This document shows, piece after piece, positions 1 through 64,000 of a DNA stretch of 64,000 nucleotides. Position 1 is the stretch's first letter, and every line of letters begins with the position of its first letter. Source of the DNA: Edaphobacter paludis (GTDB taxonomy: Bacteria > Acidobacteriota > Terriglobia > Terriglobales > Acidobacteriaceae); NCBI RefSeq assembly GCF_039993895.1, contig NZ_CP121194.1, forward strand, positions 2,790,001 through 2,854,000, written 5' to 3'. A model generated the notes under the pieces. That model did not search any database, was not told where the DNA came from, and worked only from the letters and a program-made list of their open reading frames with translations. A program made the translations under genes and the position numbers.

Positions 1-115
1 CCAGCAGCGCACCGCTGGGGTCAGTCACGGTTCCCCGTATACTCCCATTCGTAGTTTGACCGAATAGAGGCGCTCCCAAAAGAATGCAAGATAACAAGAT
101 CCCTAAGCATTTCAT
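1..115 (-). CDS. Oar-like TonB-dependent receptor, N-terminal fragment (runs off left edge)
   Basis: Reading the minus strand from an ATG at 115 gives an uninterrupted 38-codon frame to the window edge. It starts MKCLGILLSCILLGAPLFGQ, a classic Sec signal peptide (short basic start, hydrophobic core, small residue before Q), and continues NGSIRGTVTDPSGALL. That continuation is the opening strand of a carboxypeptidase-regulatory-like domain, as found at the N-terminus of Oar-type outer-membrane receptors. The same opening occurs in the complete receptor at 36740. A purine-rich ribosome site (agaaggga) lies about 8 bases upstream of the ATG. The rest of the gene lies outside the window, so the TonB plug and barrel are inferred. 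Other secreted proteins with this domain cannot be excluded. Confidence 0.7.
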   Translation of the reverse strand, partial: MKCLGILLSCILLGAPLFGQTTNGSIRGTVTDPSGALL

Positions 116-569
116 CGGTGTCTTCCCTTCTTGTGCTATCGCCGCTAACACTTATTCGAAGAAGAAGCTCTTTTACGCAACCCGAGAAACTCTACGGCGA
201 TGCAGCGCGAATTGTACGCCGCTCTTTTCTTCTCGTAAAGAAACTATTTGTCTTTTTGCGAACACTATGACTGTAGATACGAAACCTCGTTCATGGAGCA
301 TCCTCAGGCTGGACCGCATCTCTGAAGGTGGAAGGAAGAGAGGTAGTCAGCGATTGGGGGCAGGTGCTTGCCTGCAACGAACCAGCGCCCCATCTTCCGG
401 CGGCGATGCAAAACGCACTCTCTGTATAAAGGGGCAGCGTTTCGCAATTACATCGGCAAAATGCTTCCAAGTGGTCGAGTTTTGGCACACCAAATCCCCA
501 GCGTTCAAACATGGTTGCCCTAACTACCAAATTCCGTTATCTTTAGAGAGTTGCATCCAAACGCAATGT
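116..569. other. Intergenic region without a recognisable gene
   Basis: This stretch lies between the divergent receptor fragment and tRNA-Arg. Frames open here on both strands, but their translations show no recognisable domain, signal peptide or consistent codon bias. A short GC-rich hairpin (gcaggtgcttgcctgc) is visible around 360-375. The receptor promoter on the minus strand must lie in the left part, but no convincing -35/-10 pair was found. Confidence 0.5.
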
Positions 570-646
570 GCGCCCGTAGCTCAGCTGGATAGAGCAACTG
601 GCTACGAACCAGTAGGTCGGAGGTTCGACTCCTTCCGGGCGCACCA
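570..646 (+). tRNA. tRNA-Arg (anticodon ACG)
   Basis: A full cloverleaf is readable. The acceptor arms are GCGCCCG at 570-576 and CGGGCGC at 636-642. The D-arm sequence is tagctcagctggat. The anticodon stem is ACTGG/CCAGT around loop CTACGAA, which places anticodon ACG at 604-606. The T-arm contains ggttcgactcc. The discriminator is A643 and CCA is encoded at 644-646. ACG (read as inosine-CG) decodes CGN arginine codons. It stands alone between two protein genes, with no sign of an integrated element at its 3' end. Confidence 0.97.
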
Positions 647-828
647 TTTCCCCTTCCCTTCTCCCATCTTTACTTCGAATCCCGGCAAGAAACGCTGCGG
701 CAGATCTGTCAGCGCAGCCTTTCCATCCTTATAGTCGATGCTCCCTATTCAGCCGGACTTCCATCCGGCCACGGCGTATAAGGCGGCCATCCGCCGGTGC
801 GGTAACCAGCTCCAGAATCCTCACACGA

Positions 829-857
829 TTGACGACCAATTTAGTCCGCATTAGACT
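829..857 (+). promoter_or_regulatory. Probable sigma-70 promoter of the iron-uptake operon
   Basis: TTGACG at 829-834 and TAGACT at 852-857 are separated by exactly 17 bases. They match the sigma-70 consensus at five of six and four of six positions. Transcription would start near 864, about 80 bases before the ATG at 946. No clear Fur box could be recognised. The assignment is by position and consensus only. Confidence 0.4.
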
Positions 858-945
858 AGAAGCAGGAACGCCAGCCAGTCCAGAACAGCATCGAGGATCA
901 GCCTTCACGCGCTCGCGGAAAGCCTCCAGGGAAGAGAAAGACCTT

Positions 946-2223
946 ATGTTGCAGGCATTTATCATCACCCTCCGCGAGGGGGTCGAAGCAGCACTGATCG
1001 TCGGAATTGTCTTCGCCTACCTTTCGAAGATCGGCCGCAACGAGCTCAAGCGCATCGTCTTTTGGGCCCTCGGAGCTGCCATCGCCGCCAGCATCGGCGT
1101 AGCTATTGTCGTCGCCCACCTGAACTTCAACTCCGACATCATTGAAGGCTGGGTCATGCTCGCCGCCGCTGTCTTCGTCGTCAGCATGATCTGGTTCATG
1201 CACAAGACAGCCCACTCCATGAAGGGCGAGATCGAATCCAAGGTGGCCAAATTCACCGGCGGCGAAGACGGCGTCTCCCGCATCGGCCTCTTTCTCTTCG
1301 TCTTCCTGCTCGTCCTGCGCGAGGGCGTCGAGACCGTCCTCATTCTCTCCGCCGTCACCCTCAACTCCACCGAACTTCTCAGCTTCACCGGAACCCTTCT
1401 TGGCATCGCCGTAGCCGTAGTCTTCGGTGTGCTCTTCATCCGCGGCAGCGTCAAGATCAATCTCCAGCGCTTCTTCCGCGTCACCACCGTTATCCTCTAC
1501 TTCGTGACCTTCCAGCTAGTCGTCAGCGGTCTGCACGAGCTCAGCGAAAATGGCGTTCTTCCCTCCAGCAACACCGAGATGCGGCTTATCGGCCCCATCG
1601 TCCGCAATGACCTCTTCTTCTTCGTCACCATGCTCGCCCTCGCGGGCCTCATGATGCTGCTCGAATACAAGCGCCGCACCCCAGTCGAGATTCCCTCGAC
1701 CGCCACACCCGCCGACAAGCGCCGCGCCGAGTGGACCCAGCGCCGCGAAAAGATGTGGATGAGCGCCGTCGTCGTCACCAGCTTCGTCTTCATCTTCCTC
1801 TCCACCGCCGAGTTCATCTACGCCAAGAGCACCACTGCGCTCTCGCCGACCACCGACGTCACCCTCGTCGGCAGCCAGGCCATCGTCCCCACCTCGCAGA
1901 TCACCGACGACCAGCTTCACCGCTACGGCGTCCACGTCGACGACGGCAAAGGCGGCACCGCCGAAGTCCGCTTCCTCCTCTACAAAAAGCCCGATGGCAA
2001 CATTGTCTCCGTGGCGGACGCCTGCCACATCTGCGGCCCGGTGGGTTTCTACATCAGCAGCCAAGGAATCACCTGCAAGATGTGCGCCTCCCCGCTGGTG
2101 CCTCAATCCATGGGCCAGCCCGGAGGCTGCAATCCTATCCCGCTCCACTCCACCATCGGCGGGGGTGAAGTCGTCATCGAGGCAGCAGACCTCCGCGCCC
2201 TCGCGCCGGTCTTCGAGCGATGA
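946..2223 (+). CDS. FTR1-family iron permease with C-terminal DUF2318 domain
   Basis: This 425-residue membrane protein is likely to move iron across the inner membrane. It begins MLQAFIITLREGVEAALIVG and repeats a second REGVE motif near residue 125. These are the two RExxE iron-binding helices that define the FTR1/EfeU family. After about seven membrane segments, the last ~100 residues form a soluble extracytoplasmic domain with CHIC, CKMC and GGCNPIP motifs, the signature of DUF2318 (a predicted metal or Fe-S binding domain). In the Campylobacter P19 iron-uptake locus, comparable FTR1 and DUF2318 parts are encoded separately, so this is a fusion. The frame extends upstream to 829, but the ATG at 946 has a purine-rich ribosome site (ggaagagaaag) and begins the conserved first helix. 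It is the first gene of an operon with 2237-5403. Confidence 0.9.
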   Translation: MLQAFIITLREGVEAALIVGIVFAYLSKIGRNELKRIVFWALGAAIAASIGVAIVVAHLNFNSDIIEGWVMLAAAVFVVSMIWFMHKTAHSMKGEIESKVAKFTGGEDGVSRIGLFLFVFLLVLREGVETVLILSAVTLNSTELLSFTGTLLGIAVAVVFGVLFIRGSVKINLQRFFRVTTVILYFVTFQLVVSGLHELSENGVLPSSNTEMRLIGPIVRNDLFFFVTMLALAGLMMLLEYKRRTPVEIPSTATPADKRRAEWTQRREKMWMSAVVVTSFVFIFLSTAEFIYAKSTTALSPTTDVTLVGSQAIVPTSQITDDQLHRYGVHVDDGKGGTAEVRFLLYKKPDGNIVSVADACHICGPVGFYISSQGITCKMCASPLVPQSMGQPGGCNPIPLHSTIGGGEVVIEAADLRALAPVFER

Positions 2224-2236
2224 GGTCGCTACTCTA

Positions 2237-3496
2237 ATGTTCTTCCGCCTCCTATGGGAAAGCTTCCGCCGCCAGCGCCGCCGCAAGGCACTCGCCGGAA
2301 TCGCCATCCTGCTCGGAACAACCGCCGTCACCGCCATGCTCGCCCTCGCCACCACCATCGGCGACCGTATCCATAAAGAGCTGGCAGTCTACGGAGCCAA
2401 CATCGTCGTTACCCCCAGGGCCGACCTGCTCGACGTAAAGATCGGCGGCGTAGACATCAAGCCAGCCACCGGCGGCGCCTACCTCAAAGCCAGCGATCTA
2501 CCCAAGCTCAAAGCCATATTCTGGGCCAACAACATCACCGGGGTCTCCCCCGAACTCCCCATCACGCTCACCCTTGCCAACGGCCAACAGCTTCCGGCCA
2601 CCGGCCTCTGGTTCAATCACAACCTCTCCAACGGCGGCAGCAGCATGATCACCGGCGCACCGCCACTTCACCCATGGTGGAAGCTCACCGGAGCATGGCC
2701 CGCGGCGGCAAACGAAGCCGTCGCCGGACTCGCCACCGGTCTGCACATCGGAGACACCGTTCAGGCTGGCAACACGCCTCTCCGCATCACCGGCCTCGTG
2801 TCCACCGGAGACGCCACCGACAAGCGGCTTCTCCTTCCTCTCGAAACCGCGCAGAAGTTGGCCAACCTTCCCGACGCTGTCTCCCGCGTCGATGTGTCCG
2901 CCCGCACCAAGCCCGAAGACGCCTTCGCTCGCAAAGATCCCGACACGCTCTCGCCGCAGCAGCACGAGATCTGGTACTGCCGCCCCTACGCCAACTCCAT
3001 CGCCTACCAGATCCGCGAAGCCATCCCCGGCGCACAGGCTGAACAAGTCCGCCGCGTCGAGCAGAATGAAGGCAATGTTCTCGAGCGCATCAGCGGACTC
3101 ATGTGGCTTATCAGTGCTGCCGCCCTGCTCGCCGCCGGATTCGCCGTCTCCGCCGCCATGGCCACCGCCATCCTCGAACGCCGCGCCGAAATCGGCCTCA
3201 TGCGCTCGCTCGGAGCCAGCAAAGGCGCCATTGCGTTCCTCTTCTACTCCGAGACTGGCCTTCTAGCCGTCCTTGCTGGAACTATCGGCTATCTCTTCGG
3301 CTCCGGCCTCGCCGCATGGCTGGGCGCCCGCATCTTCGCAGGCGACGGCGCAGCCTCCATTGGGCCTATCCTCAATCCCGTCCTTTTCCCTGTCGTCGTA
3401 GCTCTCGCCCTCTCTGTAGCCATCGCCGGAAGCACGCCCTCCATCCGCACCTCCCTCAAAATGGATCCCTCCACCATCCTCCGGGCGGACGCATGA
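2237..3496 (+). CDS. ABC transporter permease, FtsX/MacB type (first of two)
   Basis: This 419-residue inner-membrane permease has one N-terminal membrane helix (about residues 15-40, after the basic stretch RRQRRRKALAG). A large extracytoplasmic MacB_PCD-like domain follows, and three C-terminal helices form an FtsX domain (LMRSLGAS cytoplasmic loop near residue 325). The ATG at 2237 lies 13 bases after the FTR1 stop. The frame is open further upstream inside the FTR1 gene, but that part is its shadow. The gene overlaps the next permease by four bases (ATGA), indicating translational coupling. With the second permease and the ATPase at 4663 it should form a LolCDE/MacB-like ABC complex. By analogy with the Campylobacter P19 locus it probably assists periplasmic iron delivery to the FTR1 permease. 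Its true cargo is unknown. Confidence 0.85.
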   Translation: MFFRLLWESFRRQRRRKALAGIAILLGTTAVTAMLALATTIGDRIHKELAVYGANIVVTPRADLLDVKIGGVDIKPATGGAYLKASDLPKLKAIFWANNITGVSPELPITLTLANGQQLPATGLWFNHNLSNGGSSMITGAPPLHPWWKLTGAWPAAANEAVAGLATGLHIGDTVQAGNTPLRITGLVSTGDATDKRLLLPLETAQKLANLPDAVSRVDVSARTKPEDAFARKDPDTLSPQQHEIWYCRPYANSIAYQIREAIPGAQAEQVRRVEQNEGNVLERISGLMWLISAAALLAAGFAVSAAMATAILERRAEIGLMRSLGASKGAIAFLFYSETGLLAVLAGTIGYLFGSGLAAWLGARIFAGDGAASIGPILNPVLFPVVVALALSVAIAGSTPSIRTSLKMDPSTILRADA

Positions 3497-4620
3497 GCAA
3501 TCGGGCAAATCGGAATACGCGCAAGCCGCAACTCAGCTTCGTCGGCATGTTGCGCCGCTCGCTTACCCATCGCCGAGCCCGCAGCCTCTCTGCGCTGGTA
3601 GCACTCACCGTCTCCGCCGCCGTCGCCACCGCCTTGCTCACTCTCTACGCCGACCTCAACGCCAAACTCCACAACGAGTTTCGCAACTTCGGAGCCAACG
3701 TAGTCGTCACTGCCTCTGCCTCTTCCCCGCTACCACCCAACGCCCTGGCTCAAATTCAGCAAGCTGCAGGTCCCGACGCTCTCGTCGCTCCCTTCGCCTA
3801 CGCCGTAGCCACCACCGACCGCGGAACCTCCGTCGTCGTCGCTGGAACCGACTTCCCCGCCGTGCAGCGCCTCGACTCCTGGTGGGACCTCACTCACTGG
3901 CCCGCTACGCCGGACGCCGCACTGCTCGGCGACCGCGCCGCAAATTTCGTTGCCGACGAACACGCCGTAAAACTCACCTACGCCGGTAAGGCCATCGCGC
4001 TGATTGGCGCAGGGCGGCTGAAGACCGGAGGCGACGAAGACAGCCGCATCTATATCCCGCTGCCTGCCTTCACCCATTGGACAGGCGTCTCGCCCACAGT
4101 CGTCGAGATCCAGATCCCCGGCGGAGCAGTCGCCGTAGAAGCTGCCCTCACACGCCTTCGCTCACAGTTCCCCGCACTGCAAGTCCAACCAGTTCGGCAA
4201 CTCGTCGAAGGCGAGTCCCGCATCGTAGATCGCACTCACTCCCTCATGTACGGCTCGGTGCTGCTCATCGCCCTCACCGTCGCCGTCAGTGTCCTCGCCA
4301 CTCTCTCCGCCAGCGTCCTCGAACGCCGCCGCGACTTCGCCCTCATGAAAGCGCTCGGAGGCTCGCAAAGCCAACTTATGGGCATGTTCCTGCTCGAGGC
4401 TCTTGTACTGGCGGTGGCTGGAGTTGTCCTCGGCTACGTCGCAGGTTCAGCCGCCGCCTGGGTTATCAGCCAGGCCAACTTCCACACGGCCACCTTCCCC
4501 AGACTCTCCGTCCTTCCGCTAGTACTACTTCTCAATCTAACCATAGCCGCATTGGCAGCGATCTTTCCCGTCCGCGTTCTTCGCGGCCTCCAACCAGCCG
4601 CGCTCTTGAAGGGCGAGTGA
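3493..4620 (+). CDS. ABC transporter permease, FtsX/MacB type (second of two)
   Basis: This is a 375-residue paralogue of the preceding permease with the same architecture: N-terminal helix (LSALVALTVSAAVATALL), extracytoplasmic domain beginning NFGANVVVTAS, and a C-terminal FtsX helix bundle with the LMKALGGS loop. The start is the ATG at 3493 that overlaps the stop of the first permease (ATGA). Both permeases share the phrase GANxVVT after helix 1, so they probably arose by duplication and act as a heterodimer. The ATPase follows after about 40 bases. The substrate is inferred only from the neighbouring FTR1 gene. Confidence 0.85.
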   Translation: MSNRANRNTRKPQLSFVGMLRRSLTHRRARSLSALVALTVSAAVATALLTLYADLNAKLHNEFRNFGANVVVTASASSPLPPNALAQIQQAAGPDALVAPFAYAVATTDRGTSVVVAGTDFPAVQRLDSWWDLTHWPATPDAALLGDRAANFVADEHAVKLTYAGKAIALIGAGRLKTGGDEDSRIYIPLPAFTHWTGVSPTVVEIQIPGGAVAVEAALTRLRSQFPALQVQPVRQLVEGESRIVDRTHSLMYGSVLLIALTVAVSVLATLSASVLERRRDFALMKALGGSQSQLMGMFLLEALVLAVAGVVLGYVAGSAAAWVISQANFHTATFPRLSVLPLVLLLNLTIAALAAIFPVRVLRGLQPAALLKGE

Positions 4621-4662
4621 TAAGTATGCAGTCCACCACAGAGCTAAACTAAAAGAGAGTCA

Positions 4663-5403
4663 ATGCCTGAAAGCCTAAGCCCTATCGAAAGCGAAACTCG
4701 ACGCGATTGCGCCGTCATCTCTCTAAACGGAGTCACTCGCGAGTATGCGGGCCGGGCCGGAAACGTCCGCGCGCTCGACCATGCCGCATTCAGCATTGTT
4801 GCCGGCGAGTGGGTCGCCATTACTGGCCCCTCCGGTTCAGGCAAATCTACCTTGGTCAACCTGATCGGTTGCCTCGACCGGCCCACCGCCGGAGAACTCC
4901 GGATCGACGGCGTTGACGTGGCCACCATGTCCGCTACCGAGCTGGACCGATTCCGCGCGGACAAGATCGGCTTCATCTTCCAGCAATTCCACCTAATCCC
5001 TTATCTTTCAGCGCTTGAGAATGTAATGCTCGCCCAATACTTCCACTCTATGACGGACGAGACAGAAGCTCGCGCCGCACTTGCCCGCGTCGGCCTCGCA
5101 GCCCGCGCCGAACATCTGCCCAGCGAACTCTCCGGCGGCGAGCAGCAGCGCGTCTGCATCGCCCGCGCCCTCATCAATAATCCCCCGATCCTGTTGGCCG
5201 ACGAACCTACCGGCAACCTCGACGCCGCCAACCAGACCATCGTGGCCGAACTGCTTCAGGATCTTCACCGCAACGGCCACACCATCGTCATGGTCACCCA
5301 CGACCCCGAAATGGCCGCTCTCGCGCAGCGCAAGATCGCCTTGAGCCATGGCAAGGTCTTCTGCCACCCAATCGGCTCCCAGGTTGTTACCTTGAAACGC
5401 TGA
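4663..5403 (+). CDS. ABC transporter ATP-binding protein, LolD/MacB type
   Basis: This 246-residue ATPase powers the two upstream permeases. All family motifs are present: Walker [10 protein letters not shown] (residues 55-63), Q-loop FIFQQF, signature LSGGEQQR, Walker [13 protein letters not shown] and switch histidine in MVTHD. It is 42 bases downstream of the second permease, last in the operon. The N-terminus carries about 18 extra residues before the usual first strand ([10 protein letters not shown]). The downstream convergent gene nadK ends 58 bases away, and no clear intrinsic terminator separates them. Role in iron uptake is inferred from the operon; the ATPase identity itself is secure. 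Confidence 0.93.
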
Positions 5404-5461
5404 ATGTGCGGCGAAGGATGACAGTTTTAGAGGGATAACATCTTGCAAATCCCGGCAGAAA

Positions 5462-6319
5462 CTAGCGCTCGCCCCACTTCAACTTTGACCGCAGCACATT
5501 GAAGACGCCATTTGGAGTGTGCCGCAGGAGTCGCACGCTATATTGCGACCGGCAACAATGAACCATGTCCCCTAACATGAGCTCTACCGCCTCCTGCCCG
5601 TCCACCGTCAAGTAGGTTTGGTTCGGAACCCCTTCGATGTGAATGGTGACAGATGAATCTCCAGGCACGACAATGGGCCGCAGCGTCAGTAGATGTGGAC
5701 AGATTGGCGTTACCAGCATGGCATTCACATTCGGCATCACAATCGGACCATTGGCTGCGAGGTTGTAAGCCGTTGACCCAGTGGGGGTTGCCACGATAAT
5801 GCCATCCGCCCGAAACTTGGCCACGAGCTGCGCATCGATCTCCACCATGAAATCGGCCATCCGGGCGATTGTTCCTTTAGATACAACAACATCGTTCAAA
5901 GCATCCCATTGATGCAGCAGCTTGCCATCTCGGCGCAGTTCAGCATGCATCATGCTTCGAACCTCAACATCGGCGCGATGATCGCACCAATCCTGAAGCG
6001 TCATATAAAGGTCGCCCAGAGGAATTTCGGTGAGAAAGCCCAGTGACCCCAGATTTACCGAAAGAATGGGCGTAATCGTCCGTGCAAACGCCCGCGCCGC
6101 CGCCAGCAAAGTTCCGTCGCCGCCCAGCACGATCACCAGATTAGGCTTGTGCGCGGGCATATCCGGCCGTTCAATCCCGCCCGGCACAGCCAGATACGCC
6201 GCACTGTCGGGATCCAGAACGCACTGATAATCATGGATTTCGAGCCAACTCACAAGCTCACGGAGTATACCGGCGAGCTCCGGCTTCTGAGGCTTGGAGA
6301 TGATGGCAACAAGAGGCAT
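5462..6319 (-). CDS. nadK: NAD kinase
   Basis: This cytoplasmic enzyme phosphorylates NAD to NADP using ATP or polyphosphate. The 285-residue length is normal. The diagnostic GGDGT motif is at residues 66-70. It is followed by the NLGSLGFLTEI segment, the NDVVVSKG loop, and the NAD-binding DGIIVATPTGSTAYNLAANGP region (split here as DGIIVATPTGSTAY plus NLAANGP). It starts with ATG at 6319, 32 bases after the stop of tlyA, so the two genes are probably co-transcribed. The tlyA-nadK pairing is common in bacteria, often with recN. Confidence 0.96.
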   Translation of the reverse strand: MPLVAIISKPQKPELAGILRELVSWLEIHDYQCVLDPDSAAYLAVPGGIERPDMPAHKPNLVIVLGGDGTLLAAARAFARTITPILSVNLGSLGFLTEIPLGDLYMTLQDWCDHRADVEVRSMMHAELRRDGKLLHQWDALNDVVVSKGTIARMADFMVEIDAQLVAKFRADGIIVATPTGSTAYNLAANGPIVMPNVNAMLVTPICPHLLTLRPIVVPGDSSVTIHIEGVPNQTYLTVDGQEAVELMLGDMVHCCRSQYSVRLLRHTPNGVFNVLRSKLKWGER

Positions 6320-6351
6320 GTGGCTAGTGTAATGGCACTCTGTCCCTACTC

Positions 6352-7152
6352 CTACGAGTTTTCCTGCCGCCTGAAAGAAGCATGAAGCAGATACTCGTGG
6401 TTCCCTTCCATCCCAAGAATCGGCGAGTCAATCACCTCGATCCCGCTGCCTCCCTGTTCAAGCACACATTTGCGAACGCGCTCCACCGCCTGCTCGCGGG
6501 CTGACGCATCGCGAACGATTCCGCCCTTACCCACATGCGCCCTTCCTGCCTCAAACTGGGGCTTCACCAGGATCACTCCCTCTCCCTCCCACGGCTGCGA
6601 CACCGTAGAAAGCGCGCCAAGGACTGCCGGGAGAACCAGCGTGACTGAGATAAAGGACACATCCATCGCAAAGAAAACCGGCACGACATCGCTTCCCAAC
6701 AACTCGCATGGCGCCAACAGCCGGGCATTGGTACGTTCCCGCAGAGTCACCCGCCGGTCATCACGCAGCTTCTGCGCGATCTGGCCGTAACCTGTATCTA
6801 CTGCGAGCACGCTGGCTGCGCCGCTCTGCAACATGCAGTCGGTAAAGCCGCCCGTCGAAGCTCCAATATCGACACAAGCTTTACCTGCCAGCACAATCTT
6901 CCAGTGGGCGAGCGCCTGCTCCAGCTTCAGTCCACCGCGGCTGACGTACTTCAAATCCGAGCCCAGCAACCGGATCGCGACATCTCCCCGCACTGCCGTT
7001 CCCGGCTTATCCACGCGCTGTTCATCGACCAGCACGCGGCCTGCGAGAATCAACGCTTGCGCCCGCTCCCGCGAGGCGGCGTGTCCCAGGTCGACAAGCA
7101 ATTTGTCCAGACGAATTTTTTCAGCGCGCGTGTTAACGGGAGCGTCCATCAT
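6352..7152 (-). CDS. tlyA: TlyA-family rRNA methyltransferase (hemolysin A-like)
   Basis: This 266-residue protein combines an N-terminal S4 RNA-binding domain (IRLDKLLVDLG to RVLVDEQRVDKPG) with an FtsJ-type SAM-dependent methyltransferase domain (SRGGLKLEQAL, then VDIGASTGGFTDC as the SAM-binding loop). TlyA proteins 2'-O-methylate rRNA, and some were first named hemolysins. Two adjacent ATG codons (7152 and 7149) precede DAPVNTRAEK. The frame remains open to 7248, but that extension is not family-like. It lies directly upstream of nadK on the same strand. The exact methylation site cannot be told from sequence. Confidence 0.92.
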   Translation of the reverse strand: MMDAPVNTRAEKIRLDKLLVDLGHAASRERAQALILAGRVLVDEQRVDKPGTAVRGDVAIRLLGSDLKYVSRGGLKLEQALAHWKIVLAGKACVDIGASTGGFTDCMLQSGAASVLAVDTGYGQIAQKLRDDRRVTLRERTNARLLAPCELLGSDVVPVFFAMDVSFISVTLVLPAVLGALSTVSQPWEGEGVILVKPQFEAGRAHVGKGGIVRDASAREQAVERVRKCVLEQGGSGIEVIDSPILGMEGNHEYLLHASFRRQENS

Positions 7153-7329
7153 CCTGCATCTATTTATAAGGTACATGTTGAGCAGGAGTAAGAATGAGCA
7201 ACTATTGCAATAGATTTTCAAGTAAAGTTGCATTTGTAATGATGCCAATCACACCGCAAGCGGTAGGCCGTCTGTCAAACCGCATATATTCAACACTCCG
7301 ACAATCTGTTACGGGCCCAGGTGCGTTTT

Positions 7330-7896
7330 ATGTATAGAGAGACGGGCATGGTTAACACGCCACCGCTATCTACGCAGGACGATGCAGGACTTCTTGCGTT
7401 AGTGCAGCGAGGCGACGAGTATGCGATGGCGTCCTTGTTCGACCGCTACTCGAAGGTGGTGTACTCCGTGGCGTTGCGGGTGCTTCGCGATCCCGCTGCA
7501 GCGGAAGACGTTTTACAGGAAGTATTCATGCAGATCTGGCGCAATCCCGATGGTTTTGTCGCAACCCGCGGAAGTCTCGGCGGCTGGCTCGCGGTGGTCG
7601 CACGCAACCGGTCGATCGACGCGCTGCGCAGGAAACGGCCCACGGAATCCGTCGACGATATGGCGCTCGCGTCTAACTACAATCTGGCCAACGAGGCCGA
7701 ACAAAACAATATGATGGAGAAGGCACGCGTTGTCATCCAACAGCTTCCTATGGAGCAGCGCAAGACCCTTGAAATGGCATTTTTTGATGGCCTCACCCAC
7801 TCGGAGATCGCCGAAATGACCGGCGACCCGCTTGGCACGGTAAAGACCAGGATACGCAGCGCGCTCTCGACGTTGAGAAAGGCATTCACGGCATGA
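7330..7896 (+). CDS. ECF RNA polymerase sigma factor (SigK-like)
   Basis: This is a 188-residue extracytoplasmic-function sigma factor. Region 2 reads LFDRYSKVVYSVALRVL and AEDVLQEVFMQIWRNP. Region 4 reads LPMEQRKTLEMAFFDGLTHSEIA with a helix-turn-helix ending GTVKTRIRSAL. It should direct RNA polymerase to stress-response promoters, probably including its own. Possible starts are GTG 7321, ATG 7330 and ATG 7348. I chose 7330 (AGG about 8 bases upstream), but 7348 also has a purine-rich site. It overlaps its anti-sigma gene by four bases (ATGA). Confidence 0.9.
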   Translation: MYRETGMVNTPPLSTQDDAGLLALVQRGDEYAMASLFDRYSKVVYSVALRVLRDPAAAEDVLQEVFMQIWRNPDGFVATRGSLGGWLAVVARNRSIDALRRKRPTESVDDMALASNYNLANEAEQNNMMEKARVVIQQLPMEQRKTLEMAFFDGLTHSEIAEMTGDPLGTVKTRIRSALSTLRKAFTA

Positions 7897-8738
7897 ACAC
7901 CACCGGACATATCGAACGCGACGATCTGGTGCTCTTTGCCATGCAGCTTCTCTCGCGAGAAGAGACTGCGCTTGCCGCGGCTCATATCGAACAGTGCCCC
8001 GAGTGCCGCCGCGAACTGGCCGAGGTGCAAGGGGACCTCGCCATCTACGCCATGACGGTGGATATGCAGACACCCCCCGCCGAGGCAAAAGAGCGATTGC
8101 TTAAGCAAGTGGCACACGAAAAAAAGATCATTCCCATCGATATCGCACAGGAGCCCGTGCTTCCTGGCCCCAGTTTTAGCGGCCGCAGATCCCTAAGCGA
8201 CGACGATCTTCCGCAGCGCAGCTTCGCCGGCAGTGTCTTTCCGTGGCTGGGCTGGGCGCTGGCCGCCGGCCTTGCGGTAACCACCGGCAATTTTTATCTT
8301 CAGCGGACAGCCCTGCAGGGTTCCATCGCCGAGCAGAAGGACCAGATCGCGCAACTCACCGTGGATGCTGCCACGGCACACCAGGTCATGGAGACTCTCA
8401 CGGACCGAAACGCCATGCGCGTCACGCTCACCAAGGCGCAGGCCGCGCCGGTTCCCCAGGCCAGGGCTACCTACGTGGCGGACAAGGGCACCCTGATCTT
8501 CCAAGCCAATAATATGGAACAGCTTCAGCCTGCCAAGGTCTACGAGCTCTGGTTGATTCCCGCCAATGGCAGCAGTCCCATTCCTGCGGGCACCTTCCAC
8601 CCCGATGAGCGCGGCTATGCCAGCGTCATCATGCCTCCCCTACCCAAGGGAGTGCAGGCAAAGGCGTTCGGCGTCACTATCGAAAACGAGGGTGGCTCCC
8701 AGACCCCGACCCTGCCGATCATTATGGTCGGCACATAA
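7893..8738 (+). CDS. RskA-type anti-sigma factor with zinc-finger N-terminus
   Basis: This 281-residue membrane protein should hold the upstream sigma factor inactive. The N-terminal cytoplasmic anti-sigma domain carries the HxxxCxxC motif (H31, C35, C38 in HIEQCPECRREL). A single membrane helix follows at about residues 112-130. The external part is an RskA domain (YELWLIPANGSSPIPAG and a hydrophobic C-terminus). Coupled translation with the sigma gene through an ATGA overlap fits a co-stoichiometric pair. Release would normally need regulated proteolysis, but no protease gene is adjacent. The activating signal is unknown. Confidence 0.9.
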   Translation: MNTTGHIERDDLVLFAMQLLSREETALAAAHIEQCPECRRELAEVQGDLAIYAMTVDMQTPPAEAKERLLKQVAHEKKIIPIDIAQEPVLPGPSFSGRRSLSDDDLPQRSFAGSVFPWLGWALAAGLAVTTGNFYLQRTALQGSIAEQKDQIAQLTVDAATAHQVMETLTDRNAMRVTLTKAQAAPVPQARATYVADKGTLIFQANNMEQLQPAKVYELWLIPANGSSPIPAGTFHPDERGYASVIMPPLPKGVQAKAFGVTIENEGGSQTPTLPIIMVGT

Positions 8739-8808
8739 TGTCGTTCAGTCCGAGAGAAGAAATTTCGGGTGTTAGAGCGGAATCATGACTGGTGCCCCGA
8801 AGTCAAAA

Positions 8809-8837
8809 GCGATCCTCCGCCTACGGCGAAGGATCGC
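8809..8837. repeat. Hairpin after the sigma/anti-sigma operon
   Basis: GCGATCCT-C-CGCC, loop tac, GGCG-A-AGGATCGC forms a 12-pair stem with one mismatch. It has no T-run directly after it, so it may be a repeat unit or a weak terminator for the rskA-like gene. Confidence 0.5.
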
Positions 8838-8924
8838 AACTGGGGCTATAGCGCTTTAGTTCGGCTCTAAATAGTTGACTGATTAAATAGTTTAGTAACG
8901 AACCAATTCCTTCGTCTGTCAGCC

Positions 8925-8959
8925 GGTACCCCATGTCCCAAATCGGGACATGGGGTGCC
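8925..8959. repeat. Perfect palindrome between convergent genes
   Basis: ACCCCATGTCCC (8928-8939), loop AAATC, GGGACATGGGGT (8945-8956) is a perfect 12-bp inverted repeat. It extends to 15 pairs with GGT/GCC and one wobble. It sits 29 bases from the 3' end of the lipoprotein gene at 8989. Palindromes of this kind serve as bidirectional terminators or REP-like elements. Confidence 0.6.
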
Positions 8960-8988
8960 TGGATCGCCCAAAGAGCTATTTCAAGCTG

Positions 8989-10422
8989 CTAAGGAGCGGT
9001 GACCCGAACCGCAACACCCTTCCCTTGCAGGGGAACAATGGTATCAATCGCATCGATGTCCGTGCGGATGACCGACATATTGTTCGAGTCGCCAGAGGTC
9101 ACATAGACCTTTCCGGTCGGTGTTCCGGTCGTAGCGGCGATCCAGTTTGGACGCCCACATAGAACAGCTGGCTTTGCGGCCGCACATGCAGCGTCAGGCA
9201 GACTGGTGATCGTCGCGGTGACTGTATTCGTGGTGAGGTTGATCACGGAGACGGAACATACCGTGCTCTGTCCAGCGACTGCAACAGCCGCGCAAGGGAG
9301 CGTGGGATCTCCGGCGTTCGCGACGTAGGCACGCGTGCCGTCCTGCAATACGGCGACCATCACCGGATTGACGCCAACCGGAACCGTGGCGAGGACCGTG
9401 CCGAATCCCGTAGCGTCCACCGGGTTAGTCGGATCACAGCCGGAATTCTGATTGCCGGTAACCGTGGTGACCGAGCAGAGCGGAATACTGATGATGCTGA
9501 CCGAACCGGGCGAAGTGCCATTTCCTGCGTTAGCGACAACCAGCTCGTTGCGGGTTGGGACCAAATCAGCCCAAAGGGGATTCGTGCCAACTGGAATGAA
9601 ACTCTTACCGGTACTCGGTACCGTATCCAACAGGTTAGTCTGGGCGTTGATGACGCTGACCGTACCATCTCCCTTGTTCATCGTGAAAACGCGTTTGCCA
9701 TCTGCCGTCATCACGCCATAGACCGGATTGCTGCCGATCGTGATCGGAGTCTGGTCAATGGTGTCGGTCGTCGTTTCGAGGGTATAAGCCTGACCATGGC
9801 CCGAGCTGTCCGAGCCGAGCGTATAGACCCGAGGCGCATTCGTAACTCCGACCACGTAAGTCGGATTCGATACGGGACCAAACTCCTGGTTCAACTTGGG
9901 CGGAGATCCCGCCAGATCGGCAACCGCAGACCGACCCGGCTCCGCGATATAAGTATGAAGACCCTGGGGAAGAATGCTGACCGGGTTCGCACCAGAGAGC
10001 AGAGTGGTCTGAAGCACCTGGGTACTCAACAGCGCAGGGGAGATGTCGAAGCTGTTGACCGTGGTGTCCCGGTTGAGCGTGTAGCCGGTAGTGCCGTCTG
10101 AACTGACCGCAAGATAGTAGGGGTCGACGCCAATGCTCGCCGTGATGAGCACGGTGTCCCCGGAAAAATCAACGAACGTTGCCAACCCAGGCGTGCTCGC
10201 TCCCGTAGTGGAAATCGCGACCGCATATTTGGTCGGCTGGCCCCCCGGACCGACGGGATTGATGGCAGTAACCACCGGCCGATAGGTATTTCCACATCCG
10301 ATAAGAGACGCCGATACGGCCGCTACCAGAGCGAACCTGAATGCGAACCGCGTTACAGACCGAGTGAGGTGCTGTGCGTGGGGCTGTGTGTTTGCTTCTG
10401 ATTCAATTCTTGCTGAATGCAA
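8989..10422 (-). CDS. YncE-like beta-propeller lipoprotein
   Basis: This secreted lipoprotein has a seven-bladed propeller of the YncE / lactonase superfamily. Repeats such as GSNPVYGVMTADGKRVFTMN and GVNPVMVAVLQDGTRAYVAN are characteristic. A lipobox (SASLIGC) lies after a hydrophobic stretch. The frame opens with GTG at 10479 but has no ribosome site there. A TTG at 10422 is preceded at 6-7 bases by GGGAG, so I take it as the start (477 residues, lipidated Cys at 43). No enzymatic residue set was identified; such proteins may bind ligands or act as structural propellers. It is divergent from the DUF92 gene. Confidence 0.75.
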   Translation of the reverse strand: MHSARIESEANTQPHAQHLTRSVTRFAFRFALVAAVSASLIGCGNTYRPVVTAINPVGPGGQPTKYAVAISTTGASTPGLATFVDFSGDTVLITASIGVDPYYLAVSSDGTTGYTLNRDTTVNSFDISPALLSTQVLQTTLLSGANPVSILPQGLHTYIAEPGRSAVADLAGSPPKLNQEFGPVSNPTYVVGVTNAPRVYTLGSDSSGHGQAYTLETTTDTIDQTPITIGSNPVYGVMTADGKRVFTMNKGDGTVSVINAQTNLLDTVPSTGKSFIPVGTNPLWADLVPTRNELVVANAGNGTSPGSVSIISIPLCSVTTVTGNQNSGCDPTNPVDATGFGTVLATVPVGVNPVMVAVLQDGTRAYVANAGDPTLPCAAVAVAGQSTVCSVSVINLTTNTVTATITSLPDAACAAAKPAVLCGRPNWIAATTGTPTGKVYVTSGDSNNMSVIRTDIDAIDTIVPLQGKGVAVRVTAP

Positions 10423-10520
10423 AACTACTCCCGCCGTGATGCTGGTGTTGGCTAAGCTCAAGGACTGATTGTAAATCACCGGCGAGCATGTGACTGTTGA
10501 CAGAAGAGGAAATGCAGAAG

Positions 10521-11345
10521 ATGGAAGCGCAAAAGACGATCCCCTCGCGCCGGGACGAACAGCAAAGTGCCGCTCTGGTTTGGATCGTCACTCCTCTGCT
10601 GGCGACAGGGGCGGCTTATGCACCGGTCCATGCAGCGGCGCGCAGCTCTTCGCTTACGCCGTGGATCATGCCACTGCTGCTGAGTGCTGCCTTCGCGGTG
10701 TTGGTGTCGCTGCTGAAGGCGGCGACCTGGCCCGCTGCGGCAATTGGGTTTCTGGTCTGCACGATACTTGCGCAGCAGCCGGGGTTTGGTGCTCTGCTGG
10801 CGCTGGTTGTGCTCTTCCTGCTCACTTTTGCGGCTACGCGGTTTGGCAGGTCGAAAAAGGAGTTGCAGAGGCTGGCCGAGGGCCGAAGTGGCAGACGTGC
10901 CGCGCAGATTGTGGCCAATCTTGGCGTTGCGGCGCTCTGCGCCTCCATGGGTTGGTATGCCGGCTGCATCGCCGCGCTCTCAGAGGCCGCCGCCGACACT
11001 GTTTCATCCGAGATTGGGCAGGCTGTCGGCGGACAGGCGTGGCTGATCACTTCATTGCGGCGGGTTCCCGGCGGGACCGACGGGGGAATCAGCGTAGCCG
11101 GAACCGCCACTGGTGTTGCGGCTGCCGCTCTGGTGGTGGCCGCAGGCACGATGCATCCTGCTTTCCGTCCGGATGCGTTGCTGATCTTCGCAGCGGCATG
11201 CGCGGGATTGCTCTTCGACAGTGTGCTAGGGGCAACCGTTGAGAGGATCGGCTGGCTGGGGAACGATCTCGTTAACTTCAGCTCGACCCTTTTTGCAGCG
11301 ATGATTGCCGTAATGTGGCTGCTGTTCCGGGGCAGAATCCTCTGA
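10521..11345 (+). CDS. DUF92 family integral membrane protein
   Basis: This is a multi-spanning membrane protein with the DUF92 hallmarks: SEAAADTVSSEIGQ around residue 160 and VPGGTDGGISVAGT around residue 190. Plant DUF92 members (VTE6) are phytyl-phosphate kinases, and bacterial members are probably isoprenoid phosphate enzymes, so that role is only inferred. Several starts are possible (TTG 10497, ATG 10512, ATG 10521). AGAGGA sits about 10 bases before the ATG at 10521, which I chose (274 residues). The gene is convergent with the YdcF-like gene and only 10 bases from it. Confidence 0.85.
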   Translation: MEAQKTIPSRRDEQQSAALVWIVTPLLATGAAYAPVHAAARSSSLTPWIMPLLLSAAFAVLVSLLKAATWPAAAIGFLVCTILAQQPGFGALLALVVLFLLTFAATRFGRSKKELQRLAEGRSGRRAAQIVANLGVAALCASMGWYAGCIAALSEAAADTVSSEIGQAVGGQAWLITSLRRVPGGTDGGISVAGTATGVAAAALVVAAGTMHPAFRPDALLIFAAACAGLLFDSVLGATVERIGWLGNDLVNFSSTLFAAMIAVMWLLFRGRIL

Positions 11346-11355
11346 TAGATAAAGG

Positions 11356-12036
11356 CTAAAGCTCGGATTTGCCTTCGAGCCAGCTATGCAGCCAAGCCGG
11401 ATCCAGTTTCATCTGCCAAGCCGTGTAGCTGAGCATCTCGTGGAAGTAGCGCATGGCCAGCTCGTAGTTGCTGATATGGCCCAGCATGGGCCGCGGCGAG
11501 GTATAGACGTGTAGCCCGACAGCCTGGCAGAGCTCGCGGACACGGAAAAGATGAGTGCCATCGCTGACAACGATGATGGATTTGAGATTGTTTTCGCGGG
11601 CAATGGCGGCGAGGCGGTGAACCTGCTGCTCGGTGTCGGTCGAACGGGTTTCGGCGATGATGTTGCCGAAGGGAATGCCGTTGGCGAGCAGATAGTCCCG
11701 GCCTACGCCTCCTTCGGTATGGCCGGAGTCCTTATCGCCACCTCCGCCGAGCGTGATGACCAGCGGCGCAATCTGTTTGCGGTAAAGCTCGACGGCGTGA
11801 TCGAGACGGGCATGTAGGACCGGAGAGGGATGACCGGAGTATTCGGCCGCACCAAACACGGCGATGGCGTCGGCTGGCTGGGCCTGATCCTCGCCGGCGA
11901 CCTGCGAGATCTGCTGATAGACCCAGACAAACCAGCCCAAAGCCACCAACAGCAGGATTCCAATCAAACGACGAAGAAAAATACTACCTGTAGAGGAGCG
12001 GCGTGAGGGGCGCAGGTTGGAGGAAGAAACGGTCAT
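11356..12036 (-). CDS. YdcF/SanA/ElyC-family (DUF218) protein
   Basis: This 226-residue protein has one N-terminal membrane helix (LIGILLLVALGWFVWVY, preceded by an arginine- and serine-rich tail) and an extracytoplasmic DUF218 domain. Recognisable segments are AIAVFGAAEYSGHPSPVL, LVITLGGGGDKDS, AETRSTDTEQQV and VVSDGTHLFRV. The family is linked to cell-envelope functions (SanA, ElyC), but its reaction is not well established. The frame opens upstream at a TTG (12042); the ATG at 12036 is preferred. It is transcribed away from tsaC with about 80 bases between them. Confidence 0.85.
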   Translation of the reverse strand: MTVSSSNLRPSRRSSTGSIFLRRLIGILLLVALGWFVWVYQQISQVAGEDQAQPADAIAVFGAAEYSGHPSPVLHARLDHAVELYRKQIAPLVITLGGGGDKDSGHTEGGVGRDYLLANGIPFGNIIAETRSTDTEQQVHRLAAIARENNLKSIIVVSDGTHLFRVRELCQAVGLHVYTSPRPMLGHISNYELAMRYFHEMLSYTAWQMKLDPAWLHSWLEGKSEL

Positions 12037-12115
12037 CAGCAATGAAAGATGAGTCTACGGTACATGAGCGTCGATGGAAAGAAATCTCGTGTTTACCTTT
12101 TCTATCGATTGCGTC

Positions 12116-12760
12116 TCACCGTTGCAACGTCAACGCTATTTCATGAGTGGGAATGGCGCCTTCGCGGAGGATCATCCACGAGTTTCCCCCTCCTGAGAGA
12201 TCAACGATGGTGGTCGGAATCGAACGGGCGGTGGGGCCGCCATCGACGATCAGCGGTATCTTGTCGCCCAACTGTTCGCGCACACAATTCGCGTAGGTGC
12301 ATTCGGGGAAGCTCTGGAGATTGGCGGAGGTGGCGGTAATGGGCAGGCCGAGCGCCGCGACGATAGCGCGAGGGATCGCCGCCTCGGGTACTCGTAGAGC
12401 TACGTTGCCCGTGTTGGCGGTAACCCGGAGCGGAAGCCTGGAGCCCGCCTTGACAATGATGGTAAGCGGGCCGGGCCAGAATTTTTCCGCGAGACGATCG
12501 AAGGCGGAGTCGAGCTGTCGGGCAATCTCATACGCTTGCGCGACCTGGGCGATGAGAAGCGATAAAGGTTTGTGCCGAGCGCGGGTCTTCAGCTCGTAGA
12601 TACGGTCGACCGCCTTCAGGTTGACGGGATCCACGGCGAGTCCGTAGAAGGTGTCGGTCGGCAGGGCGACGACACTACCACGGTACAGGTTGCTGACCAC
12701 CTGGCTGATCAGCTCCGGTTCAGGCTCGTCGGGATGGATGCGGAGTATCTGGGCCGTCAA
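12116..12760 (-). CDS. tsaC: L-threonylcarbamoyladenylate synthase (Sua5/YrdC/TsaC)
   Basis: This cytoplasmic enzyme makes threonylcarbamoyl-AMP from threonine, bicarbonate and ATP for the t6A37 modification of ANN-decoding tRNAs. The 214-residue length corresponds to the YrdC domain alone. Motifs seen are VVALPTDTFYGLAVD, KTRARHKPLSLLI (the conserved K-x-R), WPGPLTIIV, VALRVPEAAIP and ITATSANLQS. It starts with ATG at 12760. TsaB, D and E partners are not in the window. It is divergent from the methyltransferase gene at 12910. Confidence 0.95.
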   Translation of the reverse strand: MTAQILRIHPDEPEPELISQVVSNLYRGSVVALPTDTFYGLAVDPVNLKAVDRIYELKTRARHKPLSLLIAQVAQAYEIARQLDSAFDRLAEKFWPGPLTIIVKAGSRLPLRVTANTGNVALRVPEAAIPRAIVAALGLPITATSANLQSFPECTYANCVREQLGDKIPLIVDGGPTARSIPTTIVDLSGGGNSWMILREGAIPTHEIALTLQR

Positions 12761-12909
12761 ATCTGGCTCCTGTGCCTTGGTTCAGCAGGTTAGGCAGGTC
12801 ATGCGGCATGGTCGCCGCGAACCTGCATCAGGATATCAGCATTGCTCTCTTCATCACGACGCTTGCTTGCCCTCAAGCGCAGGACAAGGGACAGCGTAAG
12901 ATTTTCCTG

Positions 12910-13716
12910 ATGACTTTCTTTGAAAAAGCTGCGCCCGCTTCCATCGTATCCAGCCGCGCCAATAGTCGCGTCAAGCAATTGCGTGCAGCGTTTGCGGGTC
13001 ATGCGCGGTTGAGCGGAGGAATGGTGGCCATCGAAGGCGACCATCTGCTGGCCGAGGCGCTGCGGAGCGGGATGGTGCTGAAGACGGTCTTCGTGAGCGA
13101 GCGCCGTGAGCTGCCGGCAATCGTTCCGCGCGGGGTAGAGGTGTTGCGGCTCACCGATGAGGTGTTTGAGAGCGTCGTCGAGACACGTGCCCCGCAGGGG
13201 GTGGCTGCTTTGATTGTGCCGCCGATGCATGCGATGGAAGACGTGCTGCGCGGAACGCCGCTGATCCTGATTGCAGCAGGGTTGCAGGATCCGGGAAATC
13301 TGGGGACGCTGGTACGCTCTGCGGAGGCATTTGGAGCGACCGGAGTGCTGACCACGCCGGGAACCGTGAGCGCGTGGAACCAGAAAGCCCTGCGCGCAAG
13401 TGTAGGCAGCGTATTTCGGATGCCGGTTGTAGCGGCGACAATGGAAGAGGTTGCGGGCCTGAAATTACGCGGTGTTCGACTGATCGCTGCGGTGGGTTTC
13501 GATGATTCCGAAACGATTGTGGCGCAGGAGATGGACTTCTCCAGGGGATGCGCATTGATGATTGGCAACGAAGGAGCAGGGCTGACGGCGGAGTGGATGG
13601 AGATGGCCGATGCACGGGTGACGATTCCCTGCCCTGGGCCGGTGGAGAGCCTCAACGCAGCGATCGCGGGATCTCTGTTGCTGTATGAAGCTTCGCGGCA
13701 GAGGAGTATGCGATGA
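12910..13716 (+). CDS. SpoU/TrmH-family RNA 2'-O-methyltransferase
   Basis: This 268-residue knotted (SPOUT) methyltransferase acts on rRNA or tRNA ribose. An N-terminal substrate-binding domain (SRVKQLRAAFAGHARL, MVAIEGDHLLAEAL) is followed by the three family motifs: LQDPGNLGTLVRSAEAFGATG, CALMIGNEGAGLTAEW and VTIPCPGPVESLNAAIAGSLLLYE. The frame is open to 12772, but the ATG at 12910 begins the family-like part (MTFFEKAAPASIVSS). It overlaps rarA by four bases (ATGA). Whether it is RlmB-like or targets tRNA cannot be told. Confidence 0.92.
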   Translation: MTFFEKAAPASIVSSRANSRVKQLRAAFAGHARLSGGMVAIEGDHLLAEALRSGMVLKTVFVSERRELPAIVPRGVEVLRLTDEVFESVVETRAPQGVAALIVPPMHAMEDVLRGTPLILIAAGLQDPGNLGTLVRSAEAFGATGVLTTPGTVSAWNQKALRASVGSVFRMPVVAATMEEVAGLKLRGVRLIAAVGFDDSETIVAQEMDFSRGCALMIGNEGAGLTAEWMEMADARVTIPCPGPVESLNAAIAGSLLLYEASRQRSMR

Positions 13717-15050
13717 GCCTGTTCGATGCTTCTCCCCTCTCTGCCGCGGCGTCGCATGGGCGGCAAGCCCCGCTCGCGGAGAGAATGCGGCCGCAGACTC
13801 TGGACGAGTATGTTGGCCAGGACCATCTCCTGGGGCCGGGTAAGCCGTTGCGTCTGGCGATTGAAGCCGACGACGCTACGTCGATGATCTTCTGGGGGCC
13901 ACCGGGAACGGGCAAGACGACCTTGGCGAAGATTATTGCTCACATGACCTCGGCCAGTTTCATCGAATTCTCTGCGGTGCTTTCGGGGATCAAAGAGATC
14001 AAGCAGGTGATGGTGGAGGCGGAGAAGGCGGCTGGCTTCGGGTCGCGCACAATTCTGTTTGTGGATGAGATTCACCGCTTCAATAAAGCTCAACAGGATG
14101 CATTTTTGCCGTATGTGGAACGCGGGACGATCCGGCTGATCGGCGCGACAACGGAGAATCCTTCGTTTGAGATTATTGCCGCTCTGCTGTCACGATGCCG
14201 TGTCTATACGCTGCAGGCGCTTACCGAAGAGCAGATTGTGGCTCTGTTGCAGCGGGCCTTGAGCGACGACAAGCGTGGGCTTGGCGGCTCCGGATTGAGC
14301 GCGGACGAAGACGCGCTTTCGACCATTGCATCCTATTCGAGCGGGGACGCGCGCAACGCTCTCAATGCTCTCGATGTAGCGGCAAAGCTCGCGGAAGGGC
14401 GCAAGCGGCGAACCATCACCAAGGCGATCGCATCCGAGGCAATGCAGCGGAGGGTACTGCTCTACGACAAGAAAGGCGAGCAGCACTACGACATCATCTC
14501 GGCGCTGCATAAGAGCGTTCGCAACTCCGATCCGGACGCCGCTCTCTACTGGCTGGGCCGAATGCTGGAGGCGGGCGAAGACCCCATGTATTGTGCGCGG
14601 CGCATCGTACGCATGGCGGTTGAGGACATTGGGCTGGCGGCTCCAGAGGCACTGAACCTTTGCCTTTCGGCCAAGGACGCCATGCATTTTCTGGGGCAGC
14701 CGGAGGGTGGCCTGGCACTCGCGCAGGCGGTGGTGTATCTTGCGCTGGCACCGAAATCGAATGCAGTCTATGTGGCGTATGGCGCGGTGAAGGCCGATAT
14801 TGAGGCGACAGCGGCAGAGCCCGTACCACTGCATCTGCGGAATGCCCCGACCAAGCTGATGAAGGAGCTTGATTACGGCAAGGACTATCAGTACGCGCAC
14901 GATGTAGAAGGCCGGGTGGCGGACATGGAGTGCCTGCCGCCGAGTCTCGCCGGACGCCGTTACTATCAACCGACGGGCGAAGGACGTGAGAAGCTGCTGG
15001 CCCAACGAATGGATGAGGTCGCTCGCATCAAAGCCGCGAAACGCAAATGA
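13713..15050 (+). CDS. rarA: Replication-associated recombination protein A (AAA+ ATPase)
   Basis: This 445-residue RarA/MgsA/WHIP-family ATPase acts at stalled replication forks with SSB. Walker A is GPPGTGKTT (62-70) and Walker B is ILFVDEIHRFNK. Sensor segment ATTENPSFEI and arginine-finger region LLSRCRVYTL are present. The C-terminal tetramerisation/MgsA domain follows, with HYDIISALHKSVRNSDPDAA and LYWLGRMLEAGEDP. The length is normal. Its start overlaps the stop of the methyltransferase gene, suggesting coupled translation. The family assignment is secure. Confidence 0.96.
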   Translation: MSLFDASPLSAAASHGRQAPLAERMRPQTLDEYVGQDHLLGPGKPLRLAIEADDATSMIFWGPPGTGKTTLAKIIAHMTSASFIEFSAVLSGIKEIKQVMVEAEKAAGFGSRTILFVDEIHRFNKAQQDAFLPYVERGTIRLIGATTENPSFEIIAALLSRCRVYTLQALTEEQIVALLQRALSDDKRGLGGSGLSADEDALSTIASYSSGDARNALNALDVAAKLAEGRKRRTITKAIASEAMQRRVLLYDKKGEQHYDIISALHKSVRNSDPDAALYWLGRMLEAGEDPMYCARRIVRMAVEDIGLAAPEALNLCLSAKDAMHFLGQPEGGLALAQAVVYLALAPKSNAVYVAYGAVKADIEATAAEPVPLHLRNAPTKLMKELDYGKDYQYAHDVEGRVADMECLPPSLAGRRYYQPTGEGREKLLAQRMDEVARIKAAKRK

Positions 15051-15082
15051 TTTATCTCGATCGTATATAGAGGATGAGTTGC

Positions 15083-16516
15083 ATGAATAACTTTGAAAAC
15101 CTGCGGGTGGGACTTTTCGGTATTGGGCTCGCGGCCTATTGGGAACAGTTTGCGGGACTCGAAGAGCGTCTGAAGGGATACGTTCACACGGTCGAACAGC
15201 GGCTTTCTGGCGCTAATCGAGACATAGTCAATTTTGGCCTCGTCGACTCGCCTGAGCGCGCCCTCGCCGTCAGCCATGAGGCGCGCCAGCAGGACGTAGA
15301 CATTCTTGTCATCTACGTCACGACCTACGCGCTCTCTTCGACCGTGCTTCCCATCGTTCGCAGGGCCAAGGTGCCAGTTCTGGTGCTCAATCTACAACCC
15401 ACCGCCGCCCTCGATTACGCACACTTTAATGCCCTTACCGACCGCACCGCCATGACCGGCGAGTGGCTCGCCTACTGCTCTGCCTGTCCCGTTCCCGAGT
15501 TGGCCAACGTCTTTGCGCGTTCCGGTATTCCGTTTCATCAGGTCACCGGCGTCCTTGACGACGACCCTGAATGTTGGCGCGAGATCCACGCGTGGATCGA
15601 TGCCGCACAGGTTGCGCATACGCTGAGCCATACTCGCGTCGGCCTTATGGGCCACTACTACAACGGGATGCTCGACATCGCTACCGACCTCACCGCCGTC
15701 GCCTCAATCTTCGGCACGCATCTTGAAGTCGTCGAGATCGACGAACTCAGCCGCATGAGGCTCGATGCTCCGGAAGACGAAGTTCAACGCCATCGGGCAT
15801 CCTTCTCCCAAGCCTTCGATATCCAGCCCGACTGCTCCGCCAGCGAACTCCAACGCGCCGCACGCACGTCTGCCGCGCTCGAACAGTTTGTCAAAAGCCA
15901 CCGGCTCGGGGCGCTCGCTTACTTCTACAAGGGCTCCGGCTGCGAGATGAACGAAGAGACGGTTACGTCCATCATTCTGGGGACTTCCCTGCTTACCAGC
16001 CGGGGTATTCCTGTCGCGGGCGAGTACGAGATAAAAAATGTCCTCGCTATGAAGATCCTCGACAGCTTTGGCGCAGGAGGATCCTTCACCGAATACTATG
16101 CCACCGATTTTGCGCAGGACGTTGTGCTGCTGGGGCATGATGGGCCGGGCCACGCTGGGATCGCGGAGGGCAAAACAAAGGTCCGCCCCCTCACCGTTTA
16201 TCACGGCAAAATCGGCCGCGGCCTCTCTGTCGAGATGAGCGTCAAATATGGCCCGGTCACGCTGCTTTCTGTCGTCGAGAGCAAGGATCGGGGCTTTAAA
16301 CTGCTCGTGGCTGAGGGGCAGGTCGAGGCCGGCCCCATTCTCCAGATTGGCAACACCAACAGCCGCTACCGCTTTCCTGTGGGTGCCCGCAACTTCATCC
16401 AGCGTTGGAATGAACAAGCCCCCGCTCATCACTGTGCCGTCGGACTTGGCCACATTGCCGACAAGCTGGAAAAGCTTGGCCTGCTTCTCAATATCGATGT
16501 TGTACGCATCTGTTAA
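15083..16516 (+). CDS. L-fucose/L-arabinose isomerase-family protein
   Basis: This 477-residue protein has the architecture of the AraA/FucI sugar isomerase family. An N-terminal Rossmann-like region (LRVGLFGIGLAAYWEQF, DILVIYVTTYALSSTVLPI) is followed by a middle domain with VGLMGHYYNGMLD and a C-terminal barrel with ENVG-like and metal-binding histidines (DVVLLGHDGPGHAGIAEG). These enzymes interconvert aldoses and ketoses with Mn2+. An ATG also occurs at 15074, but the one at 15083 has AGAGGATG about 8 bases upstream. It is followed in the same direction by two dehydrogenases, so a role in catabolism of a deoxy- or acidic sugar is likely. The exact substrate is not determined. Confidence 0.78.
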   Translation: MNNFENLRVGLFGIGLAAYWEQFAGLEERLKGYVHTVEQRLSGANRDIVNFGLVDSPERALAVSHEARQQDVDILVIYVTTYALSSTVLPIVRRAKVPVLVLNLQPTAALDYAHFNALTDRTAMTGEWLAYCSACPVPELANVFARSGIPFHQVTGVLDDDPECWREIHAWIDAAQVAHTLSHTRVGLMGHYYNGMLDIATDLTAVASIFGTHLEVVEIDELSRMRLDAPEDEVQRHRASFSQAFDIQPDCSASELQRAARTSAALEQFVKSHRLGALAYFYKGSGCEMNEETVTSIILGTSLLTSRGIPVAGEYEIKNVLAMKILDSFGAGGSFTEYYATDFAQDVVLLGHDGPGHAGIAEGKTKVRPLTVYHGKIGRGLSVEMSVKYGPVTLLSVVESKDRGFKLLVAEGQVEAGPILQIGNTNSRYRFPVGARNFIQRWNEQAPAHHCAVGLGHIADKLEKLGLLLNIDVVRIC

Positions 16517-16554
16517 AGTACGTTGTACCCTTTAGCTGAAAGGTTCTAACTACG

Positions 16555-17607
16555 ATGAAGGCTCTCCTGCTCTCCGAGTATAAAAATCTTCAACTTCAGG
16601 ACTTGCCCACGCCCGCTCCCGGTCCTGATGACGTTCTTGTGCAGGTAGCCGCCTGCGGCATCTGCGGCAGTGATGTGCATGGGTATGACGGCTCGACCGG
16701 CCGACGCATTCCTCCTATTGTGATGGGGCACGAGGCGGCGGGCGTTGTCGCCGCTGTCGGCTCGAAGGTCAGCAAATTTGCTAAGGGTGATCGTGTCACC
16801 TTCGACTCAACCGTCTACTGCGGTGAGTGCGACTTCTGTAGGAAGGGTGAGGTCAACCTCTGCGACAATCGGCAGGTGGTGGGTGTTTCCTGTGGCGAAT
16901 TCCGCCGGAACGGGGCGTTCGCCGAATATGTGAGTGTCCCTGAACGGATTCTGTACTCTCTGCCCGCGGCGTTGTCATTTGCGGAAGCGGCTATGCTTGA
17001 GGCGGTTTCGGTGGCCCTGCATGGTGTGCATGTCTCCGAGATAAAGGGCGGAGAGACGGCGCTGGTCATCGGCGCAGGAATGATTGGATTGCTGTTGCTA
17101 CAATCGGCTCGCGCTGCGGGCTGTTCTCGTGTCTTTGTGGCGGACATTGATGCCACTCGGTTGAAGCTCGCCGCGGATCTTGGAGCAGACCAGACGCTTC
17201 AACTTTCTGGTACAGAGTTGCTCGACGAGATCTTACGGCGGACGGAAGGACATGGAGTAGATGTTGTGCTCGAAGCCGTGGGCCGCAATGAAACCGTTGG
17301 CTCCGCAATCGACTGTGTGCGCAAGGGCGGCACGGTTACGCTGGTGGGCAATATCACGCCGCAGGTCACGATCCATTTGCAGAAGGTCGTCTCGCGGCAG
17401 ATACGCCTGCAAGGCTCCTGCGCCTCGTCGGGCGAATATCCGGAGGCGATGCAATTGATCGCGGAAGGAAAGATCAAAGTGGGACCACTCATTACTGCCG
17501 TCGCTCCTTTGATCGACGGCCCGGAGTGGTTCAAGCGACTCTACGTGCATGAACCCAACCTGATGAAGATCGTTCTCGATCCACGCGAAGGTGCAGCCAG
17601 ATCATGA
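16555..17607 (+). CDS. Zinc-dependent medium-chain (sorbitol/threonine-type) dehydrogenase
   Basis: This is a 350-residue MDR-family NAD(P)-dependent alcohol or polyol dehydrogenase. Catalytic zinc ligands are visible as C37 (CGICGSD) and the GHE motif at 58-60. The structural zinc lobe is YCGECDFCRKGEVNLC. The cofactor-binding Rossmann segment reads ALVIGAGMIGLLLLQ with ADIDATRLKLA (an acidic residue after strand 2 favours NAD). It overlaps the next SDR gene by four bases, so the two oxidoreductases are coupled. Substrate is likely a sugar alcohol or sugar acid, from context. Confidence 0.88.
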   Translation: MKALLLSEYKNLQLQDLPTPAPGPDDVLVQVAACGICGSDVHGYDGSTGRRIPPIVMGHEAAGVVAAVGSKVSKFAKGDRVTFDSTVYCGECDFCRKGEVNLCDNRQVVGVSCGEFRRNGAFAEYVSVPERILYSLPAALSFAEAAMLEAVSVALHGVHVSEIKGGETALVIGAGMIGLLLLQSARAAGCSRVFVADIDATRLKLAADLGADQTLQLSGTELLDEILRRTEGHGVDVVLEAVGRNETVGSAIDCVRKGGTVTLVGNITPQVTIHLQKVVSRQIRLQGSCASSGEYPEAMQLIAEGKIKVGPLITAVAPLIDGPEWFKRLYVHEPNLMKIVLDPREGAARS

Positions 17608-18386
17608 CCAATCCCCTCTTCGATTTGACCGGGCAGACAGCCCTTGTTACCGGAGCCAGTCGTGGCCTCGGGCAGATCTTCGCTCGCGCTCTGGCCAACT
17701 CTGGAGCGGATCTCATCCTTACCAGCCGGAACCGTGATGACTTAACTTCTTTCGTCGCCGAGATTGAAGCGATGGGTCGCAAGGCGACTCCGCTCGCGCT
17801 CGATGTACGTGATCAGGGCAGCATCGAGCGCATGGCCGCCGAGGCTGAAGCAGCGTGCGGGCAGATCCATATCCTCGTCAACAATGCCGGATGCAATGTG
17901 CGCAAGCCTGCTCTGGACGTCACGTGGGATGACTGGAACCTTATACTCGACACCAATCTTCGCGGCAGCTTTTTTGTCGCGCAGCAGATGGCGCGCCGCA
18001 TGGTGCCGCATGGCTATGGCCGCATCGTCAATGTCGGTTCTGTGACCAGCGTCTTCGGGTACGCAGGCCTCGCGCCCTATGGAGCAAGCCGCGGTGGCAT
18101 TCGGCAATTGACGATGAGTCTCGCCGATGACTGGGGCAAACATGGCATCACCGTCAACTGCCTCGCCCCGGGATGGTTCCACACCAAACAGAACACCGTG
18201 CTCTATCAAAACGAGCAATGGGTGGAGTACCTGAAGGACCGCATTCCGGTGAAGCGCCCGGGCGAGCCACGTGACCTCGAAGGAGCTGTCGTCTTTCTTG
18301 CCTCGGAGTCCAGCCGCTACATCACCGGGCAGACACTTCTGGTTGACGGGGGCATCTCAACCGGAGCCATGCGTGCCACTGTGTAG
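17604..18386 (+). CDS. SDR-family oxidoreductase (gluconate 5-dehydrogenase-like) with YxxxR active site
   Basis: This 260-residue short-chain dehydrogenase has cofactor loop TGASRGLG, NNAG motif (VNNAGCNVRKPA) and conserved C-terminal SSRYITGQTLLVDGG. The catalytic serine is in VGSVTS, and tyrosine 154 is in PYGASRGG. The usual catalytic lysine of YxxxK is arginine here (codon cgc), which is unusual. The overall sequence resembles gluconate 5-dehydrogenase or KduD-type ketoreductases of uronate breakdown. The start overlaps the zinc dehydrogenase stop (ATGA). It is convergent with the MFS transporter gene, 6 bases away. Confidence 0.85.
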   Translation: MTNPLFDLTGQTALVTGASRGLGQIFARALANSGADLILTSRNRDDLTSFVAEIEAMGRKATPLALDVRDQGSIERMAAEAEAACGQIHILVNNAGCNVRKPALDVTWDDWNLILDTNLRGSFFVAQQMARRMVPHGYGRIVNVGSVTSVFGYAGLAPYGASRGGIRQLTMSLADDWGKHGITVNCLAPGWFHTKQNTVLYQNEQWVEYLKDRIPVKRPGEPRDLEGAVVFLASESSRYITGQTLLVDGGISTGAMRATV

Positions 18387-18392
18387 CAAGCC

Positions 18393-19676
18393 TCATGCTG
18401 CACGCTGAGGCTCCGGTGCCATCGGTTCGATTTTTCCCAGCATGAAGATGTAGGCGGCGACGCCAATCAGCAGATACACCGCGGACACGCCGAACGCCCA
18501 CGCAAATGACCGGGTCGCAGCAACCACGTAGCCGGTAATGATCGGCGCGGCAATTCCTGAGATCTGGTTTGAAAAATTCATGATGCCGCCGACCTTACCT
18601 ACACTGTGGCGCGGCGCGATGAGCGAAGGGATTGACCAGCCTACCGGAGCGGCAGCCGAAAGGCCGCCAATCGAAATACTGATCCAGATGAGTGCTCGCG
18701 CGGCGCTATGCGCATGAGCAGCGCCGATGATACCGAGCCCCAGAACAGTGCCGCCGATAAGAACCCCCTTGCGAACGAGGTTTGCATTCCATCCGCGGCG
18801 AAGCAAGGCATCGACCAGCCATCCGCCCACGATCAAATCGGCTGCGGTCGCAACCAGCCAGGGCACTCCCGTATAGAGAAAGGAGTGCAGCAGATCGATA
18901 TGCAGGGCAGAAGAAAGATAGCTGGGCAGCCATGTCAGCAACAAATAGAAAACATAGTTATAGGATCCAAAACCAAGCACCATCGCAAGCATTTTTCGTT
19001 GTCGCAGCAGGAATCCGAGCGATACATGGCCGCTATACCCGTCATCCACCATCTCAGGATCTGCATCGTCCGCTATGTGTTTTCGCTCAACGTCGCTTAG
19101 CTTTGGATCGTCTTTAGGATCGCGATAGATCTTCCAGAAGAAAAGAAAATAAATGAGGCTGACGAAGCCCGTGATGGCGAAGCTCCACCGCCAGCCAACC
19201 TTCAGCAACAGAATACCGATAATGGGTACGCCGATGGCGGAAGAAAACTTGGCTGCGGAATCGAAGATCGCTGTGGCAGTAGATCGCTCTCGCGCGGGAA
19301 ACCAATAGCCAATCGCCTTTGCGTTCGAAGGAAACGTGGGTGCCTCGCCTACACCCAGCAGGAGTCGCGCCGCAAAGAATCCGCCGAGATTAGGGGTAAT
19401 GGCCGCGCCAAAAGAAGCTATGCCCCACAAAAACGTTCCGATGAGTCCAACGCGTCGGATACCAAATTTATCCAAAAGCACGCCAATCGGTAGCTGGAAC
19501 ATAGCGTAGGTCCAGTTGTACGCTCCCGAGAGATAGCCGAACGTCACTGCCGAGATGCCAAAGGAAGTGATGAGGGCTTCATGGGAGACCGACAGATTCA
19601 CGCGGTCAAAGTAGTTGACCAGCACGCCGATTCCCAACAGCCACGCGATGCGCCAGCGGCGGCGCTGTATATGCAT
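18393..19676 (-). CDS. MFS transporter, anion:cation symporter (hexuronate/glucarate) type
   Basis: This is a 427-residue, 12-helix permease. N-terminal motif NYFDRVNLSVSHEAL, YLSGAYNWTYAMFQLPIGVLLDKFG and the family motif A-like GIRRVGLIG point to the ACS family that takes up hexuronates, glucarate and related sugar acids with protons. The frame is open upstream to 19811, but that segment is not protein-like. The ATG at 19676 has a purine-rich site (gcgaagag) just upstream. It lies between the oxidoreductases and the oligogalacturonate lyase, so uptake of pectin breakdown products is the most likely job. Confidence 0.85.
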   Translation of the reverse strand: MHIQRRRWRIAWLLGIGVLVNYFDRVNLSVSHEALITSFGISAVTFGYLSGAYNWTYAMFQLPIGVLLDKFGIRRVGLIGTFLWGIASFGAAITPNLGGFFAARLLLGVGEAPTFPSNAKAIGYWFPARERSTATAIFDSAAKFSSAIGVPIIGILLLKVGWRWSFAITGFVSLIYFLFFWKIYRDPKDDPKLSDVERKHIADDADPEMVDDGYSGHVSLGFLLRQRKMLAMVLGFGSYNYVFYLLLTWLPSYLSSALHIDLLHSFLYTGVPWLVATAADLIVGGWLVDALLRRGWNANLVRKGVLIGGTVLGLGIIGAAHAHSAARALIWISISIGGLSAAAPVGWSIPSLIAPRHSVGKVGGIMNFSNQISGIAAPIITGYVVAATRSFAWAFGVSAVYLLIGVAAYIFMLGKIEPMAPEPQRAA

Positions 19677-19844
19677 CTCTTCGCTGGATGTAACGGCGTG
19701 TTGCAGTTGGGCAGTCCGATCGTCGTGGGATAACAGCCTGCCCAGATTACACGAAACACGTTCTTCGGGCAGAGGACATCCCACATCAGAAACTCGGAAT
19801 GTTCCCGGCACGCATGGGCCGCGGCGCCGGGAACATCCACGTTT

Positions 19845-21248
19845 TTACTTCTTCGCCGCAGGCGTGTGCAGCGGTGTCGGGTCGACCGGGTTGAACTGCT
19901 TCGCTAAAGCGGGAGTGGAATGAATCTCCGACGCGGACGGGTTCACGGCCTTCGCAACCTCAACGGCAAACACATAGCTGTCGCCAAACATATTACTGGT
20001 AAAGATAACCAGTTTCTTGTCGGGCGAAAAGCGGACGTTCGGCTCAAGCCGGTAGTTGTGATGAGACATGTTGACCAGGTGCTCGGCATGAAAGACACCA
20101 GGCTGCCAAAAGTCAGGCTCGTTGATGCCTGTAACCTTTAACATCTCCGGGTGAAAAAGTTCGATCCACTCGCCATCCGGCGCCTTCGCTACCTGGCCAG
20201 GGTCGCCACCGTCGCCGGTAAAGAGATCGAGGTCCTTGGTCAGATTGAAGTGAATCGACCACTCGTTGCGCTGCATGTGGAAGGCGGTTCTCTTATGCGT
20301 CTGCAGGTTGTAACCGGCAAGGAAGAAGTCTTCGCCCTTGGGATACTGCCAGTCGTACCAGATCGTCTGGCCATCCAGACCCCAGAATTCGTGTCCGGCA
20401 ATCTCCATCGCCATGGTGCGCTTGTGAATCAGCGTATTGTGCGTGCCATCGGTGTGGATCATCCAGATGCGATCGACCTTCTGCCACGGACCTTCATGGC
20501 AGTACATCAGCAGGGTCGGATCGCTCGGCGAAAAGAGGAGATGGTTGACCCAATCGGTGCTGTGCAGCAACGTCGTCATCTTGCCTGTCTGCAGATTGAT
20601 GGTGAAGAGTACGAGCGGCAGATGCGCGGCCAGCCGCTGCTCCATCATTTGCCCCTTGTTCTGCGGCTGTACCAGAAAGCCCGGCTTTACCCCGGGAGGG
20701 TTCACGCGATGCTCGCCATAGTCTGCACCTTTTCCTTCAATGTAGGTGCCAGCGGCCAAGGTCTCATCGGCGTTGACCGTAACCACGTTCGCGCGCGGCG
20801 GCAGGGTAGCCAGCTTCTTGATTGCACCCGTGTACACGTTGGCGGAGTATACAGAGCCGGTCTTTGTAGCCGCATCGAACTTCGAGAAGAAAACGCTCGG
20901 CGTTTTTTTGCCAACAACGATCGTGTGCACTCCTAAACGAAGTCCGCTGGCGCCGTCTGTGTTTTCCGGGCGTGGCGGGTTGGGAACCAGAAGTCTGGTC
21001 TTGCGTGTGGCAAGGTCCATGACATGGATTCCATCCGGCGCGTTGTAGACCATCTCCTTACCGTCTGGCGTATATGCGTTGACGTTGAAGTAGAAGCCGG
21101 ACGAGCCGGGCTCGTTGGTAAGGCGGATGACCCTGTGCCCGGTATCCTTATCGACCCACGAGGTCGGTAGATTCTGGGCAAGCGCGAGAGGGGTGAGCGT
21201 AGCGGAAAAGACAAAAGCAGATAGAACAACTCGGGTAAAACGATGCAT
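19845..21248 (-). CDS. Oligogalacturonate lyase (polysaccharide lyase family 22-like)
   Basis: This 467-residue protein folds as a propeller lyase that splits unsaturated digalacturonates from pectin. The family hallmark is HLLFSPSDPTLLMYCHEGPW followed by KVDRIWMIHTDGT. Further conserved blocks are HEFWGLDGQTIWYDWQYP and HHNYRLEPNVRFSPDKK. A Sec signal peptide (ALAQ cleavage) exports it, unlike the cytoplasmic enterobacterial Ogl, and it may act in the periplasm. The ATG at 21248 has AAAGGAG about 10 bases upstream. Its divergent neighbour is mqnC. It belongs with the transporter and dehydrogenases at 15083-19676. Confidence 0.88.
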   Translation of the reverse strand: MHRFTRVVLSAFVFSATLTPLALAQNLPTSWVDKDTGHRVIRLTNEPGSSGFYFNVNAYTPDGKEMVYNAPDGIHVMDLATRKTRLLVPNPPRPENTDGASGLRLGVHTIVVGKKTPSVFFSKFDAATKTGSVYSANVYTGAIKKLATLPPRANVVTVNADETLAAGTYIEGKGADYGEHRVNPPGVKPGFLVQPQNKGQMMEQRLAAHLPLVLFTINLQTGKMTTLLHSTDWVNHLLFSPSDPTLLMYCHEGPWQKVDRIWMIHTDGTHNTLIHKRTMAMEIAGHEFWGLDGQTIWYDWQYPKGEDFFLAGYNLQTHKRTAFHMQRNEWSIHFNLTKDLDLFTGDGGDPGQVAKAPDGEWIELFHPEMLKVTGINEPDFWQPGVFHAEHLVNMSHHNYRLEPNVRFSPDKKLVIFTSNMFGDSYVFAVEVAKAVNPSASEIHSTPALAKQFNPVDPTPLHTPAAKK

Positions 21249-21463
21249 CAGGGAATACTCCTTTGGTACCAAACAATCACGGGAAAAACGATGAGAAGGT
21301 GCAACCGTCAGAAAACTCGAGCGAAAGATTTATAGACTTCCAGGATTCACTTGGAAATTATTCCCTACTGGAAACAATTGACGCAGCCATATCCGCGAAA
21401 GTTTCGCTGCTCGTCCATGACCGCTAATTCAATCTCAACCCCGCAACGCCATACAATGAATTT
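21249..21463. promoter_or_regulatory. Divergent control region, PL22 versus mqnC
   Basis: This 215-base gap separates two divergent genes and must contain both promoters. The only symmetrical element seen is GGAA-N4-TTCC around 21352-21363 within an AT-rich patch. No regulator can be named from it. Confidence 0.25.
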
Positions 21464-22543
21464 ATGGGTAACGCTGTAGCGACTGACAACCAGCTTGTGG
21501 AGATTGCCGCGAAGGTGAACCAACGTCTGCGCATTACAGACGACGATGCCCGCTGGCTCTGGAAGAATGCCTCAGACGCTGATCTGTGCTCCCTAGCCGG
21601 CGTCGTTCGCAGCCGGTTCCACGCGCCAGACGCCTGTACCTACATGGTGATGCGCATCATCAACTACACCAATGTCTGCGTCGCCCAATGCGATTACTGC
21701 GCCTTCTACAAGCTGCCGGGAGCGGACGGAGGCTATGTGTTGAGCCATGAAGACGTATTCGCCAAGCTCGATGAGCTACGTGCTCTGGGCGGAGACCTGG
21801 CGGCCTTCAACGGCGGCTTCAATCCGCAGCTTCCACTTAGCTACTATTGCGACTTATTTGCATCGATCCGAGCGCGATACGGCGATTCCATCGAGTTCTA
21901 TGCCCTTACAATTGCCGAATTCCTCTACCTGGCGGACCACGCAAAACTGAGCTACGGGGAGACCGCAGAACGACTGAAGGCCGCCGGGGTACGCTGGATC
22001 ACAGGCGGCGGTTCCGAGATTCTCACCGAAGACTTCCGCGCTCGCCACTCCAAATTCAAGTACACGGTCGACGAGTACTTTTTCGCGCAACGAGCCATCG
22101 TGGAAGCTGGACTCAAGACCACCGCCACCATGGTGATCGGCTTCGATGAGACGCTCGATGAACGCATCGAGCATCTGGAACGCACTCGTAAATTTCAAGA
22201 TGAAACCGGCGGCCTCGCCAGTTTTCTCTGCTGGACCTTCAAGCCCTACTTCACTCAGATTGGCGGGATCGAAATCACCACCTCCGAATACCTGCGCCAT
22301 CTCGCCCTGAGCCGAATTTATCTTGATAATATTCCACGCATTCGGACATCAGTGCTAACCCAGAATGAACGCGCCCTCGATGGACTTCGGTTCGGCGCAG
22401 ACGATTTCGATCTGCCCATCGAAGATGAAGTTACGCAGAAAGCTGGAGCGACGATCAGCCTCGATTTCGAACGAATTCTTACCTACGCTCGACAACTCGG
22501 CTATGCGCCGGTATACCGGCACGTTGCAAACGCCTCTCAATAA
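21464..22543 (+). CDS. mqnC: Cyclic dehypoxanthinyl futalosine synthase (radical SAM)
   Basis: This 359-residue radical-SAM enzyme cyclises dehypoxanthine futalosine in the futalosine route to menaquinone. The [4Fe-4S] cluster ligands are C72, C76 and C79 (CVAQCDYC). Typical segments are FNGGFNPQLPLSYY, WITGGGSEILTEDFR, TTATMVIGFDET and SFLCWTFKP. Length is normal for MqnC. Start ATG at 21464. Its presence implies menaquinone respiration through the alternative pathway; partner mqn genes lie elsewhere. Confidence 0.95.
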   Translation: MGNAVATDNQLVEIAAKVNQRLRITDDDARWLWKNASDADLCSLAGVVRSRFHAPDACTYMVMRIINYTNVCVAQCDYCAFYKLPGADGGYVLSHEDVFAKLDELRALGGDLAAFNGGFNPQLPLSYYCDLFASIRARYGDSIEFYALTIAEFLYLADHAKLSYGETAERLKAAGVRWITGGGSEILTEDFRARHSKFKYTVDEYFFAQRAIVEAGLKTTATMVIGFDETLDERIEHLERTRKFQDETGGLASFLCWTFKPYFTQIGGIEITTSEYLRHLALSRIYLDNIPRIRTSVLTQNERALDGLRFGADDFDLPIEDEVTQKAGATISLDFERILTYARQLGYAPVYRHVANASQ

Positions 22544-22577
22544 CGAATCGGTTGCAACGCATTCCTTCGAAAATCGG

Positions 22578-24140
22578 CTATTTTGGCCTAGTAGCGTTTA
22601 TCATCGGCAACCCAGTGTCATAGTCCAGCTCACGAGGAAGATAGCCATCATTCTCTCGCTGGCGGGTCATACCTGCATTCGCCCATGTCACAGGAAACTC
22701 CGGTCGCCACTGGCGTCTACCCCAGTAATATCCGCGAAATGGATCCCGAGAGACGTTCATCCAATCGAGTAATTTGTCATGCAAATGGTTTCGAATTGCC
22801 GCATGATCGGATGAGTCGATGAGATTATTCATCTCGCGTGGATCGGTCTTCAGGTCATAAAGCTCATCTGTCGTCATCAGATGAATCGAGAGTTTATATC
22901 GCCCATCGCATATGCAACGGATTGGCTGGAACGCGCCAAAACCATCGTGATCGACCTCGTATCGTCCCCACTCGATAAAGGTATAATCCCGCCCTGGACT
23001 CTTGGGTTCCTTCCACAACGGCAACATGCTTTTGCCTTCCATCGTCTTCGGCACATCGAGACCGAAAAAATCCATGATGGTTCCGCTTATGTCGATATGG
23101 GATACCAAGCTGGACGATCGAGTGCCCGGCGCAACTTGGCCCGGCCATTTAACGATGAAGGGAACGTGGGTTATCTCGTCATACATCGCCGGCCCCTTAT
23201 CGATCAGTCGATGAGCATCGAGGAACACGCCATGGTCGGAGGTGTACATCACGAGAGCTTCAGGGCTATCCTTCTCGACCGCTGCCATCAAACGGCCGAT
23301 CTCTGCATCTACGAAGGTGTGCGATCCAAAAAAATGGGGAGCCTTTTGTGCAGGAAGATGCTTTTCTAAACGCCCTGCCGCCCAGACGCGCTGCTCCGCT
23401 GGTTTGTTTTCGAGGCTGTCATCAAGATCGCCATCTCGGGGAAACTCATAGTCTTTATATGCCCGACTATATTCGATTGGACAAAGGGAAGGACCGTGGG
23501 GCTCGTCATAGGAAACCACCAGGAGAAAGTCTTCCTGTCGATGTTTGGCGAGAAAATCGATGGCCTTATTGGTGCATCGGAACGCATAGCAGAGGTCAGC
23601 GGTCCAACTCGGGTCGTCACCAGTTGCGGGATTTCGCGAGCGAACTCTATCCTCCGGTGATAGCTCCTGTAAATAATCGCGCATGGCATACCAATAGTCA
23701 GGATCCCAGCCCGCCGCGCAACGTCCGGTGTCGAAATAATCCACGCCGTCAAGATGCCACTTACCGATAAACGCGGCTTTCACGCCATGATCGTGCACAA
23801 ACTGGCCAATCGTGTGGGTGGTATTGCCAAGCGCCATACTATTTCCCCACACGCCGTTGGTATGTGGGTAGAGGCCAGTCCAAATGGCAGATCGTGCCGG
23901 CGCACAGACAGGCTGGCAATTGTAGGCTTTATCAAAGCTGACGCCTTGAGCAGCCAGGCGATCAAGATGTGGTGTCTTCAAGCCAGTTGGACGATTGCAA
24001 TTGAGCATGTCATAACGGACTGATTCGCCCAGAATAATGACCATTTGGTGTGGCTTGCGATCCATTCCACTTGCAGCGTTGGACACACCCGCAACCGTCC
24101 CCACTGCCCCCATCGCCTTTATAAAGGCTCGCCTGTTCAT
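22578..24140 (-). CDS. Tat-exported sulfatase with altered first metal motif
   Basis: This 520-residue type I sulfatase has the formylglycine signature C79-A-P-A-R83 in QPVCAPARSAIWTGLYP. The metal/sulfate-binding blocks GKWHLDG and YTSDHGVFLDAH are present. The leader MNRRAFIKAMGAVGTVAG is a twin-arginine signal, so it is exported folded. The usual N-terminal metal-binding pair of aspartates (DD) is replaced by Glu-Ser in ILGESVRYDMLNC. The frame continues upstream to 24182, but the Tat motif fixes the start at the ATG at 24140. The gene needs a formylglycine-generating enzyme, not seen here. Likely substrate is a sulfated polysaccharide or a small sulfate ester. Confidence 0.9.
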   Translation of the reverse strand: MNRRAFIKAMGAVGTVAGVSNAASGMDRKPHQMVIILGESVRYDMLNCNRPTGLKTPHLDRLAAQGVSFDKAYNCQPVCAPARSAIWTGLYPHTNGVWGNSMALGNTTHTIGQFVHDHGVKAAFIGKWHLDGVDYFDTGRCAAGWDPDYWYAMRDYLQELSPEDRVRSRNPATGDDPSWTADLCYAFRCTNKAIDFLAKHRQEDFLLVVSYDEPHGPSLCPIEYSRAYKDYEFPRDGDLDDSLENKPAEQRVWAAGRLEKHLPAQKAPHFFGSHTFVDAEIGRLMAAVEKDSPEALVMYTSDHGVFLDAHRLIDKGPAMYDEITHVPFIVKWPGQVAPGTRSSSLVSHIDISGTIMDFFGLDVPKTMEGKSMLPLWKEPKSPGRDYTFIEWGRYEVDHDGFGAFQPIRCICDGRYKLSIHLMTTDELYDLKTDPREMNNLIDSSDHAAIRNHLHDKLLDWMNVSRDPFRGYYWGRRQWRPEFPVTWANAGMTRQRENDGYLPRELDYDTGLPMINATRPK

Positions 24141-24266
24141 ATCTCGCTCAACGCCCTCAGATCTTCTAATGTAATGCATCACACCAGAGCATTAAGGATT
24201 AAGACAAAGCGATAACGCCATTAAGCCTGCTTTGCTTGAAATTCGGATTTGCTTGGATTTTTAGAT

Positions 24267-24361
<95 letters not shown>

Positions 24362-24528
24362 GCGACTTCAATCATTTTAGTACAGATTCAGTCCTGGGCA
24401 GGTGAATTGCTTTTGACCCACGCCTAAATCGCGCGCAGAAGAGAGTCCTGCCCGGGTCTGAAGACTTGTATCAAGGGTGACCTGGCGATGGGATGAATTC
24501 CATTCACCAAGTCTCTCGTCATCCAGAT

Positions 24529-25794
24529 CTATCGCGCAGAGACTCGATAGATGACCGAGCCGTGTGACGGAACGGTCGCTTCGATCTCACCATGCGACGT
24601 GGTGATAGATTTCGATACCAGATTTTTGAGCGTCAGTGATGAGGCATTGTTAAGTCCCAGGAGCGATGCGGTCGTCGCAATCTTCTGACTGGCGCTGCCC
24701 TTGTTGTAAAGCACAACTGCAACATCGCCGTTCGAAAGCGGCTTGGCAAGTACATCATAGGTCTCGCCAAACTGAACGATGTGCCCCTGCACCCCTGCCG
24801 GATCCTGGTCGACCGCGATCACGTCCGGGTTGCCGAGGACAGCGAGTGCAGATGGGCTGACCTTCGTAAGGTCCGTGCTGCTGATGAGCGGGGCCGCCAT
24901 AACCGCCCACAACGACATCTGACTCTGCATTTCGTCGTTGCTCAAGCCGCTATCGCCGACTAACAGGAAATCGGGATCGTTCCAATGCCCGGGGCCAGCG
25001 TACTTCCAGAGACCAACGTTATAGCTGTAGTTGTAATTGAGGCTTTTCCATTTGCTTGCGCCCGAATATTGCCCGAGCGCAATATCGTCACCCTCGCGCC
25101 AAAGGTTTCCATACTTCGGGACCCATCCCAGTACCAGATACCAGTCGTCGGGTGTGTATTGGAAATAGGCAGGTGCTGACTCGGAGAACACCATCTTGCG
25201 ATGGGTATGGAGAATCGCATCACTGAACGCCTTGTATGCGTGGCGGTAGGTTTCCTCGTTGGTTTTCCCCGGCACCTTCGGCACATTGCAACCATCGAGC
25301 TTGATATAGTCCACCTTCCACTTTGCGAATGTATCGGCATCCTTTTGAAAGAAGTTCCACGAGCCGGGGAATCCGGCACATGTTTTGTCACCTGCATCCT
25401 CATAGATGCCAAACTTGAGCCCTAACGCATGTACCCGTTGCCCCATCCACTCCATACCGTGGGGAAATTTTTGGGCGTCGGCAGCAAGCGTCCCATCAAC
25501 ATTGCGCTTCTTTGCCATCCAGCAATCGTCGATCGTGATCGTGTCGTAGCCCTTCTTGGCAAGCCCCGTCGTAACCAGCGCCTTTGCCTGCGAAAGGATC
25601 AAATCTTCATTGATATTGCATTGGTAATACGACCAGTTGTTATAACCCATGGGAGGAGTGAGAGCCAAGCCATTCCATGCCGGTGCTGCGTTCCCCGCTA
25701 GTGGCGCAGCAGATATTGCTCCGGAAACGCCGAATACAATGCTGAGTACGATCGCCCCTCTGAACAGAAATCTCCGAATAGTTGCAATCATCAT
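24529..25794 (-). CDS. Secreted GH27 alpha-galactosidase
   Basis: This 421-residue glycoside hydrolase family 27 enzyme has a signal peptide (FGVSGAISAAP). The family opening is LALTPPMGYNNWSYYQCN. TITIDDCW and FGIYEDAGDKTC are active-site blocks. The nucleophile is D167 in YIKLDGCN. WNDPDFL is the substrate-binding block near residue 280, and the C-terminal beta-sandwich begins around 350. It should remove terminal alpha-galactose from galactomannans or raffinose-type oligosaccharides. GGAG lies 5 bases upstream of the ATG at 25794 (an ATG at 25791 follows directly). It is the only GH27 in the window and lies next to the MBL-fold gene. Confidence 0.93.
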   Translation of the reverse strand: MMIATIRRFLFRGAIVLSIVFGVSGAISAAPLAGNAAPAWNGLALTPPMGYNNWSYYQCNINEDLILSQAKALVTTGLAKKGYDTITIDDCWMAKKRNVDGTLAADAQKFPHGMEWMGQRVHALGLKFGIYEDAGDKTCAGFPGSWNFFQKDADTFAKWKVDYIKLDGCNVPKVPGKTNEETYRHAYKAFSDAILHTHRKMVFSESAPAYFQYTPDDWYLVLGWVPKYGNLWREGDDIALGQYSGASKWKSLNYNYSYNVGLWKYAGPGHWNDPDFLLVGDSGLSNDEMQSQMSLWAVMAAPLISSTDLTKVSPSALAVLGNPDVIAVDQDPAGVQGHIVQFGETYDVLAKPLSNGDVAVVLYNKGSASQKIATTASLLGLNNASSLTLKNLVSKSITTSHGEIEATVPSHGSVIYRVSAR

Positions 25795-25982
25795 GAGGTC
25801 TCCTATGTATCTTTTCAGTCAAATCATATTACGAGATGTTCAGCTTAGTTTTCTTTTCTTTCGAAACAAAAACCTTCAATGTTGCATGTAATACGCCTGC
25901 GGTGTGCACCGTCTCAATGAGGGAGACGGATGCTGATCTAAAAAACTTCCGCATTGCTATTACGGGGGACATCCAATTAGAT

Positions 25983-26996
25983 ATGACGATGATGCGTAAG
26001 GCTAAGAAGCTGGGACCGAGGTTTCTCAATCCGGTGCTGACGACGGTGGGCGAATGGAGCACGATCCTGAAGGTACTTCCGCTCTACTTGAGCAACAAGG
26101 AAGAAAGAACGCCGCGCAGCCCTCTTGGGCCATTTAAAACGGAGACGTCGACGTATCTAAGGCCGCCGGAGAGCGGATTGCGCGTGACGTGGATGGGGCA
26201 CTCATCACTGCTAGTGGAGATCGACGGCGCAAGGGTGTTGATTGATCCAGTGTGGGATGAGAGAGCATCGCCGATACGATGGGCAGGGCCGAAGCGGTTC
26301 TTTGCGGCACCTTTACCCCTGTCGAGCCTGCCCAAAGTCGATGTTGTTCTGGTATCCCACGATCACTACGATCATTTGGGAGAGGCCACGATTCGAAAGC
26401 TCTCGACGATCGATTCGGTGAGCAAGGCACGCTGGGTAACTTCACTCGGCGTCGGCGAAATCCTACGGCGGTTCGGAGTAGAGGAGACGCGGATATCGGA
26501 GTTGGACTGGACGCAAAGCCTATCCGTTGCAGAAGGCGCGCTTGAGATAATCGCAGTCCCCACTCGACACTTCTCGGGCCGTAAGATGTTCAACCGGTTT
26601 GAGACACTATGGTCGGCCTTTGTCCTGAAGGGGGCTGAACACAAGGTCTACTTTGGTGCGGACACCGGTTGGTGGGATGGATTTGCTGAAATCGGCGCGA
26701 CCTACGGTCCATTTGATCTGACCATGCTGGAGATTGGGGCCTACCACCAACTTTGGGGAGACATACATCTCGGCCCTGAAGGTGCCGCACGGGCATTTAC
26801 GGCCTTAGGTGGAAAAGGTTTGATGATGCCAATACACTGGGGGCTTTTCGATCTGGCACTCCACGGATGGCGACAGCCGATTCAAAGACTGTTTGAGGTA
26901 GCTGCGCAGGAAAACATCTCATTATGGACGCCAGAGCCTGGTCGTCCCACCGAGGTAGTACGCAACGTTGCAGTCCGATCAGAGTGGTGGCGTTGA
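25983..26996 (+). CDS. MBL-fold metallo-hydrolase (NAPE-PLD/UlaG-like)
   Basis: This is a 337-residue protein of the metallo-beta-lactamase superfamily. VTWMGHSSLLVEIDG opens the fold, LVSHDHYDHLG carries the HxHxDH metal motif, and PTRHFSGR, VYFGADTGWW and MPIHWGLFDLAL supply later ligands. The layout resembles NAPE-hydrolysing phospholipase D relatives. The frame is open upstream to 25836, but that part is not family-like and leaves no room for the divergent GH27 promoter. I therefore start at the ATG at 25983 (ATGs also at 25989 and 25917). Substrate unknown. Confidence 0.82.
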   Translation: MTMMRKAKKLGPRFLNPVLTTVGEWSTILKVLPLYLSNKEERTPRSPLGPFKTETSTYLRPPESGLRVTWMGHSSLLVEIDGARVLIDPVWDERASPIRWAGPKRFFAAPLPLSSLPKVDVVLVSHDHYDHLGEATIRKLSTIDSVSKARWVTSLGVGEILRRFGVEETRISELDWTQSLSVAEGALEIIAVPTRHFSGRKMFNRFETLWSAFVLKGAEHKVYFGADTGWWDGFAEIGATYGPFDLTMLEIGAYHQLWGDIHLGPEGAARAFTALGGKGLMMPIHWGLFDLALHGWRQPIQRLFEVAAQENISLWTPEPGRPTEVVRNVAVRSEWWR

Positions 26997-27031
26997 GACC
27001 TGGTAATTCTTCTTCATACCCGCCTCCAACT

Positions 27032-29365
27032 CTAGCTCCCTCCAGATGCTGCAACGCCTGCATCTGCCGGAGACATCGAAGGCGGAGCTTCTTCAGGAGC
27101 ACTGCCCCACGCCTTGTTGGGCTTGTCTCCCATCTCGAGTACAAGACTGCCACCGTTCGCAATCGCTGCATGCGTGAACCATGGCTTGTCCAGTTTTGTT
27201 CCATTCAACTGCGCGGACTGAATGTATTTGTTCTGCGCGGAAACGTGATTTGCGATGATCGTGAACTCCTTGCCATTCGCCATCCGAATCGAAATCTTCG
27301 CAAAAATTGGGCTGCCAATCTCGTATACCGGACTGCCTGGGCATACCGGATAGAATCCCATTGCACTCAGCACATACCACGACGAGGTCTCACCACCATC
27401 CTCGTCTCCCGGAATACCGAGCGGCCCGTCTCCATACCAAATGTCCATCAGTTGGCGCACGCGCCGTTGCGTCTTCCACGGCTGCCCGGAGAAGTCATAC
27501 AGATACGGAATATGAAAGCTGGGCTCGTTGCCCTGCGCATAAAGCCCGACCAAGCCAGTTGAATCGGGAAACTGGCTAAGGTATTGGTACTTCGATGTTC
27601 CATACTGTTCTACAAAGAGTTGGTCCAGCTTGGAGTTGAAGCTGTCTCGCCCTCCCATCAACTGAATCAGACCGGCAACGTCGTGCTGCACGTGAAACGT
27701 ATAGGTCCAGGAGTTCATCTCGGTGAAATAATCTCTTCCTCCCTGGCCTCCTCCAAGCTTCGGATCGAAGTGAGCCACCCATCGCCCATCCGCACTCTTT
27801 GGAGCCATGAAGTCGATCTTTGAATCGAACACATTGCGGTAGTTGTGCGCTAGCTTCATGAAGTAGAGATAATCGTCCTGCTTACCAAGAGCCTTCGCAA
27901 GCTGGGCCGTGCACCAGTCGTCATAGCTCGTCTCAAGTGTCACTGAGACTGCCTGACGCCGCTCTCCCGTAACCTGCGGAACCGTCTCAATCTCTCCCGC
28001 AGCCAGCGCTGGAAAAAATCCCTTATCGAAATACACATGATCGAGGGTCGTTAGCGGACCGCGTTTCCAAGGCAGCATCGTCGCCTGTGTCTCATTCTTC
28101 CGAATTGCCTGATACGCCTCTTCAACGTCGAAATTGCGGTAGCCCTTCAAGTACGCATCGAGAATATAGGCCGCCGCATGATGCCCGATCATCACTGCCT
28201 GTTCACCCGCCGCCGAAGGAAACGATGGCAGCCATCCACTCTGCTCATACATTCGCAGGTAAGAGCGAATCATGTCCTCCTGCCGCGGGGCCTCCAGAAG
28301 TAGCTGCAACGGATGCAACGAGCGATAGGTATCCCACAGCCCATCGTCTACATAGAAATCATGCCCATTGCTCTCATGAACCTTATGATCGTACCCGCTG
28401 AAATATTTGCCATCCTCCGTAATATCCGTCATGCGGCCCAGGGAGCGGTACAGCGCCGTATAAAAGATCGTGCGTTGCTGCTCGCTCCCACCATCGATCT
28501 CTACCGCGCCAAGCCTCTTGTTCCATAGCTCTCTCGTCTGCTCCTTCACCTGCTCGAAGCTTCGCCCCGCCATCTCCCTTTTAAGATTCTTTTGTGCCTG
28601 CTCCGTGCTGATATAGGAGAGTCCAACGCGGACCTCGATCCCATCTCCTCCTGCTCCTGGCTCCTCTGCAACGAATCCGATGTGATCCCCAGTCTGGGTT
28701 CCAATCTGCGACAGCGCATCTTTCTGCCAGGTCTGGTAATGACGAAAAGGCTTGGAAAATTCTGCGTAAAAATATTCCCTCGTCTCACCATCCTTCGCCG
28801 ACAATTGGGCGACAGTACCACCCACCTTCTCGCTGCCTTCCACCGCAGAGTCACCGACGATCTTCAACTCAGCTCCGTCCTCCATACTCAAGACCAGGTG
28901 AGCAGGAGAACCTGCAGGCAGTACAAACCTGTAATATGCTGCCGTCTGAGTAGCCGTAACTTCTGCCTTAATACCCCAACTTTGCAGATCGGCTGCATAA
29001 TAGTACGGCGTCGTTGTCTCGAAATCGTGGTCGAAGGTCGAAGCGTAGTCCTTCGGCTGCGTGCTCAGCTTACCTGTCGAGATCATCAGCATCGCCGGTC
29101 CCGCCGGAAATCCATAGATCTTGTCCGCCAGATAGCGGTCGGTGATCCCGGGCGTAGTGATTGGCGCGATACGCGCCATCCCATGGGGTGTCTGAACATA
29201 GGGAACAGTCGCTGTCAACAGTTGACCGATGCCGCCGATGTTGGGCGAAACGTAGTCCACCGGCTCCATCCGCTTCGCCGTTGCGTTGGCTGTTGCATTC
29301 CCCAAAAGACCCAGCAGCAACGCTGCCCATATCCATGATGCTGTTATTCCGCGCTGTACTGGCAT
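27032..29365 (-). CDS. Secreted GH92 alpha-1,2-mannosidase
   Basis: This 777-residue glycoside hydrolase family 92 enzyme is calcium-dependent and usually trims alpha-mannosyl residues from glycans. The ATG at 29365 has GGAG three bases upstream and is followed by an Ala/Leu signal sequence. The N-terminal beta-sandwich includes DYVSPNIGGIGQ and TVPYVQTPHGMARIAPI. The catalytic (alpha/alpha)6 barrel includes VDDGLWDTYRSLHPLQLLL and DEDGGETSSWYVLSAMGFYPV. The latter block carries the conserved aspartate/glutamate cluster. The frame continues upstream to 29419 without a ribosome site. It lies convergent with the MBL gene and directly beside the RES-Xre pair. Confidence 0.93.
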   Translation of the reverse strand: MPVQRGITASWIWAALLLGLLGNATANATAKRMEPVDYVSPNIGGIGQLLTATVPYVQTPHGMARIAPITTPGITDRYLADKIYGFPAGPAMLMISTGKLSTQPKDYASTFDHDFETTTPYYYAADLQSWGIKAEVTATQTAAYYRFVLPAGSPAHLVLSMEDGAELKIVGDSAVEGSEKVGGTVAQLSAKDGETREYFYAEFSKPFRHYQTWQKDALSQIGTQTGDHIGFVAEEPGAGGDGIEVRVGLSYISTEQAQKNLKREMAGRSFEQVKEQTRELWNKRLGAVEIDGGSEQQRTIFYTALYRSLGRMTDITEDGKYFSGYDHKVHESNGHDFYVDDGLWDTYRSLHPLQLLLEAPRQEDMIRSYLRMYEQSGWLPSFPSAAGEQAVMIGHHAAAYILDAYLKGYRNFDVEEAYQAIRKNETQATMLPWKRGPLTTLDHVYFDKGFFPALAAGEIETVPQVTGERRQAVSVTLETSYDDWCTAQLAKALGKQDDYLYFMKLAHNYRNVFDSKIDFMAPKSADGRWVAHFDPKLGGGQGGRDYFTEMNSWTYTFHVQHDVAGLIQLMGGRDSFNSKLDQLFVEQYGTSKYQYLSQFPDSTGLVGLYAQGNEPSFHIPYLYDFSGQPWKTQRRVRQLMDIWYGDGPLGIPGDEDGGETSSWYVLSAMGFYPVCPGSPVYEIGSPIFAKISIRMANGKEFTIIANHVSAQNKYIQSAQLNGTKLDKPWFTHAAIANGGSLVLEMGDKPNKAWGSAPEEAPPSMSPADAGVAASGGS

Positions 29366-29425
29366 AGCTCTCCGGTCTTCTCTCTTAACATTACGCAAAG
29401 GGCAACAAAGACTTGCCATCGTCGT

Positions 29426-30139
29426 CTACATATTGAGTGGTACTTCACGAATATCACTGTCTGCAAACTCTCTTCCCGCCAGCAACCGCAACTCAAGCCG
29501 GGCAGCCTGACGCACGTTATAGACGAGCGTCGGCCTGAAGCAGACGATGCAGGTACCACCCTTCTTCCTTACACTCGGATAAACAATCCCATTCGATTGT
29601 TGCCCCAGGAGCACCACGGCAAGCTGTTGAGAATCGGCATAACAATCAGGAATTGGTCCCGCCTTCAGAAATCTTCGATACTGCGGCTTGGACGCACGAA
29701 GATCTTGTAACGGGGTTGTGAAGTCCGCGAGATAATCGTCGAACGTGGAGACCTCTTCCTCATTCCAATCCACTTCCTCTAGCTGTCTAAGTTTGTGAAA
29801 CGCGACCTCTGCAATCGAAGTCTCTCTCTCCACGGCACAATACCAGGCCCCGCGCTCGCTGTTATTGAACCGCCCTCCCATCGGCCCGGCATGGGTGAAC
29901 GCAGCATTGACGATATGAGCGTAGCGCACGCCGTAGACCAACTCATGGACACTGATGCCCGGCAGCAGGCCCTCCTCGCCGAGCAGACGGTCGTTCGTAG
30001 CTCCATCCAGTTCCATCAGATCGCTGAGACTGGACTCATCTTCCGCAAGTCGCGACAGCACCGTGCCGCTCGCGCTGTACTTCGACGGAATGAGGCGATG
30101 CGTATCTTCAAGCTGAATTTCGGCAACTGCCGGAATCAT
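29426..30139 (-). CDS. RES-domain toxin
   Basis: This 237-residue RES-family protein is the probable toxin of a toxin-antitoxin pair. The RES domain contains GGRFNNSERGAWYCAVERETSIAEV, given here as GGRFNNSERG and AWYCAVERETSIAEV, with the conserved Arg and Glu. The Ser is in NGIVYPSVR. Characterised RES toxins deplete NAD+. The ATG at 30139 overlaps the antitoxin stop (ATGA). The frame is open to 30448 inside the antitoxin gene, but that part is its shadow. Antitoxin-first order is the norm for RES-Xre modules. Confidence 0.88.
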   Translation of the reverse strand: MIPAVAEIQLEDTHRLIPSKYSASGTVLSRLAEDESSLSDLMELDGATNDRLLGEEGLLPGISVHELVYGVRYAHIVNAAFTHAGPMGGRFNNSERGAWYCAVERETSIAEVAFHKLRQLEEVDWNEEEVSTFDDYLADFTTPLQDLRASKPQYRRFLKAGPIPDCYADSQQLAVVLLGQQSNGIVYPSVRKKGGTCIVCFRPTLVYNVRQAARLELRLLAGREFADSDIREVPLNM

Positions 30140-30579
30140 TGCCCACCACGACGCGCATCGAGCAGTTGACGTACATGCAGCATCCCCGGTAGCCCTCGCT
30201 GGATCATGTATGCCAACGGCGTCATTCCGCGGAACATGGAATTGCGATTCGGGAGTTTTATCCACGCATCTGCCAGCGACTTGCTGTAAAGGATATTCAA
30301 GGCCTTGAATATCCCAACCAGAAGCGAGATGCGTGTAAGCGTGTCCTGATCGAGCGTCCGGTGTTTCGGCTCTTTTTTGAATCCATAGTAAGAGCCTGAG
30401 GAGAGTCCTCCCAGCAGCTGCCGTGCTTCTGTATCTTTGATTCCCCACTTCTCCATGATTCGCAGAAAGCCCTTGATTGCGGCCGGGCTGAGGCGTTCAC
30501 GCGTCGGAAGATTGGAGAGGTCTGGAGAAACATCGAATGCATATCCGGCGATGTGAGGAATGACGAGAGCGGCTGCCAT
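30136..30579 (-). CDS. Xre/MbcA/ParS-type antitoxin of the RES toxin
   Basis: This 147-residue helical protein has an N-terminal HTH-like Xre-type region (LSPAAIKGFLRIMEKWGIKD, ARQLLGGLSSGSYYGFKK) and a C-terminal MbcA/ParS toxin-binding domain (ISLLVGIFKALNILYS, AWIKLPNRNSMFRGMTPLAYM). It should bind and silence the RES toxin and repress its own promoter. TTGGAGG lies 6 bases upstream of the ATG at 30579, while an upstream ATG (30603) lacks one. An AT-rich gap separates it from the SpoIIE gene. Confidence 0.88.
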   Translation of the reverse strand: MAAALVIPHIAGYAFDVSPDLSNLPTRERLSPAAIKGFLRIMEKWGIKDTEARQLLGGLSSGSYYGFKKEPKHRTLDQDTLTRISLLVGIFKALNILYSKSLADAWIKLPNRNSMFRGMTPLAYMIQRGLPGMLHVRQLLDARRGGQ

Positions 30580-30636
30580 AGTTGGCCTCCAATATTGAGT
30601 CAATAGTTCATCATATTTGATGAATTATTGCAATCC

Positions 30637-32820
30637 CTAAGTCTGCCTGGCAAGCACCAGCGTAATGTCGTCGGGCTGCTCTTCCGCTCCGATCCAGGCA
30701 TCGAGAGCCTGCATCACCTTCATAGAGATCACGTGCAAAGGCTCATCGCGATACCGGTTCACCACATCGACCAGCCGGGCCTCTCCAAACTCCCCAAAGT
30801 CATTTTCCGGCTCTGTCACACCATCGGAGTAAGCCACCAAGATGTCGCCTGGCCGCATCTGGAAGCGGTCTTCGTCATAGTGCATCCCGTCCATCAGACC
30901 CACAACCGTTCCTCCCTGATCCAACCGGCGAATCGTTCCATCGCGCCCCAGCACCAGGGGAGGCAATTGTCCCGCATTCGAGTAGGTCAGCATGGCGGAA
31001 GCAGCATCATAGTGCGCCAAAAATAACGTCGCGTACTTCTCCGGCTGCGTACTGCGGTAGAGATGACGGTTCAGCAACGAGAGAATGCGCCCGGGTGACT
31101 CGAACAACTCATCATGATCTCCTCCCCGCTCTTCCCGGCTCGCCATCAGACCCTCCAGTGTCGTCTCGCTGTATACCAGCTCCTCGCTCGCAAACCGGTA
31201 GGCCCGCACCGCAGAGTGCAATGTCGCCATCAAAAGCGCCGCCGAAATCCCCTTCCCACTGATATCCCCAATCGCAATGCCCACCCCCGTCTCTCGCCGC
31301 GACGGAACACCCTCGTTCGCCTCTTCATGGAAGACCAAAAAGTCATAGTAGTCACCGCTCACCGAACGCGCCGGACGGCAGACCCCGTGCAGTTCGAGGT
31401 TCGCCATATTCGATATATGGTGCGGAAACAGGTTTGCCTGAACCTCTTGCGCGATGGAGATCTCGCTCTGCAGGCGCTCTTTCTCCTTTTGCTCCGCCAG
31501 CAGCCGCTGCAGCGAACCTGTCATCGTGTTGAAGGAGCGGCTCAACTCCGCAAGCTGGTCGTTCCGGCTTACACCAATCCGATGGTTCAACTCGCCGCGG
31601 TCTACCGCATGCGTCGCCTCATACAAATCCGTGACCGAGGCCGTAATCGTCCGACTCAGCCGAATCGCCATGTACAGCGCCAGCAGTTCAATCAGCGCAA
31701 ATACCACGCACAGGACAATCAATCCAAGTCGAATCCCGCTCGTAATCACTCCACCGAGCGAACCACCAAAAAGCTGTCGATACAGTAGCGCCGGCCGCGA
31801 ATCCACCTCAATCAAAATGCTGTCACGGTCTCCCGAACCCCAGTCCGTCATCGACATCGTCGACATAAAACGCACGCGAACGTCAGCCAGGTTCATTGCA
31901 CTCGGCTCACTGCCCCCTACAATCCCACTGGCACTTTTTGATCTACGTCCCGTTCCTACGGCAGGCTTGGCGGAGGACCCTGTTTTTTCGGCAGCGACAT
32001 CCCTTCGCTCCTCCGCAAGACTGCCCACGCTCTCCGGAAACAGCACGGCCCTTCCCAACCCATCTGCAATCAAGTTCATCAGCGCGCCATCCACTGGCGT
32101 GCTGTTCACCAGGCTGAACATTCGGCCGTCGCCCAGCCGTCGCTGATGAACAACTACGAGATACAATTCCCCACCATCGAGCACAAGGTCCTGAAATTCT
32201 GAGGTCTTCAGCTCCGCCGCCCAAGGGGGCAATCCTAGCGGAGTCTTCCCAGCAACAGGATCTAACGCAATCGGCGCTCCATTGATATACGCCTTCGTCG
32301 CTGGATGAAGTCGCATTCTTGAGGCATCCAAGCGATTCGTCGTGCCGCCCCGCTCCTCCATCTCCTCCACCGACGGCTTGCCGCCCAACGCCTCAGCAAT
32401 CAGGTCTGTGCGATGCGCATTCGCCCCCGACATCTGGCCCAGTTCGGCCTGCAGTCGCGAGTCCACTAGATGAATCGCAAACTGTCCCGCCGCTATATAC
32501 GCTGTAATCGTCACAAGCGTTACGAACAGTACTACCGGGGCAAGCCCGATCAGCAGGTAGGTCAGCACCAGCTTGTTCCGCAGGCTCCACAGCATTCGAC
32601 GGCGCACCAACTGCACAGCCAGTGGAACGGCTACAGCTACGAGTGCCACTCCAACAAAAATCTCCGTGACATTAAAAAACGTTCCCCACCCGCCCGGCAG
32701 CAACCGCAAGGCAAGCAGCACGCAGAACCACAACGCAAGCCATAGCGCAGCTCCCGGCAATCCAGTGGGAAGCCGCTTCGCCCATCCTTGCACGCGAGCT
32801 CTCAGCGTATCCTGCGTCAC
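30637..32820 (-). CDS. Membrane SpoIIE/PP2C-type serine phosphatase with HAMP domain
   Basis: This 727-residue signal protein begins with three to four membrane helices, including KLVLTYLLIGLAPVVLF. It continues with a periplasmic sensor region (~100-350), a further helix, then a HAMP linker (IRLSRTITASVTDLYEATHAVD) and coiled coil. The C-terminal phosphatase domain carries SGDYYDFLVF and IAIGDISGKGISAALLMATL. Aspartates GDxYD and GD hold the metals. It probably dephosphorylates an anti-sigma-antagonist-like partner in the way of RsbU. It begins with GTG at 32820, overlapping the YihY stop (GTGA), rather than at the upstream 33129 ATG that lies inside YihY. No STAS partner is nearby. Confidence 0.88.
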   Translation of the reverse strand: MTQDTLRARVQGWAKRLPTGLPGAALWLALWFCVLLALRLLPGGWGTFFNVTEIFVGVALVAVAVPLAVQLVRRRMLWSLRNKLVLTYLLIGLAPVVLFVTLVTITAYIAAGQFAIHLVDSRLQAELGQMSGANAHRTDLIAEALGGKPSVEEMEERGGTTNRLDASRMRLHPATKAYINGAPIALDPVAGKTPLGLPPWAAELKTSEFQDLVLDGGELYLVVVHQRRLGDGRMFSLVNSTPVDGALMNLIADGLGRAVLFPESVGSLAEERRDVAAEKTGSSAKPAVGTGRRSKSASGIVGGSEPSAMNLADVRVRFMSTMSMTDWGSGDRDSILIEVDSRPALLYRQLFGGSLGGVITSGIRLGLIVLCVVFALIELLALYMAIRLSRTITASVTDLYEATHAVDRGELNHRIGVSRNDQLAELSRSFNTMTGSLQRLLAEQKEKERLQSEISIAQEVQANLFPHHISNMANLELHGVCRPARSVSGDYYDFLVFHEEANEGVPSRRETGVGIAIGDISGKGISAALLMATLHSAVRAYRFASEELVYSETTLEGLMASREERGGDHDELFESPGRILSLLNRHLYRSTQPEKYATLFLAHYDAASAMLTYSNAGQLPPLVLGRDGTIRRLDQGGTVVGLMDGMHYDEDRFQMRPGDILVAYSDGVTEPENDFGEFGEARLVDVVNRYRDEPLHVISMKVMQALDAWIGAEEQPDDITLVLARQT

Positions 32821-33776
32821 CCCTTTTCCCCTCGCTCTTCTTGCCGGGCCAGCCGGAGCGTATATCGCGTTGCTGAAAAATGCGCTCCCGCCAGCAGCAG
32901 TAGTCCCGACAGAAATGCCCACATCATCAACCCGACAGAGATGTAAAAAGGTCCGTACACCGATTGAAAATCCAGCCACGGGAGCGCCTGCACATACAGA
33001 TGTTTTGCGCCCTCCCAAAGCAGTCCCGTCACAATCGCCGTAGGAAGAACAGCCAGCGCCGGAACCTTCCTGTTTGGAAGCACCCAGTAGATCAGGAAGA
33101 ACAACAGAATACTTGCGAAAGCTGCGCAAATCTTCATAAAGCTGAACGAAACAAAATTGAACACACGATTGTGAGTATGGCCAAAGAAGACCAACTCGAG
33201 TACCGAACTCTGCGCCGTCGTAAATGCAATTGACACCATCGCCAGCACCGCAACTCCAAACGCTAACCCGGCGGATACTGCCTGGTTACGCAAATAACTT
33301 CGGTTTTGCTTTACGCCCCAGACATTATTCAGCGCTACTTCCAGCGGCAGAAACACGCCCGTAGATGTAATCAGCAGCATCACCAGCGAAAAAACCTCCG
33401 TCCGTTTGTGCGGATGCGCCAGCAGCTGCATATTGCGCATCACAAAATCCTGTCCCGTCGGCAGAAAGCTCTTCATCATTTCGCCAACCACGGTCTCCAT
33501 CGACCGGGAATGAAAGATCCTTCGCGAAACTGTCAGCAGCAGCACAATAAACGGAAACAGAGAAAGAATCGCATTGGCTGCCACGCTGAACGCATAGGTA
33601 TGCACCTCGGTTTGCGTAAGGTAGCGCAACAGCGCAACGATCGGCGCCCAGAAGCCGCTCTTCGCGACGACTGGCTGCACCTCTTCCATAGGCTTCGGCG
33701 GCAGATCAGGCTTCTCCGGCTCTGTCGTAGCAGGTGGCTCAGGTGGAACGGTTTTATCGGGTACGCGAGGGGCCAT
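32817..33776 (-). CDS. YihY/BrkB-family inner-membrane protein
   Basis: This 319-residue protein has a proline- and glutamate-rich N-terminal tail (VPPEPPATTEPEKPDLPPKP) followed by about six membrane helices of the YihY/BrkB fold. YAFSVAANAILSLFPFIVLLL, VFLPLEVALNNVWG, IYWVLPNRKVP and YGPFYISVGLMMWAF are typical. The family's role is not established; some members were wrongly called ribonuclease BN. The ATG at 33776 is chosen because the upstream 28 residues are not family-like. It is coupled to the phosphatase gene by a GTGA overlap, so a joint envelope or signalling role is plausible. Confidence 0.85.
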   Translation of the reverse strand: MAPRVPDKTVPPEPPATTEPEKPDLPPKPMEEVQPVVAKSGFWAPIVALLRYLTQTEVHTYAFSVAANAILSLFPFIVLLLTVSRRIFHSRSMETVVGEMMKSFLPTGQDFVMRNMQLLAHPHKRTEVFSLVMLLITSTGVFLPLEVALNNVWGVKQNRSYLRNQAVSAGLAFGVAVLAMVSIAFTTAQSSVLELVFFGHTHNRVFNFVSFSFMKICAAFASILLFFLIYWVLPNRKVPALAVLPTAIVTGLLWEGAKHLYVQALPWLDFQSVYGPFYISVGLMMWAFLSGLLLLAGAHFSATRYTLRLARQEERGEKG

Positions 33777-33901
33777 GGCAAAGTTGCAGCAGACGAGAAA
33801 ACCGTCGCCGTCGCATTCGATGCTAGCAGAGGCGCTCACGACTAAGCGCTTACCCAAATATCGGATGCGCTATGTCATCTCCCACCAACGTCCATTGATC
33901 T

Positions 33902-35041
33902 TTACCGTCCGTCCCCTTCCGCAACCCCGCGAATCCGTTCCAACGCCCACAGGGCGCTCTCCGCCAAAACCTCATCCTCCCCTGTACTCCATGTCTCCAA
34001 TTGCGGAACGAAACGCGGTTCGCCGCTATTCCCCATAGCAATGGCCACATTCCTCTGTAGCCGCTTCTTCCGCGTCCGCTCAATCGGGGAGCCCTTGAAC
34101 CATCGCCGAAACTCTGTCGCATCCATTCCCGCCAGCCACTCCAGCGCCGGATTCACCAGCTCCGGACGGGTGAGCATGCCTTCGGTTCGGGCCACAGGTG
34201 CCTTCCTGTTCCAGGGACATACGTCCTGGCAGATATCGCACCCAAACACCTGCCGCCCCATCGCCTCGCGAAATTCCTCCGCAATCGATCCCTTCTTTTC
34301 AATCGTCAGATAAGCAATACACCGCGAAGCATCCATCTCTCTAGGCTCAACCAGCGCATCAGTAGGACAAGCGTCGATACACCGCGTACAACTTCCACAA
34401 CGGTCTGCGGCCACCTGTAACTCCTCACCTGCCGCCACCTCCAGCGAAGTTACGATCACACCCAATAGCAGCCACGACCCCAATCGCTGATTCAGCACAC
34501 ATGCATTTTTGCCGATCCAACCGACTCCGGCCTTGGCCGCCGCAGCCCGCTCGACCAGCGGCCCCGTGTCCACGTAGCATTTTGTCTCGCACCCATACCG
34601 TTCATGGAGCGCTGCCTCCACCCGCCGTAACCTTCCCAGCATCTCATCGTGATAATCCGAAGGAACCAGATCTTCGCCCCCCTCGGGCCGCCGCCCGCTC
34701 CACGCATACCGCGCAATCCAACCGGTTCCCTCCCCTGCCGGCTGAATCGAGAGTGGCCCATCGCCGTTGTAATTCACGGCACATACCACCACTGACCGCG
34801 CCCACGGCATCGCCACCTCGACTCCGCTGCGCAGCAACACCCCATGTTCATTTCTGCGCTTCAGATAGTCCATCTCGCCTGCCCGACCCGCCTCTACCCA
34901 ATCGGCAAACCGTTCGGCATCTACCCTGCCCGGATCACTCTCAGTTCCATACACAGGCGCGACCCCAGCCGTATCAAACCCGGCTTCGGCTGCACGCTCC
35001 CGAATCCACTCCTGCCACTGCCCGATCCACAAGCCAGCCAC
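33902..35041 (-). CDS. queG: Epoxyqueuosine reductase
   Basis: This 379-residue cobalamin-dependent enzyme carries out the last step of queuosine synthesis in tRNA. Two ferredoxin-like 4Fe-4S clusters are formed by CGSCTRCIDACPT and CDICQDVCPW. The N-terminal DUF1730 part (VVVCAVNYNGDG, KCYVDTGPLVERAAA, GWIGKNACVLN) and C-terminal HEAT-like repeat are present. The start is the ATG at 35041. It is convergent with no close partner; other queuosine genes are absent from the window. Length and motifs match the family well. Confidence 0.96.
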   Translation of the reverse strand: MAGLWIGQWQEWIRERAAEAGFDTAGVAPVYGTESDPGRVDAERFADWVEAGRAGEMDYLKRRNEHGVLLRSGVEVAMPWARSVVVCAVNYNGDGPLSIQPAGEGTGWIARYAWSGRRPEGGEDLVPSDYHDEMLGRLRRVEAALHERYGCETKCYVDTGPLVERAAAAKAGVGWIGKNACVLNQRLGSWLLLGVIVTSLEVAAGEELQVAADRCGSCTRCIDACPTDALVEPREMDASRCIAYLTIEKKGSIAEEFREAMGRQVFGCDICQDVCPWNRKAPVARTEGMLTRPELVNPALEWLAGMDATEFRRWFKGSPIERTRKKRLQRNVAIAMGNSGEPRFVPQLETWSTGEDEVLAESALWALERIRGVAEGDGR

Positions 35042-35137
35042 ACCGCCCCCGCGACCCCACCTCTACTCATTACATTCTCGCAAGGCACAGCAACGCAAGC
35101 CGCCCGCCATCACAGGCAGCGAATCAAATCCATGTCT

Positions 35138-36328
35138 TCAAAGTTTCCCAAGAAATGCACCCACACCCCGCGCACTAACGCGCACCTCGTCTCTCCCATG
35201 CATCAGCACAATTTCATCTGCTTCTGCGCGCACATCCTCAATCTCCTGCCAACCCTGCGGAATGGCGGCCACAAACAGCAGCCACGGAGCGCGCAACGTC
35301 TCATTGGCCCCAATCCTGCGTGACGTAGGCCTCCCAAACAATGGACCGCGCTCATCGACGGCCTCATTTCCCAGTGGCAGCGGCGTCGTGCCAAACTCCA
35401 TTCCGCGTGCCTGCACGTGGCCGTTCCAGGGTGGATCGTGGCGTGCCTGATTCTCCTCCCATATCGCAAGCCAGGGAAAATCTTCCACACGAAACAGATA
35501 GCCCACCGCCAATCCAATCTCCGCATGACAAACTGCGACAAACCCATGCTCGCGCCCTGCCTTCTGCTGCGTTGTCGCTATAAAGCCCGCTCTAGCCTGG
35601 ACAAACAGCTCGCGTAGATCTACCTTCTCGCCATGGGCACCCGGCGCATACGGCCATGTAAACGCTCCATCGCGCGCCAGTAGATTGCGACCGTCATAGT
35701 CGGCGGGCGATGTGATCCCATTATGTACCGAGGCAGTTGCTCGACCTCCGCCCTTGACACTGGATGGAACACCGAACGTCGCATGTTGTACCCAATGAAG
35801 CGGTCGCTCGGTATCCCGCATATTCGACACGCGTTCATCGACGCGTAAAACGCTCTCCCCCTCAGGCAGCGAAAACTGCCGCTCCACGCGCAATCCCGCG
35901 GCGGGCAATTCCGCAGTGGCCAAAACCCTGTTCGCGTCCTGCGTCGTGATTGCCCACATCACATTCGGCGCTTCGCCATGAAGCGAAACCCCGGCTGCCG
36001 CATCCGCTTTGCTGGCAGCTCCAAATCCATCAAGGCAGAGCGCATGCCCCGTATACGACGCGAGATATCTTCCTGCCTCCTCGTCCCCGAATCCTTCCGC
36101 GATCACCGCATGAGCAGGCGAACCGGGATCGGCTGTCTCCCAAGGCGTCTCCCAAAGCAAATTATCCTGCGAGGGCCCATTCCCCTCGACAAATCCCCAC
36201 CAGGCAAGATGCCCTCCGCCCGGCAACAACTTTACCTCGACCAAGCCATTCGTCAGAGTAACCGCAGCCCGGCCATGCCAGTCTGGGGCCATCGGTGAAC
36301 CGCTTTCGTGCATAGCTTTCATATTCAT
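35138..36328 (-). CDS. Galactose-mutarotase-like (aldose 1-epimerase superfamily) protein
   Basis: This 396-residue protein has the beta-sandwich pattern of the galactose mutarotase superfamily. Readable segments are VEVKLLPGGGHLAWWGFVE, VDERVSNMRDTERPLHWVQHATFG (split as VDERVSNMRDT and PLHWVQHATFG) and WLAIWEENQARHDPP. The family's histidine is in HWVQH. It may convert sugar anomers or be a related lectin-like carbohydrate protein. The reaction is not proven. The frame is open to 36409, and several ATGs cluster at 36328-36292. I take 36328; no strong ribosome site decides it. It is divergent from the TonB receptor. Confidence 0.65.
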   Translation of the reverse strand: MNMKAMHESGSPMAPDWHGRAAVTLTNGLVEVKLLPGGGHLAWWGFVEGNGPSQDNLLWETPWETADPGSPAHAVIAEGFGDEEAGRYLASYTGHALCLDGFGAASKADAAAGVSLHGEAPNVMWAITTQDANRVLATAELPAAGLRVERQFSLPEGESVLRVDERVSNMRDTERPLHWVQHATFGVPSSVKGGGRATASVHNGITSPADYDGRNLLARDGAFTWPYAPGAHGEKVDLRELFVQARAGFIATTQQKAGREHGFVAVCHAEIGLAVGYLFRVEDFPWLAIWEENQARHDPPWNGHVQARGMEFGTTPLPLGNEAVDERGPLFGRPTSRRIGANETLRAPWLLFVAAIPQGWQEIEDVRAEADEIVLMHGRDEVRVSARGVGAFLGKL

Positions 36329-36739
36329 TAGTCGGACGCTCCCAAACCACTCTCCAAAAAGATTCCAAGTCTCACTGCCAAACTCGGGGACACCGCATCG
36401 CCGTAGCACGCAAAATCGCAGATGATCTTAATCCCATCACAACACCGCCATCGCATACTGGCAACTCCTGCCCCTCACCAAGCGATGGATTCGAAAATAA
36501 TCCGATTCACTTATCCCCCAAAGGAGGGATAACAGTTCAGCCCACAATCAATGAAGATATTAGATATCTACGACCTCTGCTTTGACCGCGATGTTCGTAC
36601 CCTTCAGAATTAGTTTAGGGCCCCTATCCGATCTATCAGCCCATTATTCTTAATCAGGATGACCACCCGCATCTTTCTGCTTCGTCTAGCTTCATAAACC
36701 TGTAACAAAAAATATCGTTCTCGATTTGGGAGTTTGTTA
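36329..36739. promoter_or_regulatory. Divergent control region before the complete Oar-like receptor
   Basis: This is a 411-base gap without a gene. A near-palindrome TTATCCCCC-aaa-GGAGGGATAA spans 36511-36532, with one bulged A, and could be an operator for a sugar-responsive repressor. TTGACC at 36582-36587 and CAGAAT at 36605-36610 with 17 bases between give a possible promoter for the receptor. GGGAG seven bases before the ATG at 36740 is the ribosome site. Promoter and operator calls are by inspection only. Confidence 0.35.
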
Positions 36740-39700
36740 ATGCGTCTTGGAAGCCTGTGTACCGCGTTGTTGGCCCTCGTTGCTATGGCTGGAGTTGGAT
36801 TCGCGCAGACCGGCAGCGTCACCGGCCAGATCTTCGATCCTGCTGGCGCTCTCGTTCCGAACGCAACCATCACAGCAATTTCCAATTCGACAGGCATTAC
36901 GCGCACAACGACGACAACTTCGGCAGGCCTCTATAACTTCGCCGCGTTGCCCCCGTCCATCTATACTGTCTCCGTCGCCGCATCGGGCTTTCAGCCACTC
37001 ACTCGCAGCAACGTCGTTCTCAACATCGCCGCAATTCTCCCGCTGAACTTCACTCTGTCTGTGGCCGCCGCAGCCACCTCGGTCGATGTGCAGGACGTCG
37101 TGACCGCTCCGATTGAGACCAACAGCTTCGAGCTCTCGACCGTCGTCAACGCCAAACAGATCAACGATCTCCCTCTCATTCTGCGCGATCCATACCAGTT
37201 GGTCCTTCTAGCCCCCGGGGTCGTCACCGCCTCCAATAATGTAGGCGGATTCTCGGTCAACGGGCAGCGCGACCGCAACAACAATTTCATGCTCGACGGC
37301 GGCGACAACAACGATACCTCAGTTCCTGGCGGCCAGCAGGGCATCTCCGCAGCTAATCCGGACTCCACGCAGGAGTTCCGCGTCATCACCAATAACTTCG
37401 ACGCGGAGTTCGGTCGCAACACCGGCGCAATCGTCGATGTCGTCACCCGTGGCGGCAGCAACGGGTTCCACGGCAACGCCTACGAGTTTGGACGCTACAA
37501 CGCACTTGGCGCGCGCGACTTCTTCAACAAAAAAGAGAACGGCCCGCAGGACCCCTATGTCCGCAACGACTTCGGCGCATCCATCGGCGGCCCGGTCTGG
37601 AAAGACCGCACCTTCTTCTTTCTCAATGCCGAGGTTCAGCGCTTCCGCACCACCCGCACCTCGTTTCAGACCACCCCAACAGCCGCATTCCGAACCGGCA
37701 AGTTCACCTACACCGATCCCATCGGAGGCAGTCAGACACCCGTTGATCTCACCGCCGACCCAACCACCAACCCGGACAACATCTCCGGCCTCAGACAAGA
37801 CCCGCTTATCGCAAAGATCCTCGCTCTCGCGCCCGTCGGACAGGCCGACAACGGCGACGGCGTCAGCACCACCTACTTCTTCCCTTCTCTGGATGCCTTG
37901 AACTCCTACAACCTCACCGGCCGCTTCGACCAGAAGCTGACGAACAAACATCAGCTAACCGTTCGTTACATCTATGGCCACGCCGCCGAAAGCAACCCTT
38001 TCCACGATGAGGTGCTCCCGGGCTACGGCAACTTCAGCAATATCAACACGAATCATAACGGTGTCATCTCCCTCGCCTCTTCGCTCTCCGCCCGCGCCAC
38101 CAATCTCCTCCGCGCCGGTTACAACCAAAGCAACAGCGGCGACTATTGTAACCACGCAGCCATCGACGCCCTCACCGGCACCGACACCTTCGGCAACGGT
38201 CGCGACATCAACATTCCTTACTTTTTCATCTTTGGTTGCTCCGCCCTCGGCGACAGCAACGCGCAGGCCCGGCTTAGTTCAACCCTCCTCTTCGCCGACA
38301 CCTTTACCTTCACCAAAGGCGCGCATTCCATAAAATTCGGCGGCGAGTACCGCAGCGTCAAGGACAACAACTTCACCGACTTCAATTCGCGCAATCTGCT
38401 TCTTCTGGATAACTTCACCATCTTCGGCTATCCCTCCTACAGCTTCTACGGCAGTCACCGCTCTCCCAGCGTACGTGGCTTCGAGGACCTAATCTGGGGC
38501 GCGCAGGGCGCCGTCGCCAACTCCTCCGAGAATCAGTTCTTCACCCGCGCCGGTGTTCGCCGCGCCAATGACGTCGCCCGCTTCCGCCAGCACGAAGGTG
38601 CAGCCTTCGCGCAGGATACCTGGAAGGTCAACTCAAGGTTCACCGCCATCCTCGGCCTCCGCTACGCCTTCAACGGCGTGCCCTACGAGAAGGACGGCAA
38701 CCTTTCCACCTTCCTCGGCGATGCCTCCGCTGCCGTGCCTGCCGTTGGCTACTTCAGCTTCACCTCCGTCGGTTCCGGAACCGGGCGTCAGCTCTACGCC
38801 GATAGCTGGAAGCTCATCGAGCCTCGCATCGGCTTTGCATACGACCTGAACGGAGACGGCAAGACCGCAATCCGTGGAGGCTTCGGCATCTTCCACGACC
38901 GCGTCTTCGACAACCTCTTCGGCAGCGCCAAATCGAATCCCCCCTTCCAGGCACAGGCAAACGAGTACCCCTTCGACGGTACATCCACCACGCCGACGGT
39001 CGAGAACACTGCCTTTCCCGGCGAGCTGACCCCCTCCCCCAACATCACCGACGGCCAGTTTCTTACAGCGCCCGTCGTCATCGATCCACACCTCAAAATG
39101 CCGACCAGCCAGAGCTACAATCTCGGCATCCAGCATCAGATCAATAACAATTTCACCCTCGAAGTAAACTACGTCGGCAATCACAGCACCCATGGACTCC
39201 GCGCCATCGACGGAGCCCCGCCCCAGCCGAATCTCGTGCAGGCAGCCCTCGCCGCTGGCGTTCTACCCGATGCCCTTACCTTCGACGCCCTCTACCAGGG
39301 CGGGGTCGACGCCAACGGCACCAGCTTCGGCCCCATGGTCAACAACAACGCCTTCTATCACGAAGCGTTCGAGACCTCGGTCGTCAGCGGCAACTACAAC
39401 GCCCTGCAAGCCAAGCTCTCCGGGCAGGTCGGCGGCCTCACCTTCACCGGCAGCTACACCTGGTCGCACTCTCTCGACAATGGCAGCGACCCCATCCATC
39501 CCGGCGCCGGTGATTCCTTCTTCCCGCGCAACAGCTACGATCTCAGTCCCGAATATGGCAACTCCGACTTTGATGTCCGCCAACGCGGTGTCTTAGCAGC
39601 CACCTACGCGTTGCCCATCGGCATCGGCAGTACACACCTGAACAGCAACCTCGTTGGCCACATCTTCGAAGGCATCCAGCTCTCCGGCATCCAGCAGGTT

Positions 39701-40147
39701 CAGACCGGGTTGCCGTTCGATCTTCGCGGCACCCGCGACAACCTCCACACCGGCGCCGCTAACCGCCCACAGCTCGTCGGAGCGCCATACCCATCCGGTC
39801 GCGGAACCATCGTCGCGTCAGGCAAAATCACCGGTCCCGCTGCCGCCGCCTTTGCCAACGCGCCCTACGGCCAGAACCTCTCCCTTCATCGCAACAAGTT
39901 CTACGGCCCCGGCTTCGTCAACACCGACGTAGTCTTCCAAAAGACGCAAACCCTGCGTGAGCAGGTCAAGCTGATCTTCCGCGCTGAAAGCTACAACGTC
40001 TTCAACCACCCCAACCTCGCCTCGCCCCCTGCGTCTTCGCTGAGCATCGCGTCACCCACCTTCGGCGTCTCGCAATCGCAGCTCAGCCAGAACGACGGCA
40101 CCACCGGAGCCCGGCAGATTCAAGCGGCATTAAAGGTAGTCTTTTAA
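36740..40147 (+). CDS. Oar-like TonB-dependent outer-membrane receptor
   Basis: This 1135-residue outer-membrane protein starts with a signal peptide (cleavage after AGVGFA) and QTGSVTGQIFDPAGALVP, a carboxypeptidase-regulatory-like domain. The plug region follows, with the typical NGQRDRNNNFMLDGGDNND block, then a large beta-barrel ending in ALKVVF with a terminal aromatic. These Acidobacteria receptors are thought to import oligosaccharides or peptides using TonB energy. The start is the ATG at 36740, not the upstream TTG at 36734. It has no SusD partner. The ligand cannot be named; the mutarotase-like gene next to it hints at carbohydrate. Confidence 0.93.
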   Translation: MRLGSLCTALLALVAMAGVGFAQTGSVTGQIFDPAGALVPNATITAISNSTGITRTTTTTSAGLYNFAALPPSIYTVSVAASGFQPLTRSNVVLNIAAILPLNFTLSVAAAATSVDVQDVVTAPIETNSFELSTVVNAKQINDLPLILRDPYQLVLLAPGVVTASNNVGGFSVNGQRDRNNNFMLDGGDNNDTSVPGGQQGISAANPDSTQEFRVITNNFDAEFGRNTGAIVDVVTRGGSNGFHGNAYEFGRYNALGARDFFNKKENGPQDPYVRNDFGASIGGPVWKDRTFFFLNAEVQRFRTTRTSFQTTPTAAFRTGKFTYTDPIGGSQTPVDLTADPTTNPDNISGLRQDPLIAKILALAPVGQADNGDGVSTTYFFPSLDALNSYNLTGRFDQKLTNKHQLTVRYIYGHAAESNPFHDEVLPGYGNFSNINTNHNGVISLASSLSARATNLLRAGYNQSNSGDYCNHAAIDALTGTDTFGNGRDINIPYFFIFGCSALGDSNAQARLSSTLLFADTFTFTKGAHSIKFGGEYRSVKDNNFTDFNSRNLLLLDNFTIFGYPSYSFYGSHRSPSVRGFEDLIWGAQGAVANSSENQFFTRAGVRRANDVARFRQHEGAAFAQDTWKVNSRFTAILGLRYAFNGVPYEKDGNLSTFLGDASAAVPAVGYFSFTSVGSGTGRQLYADSWKLIEPRIGFAYDLNGDGKTAIRGGFGIFHDRVFDNLFGSAKSNPPFQAQANEYPFDGTSTTPTVENTAFPGELTPSPNITDGQFLTAPVVIDPHLKMPTSQSYNLGIQHQINNNFTLEVNYVGNHSTHGLRAIDGAPPQPNLVQAALAAGVLPDALTFDALYQGGVDANGTSFGPMVNNNAFYHEAFETSVVSGNYNALQAKLSGQVGGLTFTGSYTWSHSLDNGSDPIHPGAGDSFFPRNSYDLSPEYGNSDFDVRQRGVLAATYALPIGIGSTHLNSNLVGHIFEGIQLSGIQQVQTGLPFDLRGTRDNLHTGAANRPQLVGAPYPSGRGTIVASGKITGPAAAAFANAPYGQNLSLHRNKFYGPGFVNTDVVFQKTQTLREQVKLIFRAESYNVFNHPNLASPPASSLSIASPTFGVSQSQLSQNDGTTGARQIQAALKVVF

Positions 40148-40222
40148 CTGCAAGGAACTCTCGCGTATGCTCCGCTTCTCCTTGCGCCGCAGCAGCGGCC
40201 AGCAGTGTAACGACGGGCGACT

Positions 40223-41596
40223 CTACCGCTCATCTAGTCGTTGAGCTCTGCCGTTCATCCGCAGCTTTGCGAGAAGATACAGCGGCAAACCACAAGCGGC
40301 AATCAGTGAGGAAAAGGCAAGCGCTGACATTCCCGCCACCGTCTCCGTTCGCGACGCATAGAGCGCGTAAAGCACAAGCGCCGCCGGACTAAGCCCGAGC
40401 AAGACAGGCACCCAGTCGGGTCCGGGAATGCGAAAAGGCCGCGGCAGTTCAGGCTCTCTATAACGCAGAACGATCAGCGCAACAAACTCCAGAATCATCG
40501 ACAGTCCATAGAGAACCAGGTCAATAGTAATCAGCCGCTCAAAGCTGAACCCCAGCGCCAGCGCCCAGCAGAAGCCACAGGCCAGCACCGCAACCCATGG
40601 AGTGCCGTTCTTCAGCCGCTTTGTAAACACTATCGGTAAGAATCCATCCTCCGCCAGCGCATGAGGCAAGCGCGTGTAAGACAGCGTGAGATTGCTGAAT
40701 GTCCCCACATCGTCAAGCGAACCCGCCAGCACCACCGTAAACGCCAGCGCAGGCCCTCCGAGAATATGTGCCGCATCCACCCACGCCCCGGTCGAAAACC
40801 GGCCCGACGGAATGCCGGCCCACGCAATTGCGGCAATAGGAATGACATAGGTAAGCATCACCATCACCGCGGCAATCAAAATCACGCGAGGATAATTACG
40901 TTGCGGATTCTCGACTTCATTTGCGATGGTCGTGGCATTGTCCCAACCCATGTAGTTCCACATCGCGACAAGGATCGCTGTGGAGTAATCGGCATGCACA
41001 GGCGGCGCCAGTGAAGCATGGCCACCAAATGGCCCGGTCGCACCCCGCAGACCAATATAGACAGCGATCACGATAAGAATGAGGTACGGAGAGATCGAAA
41101 GAATCCACAGCCGCAGCGAACCTTCACCCACGGCCGCTGCGCCCCGCAAATTCCACAGGACAGCCAGAGCGACCACACCAAGCTCAAGCACAATTCCCCG
41201 ATGCCCACGAGTCAGCGAAGGGGCAATGCGTGCGAGATACAGCACAAATGTCGTGGGATAAATCGCCATGTCGAAGACAGAGGCAGCAAGCGAAAGCCAC
41301 GCCTCCTGAAATCCCCAGAAGGGCCCCATTGCACGGCGCACCCACGCATAGAATCCACCCTCCTCAGGCACCGCAGCAGCCAGTTCGCCCAGCATCAACG
41401 CTGTCGGAAAGCTCCAGAAAAACGGCAACAACCCCAGCAGCAGCAGTGCATGGCCATATCCGGCAAAGCCGATGATGTCTTCAAGGTCATACGGTCCACC
41501 CGAGACCATGAAATAGGTCGCCGCGAGCAAAGGAAGCAACCGAAGTTTGCGCATCGCCGGCTTCGATACAGATATTAAGGACGCGCTCTCGCTCAT
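40223..41596 (-). CDS. APC-family amino-acid/amine permease
   Basis: This is a 457-residue transporter of the amino acid-polyamine-organocation superfamily with about 12 helices. ATYFMVSGGPYDLEDIIGFAG is the unwound helix 1 substrate site, followed by ELAAAVPEEGGFYAWVRRAMG, VAMWNYMGWDNATTIANEV and TLSYTRLPHALAEDGFLP. The start is the ATG at 41596. A GTG three bases upstream and an ATG at 41554 are alternatives, and the ribosome site (GGAG) is unusually close to 41596. The substrate is unknown, and no metabolic gene is linked. Confidence 0.85.
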   Translation of the reverse strand: MSESASLISVSKPAMRKLRLLPLLAATYFMVSGGPYDLEDIIGFAGYGHALLLLGLLPFFWSFPTALMLGELAAAVPEEGGFYAWVRRAMGPFWGFQEAWLSLAASVFDMAIYPTTFVLYLARIAPSLTRGHRGIVLELGVVALAVLWNLRGAAAVGEGSLRLWILSISPYLILIVIAVYIGLRGATGPFGGHASLAPPVHADYSTAILVAMWNYMGWDNATTIANEVENPQRNYPRVILIAAVMVMLTYVIPIAAIAWAGIPSGRFSTGAWVDAAHILGGPALAFTVVLAGSLDDVGTFSNLTLSYTRLPHALAEDGFLPIVFTKRLKNGTPWVAVLACGFCWALALGFSFERLITIDLVLYGLSMILEFVALIVLRYREPELPRPFRIPGPDWVPVLLGLSPAALVLYALYASRTETVAGMSALAFSSLIAACGLPLYLLAKLRMNGRAQRLDER

Positions 41597-41710
41597 CACT
41601 CCGACTTTATCGCAGAACTACCCTACTTCAGCTTCATCACACGCCGCGCCATCGCCTATTTCAAATGCTATTGCGTTGCAGTTGCCTCTGGGTACGCCAA
41701 GGCTTTAGCT

Positions 41711-41748
41711 TTGGCTCTCTCCGGAGCCAACAAAAAGGGCTTTAGCCC
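41711..41748. repeat. Paired small hairpins between bshC and the APC gene (REP-like)
   Basis: TTGGCTC-tctccg-GAGCCAA spans 41711-41730, and GGGCT-tt-AGCCC spans 41737-41748. The ggct(t)tagcc core recurs at 56472-56522. The 179-base gap otherwise holds no gene. Confidence 0.5.
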
Positions 41749-41775
41749 CTGGGTGTCCTCATTCCGGCCCAATGC

Positions 41776-43389
41776 CTAAAGCCGAATCACCACATGACCG
41801 GGACAAAGATTAGCCGCCGCCTCTACCAGCCGCTCCACCAGCCCCTCCCCATGCCGCGCCACAAACCAAACCCCAGCCACCAACCGCTCCTGCGGGTGTC
41901 CGTCGGGAAAGACATTCAGCGTAATCGCCGCCGCATGTTTCTTCAGGCTGGACTCCTTCTGCAACTCAAACGCTGCCGCCATCCGTCGTAGCCGGTTCAT
42001 CTGGTAGCGCATCTTCGAGCTGGAAACTTCGACTGTCCGTCCCAGCGACTCATCCATCCCGCCCATGTAGTCGTCTGCCGCCGCCAGCGCCGCATCGAGC
42101 GCATTGCCCGCCGCAGCCAGTTTCCGCTTCCCTTCAATCGGCATCGCGCGCGCGCCCAACCGAAGCGCCAGCTCGTCGGCAGTCGTCATTGCATCCGGCA
42201 ACTGGACCTCGTGCATCTCCATCACCGCCGCGACCGAAGGCTCCAGCACCGTAGCGGTCAACCGTGGCAGCACCGGCGTCACTCGCCCCAGAATCGCCTC
42301 ATACACCACCGAGCTCTGCGCAAAATAAGCAATCTCTGAAGGCCCGCCAATATACGCCGCCGTCGGCAATATTGTGTCCTGAAATACCGGCCGCAGCAGC
42401 GCATTCGGACTCAGCCGCTCCGGAGCACTCTCCAAAATCGCGATCAGTTCCGCAGCCGAAAAGATCTTCCCGCCAGCCTTCCATCCACCATCAGGCAGGC
42501 GACGCAGAGCAATCCGCTCACCCGTCGCTTCATCCACCAGAAACAGCAGACTGCCACCCGCCGCAACCAGCACCTGCGCATGATACCCAGCCTTGACCAG
42601 CTCTTCGCTACGCGCAATCAATGCCGCTTGCAACTCCTCGGCATGTTCAATCGCATACCGCAGCGTGCTTGCCCCCAGTGCATGAAACTCCTGCGAAGCG
42701 GCGTCCATCACAATCAATCCCTGCTCCGCAAACAACCGCGCCATCAACCCTGCGAAGGCCCCACCCAACGTCTGCCCCGCTGTATAACACTCCTTCAGCG
42801 TCTCCCATACCGGAGCAAACTCCAGCAACTCGCCCGCCTGCTCCAGGACCTGATCGATCTCGCTGCCCAGCGCAATCCCGCCTACCTCAACCGCGGCCTT
42901 CGTCTTCAATCCCGCCCGCAGCGTCTCCACCGTCGTCTTCGTCAGCAGCGAAACCTGATTGACCTCCGCCAGATCATGGTCTTCCGTAGCCAGCCAGAAA
43001 ACCGGCACATGCTCCACGCCTGAAACCCGCGTAGCATCCTTAGCCCGGGCAATTGCAGTCGCAGCTTTTAATAGAGTCAGCAGCGGGCCGCCAAACAACC
43101 CCACCTGCTGCCCGGTGACTACGGCACGCGCACCGCCGCGCAGCTTCTCGATATTCGCCATCGCAGCCGGACTCGCGCCAAACTCAACGCTTTGGCGCGC
43201 CAACGCATCTGCCAACCGTCCCGCATCCACGGCCGGGCGTTCGGAGCGCATCCACTTACCCGCAAACGGCTCCGCTCCGTACCATTGGCGCACCGCCGCG
43301 TCCACAGGACTAGCTCCCATGCCAAGGTAGCCGCGATACAACTGCGACACGTGCGGCAAAATCGTTATCGGGTAACACTCAGCGCTCAT
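41776..43389 (-). CDS. bshC: Bacillithiol biosynthesis cysteine-adding enzyme
   Basis: This 537-residue enzyme joins cysteine to glucosaminyl-malate in the last step of bacillithiol synthesis. Characteristic segments are VVTGQQVGLFGGPLLTLLKA, VPVFWLATEDHDLAEVNQV and PTAAYIGGPSEIAYFAQ, with a C-terminal coiled coil. The length is usual. The ATG at 43389 (MSAECYPITILPH) is chosen over the upstream GTG at 43398. BshA and BshB genes are not in the window. It implies a low-molecular-weight thiol other than glutathione. Confidence 0.94.
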   Translation of the reverse strand: MSAECYPITILPHVSQLYRGYLGMGASPVDAAVRQWYGAEPFAGKWMRSERPAVDAGRLADALARQSVEFGASPAAMANIEKLRGGARAVVTGQQVGLFGGPLLTLLKAATAIARAKDATRVSGVEHVPVFWLATEDHDLAEVNQVSLLTKTTVETLRAGLKTKAAVEVGGIALGSEIDQVLEQAGELLEFAPVWETLKECYTAGQTLGGAFAGLMARLFAEQGLIVMDAASQEFHALGASTLRYAIEHAEELQAALIARSEELVKAGYHAQVLVAAGGSLLFLVDEATGERIALRRLPDGGWKAGGKIFSAAELIAILESAPERLSPNALLRPVFQDTILPTAAYIGGPSEIAYFAQSSVVYEAILGRVTPVLPRLTATVLEPSVAAVMEMHEVQLPDAMTTADELALRLGARAMPIEGKRKLAAAGNALDAALAAADDYMGGMDESLGRTVEVSSSKMRYQMNRLRRMAAAFELQKESSLKKHAAAITLNVFPDGHPQERLVAGVWFVARHGEGLVERLVEAAANLCPGHVVIRL

Positions 43390-43525
43390 CGCAGCCACAA
43401 TCCTCGTACTGGCAATACACTACGGCGTGGCCCAAAACGAGCAGCCATTGTCCACCTTACTATCTTCTTGTAACGGTTGGATGCCTCACAACCGACTCGC
43501 GATGCAGGAATGATAACGTAGCCTT

Positions 43526-44185
43526 ATGGCCACTTCGACAAAAAGACCCGTCGCCCCCAAGTCCAAATCTGCCTCCAAATCCCCCGCCAGCAAGCCCAAA
43601 ACCACCGCCAAGAAGAAGCCCTCCGCCACCAAAGCCGCCCTCATCTCCTCAAAACTCTCCTACAAAGGCACCGTCTTCTCCGTCTACACCGACCAGGTCA
43701 TGGAGCCCCGTTCCACCACCGTTCATACTCGCGACGTCATTCGGCACAACGGCTCCATCGTCGTCCTCGCGGTAGACGAGTCCGTCAACCCCAAAGACCC
43801 CGACCTCATTCTCATCCGCCAGTACCGCCATGCCGCCGGCCAGTTCCTCCTCGAGCTTCCCGCCGGACGCATCGAGCCCAAAGAAGCTCCGCTCGCCGCC
43901 GCCAAGCGCGAGATGATCGAAGAAACCGGCTTTCGCGCCAAACGCTGGACGTCCCTCACCAAGTACTACGCCAGCCCCGGCTTCCTCGGCGAGTCCATGC
44001 AGATCTACCTCGCCCGCGACCTCAGCCACGGCGCCTCAAACCCCGAGGACGACGAGCACATCGAGATCGTCCGCACCCCGCTCTCAAAAGCCCTCGCCCT
44101 CATCGCCGCCAACAAGATCCACGACGGCAAAACCCTCATCGGCGTCTCTCTCTACGCCGCCGCCCGCCGCGAAGGTCGCCTCTAA
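43526..44185 (+). CDS. NUDIX hydrolase (ADP-ribose pyrophosphatase-like) with basic N-terminal tail
   Basis: This is a 219-residue NUDIX enzyme, closest in style to ADP-ribose or nucleoside-diphosphate sugar hydrolases. The Nudix box reads G-RIEPK-E-APLAAAK-REMIEETGF and fits the Gx5Ex7REUxEExGU pattern exactly. The first ~38 residues are a low-complexity tail rich in Lys, Ala, Ser and Pro with several SPK/PKS-like steps, absent from typical relatives. The tail may bind nucleic acid or the envelope, or simply be disordered. The frame starts at the ATG at 43526. It lies upstream of the cold-shock gene with a separate promoter region. Confidence 0.88.
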   Translation: MATSTKRPVAPKSKSASKSPASKPKTTAKKKPSATKAALISSKLSYKGTVFSVYTDQVMEPRSTTVHTRDVIRHNGSIVVLAVDESVNPKDPDLILIRQYRHAAGQFLLELPAGRIEPKEAPLAAAKREMIEETGFRAKRWTSLTKYYASPGFLGESMQIYLARDLSHGASNPEDDEHIEIVRTPLSKALALIAANKIHDGKTLIGVSLYAAARREGRL

Positions 44186-44380
44186 CCAAGGCAGGGTATT
44201 CGCAGCTTTAGACGAAAATCCTTCCCTAAATACGCCTGATACCATTCACGGAAAAATCACAAAGCCCTCAAATCATTGGGGCAAAACCCAATTCCTGCCC
44301 TGCAGAAAAAACTCCTGCCCGAAGGGAAAACTTTGCCGGAAAACTCCACGTTCAACTCTTGCGTCAGACACAGGTAAGTC

Positions 44381-44394
44381 GCGCGGCATCGCGC
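44381..44394 (+). promoter_or_regulatory. 5'-UTR hairpin of the cold-shock gene
   Basis: GCGCG-gcat-CGCGC is a short GC hairpin 28 bases before the cold-shock start codon. Cold-shock messages often carry structured leaders, but this one was not modelled, so a regulatory role is a guess. Confidence 0.3.
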
Positions 44395-44422
44395 ACTGAT
44401 CGAGAAAAGGGAGTTAGTTCAC

Positions 44423-44641
44423 GTGAGTCAATATAAAGGCACCGTAAAGTGGTTCAACAATGCAAAAGGCTACGGATTCCTCGGCCGTGATGGCGGGGCA
44501 GATGTCTTCGTTCACTACAGCTCCATTCAGCGCGAAGGCTACAAGAGCCTCAAGGAAGGCGACGAAGTAGAATTCGACATCATCGAAGGTACCAAAGGCC
44601 CACAGGCCGATCAGGTCAGCCGCCTCAAGGAGGCTGTCTAA
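44423..44641 (+). CDS. Cold-shock (CspA-family) RNA-binding protein
   Basis: This 72-residue single cold-shock domain acts as an RNA chaperone in the cytoplasm. Both RNA-binding motifs are intact: RNP1 KGYGFLGRD and RNP2 VFVHYSSI. It begins with GTG at 44423, with GGAG about nine bases upstream. The hairpin after the stop, GCAGTT-N7-AACTGC at 44643-44661, has no T-run. A 235-base stretch to polX contains no supported gene. Confidence 0.95.
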
Positions 44642-44877
44642 GGCAGTTCTATTTCAACTGCGAACTGGATCGGGATAATGGACTCAGTGCCGTTTCCTTG
44701 AAAATCGACGCCAAGACTCAAGACCAAGCCCCTTGGAGACGCCCCAAGCCAACGGCTCATCGACATCTTCGCCCGGCCCGCCGTATCAACGTGCATCCTC
44801 ATCTCCCGCCGTTGCATACTGACTGAGCAGCCGGGCGAAGACGACTCAGACAAAGAAAGACCGGCTAGCGCCTTTTC

Positions 44878-46623
44878 ATGGACAACATAACCATTGCACG
44901 CCTGCTCGACGAAACAGCAGCCCTGCTCGAAATCGACGCAGCCGACCCCTTCCGCATCCGCTCTTACCGCCGCGCCGCCGAAGCAATCGAGCAGCAAACC
45001 ACCCAACTCTCCACCCTCATCGCCGATACGAAACAACTCCTCGCCATCCCCGGCATCGGCAAAGCCATGGCCGCCAATATCGTCGATCTGGTCAACACCG
45101 GCACCATGCCACTCCGCGATGAGCTGCTCACGAAATACAAGCCCACGATGCTTGAACTCCTGCGTCTCCCGGGAATGGGCCCCAAGACCGTGGCCCTCAT
45201 TTGGTCCTCGTTGCAGGTAGCCGACATCGACGCCCTTGAAGAAGCCGCCAAAGCTGGACACCTCAACAAGCTCCCGCGCATGGGCGAAAAGTTCACCACC
45301 AAACTCCTCAAGGGCATCGAAGACCACCGCAAAAACTCCAGCCGATTCCGCATCGACCAGGCTCAAGACCACGCCGAAAGAATCTCAGAGCTTATTCGCG
45401 CTTTCCCTGGCATCGAGACCATCACCCCCGCAGGCTCTCTTCGCCGAGGACGCGAAACCGTCGGCGATCTCGATCTCCTCGTCACCGGCCCCGCCTGCGA
45501 ACCCGATGTCGTCGCCGCCGCAGTCGAGCACGTAGCCACACTGCCCCTCATCGACAAACTCCTCGCCAAAGGCCAGAACAAGGTCTCCTTCACGCTCCGC
45601 AACAACCTTCAGGTTGACGTCCGCCTTCTGCCCCGCGCGAGCTATGGAGCCGCGCTGCAATACTTCACCGGCTCCAAGATGCATAACGTAGCCCTGCGCC
45701 AGCGCGCCATCAAACGTGGCCTCACCCTCAGCGAATACGCTTTGCTGCGATTGGAAGACAACAAGATCATCGCCGCCGCCAGCGAAGAAGAGATCTACAA
45801 CGCCCTCGATCTCGACTACATCCCACCCGAGCTACGCGAAAATTGTGGCGAACTCGAAGCCGCGGCCGCTCATACCCTCCCCAAACTCATCACTCTGGCC
45901 GACATTCGCGGTGACCTGCACATGCACACCGAAGCCACCGACGGACGCGACACCATCCGCCAGATGGCCGAAGCCGCCATCGCCCGTGGCCTCGCCTACA
46001 TCGCCATCACCGACCACTCAAAAAATCTGGCCATGACCAACGGCCTCGACGATGCCCGCGCTCTCGCCCACATCAAGCGCATCCGCGAAGTCGACGCCGA
46101 GATGCAGGGCCGCATCCGCGTCCTCCCCGGCATCGAGGTCGACATCCTGGCCGAAGGCCAGCTCGATCTCGACGACAGTACCCTCGCTCAAATGGACATT
46201 GTCGTCGCCAGTGTCCACAGCCGCTTCGACCAACCCATCGAGCAGATGACTGACCGCATCCTCCGGGCCATCGAAAACCCACACACCCGCATCCTCGGCC
46301 ACCCCACCGGCCGCAAGGTGCTCAAGCGCGAAGCCTACGCCGTCCATATAGACACCATCCTCAAACGCGCCGCCGAGCTAGGCGTCGCTGTCGAGCACAA
46401 CGCCTCACCCGCTCGCTCCGATCTCAACGATCTCAACCTCCGCCTGGCCAAACAACACGGTTGCAAAATCGTAGTCGACACCGACGCTCACGCGACCGAA
46501 GAGCTCGACCAGATGCGCTACGGAATCACCCAACTCCGCCGCGCGTGGCTCACCAAAGACGACATTTTGAACACCCAACCCACCGCCGAAGCTCTTTTAA
46601 GCCAACTCCGACCCAAGCCCTGA
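44878..46623 (+). CDS. polX: DNA polymerase X with PHP domain
   Basis: This 581-residue bacterial family X polymerase fills gaps in base-excision repair. The N-terminal helix-hairpin-helix region contains LLAIPGIGKAMAANIVDL. The nucleotidyltransferase core has GSLRRGRETVGDLDLLV, where the two aspartates bind metal. The PHP domain (~residues 345-575) starts with GDLHMHTEATDGRD and has ITDHSKNLAMTNGLDD and VDTDAHATEELDQM. It may supply 3'-5' exonuclease or phosphatase activity. The start ATG at 44878 has no strong ribosome site, but no better start is in reach. The length is normal. Confidence 0.94.
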   Translation: MDNITIARLLDETAALLEIDAADPFRIRSYRRAAEAIEQQTTQLSTLIADTKQLLAIPGIGKAMAANIVDLVNTGTMPLRDELLTKYKPTMLELLRLPGMGPKTVALIWSSLQVADIDALEEAAKAGHLNKLPRMGEKFTTKLLKGIEDHRKNSSRFRIDQAQDHAERISELIRAFPGIETITPAGSLRRGRETVGDLDLLVTGPACEPDVVAAAVEHVATLPLIDKLLAKGQNKVSFTLRNNLQVDVRLLPRASYGAALQYFTGSKMHNVALRQRAIKRGLTLSEYALLRLEDNKIIAAASEEEIYNALDLDYIPPELRENCGELEAAAAHTLPKLITLADIRGDLHMHTEATDGRDTIRQMAEAAIARGLAYIAITDHSKNLAMTNGLDDARALAHIKRIREVDAEMQGRIRVLPGIEVDILAEGQLDLDDSTLAQMDIVVASVHSRFDQPIEQMTDRILRAIENPHTRILGHPTGRKVLKREAYAVHIDTILKRAAELGVAVEHNASPARSDLNDLNLRLAKQHGCKIVVDTDAHATEELDQMRYGITQLRRAWLTKDDILNTQPTAEALLSQLRPKP

Positions 46624-46837
46624 ACACGCAAGGGGTATCTACAAAGATTCTCTGCAAGAAGTTGTCTTCCACATGCACTCGATGGCAAACATGCAAAGTT
46701 AAGCAGTTATTGTGAAGTGTTTTATCCCGTATACACAAAAAAGCGCTGCATGATTTTGCAATATGTGAGTTTTTTTCCTGAAAAAAGGAAGGAAAATGCA
46801 TAGATTCAGGTCTGGCCCTCGAATTGCTAACTTTGGG

Positions 46838-46859
46838 CTTGAGCGACACTTCGCTCAAG
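46838..46859 (+). promoter_or_regulatory. Perfect hairpin covering the ribosome site of the PEP-CTERM gene
   Basis: CTTGAGCG (46838-46845), a six-base loop acactt and CGCTCAAG (46852-46859) form an 8-bp stem. Its 3' arm contains the CAAGG that would be the Shine-Dalgarno site for the ATG at 46869. Folding would block ribosome access. Confidence 0.45.
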
Positions 46860-46868
46860 GTTCATCCA

Positions 46869-47546
46869 ATGCAGCGACGGACTTTCTTGTTCCTGATCAT
46901 CGTGCTTCTGGTTACCGGGTCAGCTACCGGAGTTCACGCGTCCACCGACTGTCAACGGTGGTTCATCGCATACAGGCAGCAGCTGGAACATTCTCAGGCA
47001 GCGAATCGCATGCGCCGTGCAAAGCTCCGAGCACAGCGATACGCGCGTATGAAGCTGGCAGGCTACGTCAGACCGAAACCTGTGACCAGGCCACACCACC
47101 ACTATCCGAACCGCCCCAGAATGACACGAGCCGAGGCGCTTCGCCGCTACAATCTCGCCTGTGGGGTATTACCGGAGAGAGAAGCCCAGCAGGAGACAAT
47201 CAGCGAAGAAACCTCGGCTGATTTCGCCCCCCGGCGCCCCTTTGACTTTGTTCCGGTGGCAGACTCAGACGACCAACAACTGATCGCGTCAAATTCCATT
47301 CCGTCGTATGTCGGACCGGAAGACATCTCCGACAATTCAACCCCGGAGGGATCGGCGACCTACGCACCGCAGATCGGTGGGTTTCTCGGAAGCCCGGGAT
47401 TTCCAGGATCCGGAGGAGCACAGCCGCCACGCAGTTCCACTCCGCCGCCAGTGCTGACCACGGTTCCCGAGCCTGAAAGCCTCGCACTTCTACTGACAGG
47501 TCTGGCCGGGGGAGTTGGCATCCTGCGCCGCAGAATCAGAGCCTGA
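46869..47546 (+). CDS. PEP-CTERM sorting-domain protein
   Basis: This 225-residue exported protein has a Sec signal peptide (MQRRTFLFLIIVLLVTG) and a mature part rich in Arg, His, Pro and Ser (QRYARMKLAGYVRPKP, RPHHHYPNRPRM). It ends with VPEPESLALLLTGLAGG and a closing RRRIRA. This PEP-motif/hydrophobic helix/basic tail is the sorting signal cut by exosortase (EpsH-family), which links such proteins to exopolysaccharide. The ATG at 46869 is chosen because the signal peptide begins there. The exosortase gene is not in the window. The biological role is unknown. Confidence 0.88.
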   Translation: MQRRTFLFLIIVLLVTGSATGVHASTDCQRWFIAYRQQLEHSQAANRMRRAKLRAQRYARMKLAGYVRPKPVTRPHHHYPNRPRMTRAEALRRYNLACGVLPEREAQQETISEETSADFAPRRPFDFVPVADSDDQQLIASNSIPSYVGPEDISDNSTPEGSATYAPQIGGFLGSPGFPGSGGAQPPRSSTPPPVLTTVPEPESLALLLTGLAGGVGILRRRIRA

Positions 47547-47558
47547 TCTCGCTGGTCT

Positions 47559-48338
47559 TCAGCGAACCTTGATGGCCTGTCCTATAAGCAGAATCACCGG
47601 TGCCGGTCCGATATCAGCATCTTCAATCGACCTCAGCGTCGCAACATGAACATGTTCTGCAGCGGTAGACGCCTTGGAGACAGCAACGCAAGGCGTATCC
47701 GCGGCGATGCCGGAGCCAATGAGATCATCGGCAAGTGCACGGAAGTTGCGACCCGGCATGTAGATGACGAGCGTAGCATCCGGAGGAAAGGCGCCTGTCC
47801 ACTTCGGAGTCAGCTGAACTTTGCCAGCCGCATGGTGCGCCGTAGCAAGAATCAGCTTGGATGCAGCGCCGCGATCGGTGAGCGGCGTCTGCAAAGCAGC
47901 GGCGACTGCAAAGGCAGTCGTGATGCCGGGAACGATCTCAAAGGGGATGCCCGCGCCGCGAAGAGCCTGAATCTCTTCTCCAGCACGCCCGAAGATAAGC
48001 GGATCGCCTGACTTAAGGCGCAGTACCGACTTCCCGGCCTGTGCCCCCTCGATCATAAGAACGTGGATCTCAGCCTGGGTAATGCGAGGCTGGCCGCAGC
48101 GTTTGCCAACAGGAATAATCTCCGCGCCCTCGTGCGCCAGGGCAAGAATCTCGTCGGAGACAAGATCGTCGGGCAGGATAAGATCGGCCGTTCCCAGCAG
48201 ATGCGCCGTACGCAGGGTTAGATAGTCAGGGTCGCCCGGACCTGCTCCGGCGAGATAGACGTGCCCGCTCTGGGCTGCGAGAGCCGCCTTCTTTCGCGAT
48301 GCCACAGCAAACGTTGAAGCACTCGGCACCTGACTCAC
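47559..48338 (-). CDS. cobA: Uroporphyrinogen-III C-methyltransferase (SUMT)
   Basis: This 259-residue SAM-dependent enzyme makes precorrin-2, the entry to sirohaem. Blocks seen are GHVYLAGAGPGDPDYLTLRT, VLRLKSGDPLIFGRAGEE, VPGITTAFAVAAALQTPLTDRG (split as VPGITTAFAVA and ALQTPLTDRG) and ATLVIYMPGRN. About 25 N-terminal residues precede the catalytic domain. Its start overlaps the stop of the upstream sirC-like gene by four bases (ATGA), and both follow the sirohaem reductase, so the three form one operon. Confidence 0.94.
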   Translation of the reverse strand: MSQVPSASTFAVASRKKAALAAQSGHVYLAGAGPGDPDYLTLRTAHLLGTADLILPDDLVSDEILALAHEGAEIIPVGKRCGQPRITQAEIHVLMIEGAQAGKSVLRLKSGDPLIFGRAGEEIQALRGAGIPFEIVPGITTAFAVAAALQTPLTDRGAASKLILATAHHAAGKVQLTPKWTGAFPPDATLVIYMPGRNFRALADDLIGSGIAADTPCVAVSKASTAAEHVHVATLRSIEDADIGPAPVILLIGQAIKVR

Positions 48339-48973
48339 GCTTTACCTTCCGGCGGATTAGTCTTGGCGTGTTCGCGTGCCAGCAGCCGCGAGGGGCATTG
48401 ATCGTAGCCACAGACTTCGCGTTGAGCGAGTTGGTGAAGCAGCCACTTGCGCTCCTCATTCAGCGGCTCGGCTGCCACAACTTCACGCCGCAAATTGCCG
48501 AGGTCGGCAAGCCACTCTCCTGCATCAAGAGGAAGCTGTGCGTTGATGTCCTTGCGTATCTTCTGGGCAAGGGCGGGACTTGCGCCCGCGGTCGAGATGG
48601 CGATCTGAAGGTCGCCGCGCCGGACGACGGAGGGAAAGTAGAAGTCGCAGAAGGGTGGATCGTCAACGGCGTTGCAGAGAATGCCTTTTTCTGTCGCTTC
48701 GTGAAAGACGGCGCGGTTGACGGCGGGCACGTTTGTGGCAGCCACGACAAGGAAGTTTCCTGTCAGGTCACCTTCAGCATAGGGCCGCTGGTGATATTCG
48801 AGCTCGCCTTCGGCGGCCAGACTCTGGATGCGCTCGCTGGCCTCAGGGGCGATCACCGTGATCCGGGCGTTTGCGGCTTGCAGCGATTCGATCTTGGACT
48901 CGGCCAAATGCCCCGCGCCGATGACGATGCAGGGACGTGCAGCGAGCTTGAGGAAGATGGGGAAGAGGGACAT
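48335..48973 (-). CDS. Precorrin-2 dehydrogenase / sirohydrochlorin ferrochelatase-like protein
   Basis: This 212-residue Met8/SirC-family protein oxidises precorrin-2 with NAD and may insert iron to complete sirohaem. The N-terminal Rossmann segment is CIVIGAGHLAESKIESL (relatives commonly read GGGxVAxRK here). VIAPEASERI, FLVVAATNVPAVN and FCDFYFPSVVRRGDLQIAIST follow, then the chelatase-type helical domain. The Rossmann glycine pattern GxGxxA is retained. The start ATG at 48973 gives normal length. It is 65 bases downstream of the reductase stop and coupled to cobA. Confidence 0.9.
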   Translation of the reverse strand: MSLFPIFLKLAARPCIVIGAGHLAESKIESLQAANARITVIAPEASERIQSLAAEGELEYHQRPYAEGDLTGNFLVVAATNVPAVNRAVFHEATEKGILCNAVDDPPFCDFYFPSVVRRGDLQIAISTAGASPALAQKIRKDINAQLPLDAGEWLADLGNLRREVVAAEPLNEERKWLLHQLAQREVCGYDQCPSRLLAREHAKTNPPEGKA

Positions 48974-49038
48974 AGGATCTTCCTTTGATGATAGCGGAGG
49001 CCTCGGAACGTATTCAGCCGATGCCTCCGCTGTTATGT

Positions 49039-50760
49039 CTATTCGCCCGGTGCGAGGCGGACAGCGCCGACGGGTGGAGCATCACGCTCGACCGGATCGA
49101 TAGCTACGCCGTTGAGCAGCGTGCGAAGAGTATCGTCACTGTTGCGTGCGAAGTAGGCGCGGAGGTCCTCTTCAGGCTGGCGCTCGGCAAGGTAGGCACG
49201 GAGCAAGCGTTCGATTGCGTCCGGCACGTCCTCGGCGGCGGCGCGATAGCCAAGGGGACGAGACGTGCGAGCATACTTCCCGACTGCTCCGCCCACGCAG
49301 AAATGAAAGGCATCGACTAACTTGCCGTCCTGCTTGATCTTCTTGCCTTCGAGCCCGATATCGGCGATCCAGTGCTGGCCGCAGCTATTGGTGCAGCCAG
49401 TGACGTGAAGCTTGATCTGCTGGTCAAAGCCCGGCAGACGGTCTTCCATCTCGCTGACCAACCACTTTGCAAAACCTTTGGTTTCGGTGATAGCCAGCTT
49501 GCAAAACTCGGTGCCGGTGCAGGCGATGGCGCCGCGCCAGAAGGCCGAAACGTCGACCTGAAAGCCGAGTGTGTTCAGCTCGATCACGAGAGCGGCGGTC
49601 ATCTCGTTGGGCACGTTCACGATGATGATGTTCTGCATGATGGTGGCGCGAAGTTGACCGTTGCCGTATTTCTCGGCAAGATCGGCGAGCTTTTGCAGTT
49701 GATCGCCGGAGACCCGTCCGCGAAGCACGCTGGCGCCGACCGAGGAGAGGCCGGGCTGGCGCTGCGGGGTAATGCCGATGTGATCGCGATAGATGTCGTC
49801 GGCAATATTCTCATCCTCGGCGGGAGAAGGGATCAGCTTGTAGCCGAGCTTGGCTTCGAGCACTTCGAGATAGGATTCCGGGGTCCAGCCGAAGCGCATG
49901 AAGAGATATTTGGAGCGAGCCTTCATGCGGTTTTCGCGAAGAACGTCTGCATCACGGAAGATCTCGGCTGCGGCCATCACAGCGGCGAAGGCCTGGTCCT
50001 GACGGATAAAGGCAGGAATGCGTGCGGCGATGTGGGGTTCGGTGGAGAGACCGCCGCCGACGCGCAGGGTATAGCCGACCTCTTCCTTGCCGTCGACCGT
50101 GTGCTTGATGGCGGTAAGGGCGACGTCATTAATCTCGGGATAATTGCACCAGAGCGGGCAGCCGGAGATGGAGATTTTGAACTTGCGGGGCAGATTGTAG
50201 AAGGCGGTGTTGGCGGTGAGCGCTCTAGCTACCTGGACGGCAAGGGGCGAGGCGTCGATGAGTTCGTCGTGATTGATTCCGGCGAGCGGGCAGCCGGTGA
50301 CGTTGCGAACGACGTCGCCGCAGGCGCCCTTAGGGGAAAGACCGATCTCGGTAAGTGTGTCGACGACATCGACGAGGTCGCCGATGGTAAGCCAGTGAAG
50401 CTGAATGTTCTGGCGGGTAGTAATGTCGGCCAGGTTGCGCGCGTACTTTTTGGTGATGCCGCCGATGACGCGGAGCTGATGGCTCGTAAGCAGCCCGTTG
50501 GGCAGACCGATCCGCAGCATGAAGAACTCAGTCGCTTTGCCCTCGCCATTCTTGCCGCCCGCGAGGCCCAGCCCGTCGCCCTGCGAGTAGACCCCCCACC
50601 AGCGAAAGTAAAGAGCCCAGTCTTCTGGGACGGAGTCACGACCATCCCGGGCAAATTGACGGATCTCGTCAAAAGCTTCCCAGGGATTCTTGGCTAGCTT
50701 GAGGCGCTCGGTCTTCTGGGCTTTGGTTTCTTTGATCGCGGGAGCGGTAGGGGTTGTCAT
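49039..50760 (-). CDS. Sirohaem-dependent nitrite/sulfite reductase (ferredoxin type)
   Basis: This 573-residue reductase carries out a six-electron reduction of sulfite to sulfide or nitrite to ammonia. The two-fold repeat core is visible (ADITTRQNIQLHWLTI and LRATIMQNIIIVNVP). The [4Fe-4S]-sirohaem ligands are CTGTEFCKLA and CTNSCGQ. The start is the ATG at 50760, with AAAGGA six bases upstream. The leader region ahead of it carries a cysteine-rich ORF and terminator, and the two sirohaem genes follow. On that context I favour sulfite (cysteine synthesis) over nitrite; the protein sequence alone does not decide it. Confidence 0.92.
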   Translation of the reverse strand: MTTPTAPAIKETKAQKTERLKLAKNPWEAFDEIRQFARDGRDSVPEDWALYFRWWGVYSQGDGLGLAGGKNGEGKATEFFMLRIGLPNGLLTSHQLRVIGGITKKYARNLADITTRQNIQLHWLTIGDLVDVVDTLTEIGLSPKGACGDVVRNVTGCPLAGINHDELIDASPLAVQVARALTANTAFYNLPRKFKISISGCPLWCNYPEINDVALTAIKHTVDGKEEVGYTLRVGGGLSTEPHIAARIPAFIRQDQAFAAVMAAAEIFRDADVLRENRMKARSKYLFMRFGWTPESYLEVLEAKLGYKLIPSPAEDENIADDIYRDHIGITPQRQPGLSSVGASVLRGRVSGDQLQKLADLAEKYGNGQLRATIMQNIIIVNVPNEMTAALVIELNTLGFQVDVSAFWRGAIACTGTEFCKLAITETKGFAKWLVSEMEDRLPGFDQQIKLHVTGCTNSCGQHWIADIGLEGKKIKQDGKLVDAFHFCVGGAVGKYARTSRPLGYRAAAEDVPDAIERLLRAYLAERQPEEDLRAYFARNSDDTLRTLLNGVAIDPVERDAPPVGAVRLAPGE

Positions 50761-50784
50761 TAGAAATCCTTTAGAGAGCTAAAT

Positions 50785-50810
50785 AAGAAAAGCCCACTGG
50801 GTTCGTGGGC
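50785..50810 (-). terminator. Intrinsic terminator/attenuator ahead of the sirohaem reductase gene
   Basis: On the minus strand GCCCAC (50810-50805), loop gaaccca, GTGGGC (50797-50792) and then TTTTCTT (50791-50785) make a six-pair GC stem with a U-tract. It lies between the cysteine-rich leader ORF and the reductase start, in the transcribed leader, about 25 bases before the ATG. Its position fits conditional termination rather than a gene end. Confidence 0.75.
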
Positions 50811-50835
50811 GCTTATGACTTTGCTAATGTGTTCG

Positions 50836-50852
50836 GACTGATTCGATCAGTC
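50836..50852 (-). promoter_or_regulatory. Short hairpin at the end of the cysteine-rich leader ORF
   Basis: GACTGAT-cga-ATCAGTC is a perfect seven-pair stem that starts inside the leader ORF stop codon. Its position between ORF and terminator fits a pause hairpin. No alternative antiterminator pairing of good length was found by eye. Confidence 0.5.
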
Positions 50853-50929
50853 TACGAAGCGGGGCAAAGGCGAAGGCGCACTGAGTCGCAACAACACATG
50901 CAACAACGGGATGCGCAAAAGATCGCCAT
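50852..50929 (-). CDS. Cysteine-rich 25-residue leader peptide
   Basis: The frame reads MAIFCASRCCMCCCDSVRLR and ends LCPAS before TAG. It has seven Cys codons (positions 5, 9, 10, 12, 13, 14 and 22) in 25, versus a rare residue elsewhere. The ATG lies only 8 bases after the -10 box and has no ribosome site, so the message is probably near-leaderless. Mycobacteria use leaderless poly-Cys upstream ORFs as cysteine-responsive attenuators of sulfur genes. The same logic is inferred here: when Cys-tRNA is scarce, ribosomes stall and the reductase operon is read. The peptide itself is unlikely to have a function. Confidence 0.75.
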   Translation of the reverse strand: MAIFCASRCCMCCCDSVRLRLCPAS

Positions 50930-50936
50930 TGATATT

Positions 50937-50965
50937 AGGATAATTCGTGCCCTGTCTTGCGTCAA
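50937..50965 (-). promoter_or_regulatory. Sigma-70 promoter of the leader/sirohaem reductase operon
   Basis: TTGACG (50965-50960) and TATCCT (50942-50937), 17 bases apart, match sigma-70 at five and four of six positions. The predicted start is about 50930-50929, at or just before the leader ATG. Confidence 0.65.
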
Positions 50966-51053
50966 GAAGCCCTTGGCGAAGAAACAGTGTTGTGTTCGAT
51001 TACCCGCATAGACCTTTCAGTGTGATCATACGGACGAATTGTGAGGAGGAAAA

Positions 51054-51947
51054 ATGTTGAGACTGAGCTTTCTCGCCCTGACCGGGACAGGATTGGGAGC
51101 GGCCCCCTTTGTTCCGATCATCCATAAACCATTTCCCTTTTTCCCGGAGTCGATCATGCATGATGCTAACTCAGGTTTCGCCCCGGTCAATGGATTGAAC
51201 CTTTATTACGAGATACATGGTGAGGGTCAACCCCTCATCCTGTTGCATGGTGGCGTCTCAGCCAGTGAGGCATTCGGTCCGAATCTGAAGGAGTTGGCAA
51301 AGTCCAGAAAGGTCATTGCTGTTCACCTGCAGGGTCACGGACATACGAAGGACATCTATCGTCCGCTCCGATTCGAATCTATGGCCGATGACGTTGCCGC
51401 ACTGATAGCCTTTCTCAAGATCGACAAGGCGGATGTGCTTGGTTATTCGCTGGGCGGCGGTGTTGCGCTGCAAACAGCGATTAGGCATCCTGCAGCCGTC
51501 AATCGGCTGATCATTATCTCGGCGGCTATGCAACAGGACGGATGGTTTCCGGAGGTAATTACAGCGTTCAATCAGATGCCCGCGCACGCATCTCAAATTG
51601 CCCAAAATATAAAAGGCTCGCCACTTGGCCAGCTTTATCCGGAAGTCAACTGGGAAGTATTACTCAGCAAGATCGCAGAGATGGAGTCGCGCGACTTTGA
51701 CTGGACAGAGCAGGTGAAAAAAATACAGTCTCCCACGATGCTTGTGTTTGCTGACGCCGATGCGATTCGGCCTGAACACATGATCGCGTTTTACAAAGCG
51801 CTAGGCGGAGGTCAACGCGACGCAGGTCTGGACGGTTCTCTTCGTTCAACGGCACGGCTTGGTATTGTTCCCGGGGCAACTCACTACAACATTTTGGCGA
51901 CGACAGCGGTCACAAATCTCGTGACGCCCTTTCTCGCTCAAGCCTAG
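51054..51947 (+). CDS. Alpha/beta hydrolase
   Basis: This 297-residue alpha/beta-hydrolase has an N-terminal hydrophobic stretch that may be a signal sequence. The catalytic serine lies in VLGYSLGGGVALQ, the acid in VFADADAIRP and the histidine in PGATHYNIL. LILLHGGVS is the oxyanion loop. GAGGAGG four bases before the ATG at 51054 is one of the best ribosome sites in the window. The substrate is unknown. It is divergent from the leader ORF of the sirohaem operon. Its stop and that of the anti-sigma gene share a CTAG. Confidence 0.88.
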   Translation: MLRLSFLALTGTGLGAAPFVPIIHKPFPFFPESIMHDANSGFAPVNGLNLYYEIHGEGQPLILLHGGVSASEAFGPNLKELAKSRKVIAVHLQGHGHTKDIYRPLRFESMADDVAALIAFLKIDKADVLGYSLGGGVALQTAIRHPAAVNRLIIISAAMQQDGWFPEVITAFNQMPAHASQIAQNIKGSPLGQLYPEVNWEVLLSKIAEMESRDFDWTEQVKKIQSPTMLVFADADAIRPEHMIAFYKALGGGQRDAGLDGSLRSTARLGIVPGATHYNILATTAVTNLVTPFLAQA

Positions 51948-52186
51948 GCGCTAGCCTTTTTGCTGCATTTCTGCATAATGGCGGCGTGGAGACGTTCGCG
52001 GAACTCGTCCGAGACCTCGTAGACCTCGTTGCCCCGATAGATTTCAATGGTCTGGCGGGTCGTGTTAAGGACGACCTCGCAGTGGCTGCACCCGGCAGTA
52101 TGGGCGCGAACCTCTTCGAGCAGTTCGGGGCTGATCTGGCCGTCGAAGTAGTCGGTTAGCTGGCTGAGAAAATCAGTGCAGTTCAT
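51944..52186 (-). CDS. Zinc-finger anti-sigma factor (zf-HC2)
   Basis: This is an 80-residue cytoplasmic anti-sigma domain with the HxxxCxxC zinc motif (H29, C33, C36 in HTAGCSHC) and no membrane helix. It should bind the sigma factor encoded just upstream, whose stop its start overlaps by four bases (ATGA). A soluble zinc anti-sigma of this size often senses thiol oxidation, as in RsrA. That is inferred, not shown. Confidence 0.87.
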   Translation of the reverse strand: MNCTDFLSQLTDYFDGQISPELLEEVRAHTAGCSHCEVVLNTTRQTIEIYRGNEVYEVSDEFRERLHAAIMQKCSKKASA

Positions 52187-52806
52187 GCTGGATGGCCCTC
52201 CTTCTTATGGAAGTACCGGCTCAGTCGCTCACGTAACTGAAGGCGGGCGCGCAGCAATCTCGATTTGACGGCGGGTACGCTCAAGCCAAGTGCCTCCGCA
52301 GTCTCTTCCGTGGAGAGATTTTCAATGTCGCGCAGCGTGAAGACGGTGCGGAATCCGGGCGGAAGGCCCTGGATCGTCTTGCGCAGAATTTCGCCAAGCT
52401 CCGCTTGGTTGTAGTTCTGCTCGGGATTTGGCCGCCATTCCGCGAAATCTCTGGGGATGGCTCCATCTTCAGTCTGCACATCGGCATCCATGGAGACGGT
52501 CTTGCTGGTCTTGCGCTTGCGCAGCCGCATGAGGCTCTCATTGACGGCGATGCGGACGAGCCAGGTAGAGAACTTGGAGTTTCCCTGAAACTGGTCCAGC
52601 TTCTCGTAAGCTTTAAGGAATGCGTCCTGCGTGATGTCTTCGGCGTCTTCACGGTTTTGTGTAATATGCTGCGCTACCCGGAAGATCTGGCGTTCGTACT
52701 GCCGCACGAGCTGCTCAAAGGCCGCCGTGTCTCCCGCTTTCGCGCGTGCTACAAGCGCTACATCGGGATGAATCTCTTCCGTCGCTGGAGATTGGATGGC
52801 TGGCAT
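52183..52806 (-). CDS. ECF RNA polymerase sigma factor (RpoE-like)
   Basis: This is a 207-residue ECF sigma factor. Region 2 includes ARAKAGDTAAFEQLVRQYERQ and EDAEDITQDAFLKAYEKL. Region 4 includes LPPGFRTVFTLRDIENLST followed by the helix-turn-helix with LGLSVPAVKSRLLRARLQL. The ATG at 52806 (MPAIQSPATEE) is chosen over the open frame to 52938, whose start part is not family-like. It forms a pair with the zinc anti-sigma and probably answers an oxidative or envelope cue. Target genes are unknown. Confidence 0.88.
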   Translation of the reverse strand: MPAIQSPATEEIHPDVALVARAKAGDTAAFEQLVRQYERQIFRVAQHITQNREDAEDITQDAFLKAYEKLDQFQGNSKFSTWLVRIAVNESLMRLRKRKTSKTVSMDADVQTEDGAIPRDFAEWRPNPEQNYNQAELGEILRKTIQGLPPGFRTVFTLRDIENLSTEETAEALGLSVPAVKSRLLRARLQLRERLSRYFHKKEGHPA

Positions 52807-53031
52807 ATGCAGAAAGGTGCTAAAAACGGCAGGCAATTGAAGACCGGCGCTTGCACCATAGTAAATGCAGCCGCAAGGGAGGGCAATGCATCTGGCTGGA
52901 ATCCCTGATAACACATGCTTATTCAGAAGGGCCTTCAAGACCTAGTCCCATCTCATGAATCTCTTGCCTATCCACACGGGAATCGCTAAAGTTATCCCCC
53001 GCAGACCAATCCTCCTGGAGAATCGCACCTA

Positions 53032-54600
53032 ATGCAAATTACCCGTCGCAAAGCACTGCAACTGCTGGCTGCAACAACTCCTGCCCTCGCTTTCCGTAAC
53101 TCTTTTGCGGCCAGACTTCCGATTACCTCTGGTCCATTTCTGGGAACTCGGGATTCGCTTGCTGCCTATCGCATACCGGCGTGGTTCGCGGACGCCAAGT
53201 TCGGAATCTGGTCTCACTGGGGGCCGCAGTCTGGAGTTGAAGATGGCGACTGGTATGCACGCAATATGTATATCCAGGGCTCCGACCAGTACAACTACCA
53301 CGTTAAGACTTACGGGCATCCGTCCAAGGTCGGATACAAGGACCTCGTTCCGCAATTCAAGGCGGCACGGTGGGATCCTGAGCACTTGATGGATCTTTAC
53401 GTTAAAGCCGGAGCGAAATACTTCTTCTCGATGGGCGTCCACCATGACAACTACGATATGTGGAACTCCAAATACCAGCCGCGCTGGAACGCTACTGCTA
53501 TCGGCCCGAAGCGCGATATCGTTGGCGAGTGGAAAGTGGCAGCCCGCAAGCGTGGTCTTCGTTTCGGCGTCAGCGAGCACCTCTCCAACTCCTTCGACTG
53601 GCTTGCACCTGCGCATACCAGCGACTCTGCGGGACCGCTTGCAGGGATTGCTTATGACGGCGTTCTTCCCGCCTACAAGGATCTTTACCACGATTACACC
53701 GGCGAGCCAGCCGCCTTTGCAAAGACCGCCCAGGCCATGGGCCGGGTTGCGCCGGACTGGTGGAAGCAACAGTACTTCAACCGCATCAAAGACCTCGTCG
53801 ACCAGCATCAGCCCGACCTGCTTTATACCGATGGCGGGATTCCATTCGACGAGTATGGACTTTCGCTTGTTGCCAATCTCTACAATCTCAGCGCGGCGAA
53901 GCACGGCGGTCAGGTCGAAGCGGTCTATAACAGCAAGACCAATAGCGACTGCTCGACAGGAACCTGCGCTCTCGACCGCGAGCGCGGTGTGCTCGACAAC
54001 ATCTCTCCGGTTCCCTGGCAGACGGATACCTGTATCGGCGATTGGCATTACAAGCGCGGCGTCAAATATAAGACCGCCAAGAAAGTCGTCGACCTGCTGG
54101 TTGATATCGTCAGCAAAAACGGCAACCTGCTGCTTAACTTTCCGCTGCCCAACTCTGGGGAACTGGACGCCGAGGAGAGGGTCACTCTCGACGGCATCAC
54201 CGCCTGGATGGCCGTCAATAGCGAAGGCATCTATGGCACCCGGCCGTGGAAGATCTACGGGGAAGGTCCGTCAACCAAGGTTGTCGTCGCCTCCAATGGC
54301 AAGGAGTTCGATCCCAATGAGAACAAAAAGCCCGACCTCAACGCCTCGGACATCCGCTTCACGACCAAGGGCAATATTCTCTATGCCTTCGTTCAGGGCT
54401 GGCCGCAGGGGCAGGCGGTGATTCCATCGCTGGGCACTGCAAGTCCGCAGCATCCAGCAAAGATCACCAGCGCCTCGATGCTGGGGCAGGATGGCCATCT
54501 GAAGTTCACACAGGACGCCAGCGCGCTTCGGGTCACTCTTCCCAGTAACCGTCCACGCGCGGCCGATATCGGGATTACGCTCAAACTGACTACCGCTTGA
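53032..54600 (+). CDS. Tat-exported GH29 alpha-L-fucosidase
   Basis: This 522-residue glycoside hydrolase family 29 enzyme releases terminal L-fucose. The leader MQITRRKALQLLAATTPALA is a twin-arginine signal. The family opening AWFADAKFGIWSHWGPQSG, MGVHHDNYDMWNS and the nucleophile block PDLLYTDGG (Asp 267) are present. WHYKRGVKYKTAKKVVDLLVD and NGNLLLNFPL close the barrel, and a C-terminal beta domain follows. A 13-bp terminator stands after it at 54710-54738. With GH27, GH92 and the sulfatase it fits breakdown of complex fucosylated glycans. Confidence 0.94.
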   Translation: MQITRRKALQLLAATTPALAFRNSFAARLPITSGPFLGTRDSLAAYRIPAWFADAKFGIWSHWGPQSGVEDGDWYARNMYIQGSDQYNYHVKTYGHPSKVGYKDLVPQFKAARWDPEHLMDLYVKAGAKYFFSMGVHHDNYDMWNSKYQPRWNATAIGPKRDIVGEWKVAARKRGLRFGVSEHLSNSFDWLAPAHTSDSAGPLAGIAYDGVLPAYKDLYHDYTGEPAAFAKTAQAMGRVAPDWWKQQYFNRIKDLVDQHQPDLLYTDGGIPFDEYGLSLVANLYNLSAAKHGGQVEAVYNSKTNSDCSTGTCALDRERGVLDNISPVPWQTDTCIGDWHYKRGVKYKTAKKVVDLLVDIVSKNGNLLLNFPLPNSGELDAEERVTLDGITAWMAVNSEGIYGTRPWKIYGEGPSTKVVVASNGKEFDPNENKKPDLNASDIRFTTKGNILYAFVQGWPQGQAVIPSLGTASPQHPAKITSASMLGQDGHLKFTQDASALRVTLPSNRPRAADIGITLKLTTA

Positions 54601-54709
54601 GATGTTGGCGGGGAGAGGGAGTACCCCCCTCCCCCGTACTTAAGTCCTAAAGTCTTCGAATCAAATGGTTTAAGTCTGGACTGGTCTATCAAAGTATCCC
54701 TAACCACAA

Positions 54710-54747
54710 ACAGCCCGGGATCGTCGATCCCGGGCTGTTCTGTCTTT
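54710..54747 (+). terminator. Intrinsic terminator after the fucosidase gene
   Basis: ACAGCCCGGGATC-gtc-GATCCCGGGCTGT (54710-54738) is a perfect 13-bp stem with a three-base loop, followed by a T-rich run (tctgtcttt). It is about 110 bases after the fucosidase stop and is one of the strongest terminators in the window. Confidence 0.85.
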
Positions 54748-54932
54748 AATTGTAATGAGCCGCAAGAAACTAATTTGCAATGTATATCTCTTTTATTTTC
54801 TGACATTTGAGTCGGAATGGGGCTTGACACGATTTTGTGGTGCGGCAGGGAGGAGCATGGGCACGATTCGCAATGGCATTTTCAACCACTACGGTCTTGT
54901 CCGCGGTTCGACCGAGGGCTACACTTCCACCC

Positions 54933-55730
54933 ATGCGATTTCCTGCGCTTCCACTGCTTGCCGCTCTTCTGCTGATGTCTCCTCTTTCCGCTCCGGCACA
55001 AGATTGGGCTAAGGCACGGCTCGACCAGTCGCCCCGACACCATGAGTATGTTTCGCTCAAGCATGGTGACCGGACGGTTCAGGCCTTTGTCGTCTATCCG
55101 GAGGTCAGCGGGAAGGCGCCGGTCGTCGTTCTTATCCATGAGATCTTCGGCCTGACCGACTGGGCCAAGGAGATGGCCGACGAGATTGCAGCGAAGGGCT
55201 ACATTGTGGTCGCGCCCGATCTGCTCTCCGGGCATGGGCCGAAGGGCGGCGGCTTCAGTGAGTTCGCCAGTCAGGAAGATGCTGTGAAGGCGGTCTCCGC
55301 ACTGAACCCTGATGACGTGAATGCCGACCTGGACGCCGCAGCCGATTACGCGAAGAAGATTCCTTCGGCCAACGGCAAGCTGGCCGTGGCAGGCTTTTGC
55401 TGGGGTGGAGGAAAGTCCTTTGCATTTGCGACTCATCGCCATGGCCTTTCGGCCGCGTTCGTCTTCTATGGTCCACCCCCATCTGAGTTCACCACGATTA
55501 GCGCACCGGTCTATGGCTTCTATGCCGGAAACGATGCGCGCATCAGTGCTACTGTTCCAGCTACTACCGAGGGCATGAAAGCTGCGCACAAAAAATATGA
55601 GCCGGTGATCTACGATGGCGCGGGGCATGGGTTTATGCGGGCGGGCGAGGCTCCTGATCCGACACCGGCGAATAAAACGGCGCGAGAAGAGGGATTCGAA
55701 CGTCTCGTGAAGCTACTTGGCACGATGTGA
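54933..55730 (+). CDS. Dienelactone hydrolase-family protein
   Basis: This 265-residue alpha/beta-hydrolase has a signal peptide (LPLLAALLLMSPLSAPAQ). The catalytic cysteine is in VAGFCWGGGKS, the acid in FYAGNDARIS and the histidine in DGAGHGFMR, the typical Cys-Asp-His triad of dienelactone hydrolases. VVLIHEIFGLTDW is the oxyanion loop. The frame is open to 54837, but the signal peptide begins at the ATG at 54933. It may hydrolyse esters or lactones outside the cytoplasm. Substrate unknown. Confidence 0.88.
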   Translation: MRFPALPLLAALLLMSPLSAPAQDWAKARLDQSPRHHEYVSLKHGDRTVQAFVVYPEVSGKAPVVVLIHEIFGLTDWAKEMADEIAAKGYIVVAPDLLSGHGPKGGGFSEFASQEDAVKAVSALNPDDVNADLDAAADYAKKIPSANGKLAVAGFCWGGGKSFAFATHRHGLSAAFVFYGPPPSEFTTISAPVYGFYAGNDARISATVPATTEGMKAAHKKYEPVIYDGAGHGFMRAGEAPDPTPANKTAREEGFERLVKLLGTM

Positions 55731-55761
55731 CGGGCTGCATTGGCGGCTGCGATAATGAGAT

Positions 55762-56430
55762 GTGACTGCCTCCCTTCAAGATCAACTCGATCTCATTACT
55801 CAAAACACGCGCAAGCTGGTGCAGGCTGAACGCCTCGCAATCTCCGAACAGGCCACTGTCGATCTTTTCAACACTGGCATTGAAGAGCGCATTCTTTCTA
55901 TTGGAAGCGTCGCGCCAAGCTTCTCGCTTCCGGACACCCGCAGCGGCAAGCCTGTTAGCTCTGCCGACCTTCTAGCCCTTGGGCCACTGGTGATTAATTT
56001 CTTTCGCGGTCGGTGGTGCCCCTACTGTGTCACGGAACTGGAGACATGGCGGGAACTTTATCCGGAGCTTCGTGAGCGCGGTGCGTTCTTTGTTGCCATC
56101 TCGCCGCAGACGCCGCGGCAGAACGACTTCATGATTCAGCAGCATGCGTTGCCCTTCCCTCTACTGGCTGATGCGGGCGCTGCCGTGGCTGAAAAGTTTG
56201 GCATTGCCTACACCATCCCTGAGCAGCATCGGCGCTACTACCAGAGCATCCTCGTCAATATTCCATTCAATAACGCTGGGCTGAGTTATCACAATGCTAC
56301 CGAAGAGAGTTGGCGGCTTCCGTTGCCTGCGGTCTTTGTGATTCGACAGGATGGGACTATCGCTTTCAGTGAAGCGCATGCGGATTTCCGCGTGCGTCCT
56401 GAACCTGCCGATGTGCTGGCTGCGCTTTAA
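55762..56430 (+). CDS. AhpC/TSA-type peroxiredoxin-like protein
   Basis: This is a 222-residue thioredoxin-fold protein. IGSVAPSFSLPDTRSGKPV is the peroxiredoxin opening. FFRGRWCPYCVTELETW carries a CxxC in place of the classic single peroxidatic cysteine (T/SxxC), so it may act as a bacterioferritin-comigratory or thiol-disulfide-type reductase. It begins with GTG at 55762. It follows the dienelactone hydrolase by about 30 bases and could be co-transcribed. The exact activity is uncertain. Confidence 0.85.
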   Translation: MTASLQDQLDLITQNTRKLVQAERLAISEQATVDLFNTGIEERILSIGSVAPSFSLPDTRSGKPVSSADLLALGPLVINFFRGRWCPYCVTELETWRELYPELRERGAFFVAISPQTPRQNDFMIQQHALPFPLLADAGAAVAEKFGIAYTIPEQHRRYYQSILVNIPFNNAGLSYHNATEESWRLPLPAVFVIRQDGTIAFSEAHADFRVRPEPADVLAAL

Positions 56431-56471
56431 TGTGCATCGACAGATTCTGCTGCTAAGAAGGACGTACCTCC

Positions 56472-56522
56472 GCGGCTAAAGCCGCATTGCAAATGAGTTT
56501 GTGGCACGGCTGAAGCCGTGCC
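56472..56522. repeat. Two stem-loops with ggct-aagcc core (REP-like)
   Basis: GCGGCT-aa-AGCCGC (56472-56485) and GGCACGGCT-ga-AGCCGTGCC (56503-56522) share the core seen at 41737-41748. They stand after the peroxiredoxin gene. Confidence 0.5.
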
Positions 56523-56559
56523 CTTAACAAACCTGAAAGATTCTGCGGATGCGCAAGAT

Positions 56560-56592
56560 AGCGATGCCCGCCTCAAAAGGGCAGGCATCGCT
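56560..56592. terminator. Hairpin between the peroxiredoxin gene and pgi
   Basis: AGCGATGCC and GGCATCGCT form a nine-pair outer stem, with further inner pairs after one mismatch. It lies between the ends of two convergent genes and may end both transcripts. Downstream T content is modest in either direction. Confidence 0.5.
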
Positions 56593-56614
56593 GTTTGTTC
56601 GGCGGCGGTAGACG

Positions 56615-58246
56615 CTATTTATTCTTGCGGTACCTCTGAATGAGGTTGGTGGTGGAGGGGTCGTGGGCCATCTTCGGCTCGGACTCGCTTTCCAGTTCGC
56701 CGATGATCTTCTGCGCCAGCACCTTGCCCAGTTCGACACCCCATTGATCGAAGGAGTCGATGTTCCAGATGGCGCCCTGCGTGAAGACAGAGTGCTCGTA
56801 GAGTGCGACGAGCTGGCCGAGTACCTTGGGTGTCAGGTGGTCAGCCAGGATCGTGTTCGACGGACGGTTGCCCTCGAAGACGCGATGCGGCACCAGCCAG
56901 TCGGGCGTCCCCTCTGCCTTGACCTGCTCGGCGGTCTTGCCAAAGGCGAGCGCCTCGGCCTGGGCGAAGACGTTGGCCATGAGCATGTCGTGATGGCGGC
57001 CAAGCGGGTTCAGGGTTTTGTAGAAGCCGATGAAGTCGCAGGGGATGAGGCGCGTGCCCTGATGGATGAGTTGATAGAAGGAGTGCTGGCCGTTGGTGCC
57101 AGGCTCGCCCCAGTAGATCGGGCCAGTCTGGACCTCTACTTGTTTGCCGTCGAGGGTGACGTGCTTGCCGTTCGACTCCATGGTCAACTGCTGGAGATAA
57201 GCGGGAAAGCGCTTGAGGTACTGCTCGTAGGGAAGAATCGCGACGGTCTGCGCGTCGAAGAAGTCGGTGTACCAGATGGTCAGCAGGCCAAGGAGAACGG
57301 GGAGATTTTTTTCGAACGGCGTGGTGCGGAAGTGCACGTCCATCTCGTGAAATCCGGCGAGCAGGTCGCGGAAGTTGGCTGGCCCGATGGCGAGCATCGT
57401 CGAGAGGCCGATGGCCGAGTCCATGGAGTAGCGGCCGCCGACCCAGTCCCAGAAGCCGAACATGTTGGCGGTATCGATGCCGAACTTCGCTACCTCTTTC
57501 GCGTTGGTGGAGATGGCGACGAAGTGCTTTGCTACCGCCTTCTCGTCGCCGAGCTTTGCCAGCGCCCAGTCGCGCGCGGTGTGCGCATTGGTCATGGTTT
57601 CGAGCGTGGTGAAGGTCTTGGAGGCGACCAGGAACAGCGTCTCCTCGGCGTCGAGGTCGCGCACGGCTTCGGCGAAGTCAGAGCCATCGACGTTCGAGAC
57701 GAAGCGGAAGGTGAGGTCGCGCTGGCTGTAGAACTTCAGCGCTTCGTAGGCCATGACGGGGCCGAGGTCGGAGCCGCCGATTCCGATGTTGACTACGTTG
57801 CGGATTTTTTTGCCGGTGTGGCCTTTCCACTCTCCACTGCGGACGCGATCGGCGAAGGCGGACATCTTGTCGAGTACCTCGTGCACGGGGGGAACTACGT
57901 CTTCGCCGTCCACAACAATGGACTCGCCCTTCGGGGCGCGTAGAGCGACATGCAGAACGGCACGGTTCTCCGTGATGTTGATCTTGTCGCCGCGGAACAT
58001 GGCGTCAATCTTCTCGCGCAGGCCTGACTCATCGGCGAGTTGTACCAGCAGCTTCAGGGTCTCGTCGGTGATGCGGTTCTTCGAGTAGTCGAGAAAGATA
58101 CCGCCCGTCTCGGCGGTGAAGCGCTCGCCGCGCGCCGGATCGTCAGCGAACAGCTCACGCAGATGCTTGCCGCCAATCTGCTGAAGGTGAGTTTGAAGGG
58201 CCTTCCAGGCCTTGCGTTCGCTGAGAGGTACAGTCTGAGTTGCCAT
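56615..58246 (-). CDS. pgi: Glucose-6-phosphate isomerase
   Basis: This 543-residue cytoplasmic enzyme interconverts glucose-6-phosphate and fructose-6-phosphate. The signature blocks [56 protein letters not shown] and [27 protein letters not shown] (in part: [19 protein letters not shown]) are all present. The length matches enterobacterial-type PGI. The start ATG at 58246 is divergent from the IclR gene. With manA nearby it places fructose-6-phosphate metabolism here. Confidence 0.96.
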
Positions 58247-58447
58247 GCGCTTTGCTTCTCCTTTGTCGAGCCGATCCTGAGTGTCTGGATATTAGTTTAG
58301 AGCCGAAGTTTGACGGACCGTTGAATCGGCGGCCCTTGGTGGTTGAGATGCCTGATCTTGCGTTGAAGTGAATGTGCGTTTATCGTATATGTAGTCCGGC
58401 TATCGCCCCATGCCTCTTTTCGCGATGACCGCCATGGAAGGATTCCA

Positions 58448-59311
58448 ATGAGTCTCGCTCCTCGCCGCGCCGCCCTCCCCACTGAATCACTGGCGGCTGC
58501 TCCTCTGCCCGATGCGCCGAAGGCCACTCCCGCCTCATCGCTTGACGTCTATACGGGCGACCCGAATTTCATGACTTCGCTGGCGCGGGGCCTTATCGTG
58601 ATCCAGGCGTTCACGCAGCAGTCGCCGCAGATGACGATCTCTCAACTGAGCATGAAGACCGGCCTCTCGCGTGCGGCGGTCCGGCGTTGTCTTTATACGC
58701 TGACCAAGCTGGGTTTTGCCGGGGCGGAGGACGGGTCGCGCTACTCGCTGCGTCCGCGCATGTTGACGCTTTCACACACTTACACGGCTTCGAATACGCT
58801 ATCGAGCGCGGCACAGCCTATTCTTGAGCGCATGTCGGCGGCGCTGCGTGAATCTTTTTCGGTGGCTACGCTGGATGGTGAGGACATCGTCTACATCGCG
58901 CGCACCAGCGTCAGCCGGGTGATGTCGGTGGACCTGCATATCGGCAGCCGGCTGCCGGCGTATTGCACGAGCATGGGGCGGATCTTGCTGGCTTATCTGC
59001 CTGCGGAGCAGCTCGAGAGCTATCTTGCCAAGGTCGTGCTTACGCCTTATACGACGCGGACGGTGAACTCGATCGAGAAGCTGCGGCTGCATCTGCGCAA
59101 CATTCGACGGAATGGCTATGCTATCTGCGATCAGGAGTATGAGGTTGGGCTGCGGTCGCTGGCCGTGCCGGTGTACTCGCCTGCGGGGCGGGCAGTGGCG
59201 ACGATCAACCTGAGCGGAAATGCGCAGCGGATGTCGGTGCTGGATATGCAGACGCGGTATCTGCCGCATCTGCGGAATGCGGCCAGCGAATTGAGCGTCT
59301 TTCTGCGCTGA
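58448..59311 (+). CDS. IclR-family transcriptional regulator
   Basis: This 287-residue regulator begins with an unstructured Ala/Pro-rich segment (~45 residues). A winged-helix DNA-binding domain follows (TISQLSMKTGLSRAAVRRCLYTL) and then an IclR effector domain (VDLHIGSRLPAYCTSMGRILLAYL, ICDQEYEVGLRSLAVPVY). The layout resembles PcaR/PobR regulators of aromatic or sugar-acid catabolism. AAGGA lies just before the ATG at 58448. It shares a 200-base divergent region with pgi and may regulate it or itself. The ligand is unknown. Confidence 0.9.
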   Translation: MSLAPRRAALPTESLAAAPLPDAPKATPASSLDVYTGDPNFMTSLARGLIVIQAFTQQSPQMTISQLSMKTGLSRAAVRRCLYTLTKLGFAGAEDGSRYSLRPRMLTLSHTYTASNTLSSAAQPILERMSAALRESFSVATLDGEDIVYIARTSVSRVMSVDLHIGSRLPAYCTSMGRILLAYLPAEQLESYLAKVVLTPYTTRTVNSIEKLRLHLRNIRRNGYAICDQEYEVGLRSLAVPVYSPAGRAVATINLSGNAQRMSVLDMQTRYLPHLRNAASELSVFLR

Positions 59312-59322
59312 TCTTCGTGGCT

Positions 59323-60228
59323 TTATTTTGCCGGGGCGCTGCAACGAACGAATGACAAAGCTGCCGGTGCATCGATGGTGATGTCTCCCGTTCCCTGGGG
59401 CAGGATGACTGCCTGACCGGGTTTCAGACCAGTGGAGCCTTTGCTGCTTTTCACTGTGCCCCAGCCGGAGAGACTGACCAGGCAGGCGGGGCCGCTGTTG
59501 GTGATCTTGATTTCGCCGAATGGAACATCGAAGCGGTCTACAGTGAAATACTTCTGTTCGATGAGGCGGATGAAGCCGTCCATCTGCCGGGGCTCTACCT
59601 TGCCTGCTTCGGTCTTCGCCTTGATGACGGCGATTCCCTGCTCCAGATGTAGTTCGCGGGGGCGGCCGTAGTCGTAGAGGCGGTAGGTGATGTCGCTGGT
59701 CTGCTGCGTCTCAAGCAGCACGACGCCGGGGCCAATAGCGTGGACCGTTCCGGCATCGACGAAGATCATGTCGTCTACGGATACTGGGACTTGTTCGAGC
59801 AGGTCTTCCATCTTTCCATCGGCGACGGAGGTGGCAACTTCGGCTGCGCCCACTCCGGGCTTGAGGCCGAGAGATACGGCAGCTCCGGGGACGGCTTCGA
59901 GAACGTACCAGCACTCGGTTTTGCCGCGGGTCTCGCCTGCGGCCTGGGCCTGCGCGTCGTCGGGATGCACCTGGACGGAGAGTTTGTCATTGGGAAAGAG
60001 AATCTTAACCAGAAGCGGGAACTCGCCGCCGATATGGCTGTACATTCCTGCGAGGGTCTTTCCGGTGAAGGGGCCGGTTTCGACGACGCAGGCCGGGCCG
60101 GTCAGCCAGGCCTCTCCGACCAGTTCGTTTGTTCCGGTCGATTCGTACCAGGGGCGAAGATCGCTCTTGCCCCAGGGGCGCTCGCTGAACCAGGGCTTCA
60201 ACCGAAACGGTGCAATGCTAGTCGTCAT
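59323..60228 (-). CDS. manA: Type I mannose-6-phosphate isomerase
   Basis: This 301-residue zinc enzyme interconverts mannose-6-phosphate and fructose-6-phosphate. Zinc and active-site blocks seen are KLSVQVHPDDAQA, GKTECWYVLEA and IFVDAGTVHAIGPG. The cupin end reads YRLYDYGRPRELHLEQG. ATGs occur at 60234 and 60228. The 60228 ATG has GAAGG six bases upstream and is chosen. The gene overlaps the 3' end of the phosphoesterase gene in another frame. It is convergent with the IclR gene, 12 bases away. Mannose released by the GH92 enzyme could enter through it. Confidence 0.92.
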   Translation of the reverse strand: MTTSIAPFRLKPWFSERPWGKSDLRPWYESTGTNELVGEAWLTGPACVVETGPFTGKTLAGMYSHIGGEFPLLVKILFPNDKLSVQVHPDDAQAQAAGETRGKTECWYVLEAVPGAAVSLGLKPGVGAAEVATSVADGKMEDLLEQVPVSVDDMIFVDAGTVHAIGPGVVLLETQQTSDITYRLYDYGRPRELHLEQGIAVIKAKTEAGKVEPRQMDGFIRLIEQKYFTVDRFDVPFGEIKITNSGPACLVSLSGWGTVKSSKGSTGLKPGQAVILPQGTGDITIDAPAALSFVRCSAPAK

Positions 60229-63049
60229 CGTCATCCTTCACTTTCTTGTAATGGATCAGCAACTGAGCGGGAACCGGTTTGTTGCCCATTGCGTCCTTCC
60301 ACAGGATAACGTTCAATTTACGTGAATCGGCGCGGTCGGCGTGGCGGAAGTCCATTTTCATGCTTTCCTTCGCCCCGGGCGCTGTTTTTTTGTTGGCGGT
60401 GTAGATGAGGCCGTTGTCGCGGTTGGCGTAGTCGGCGGTAAAGGGCGGCTGATCGCCGGGGCCGGTGAACTCGGGCGTCATCGCGCTGCTGAAGGCGTCG
60501 TTGTTGTTCATCGGGGGCAGGCCGAGCACCATCTCCATGGTTCGGATCATGGAGACGGTGGTGTAGAAGCGGCTATCGACGAAAGCGCTGCCGCTGGAGT
60601 TTCTGGGCGAATATTTGCTGACGACCAGCGCCATGCTGCGGTGCGCGTCCACGTGGTCGGCGCCGTTCTGGGCGTCATCTTCCAGGATGAAAAATGCTGT
60701 GTCGTTCCAATAGGCCGAGTGTGAGACCGCATCCACGGCGCGACCGATGGCCAGATCGTTATCGGCGATGGAGGACTTCGGAGAGGGTGCGCCGGGACGG
60801 GTTCCCGCGGTGTGATCGTCCGGCATTCGCAGCATCACGAAGTCGGGCATGGTGTCGTTGCCGGCGTTGCGGTCGGCTACCCACTTTTTGAAGTGGCGGA
60901 GAAAAACCGCCACGCGAATCTGGTCGGGCACCATCAGTTCGAAGTCCGGCTGCTCCGGCGCGAAGTGACCGACGAGCTCGGGCTTGGTGGCGACGTTGCG
61001 CGCAAGCAGCGGAATCGCCCAAGGCCATTTGCTGATACCGCCGCCCCATTCCTCGGGAATTTTACCGCCGGGCGCAATCGACTTCGGGACGCAGAGTTTG
61101 GTTGCACCGGACATCGCTCCCTGATTGGGGTTGATCTCCTTCATCGCGTTCTTGTCGCTGCAAAAGGTGGAGGAGATGTACTCGCCAAAGTGATAGAGCG
61201 TCTTGCCGTGCGCAGCGAGATCGCCCCACAGGTAGCCGCTCTCCGGCTCGTTGACGTCGGGGATGTTCTGCTGGATGGGATAGCCTTCGGCGACCATGCC
61301 TTCGAAGTCGTAGCTGCGCTGGCCACGGCCGTAGTTCTGAGACCAGGTCTTCTCCAGATAGTCAGTGCCAATGGCAGCATTGGACCATACGTGGCCCTGG
61401 CCGGAGACCTCGCCCGAGTCGTAGAAGTTGTCGAGGACACCGAACTGGAGCGCCATGCGATGCTGGTTGGGCGTAATGTCAGCGCCGTACATGGTGAGGC
61501 TGGGATCACCGTTGCCTACGGGTTTTCCATCCTGCTTTAAATCGCCGAATAGCTGATCGTAGGTGCGGTTCTCTTTGATGATGTAGATCACATGCTTGAT
61601 GGGGTTGGAGCCGTCGGCGAAGTGCAGCTTTTCCTGTGCTGCCTTCTGTCGATTCGATTGAAGGACTTCATCCGTCCAGCGCGGAAGCTCCTTCTCGATC
61701 GCGTTCATGTCGAGCGAGACCATGGAGCCGTAGAGAAGTGTGCCAACGTAGGTTGTAGCTCCCTGCAACTTTTTCGTTGCCATGGTCTCCGCAGTCTGGC
61801 GTTGCGGAAAGTTGTTTGGGCCGGTTCCCTTCCCCTTGTCGGTTGCGAGGTATAGCTTGCCGCCGGTGATGGCCATCGAGATCGGAAGCCACTCGGTCGG
61901 CACAAATCCGACAGGCTCGACCATACCCTTCTTTGCTGCGCCTGCCGTCAGCTTCGATGTGTCGATTACTGCAACCGCGTCCGAACCAAAGTTCGCTACA
62001 TAGAGCTGGCGCCCATTCGCGTTGAGAGCGAGCGCGACGGGCTCCGCGCCGAAGTAGCTCTGGCCGGGGAGGCGCGTATCGAAGTAGCCCTTGATGGCAA
62101 ACTGCTCGCCTTTGATATTCACCGCTGCGACGGCGTCGCGATTCGATAGCGCAACGTACATCGTCTGGCCGTCGGGGGAGATTTCGAGCGCCGAGGGATG
62201 CGTTCCCGGAGCGGTGGCTACGCTGGGTTTCAGCAGGGAGAGTTTGCGTCCAACGACACCGCGCTTGAGATCAAGTTCCACCACCTCGGAGGCGTTCCAG
62301 AGGGCGACAAAGGCGCGTGAGCCGTTCGGCGAGACGGCCAGCGCTACGGGATAAGTAGAAGGCACGGCGTCGCTCTCGGACAGATCAAAGCGTTGGAGCG
62401 TTGCGCCTGTGGCGGCGTCGATCAGCAGGACATCGTCGGAGAGATTGTCGGCCACCAGCAGCTTCTCCGCGCTGGCGCTGCCTATGACTGCAATCGCTGC
62501 CGGAAATGGAACTCCTTTGTCGCCTGGGGCGCCGCCAACCAGCATGGTGCGGCGTGCGCCTGCCAACTGTTGCAGCGGAATTTTGATCATTCGCTCGCGG
62601 GAGATCCTGCCATCGCTGAAGCCGTAGATCACAATGCCGTTGCCGGTGTCGTGGATGCGCTTCCCTGTCGGATCGCTGGTCGAACCGATGCTGGCGTAGA
62701 GGTGCTTGCCGTCGCGGCTGAAGGCGAGGCCGGAGTAGAGCGTCTGCCCGGCACCCACCATTGTCCAGTCATCGGGAAAATCGGTCACTGTGCCAGTCCG
62801 CGTGTCCATCACCGCGAGTGACTGCATGTAGTTGGACTCGTAGGTTCCGTAGCCTGCGTTGACGGTCACGACGTAACGTCCGTCGGGCGAAGCAGCCATC
62901 GAAATAGGCAGGCTATTGAGACGCTGCGGACTGCCCGGCACCTGGCCTAGAATCTGTTTGCTGCTCGGCAGATTAATCGTCTGCCCCAAAACGCTTACGG
63001 CCCCTGCTGCCATAACAACCACGGTCAGAAATCTACTCATCCGAATCAT
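60218..63049 (-). CDS. YncE-type beta-propeller fused to a PLC-like phosphoesterase
   Basis: This 943-residue exported protein has a signal peptide, then a ~400-residue seven-bladed propeller (repeats such as PVALALNANGRQLYVANFGSD). The C-terminal phosphoesterase domain, of the phosphatidylinositol-phospholipase C type (pfam04185), begins IKHVIYIIKENRTYDQLFG. DDHTAG and FILEDDAQNGADHVDAHRS carry the metal-binding acids and histidines. It probably frees phosphate from phosphoesters outside the cell. It ends in KVKDDDDD, in a gat/gac run shared with the manA start. Upstream TTACA repeats at 63084-63141 look like a Pho box. Confidence 0.88.
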   Translation of the reverse strand: MIRMSRFLTVVVMAAGAVSVLGQTINLPSSKQILGQVPGSPQRLNSLPISMAASPDGRYVVTVNAGYGTYESNYMQSLAVMDTRTGTVTDFPDDWTMVGAGQTLYSGLAFSRDGKHLYASIGSTSDPTGKRIHDTGNGIVIYGFSDGRISRERMIKIPLQQLAGARRTMLVGGAPGDKGVPFPAAIAVIGSASAEKLLVADNLSDDVLLIDAATGATLQRFDLSESDAVPSTYPVALAVSPNGSRAFVALWNASEVVELDLKRGVVGRKLSLLKPSVATAPGTHPSALEISPDGQTMYVALSNRDAVAAVNIKGEQFAIKGYFDTRLPGQSYFGAEPVALALNANGRQLYVANFGSDAVAVIDTSKLTAGAAKKGMVEPVGFVPTEWLPISMAITGGKLYLATDKGKGTGPNNFPQRQTAETMATKKLQGATTYVGTLLYGSMVSLDMNAIEKELPRWTDEVLQSNRQKAAQEKLHFADGSNPIKHVIYIIKENRTYDQLFGDLKQDGKPVGNGDPSLTMYGADITPNQHRMALQFGVLDNFYDSGEVSGQGHVWSNAAIGTDYLEKTWSQNYGRGQRSYDFEGMVAEGYPIQQNIPDVNEPESGYLWGDLAAHGKTLYHFGEYISSTFCSDKNAMKEINPNQGAMSGATKLCVPKSIAPGGKIPEEWGGGISKWPWAIPLLARNVATKPELVGHFAPEQPDFELMVPDQIRVAVFLRHFKKWVADRNAGNDTMPDFVMLRMPDDHTAGTRPGAPSPKSSIADNDLAIGRAVDAVSHSAYWNDTAFFILEDDAQNGADHVDAHRSMALVVSKYSPRNSSGSAFVDSRFYTTVSMIRTMEMVLGLPPMNNNDAFSSAMTPEFTGPGDQPPFTADYANRDNGLIYTANKKTAPGAKESMKMDFRHADRADSRKLNVILWKDAMGNKPVPAQLLIHYKKVKDDDDD

Positions 63050-63083
63050 TCATACACATTACAACTCCTTTGTTCCGGTGGCA

Positions 63084-63141
63084 TTACAAAAGTTTTACAA
63101 AGCGCAAAGCCCGAATGCCGGGGCGTTACAAAAGTCTTACA
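63084..63141. promoter_or_regulatory. Pho-box-like 11-bp direct repeats between phosphoesterase and desaturase
   Basis: Two pairs of TTACA occur at 63084/63095 and at 63126/63137, each pair spaced exactly 11 bases, and the two pairs are 42 bases apart (about four helical turns). A further TTACA is at 63059. This matches the style of PhoB/PhoP boxes. The phosphoesterase gene starts at 63049 on one side. Confidence 0.45.
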
Positions 63142-63200
63142 ACCGCAGTCCGCCAAGCCTGATAGCGTTGATACAAGCAGTAAAAAGGACAGCTCACACC

Positions 63201-64000
63201 ATGACACCAACGCTTATTACTCCCGAAGAAACGACGACGACCCAGGCCGCCGCCTCTACACGCGTTATCCCCGCCGTCGCCGAAGTCCAGCAGAAGGTGA
63301 AGCAGGACCTTCGCATGGGCCGCGAGTATCAGCAGGGACGCATCAACTGGCTCACCACGATCTTCATGGGCCTTTTCCATGTGGGCGCCATCGCCGCACT
63401 CTTCTTCTTTAGCTGGAAGAACCTTCTCGCGTTCGTGGTCATGTACTTCTTCGCGATCAATGTCGGCATCGGCATGGCCTATCACCGGCTGCTGACGCAC
63501 CGCGGCTACAAGACGCCCAAGTGGGTCGAATACTTTCTGACCATGTGCGGAACGCTCGCGCTTGAGGGCGGACCGATCTTCTGGGTGGCCACGCACCGCG
63601 TTCACCATCAGAACTCCGACGACGAGGGCGATCCTCACACGCCGCACGATGGCACCTGGTGGGCGCATGCAGGCTGGATTCTTTCGGGCCGGGCCATGCA
63701 CTCCGAGACCGCGCTGCTCGGCCGTTACGCTCCTGACCTTACGCGCGATCCCGTGCATGTGTGGCTGAGCAAATATCACTGGGTTCCTCTGACCACCTCG
63801 GGCGTTCTGCTTGGACTTATCGGCGGCTTCGCTACGCACAGCGTCATGGGCGGCGTAACCATGATTCTTTGGGGAACCTTCCTCCGCGTTACGCTTGGCC
63901 TTCATGCAACGTGGCTGGTCAACTCCGCCACGCACCTGTGGGGCAAGCGACGTTTCGAAACCAAGGACGATTCGCGCAATAACTGGTGGGTCGCTCTGCT
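63201..64000 (+). CDS. Acyl-CoA/lipid fatty-acid desaturase, 5' part
   Basis: The frame from the ATG at 63201 is open to the window edge, giving 266 residues. It has hydrophobic segments (FFAINVGIGMAYHRLLTHRG) and two of the three histidine boxes of membrane desaturases: HRLLTH and HRVHHQNSDDEGDPHTP. WLVNSATHLWGKRR is the characteristic segment before the third box, which lies outside. These diiron enzymes introduce a delta-9 or similar double bond. GGAC lies about 10 bases before the ATG. It is divergent from the phosphoesterase gene across the Pho-like repeats. Confidence 0.92.
   Translation, partial: MTPTLITPEETTTTQAAASTRVIPAVAEVQQKVKQDLRMGREYQQGRINWLTTIFMGLFHVGAIAALFFFSWKNLLAFVVMYFFAINVGIGMAYHRLLTHRGYKTPKWVEYFLTMCGTLALEGGPIFWVATHRVHHQNSDDEGDPHTPHDGTWWAHAGWILSGRAMHSETALLGRYAPDLTRDPVHVWLSKYHWVPLTTSGVLLGLIGGFATHSVMGGVTMILWGTFLRVTLGLHATWLVNSATHLWGKRRFETKDDSRNNWWVAL

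Follow-up and report, generated by a model that had tools for sequence, protein, structure and literature searches.

A putative leaderless cysteine leader peptide and predicted attenuator upstream of a sirohaem reductase operon in Edaphobacter paludis

Why should a predicted sulfite reductase operon of an acidobacterium be preceded by a very short ORF crowded with Cys codons, and could the RNA between promoter and operon set its expression by the supply of cysteine? The question is raised by a stretch of 64,000 nucleotides of the Edaphobacter paludis genome (NZ_CP121194.1, positions 2,790,001 to 2,854,000), here called the window; positions are counted from its first letter, and the features described below lie on its minus strand. 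An earlier note on this DNA had proposed a cysteine-sensing attenuator with a start near the transcription start. Its interpretation as a whole is supported by the comparisons reported here, within what sequence alone can support.

The leader ORF and its operon

The leader promoter (50937 to 50965) is sigma-70-like and consists of TTGACG at 50965-50960, a 17-nt spacer and TATCCT at 50942-50937. After a further 7 nt, an ATG at 50929 opens the Cys-rich leader ORF (50852 to 50929), which encodes the peptide MAIFCASRCCMCCCDSVRLRLCPAS and is predicted to be leaderless, its ATG lying 0-1 nt from the expected transcription start. Seven of its 25 codons are Cys codons, and five of these fall within codons 9-14 (50888 to 50905), which read Cys-Cys-Met-Cys-Cys-Cys and are taken as control codons from the translation and from the UGU bias of genus leaders given below. 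A small hairpin, GACTGAT-CGA-ATCAGTC (50852-50836), read in the sequence and in the predicted fold, is perfect over 7 bp and overlaps the stop codon. Promoter, ATG, ORF, stop-codon hairpin and a terminator upstream of the reductase and sirohaem genes had all been described in the earlier note, and each was found where it had been placed. The predicted fold of the window leader RNA was better than those of 200/200 shuffles (z −3.15). The leader peptide had no Pfam or NCBIfam match, and the sole match of Rfam covariance models to window positions 50300-51300 was at chance level (E 3.5), on the opposite strand and outside the leader.

The first gene downstream encodes a NirA/SirA-type sirohaem reductase (49039 to 50760; profile matches and an LPRKFK motif), with a Shine-Dalgarno-like AAAGGA at 50767 to 50772, outside the terminator. 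The two sirohaem genes encode a precorrin-2 dehydrogenase, the N-terminal part of CysG (48335 to 48973; TIGR01470 over its cut-off, PF13241 and PF14824), and a uroporphyrinogen-III C-methyltransferase (47559 to 48338; TIGR01469 over its cut-off, PF00590). The best solved relative of the reductase is the mycobacterial structure 1zj8, deposited as a probable ferredoxin-dependent nitrite reductase NirA, an enzyme that we take to reduce sulfite. We also assume that the Lys of the LPRK[F/Y]K motif marks sulfite reductases. As the LPRKFK of the window enzyme resembles the mycobacterial LPRKYK, unlike the LPRKWN of two plant nitrite reductases, the enzyme is predicted to be a sulfite reductase. On this basis, the operon would be expected to supply sulfide for cysteine.

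We searched 62 genomes of the genus, found the reductase in 57 and read all 57 upstream regions. A tandem-Cys leader ORF with its start codon just past a -10 hexamer was present in 55/57 of these loci. When a strict pattern was applied (TTGAC, N17-19, TANNNT, N5-9, A/G-TG and an ORF of 8-60 aa with tandem Cys), it was matched in 53/57 upstream regions, in 0/57 reverse complements and in none of 200 shuffled sets, the shuffles being approximately dinucleotide-preserving. TTGAC was present in 54 of the 55 leaders, the spacer was 17 nt in 53 and 18 nt in 2, and the start codon was ATG in 53 and GTG in 2. The peptides are 18-34 aa long with 2-9 Cys, and most other residues vary. No leader was found by the rule in two of the 57 loci, G058 and G060. 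By eye, G060 (L215) still has a promoter with TTGACG, followed by a start codon and a hairpin, but its short ORF holds one Cys only; this is perhaps a decayed leader.

Transcription in bacteria normally begins about 7 nt past the -10 hexamer. The distance from hexamer to start codon was 6 nt in 20 of the 55 genus leaders, 7 nt in 28 and another value in 7; because it is 6-7 nt in 48/55, the start of the leader would lie at the transcription start or adjoin it. From this spacing we infer a transcript that is leaderless or has a one-base leader, no 5' end having been mapped. In an earlier survey, each of the three Acidobacteria genomes covered was predicted to contain leaderless genes (PMC3160421).

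The reading frame of the Cys codons was assessed from start codons picked blind to Cys, which were found in 53/57 loci (4 had no start by that rule, and 1 had no TGYTGY). The first TGYTGY shared the frame of the leaderless start in 51/52 loci and was out of frame in one, whereas one third would be expected in frame by chance. Cys accounts for 320/1563 residues of the genus leader peptides, and 194 of its 320 codons are UGU, compared with 22/278 in 30 reductase genes (p 8e-45); in eleven window ORFs, 6/30 Cys codons are UGU. The rarer, wobble-read UGU is, we infer, the codon one would pick for a sensor, and the bias makes a directly testable claim on the choice of control codons. Both the start near the expected transcription start and the conserved Cys codons, which the earlier note had proposed, hold up by sequence comparison across the genus.

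Terminator and alternative folds

The intrinsic terminator (GCCCAC-N7-GUGGGC followed by UUUUCUUAUU) was read from the sequence at 50782 to 50810. Its stem, GCCCACGAACCCAGTGGGC at 50810-50792, begins 41 bases past the leader stop codon and is followed by TTTTCTTATT. A hairpin with a T-run has its place after 54/55 genus leaders, G051 being the miss. When a T-run and −9 kcal/mol or better were required, 53/54 genus leaders had such a hairpin, against 12/270 shuffled intervals, and the terminator pairs are kept in 96.0% of alignment cells. In the wider set of reductase relatives described below, such a hairpin follows 69/69 of the leaders kept, three automatic choices having been replaced by hand. 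A conserved terminator, as the earlier note expected, is therefore present far above the level of shuffles. The same note had seen no strong antiterminator pairing, and this point has to be revised: the 3' half of the ORF is predicted to pair with the linker plus the terminator 5' arm, although equilibrium folding favours the terminator.

In this proposed antiterminator, the 5' strand is region 2, AGUGCGCCUUCGCCUUUGCC (50863 to 50882), inside the ORF, and the 3' strand is region 3, AGCAAAGUCAUAAGCGCCCA (50806 to 50825), which overlaps the terminator 5' arm. The window duplex of the two was calculated at −13.7 kcal/mol. Over 53 genus loci, the mean for own region 2:3 pairs was −18.43, compared with −16.68 (sd 0.34) for permuted pairs, with 0/5000 permutations as good, and with an average of −13.90 for shuffled leaders. 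The permutation counts are optimistic because the loci are related. The linker alone, without the terminator arm, gave a smaller effect (own −13.79, permuted −12.90, 32/5000 as good). A duplex of region 2 with the terminator arm alone was rejected, since at −7.0 kcal/mol in the window it was no better than swaps or shuffles; in the wider set it reached a shuffle p of ≤0.05 in 24/69, being significant in some clades only. Because this arm-only duplex is weak in the window, we put in its place the longer pairing of region 2 with linker plus arm.

Compensating pairs could be read by eye in single loci, such as TTTTGTAG with CTACAAAG in G057 and TGTCG with CGACA in G044. In the region 2:3 columns of alignment A1, 86.3% of cells were paired, and covariation was 0.104 compared with 0.081 when shuffled (0/500). 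The column covariation is modest, with 8 cells changed on both sides while slid structures give 5-13; it is blurred by the alignment register and lends weak support only.

Region 1, GCGCAU (50911 to 50916), pairs in the predicted ribosome-free leader fold with GUGCGC at 50881-50876. Across the genus, the region 1:2 pairing had an own mean of −24.6 against −19.4 for shuffled leaders and beat 50/50 shuffles. The predicted layout of the leader is thus the classical 1:2, 2:3, 3:4 arrangement. When the terminator 3' arm was treated as not yet made, the ORF paired with the linker or the arm with P >0.5 in 52/54 leaders. At equilibrium with a ribosome on the Cys codons, the terminator still formed with P >0.5 in 54/54 (0.99 in the window), and in the stalled state of the wider set its P fell below 0.6 in only 12/69; of these 12, L058 lacks a good terminator whatever the state. 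As the terminator wins at equilibrium, the antiterminator would have to win kinetically. The stop-codon hairpin was only slightly better across the genus than in shuffles (−5.03 compared with −4.48, sd 0.21), and for this reason we do not count it as part of the mechanism.

Predicted attenuation and rival readings

We consider it probable that the sulfite reductase-sirohaem operon is controlled by ribosome-mediated attenuation of transcription, in which translation of a leaderless leader peptide serves to sense charged tRNA-Cys. RNA polymerase would start at or adjoining the leader ATG, and a ribosome would need no Shine-Dalgarno site to load on the AUG at the 5' end. With ample cysteine, the ribosome would pass the tandem Cys codons to the stop codon and cover region 2 in the last part of the ORF, so that the terminator could fold and transcription would end about 20-30 bases before the reductase gene. 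With charged tRNA-Cys scarce, the ribosome would stall at codons 9-14 and open the region 1:2 helix, leaving region 2 free to pair with the emerging linker and terminator 5' arm, so that the polymerase may read through. Of the elements of this model, promoter spacing, ORF, Cys codons, terminator and the complementarity of regions 1:2, 2:3 and 3:4 come from comparing sequences; transcription start, leaderless translation, stalling, the kinetic order of folding and the response to cysteine are inferred, with no RNA, ribosome or expression data.

The leader might sense cysteine and yet be read out by translation or by Rho, as discussed for mycobacteria, with the hairpin secondary. The Cys leaders of mycobacteria are described as having no conserved terminators (PMC1262725) and have been termed translation attenuation (PMC13236596), as far as the accessible text of both sources goes, and the Cys leaders of cysD-like genes reported below mostly have no clear terminator either. 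We nevertheless hold such a readout to be unlikely at the reductase, where a hairpin with a T-run follows 54/55 leaders, far above shuffles. A single longer predicted fold has the reductase AAAGGA weakly paired locally and the reductase AUGAC paired with a linker GUCAU; the helix over AAAGGA is A-U-rich, of 5 pairs plus 3, and partly missing from the centroid. In view of this weak pairing over AAAGGA and the reductase start codon, a translational component is not excluded.

That the ORF encodes a functional Cys-rich micro-protein, binding metal, haem or thiols, with the terminator fixing its ratio to the operon, would agree with the high Cys content kept across the genus (320/1563 residues); we give this idea very little credence, because length (18-34 aa), Cys number (2-9) and most other residues vary, the window leader lacks a Pfam or NCBIfam match, and a micro-protein would not predict the UGU bias, the complementarity to linker and terminator, or the leaders ahead of a YeiH-type gene in L033 and L066. 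Just as improbable in our estimate is a leader transcript that is chiefly a terminated small RNA, or a source of a peptide, acting in trans like the trp leader of Sinorhizobium meliloti, beside or instead of attenuation in cis: the leader sequence varies widely, and where found the leader precedes sulfur genes and moves to the start of the operon. The preferred reading remains ribosome-mediated attenuation of transcription.

Leaderless poly-Cys short ORFs have been described in mycobacteria (Canestrari et al. 2020, as cited in PMC4633059, PMC9094748, PMC13236596 and PMC9031893). The window leader resembles them in its predicted leaderless start, its Cys-codon runs, its place ahead of sulfur genes and its interpretation as an attenuator that responds to cysteine. 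These mycobacterial ORFs are the nearest known system in signal and in start, although they belong to Actinobacteria and the window system to Acidobacteriota. Candidate Cys leader peptides have also been listed for the cys operons of Mycobacterium and Propionibacterium and for Bifidobacterium cbs (PMC1262725), likewise short ORFs with Cys-codon runs upstream of genes of cysteine metabolism. In the portion of that source at hand, these actinobacterial candidates, the Mycobacterium cys leaders among them, have no conserved terminator hairpins and carry their Cys runs near the stop codon, whereas the window has a terminator with complementary regions 1-4 and a Cys run in mid-ORF (codons 9-14 of 25).

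Tandem Cys codons together with an intrinsic terminator are shared with uORFC-8-2, a short ORF before cysS of Rhodobacterales for which ribosome-mediated attenuation has been proposed (PMC8632094); we compared the two by description, not by sequence. It differs in its phylum and in its target, a cysteinyl-tRNA synthetase gene instead of a sirohaem reductase, and the available part of the paper makes no mention of a leaderless start. The attenuator RNA of S. meliloti trp begins with the leader start codon (PMC7298713, accessible in part). Like trpL of that species, the window has a leader ORF at the predicted 5' end of the RNA, tandem control codons, a proposed antiterminator and a terminator; unlike trpL, it concerns cysteine rather than tryptophan and sulfur genes rather than trpE(G). 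In its predicted working, the window system resembles classical attenuators as well as the poly-Cys leaders of mycobacteria, from which its terminator sets it apart; its function is unproven, and no cysteine response has been measured. It joins two themes known separately, the leaderless poly-Cys leaders of mycobacteria and the terminator-type attenuation with a leaderless leader of S. meliloti trpL. The Cys leader comes with a signal, a target and a testable mechanism, genus-wide and beyond. If leaderless ribosomes are timed closely enough to the polymerase for a classical attenuator, transcripts that begin with their start codon would serve regulation and not merely reflect an oddity of initiation. 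No description of this element in Acidobacteria was found in the open-licence literature, which was available mostly as titles and the beginnings of abstracts.

Cys leaders at other loci and before other genes

The wider set comprised the best 80 of at least 589 reductase relatives from a scan of genome contigs. It has eleven loci in common with the 57-genome set, so that the counts are not additive. When the window was aligned with ten close loci, CTTGACG was invariant (11/11), and the start-codon spacing and the Cys codons were kept. The first search for Cys-rich ORFs took the two most Cys-rich ORFs of each of the 80 loci, chance ORFs included. By a strict rule, a leader was present in 42/80 loci, among them at least one (L077) whose match is a longer unrelated ORF and was rejected. 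By a relaxed rule, it was present in 71/79 loci including the window, L038 and L080 having been excluded because their upstream sequence was too short; the eight misses were L018, L033, L065, L068, L071, L075, L077 and L078. L015 and L066 were removed from the 71 before later counts, leaving 69, in which the starts of L059, L069 and L074 are uncertain. No leader of this kind was found by three rules in L068, L071, L077 and L078, which are labelled Methylomirabilota or Rokubacteria; the sole hit of these rules there was the unrelated ORF of L077. L015 has a PF01507 gene directly upstream of the reductase and no leader in the 3 kb searched.

In L033 and L066, a PF03601 (YeiH-type) gene stands directly before the reductase, with the Cys leader ahead of both, and gene and reductase form one apparent operon (L033:1611-3001, L066:1237-3001). 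There are hints here that the YeiH-type transporter serves the handling of sulfite or sulfate. By eye, a GGACC-N5-GGTC palindrome lies at the leader promoter in L021, L024, L026, L032 and L035, and imperfect palindromes of this form are seen in L042, L048 and L050, further upstream in the last two. A palindrome at the promoter suggests a repressor on top of attenuation.

The E. paludis genome itself has further leaders. A small ORF and a PF03601 transporter, which we presume to be the one named YeiH, follow a leaderless Cys leader, MGLMHIAACTCCLCCMGNGCCCVGSSPT, whose terminator is strong; the Pfam match was obtained in this genome only, the transporter being recognised by eye elsewhere. With one exact promoter pattern only, the YeiH leader was found in at least 10 of the 62 genus genomes, and over ten loci its antiterminator averaged −21.4, compared with −14.0 for shuffles (0/200). 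Another leaderless Cys leader, MVSPIICACCCCRMVTARCPR, precedes a PF01507 gene (L222; C1 upstream of 3349351, minus strand), which we call cysD-like because by eye a CysN-like ORF follows it. This gene is present in 54/62 genus genomes. Of 30 such loci read, 29 have a Cys leader and 24 a -10 hexamer 5-9 nt before the start; the best ORF was taken at each locus, without a shuffled control for ORFs or terminators. Of the 29 leaders, 8, that of E. paludis included, have a hairpin at −9 kcal/mol or better followed by a T-rich tail, and only L250-L253 look like typical terminators, GC-rich with a T-run.

The design is not limited to cysteine, because a leaderless His leader, MSVRLQHHGHHHHHAQSVLAAVSGVAK, precedes hisI (PF01502) and hisG (PF01634) from C1:3274782 onwards (L126:1501-1640), followed by a GC-rich hairpin and a T-run as judged by eye. 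Acidobacteriota of this group may govern their sulfur genes through a regulon that acts in cis and has no single protein in common. In it, leaderless Cys leaders, tuned by the UGU codon that is rare in the reductase genes, would stand before genes of sulfate activation (cysD-like), of sulfite reduction (sir) and of a YeiH-type transporter, and the readout would differ by operon: an intrinsic terminator at sir and YeiH, and perhaps another readout at most cysD-like loci. As the same design serves histidine, it may be the phylum's general style of attenuation. We are evenly divided on this proposal.

The genome contains 45 sites encoding CC-x-CC. Thirty of them were scanned, and six gave short ORFs by the rule; the window leader and the YeiH leader are among the sites outside these 30. 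The short ORFs of L081 and L082 were rejected as antisense to a long ORF, and the other ORFs passing the rule at the scanned sites were rejected for want of a -10 hexamer at the right place.

Two further elements were noted. In L188, an ORF that by eye resembles an outer-membrane receptor is preceded, around position 1501 of the minus strand, by a leaderless Cys leader, MRKNFTPNCTCCVCCRDAAFAWV, and its terminator-like hairpin. In G000 and G024 (L123 from 1501, and L220 on the minus strand), an element of about 130 nt that has a promoter of its own is conserved, and no Rfam match was found in the L124 stretch that covers it. Right past its -10 hexamer lies a mini-ORF, M/V-ARLPSG, whose frame continues in L220, and by eye it has two hairpins plus a terminator; possibly this element is a small RNA.
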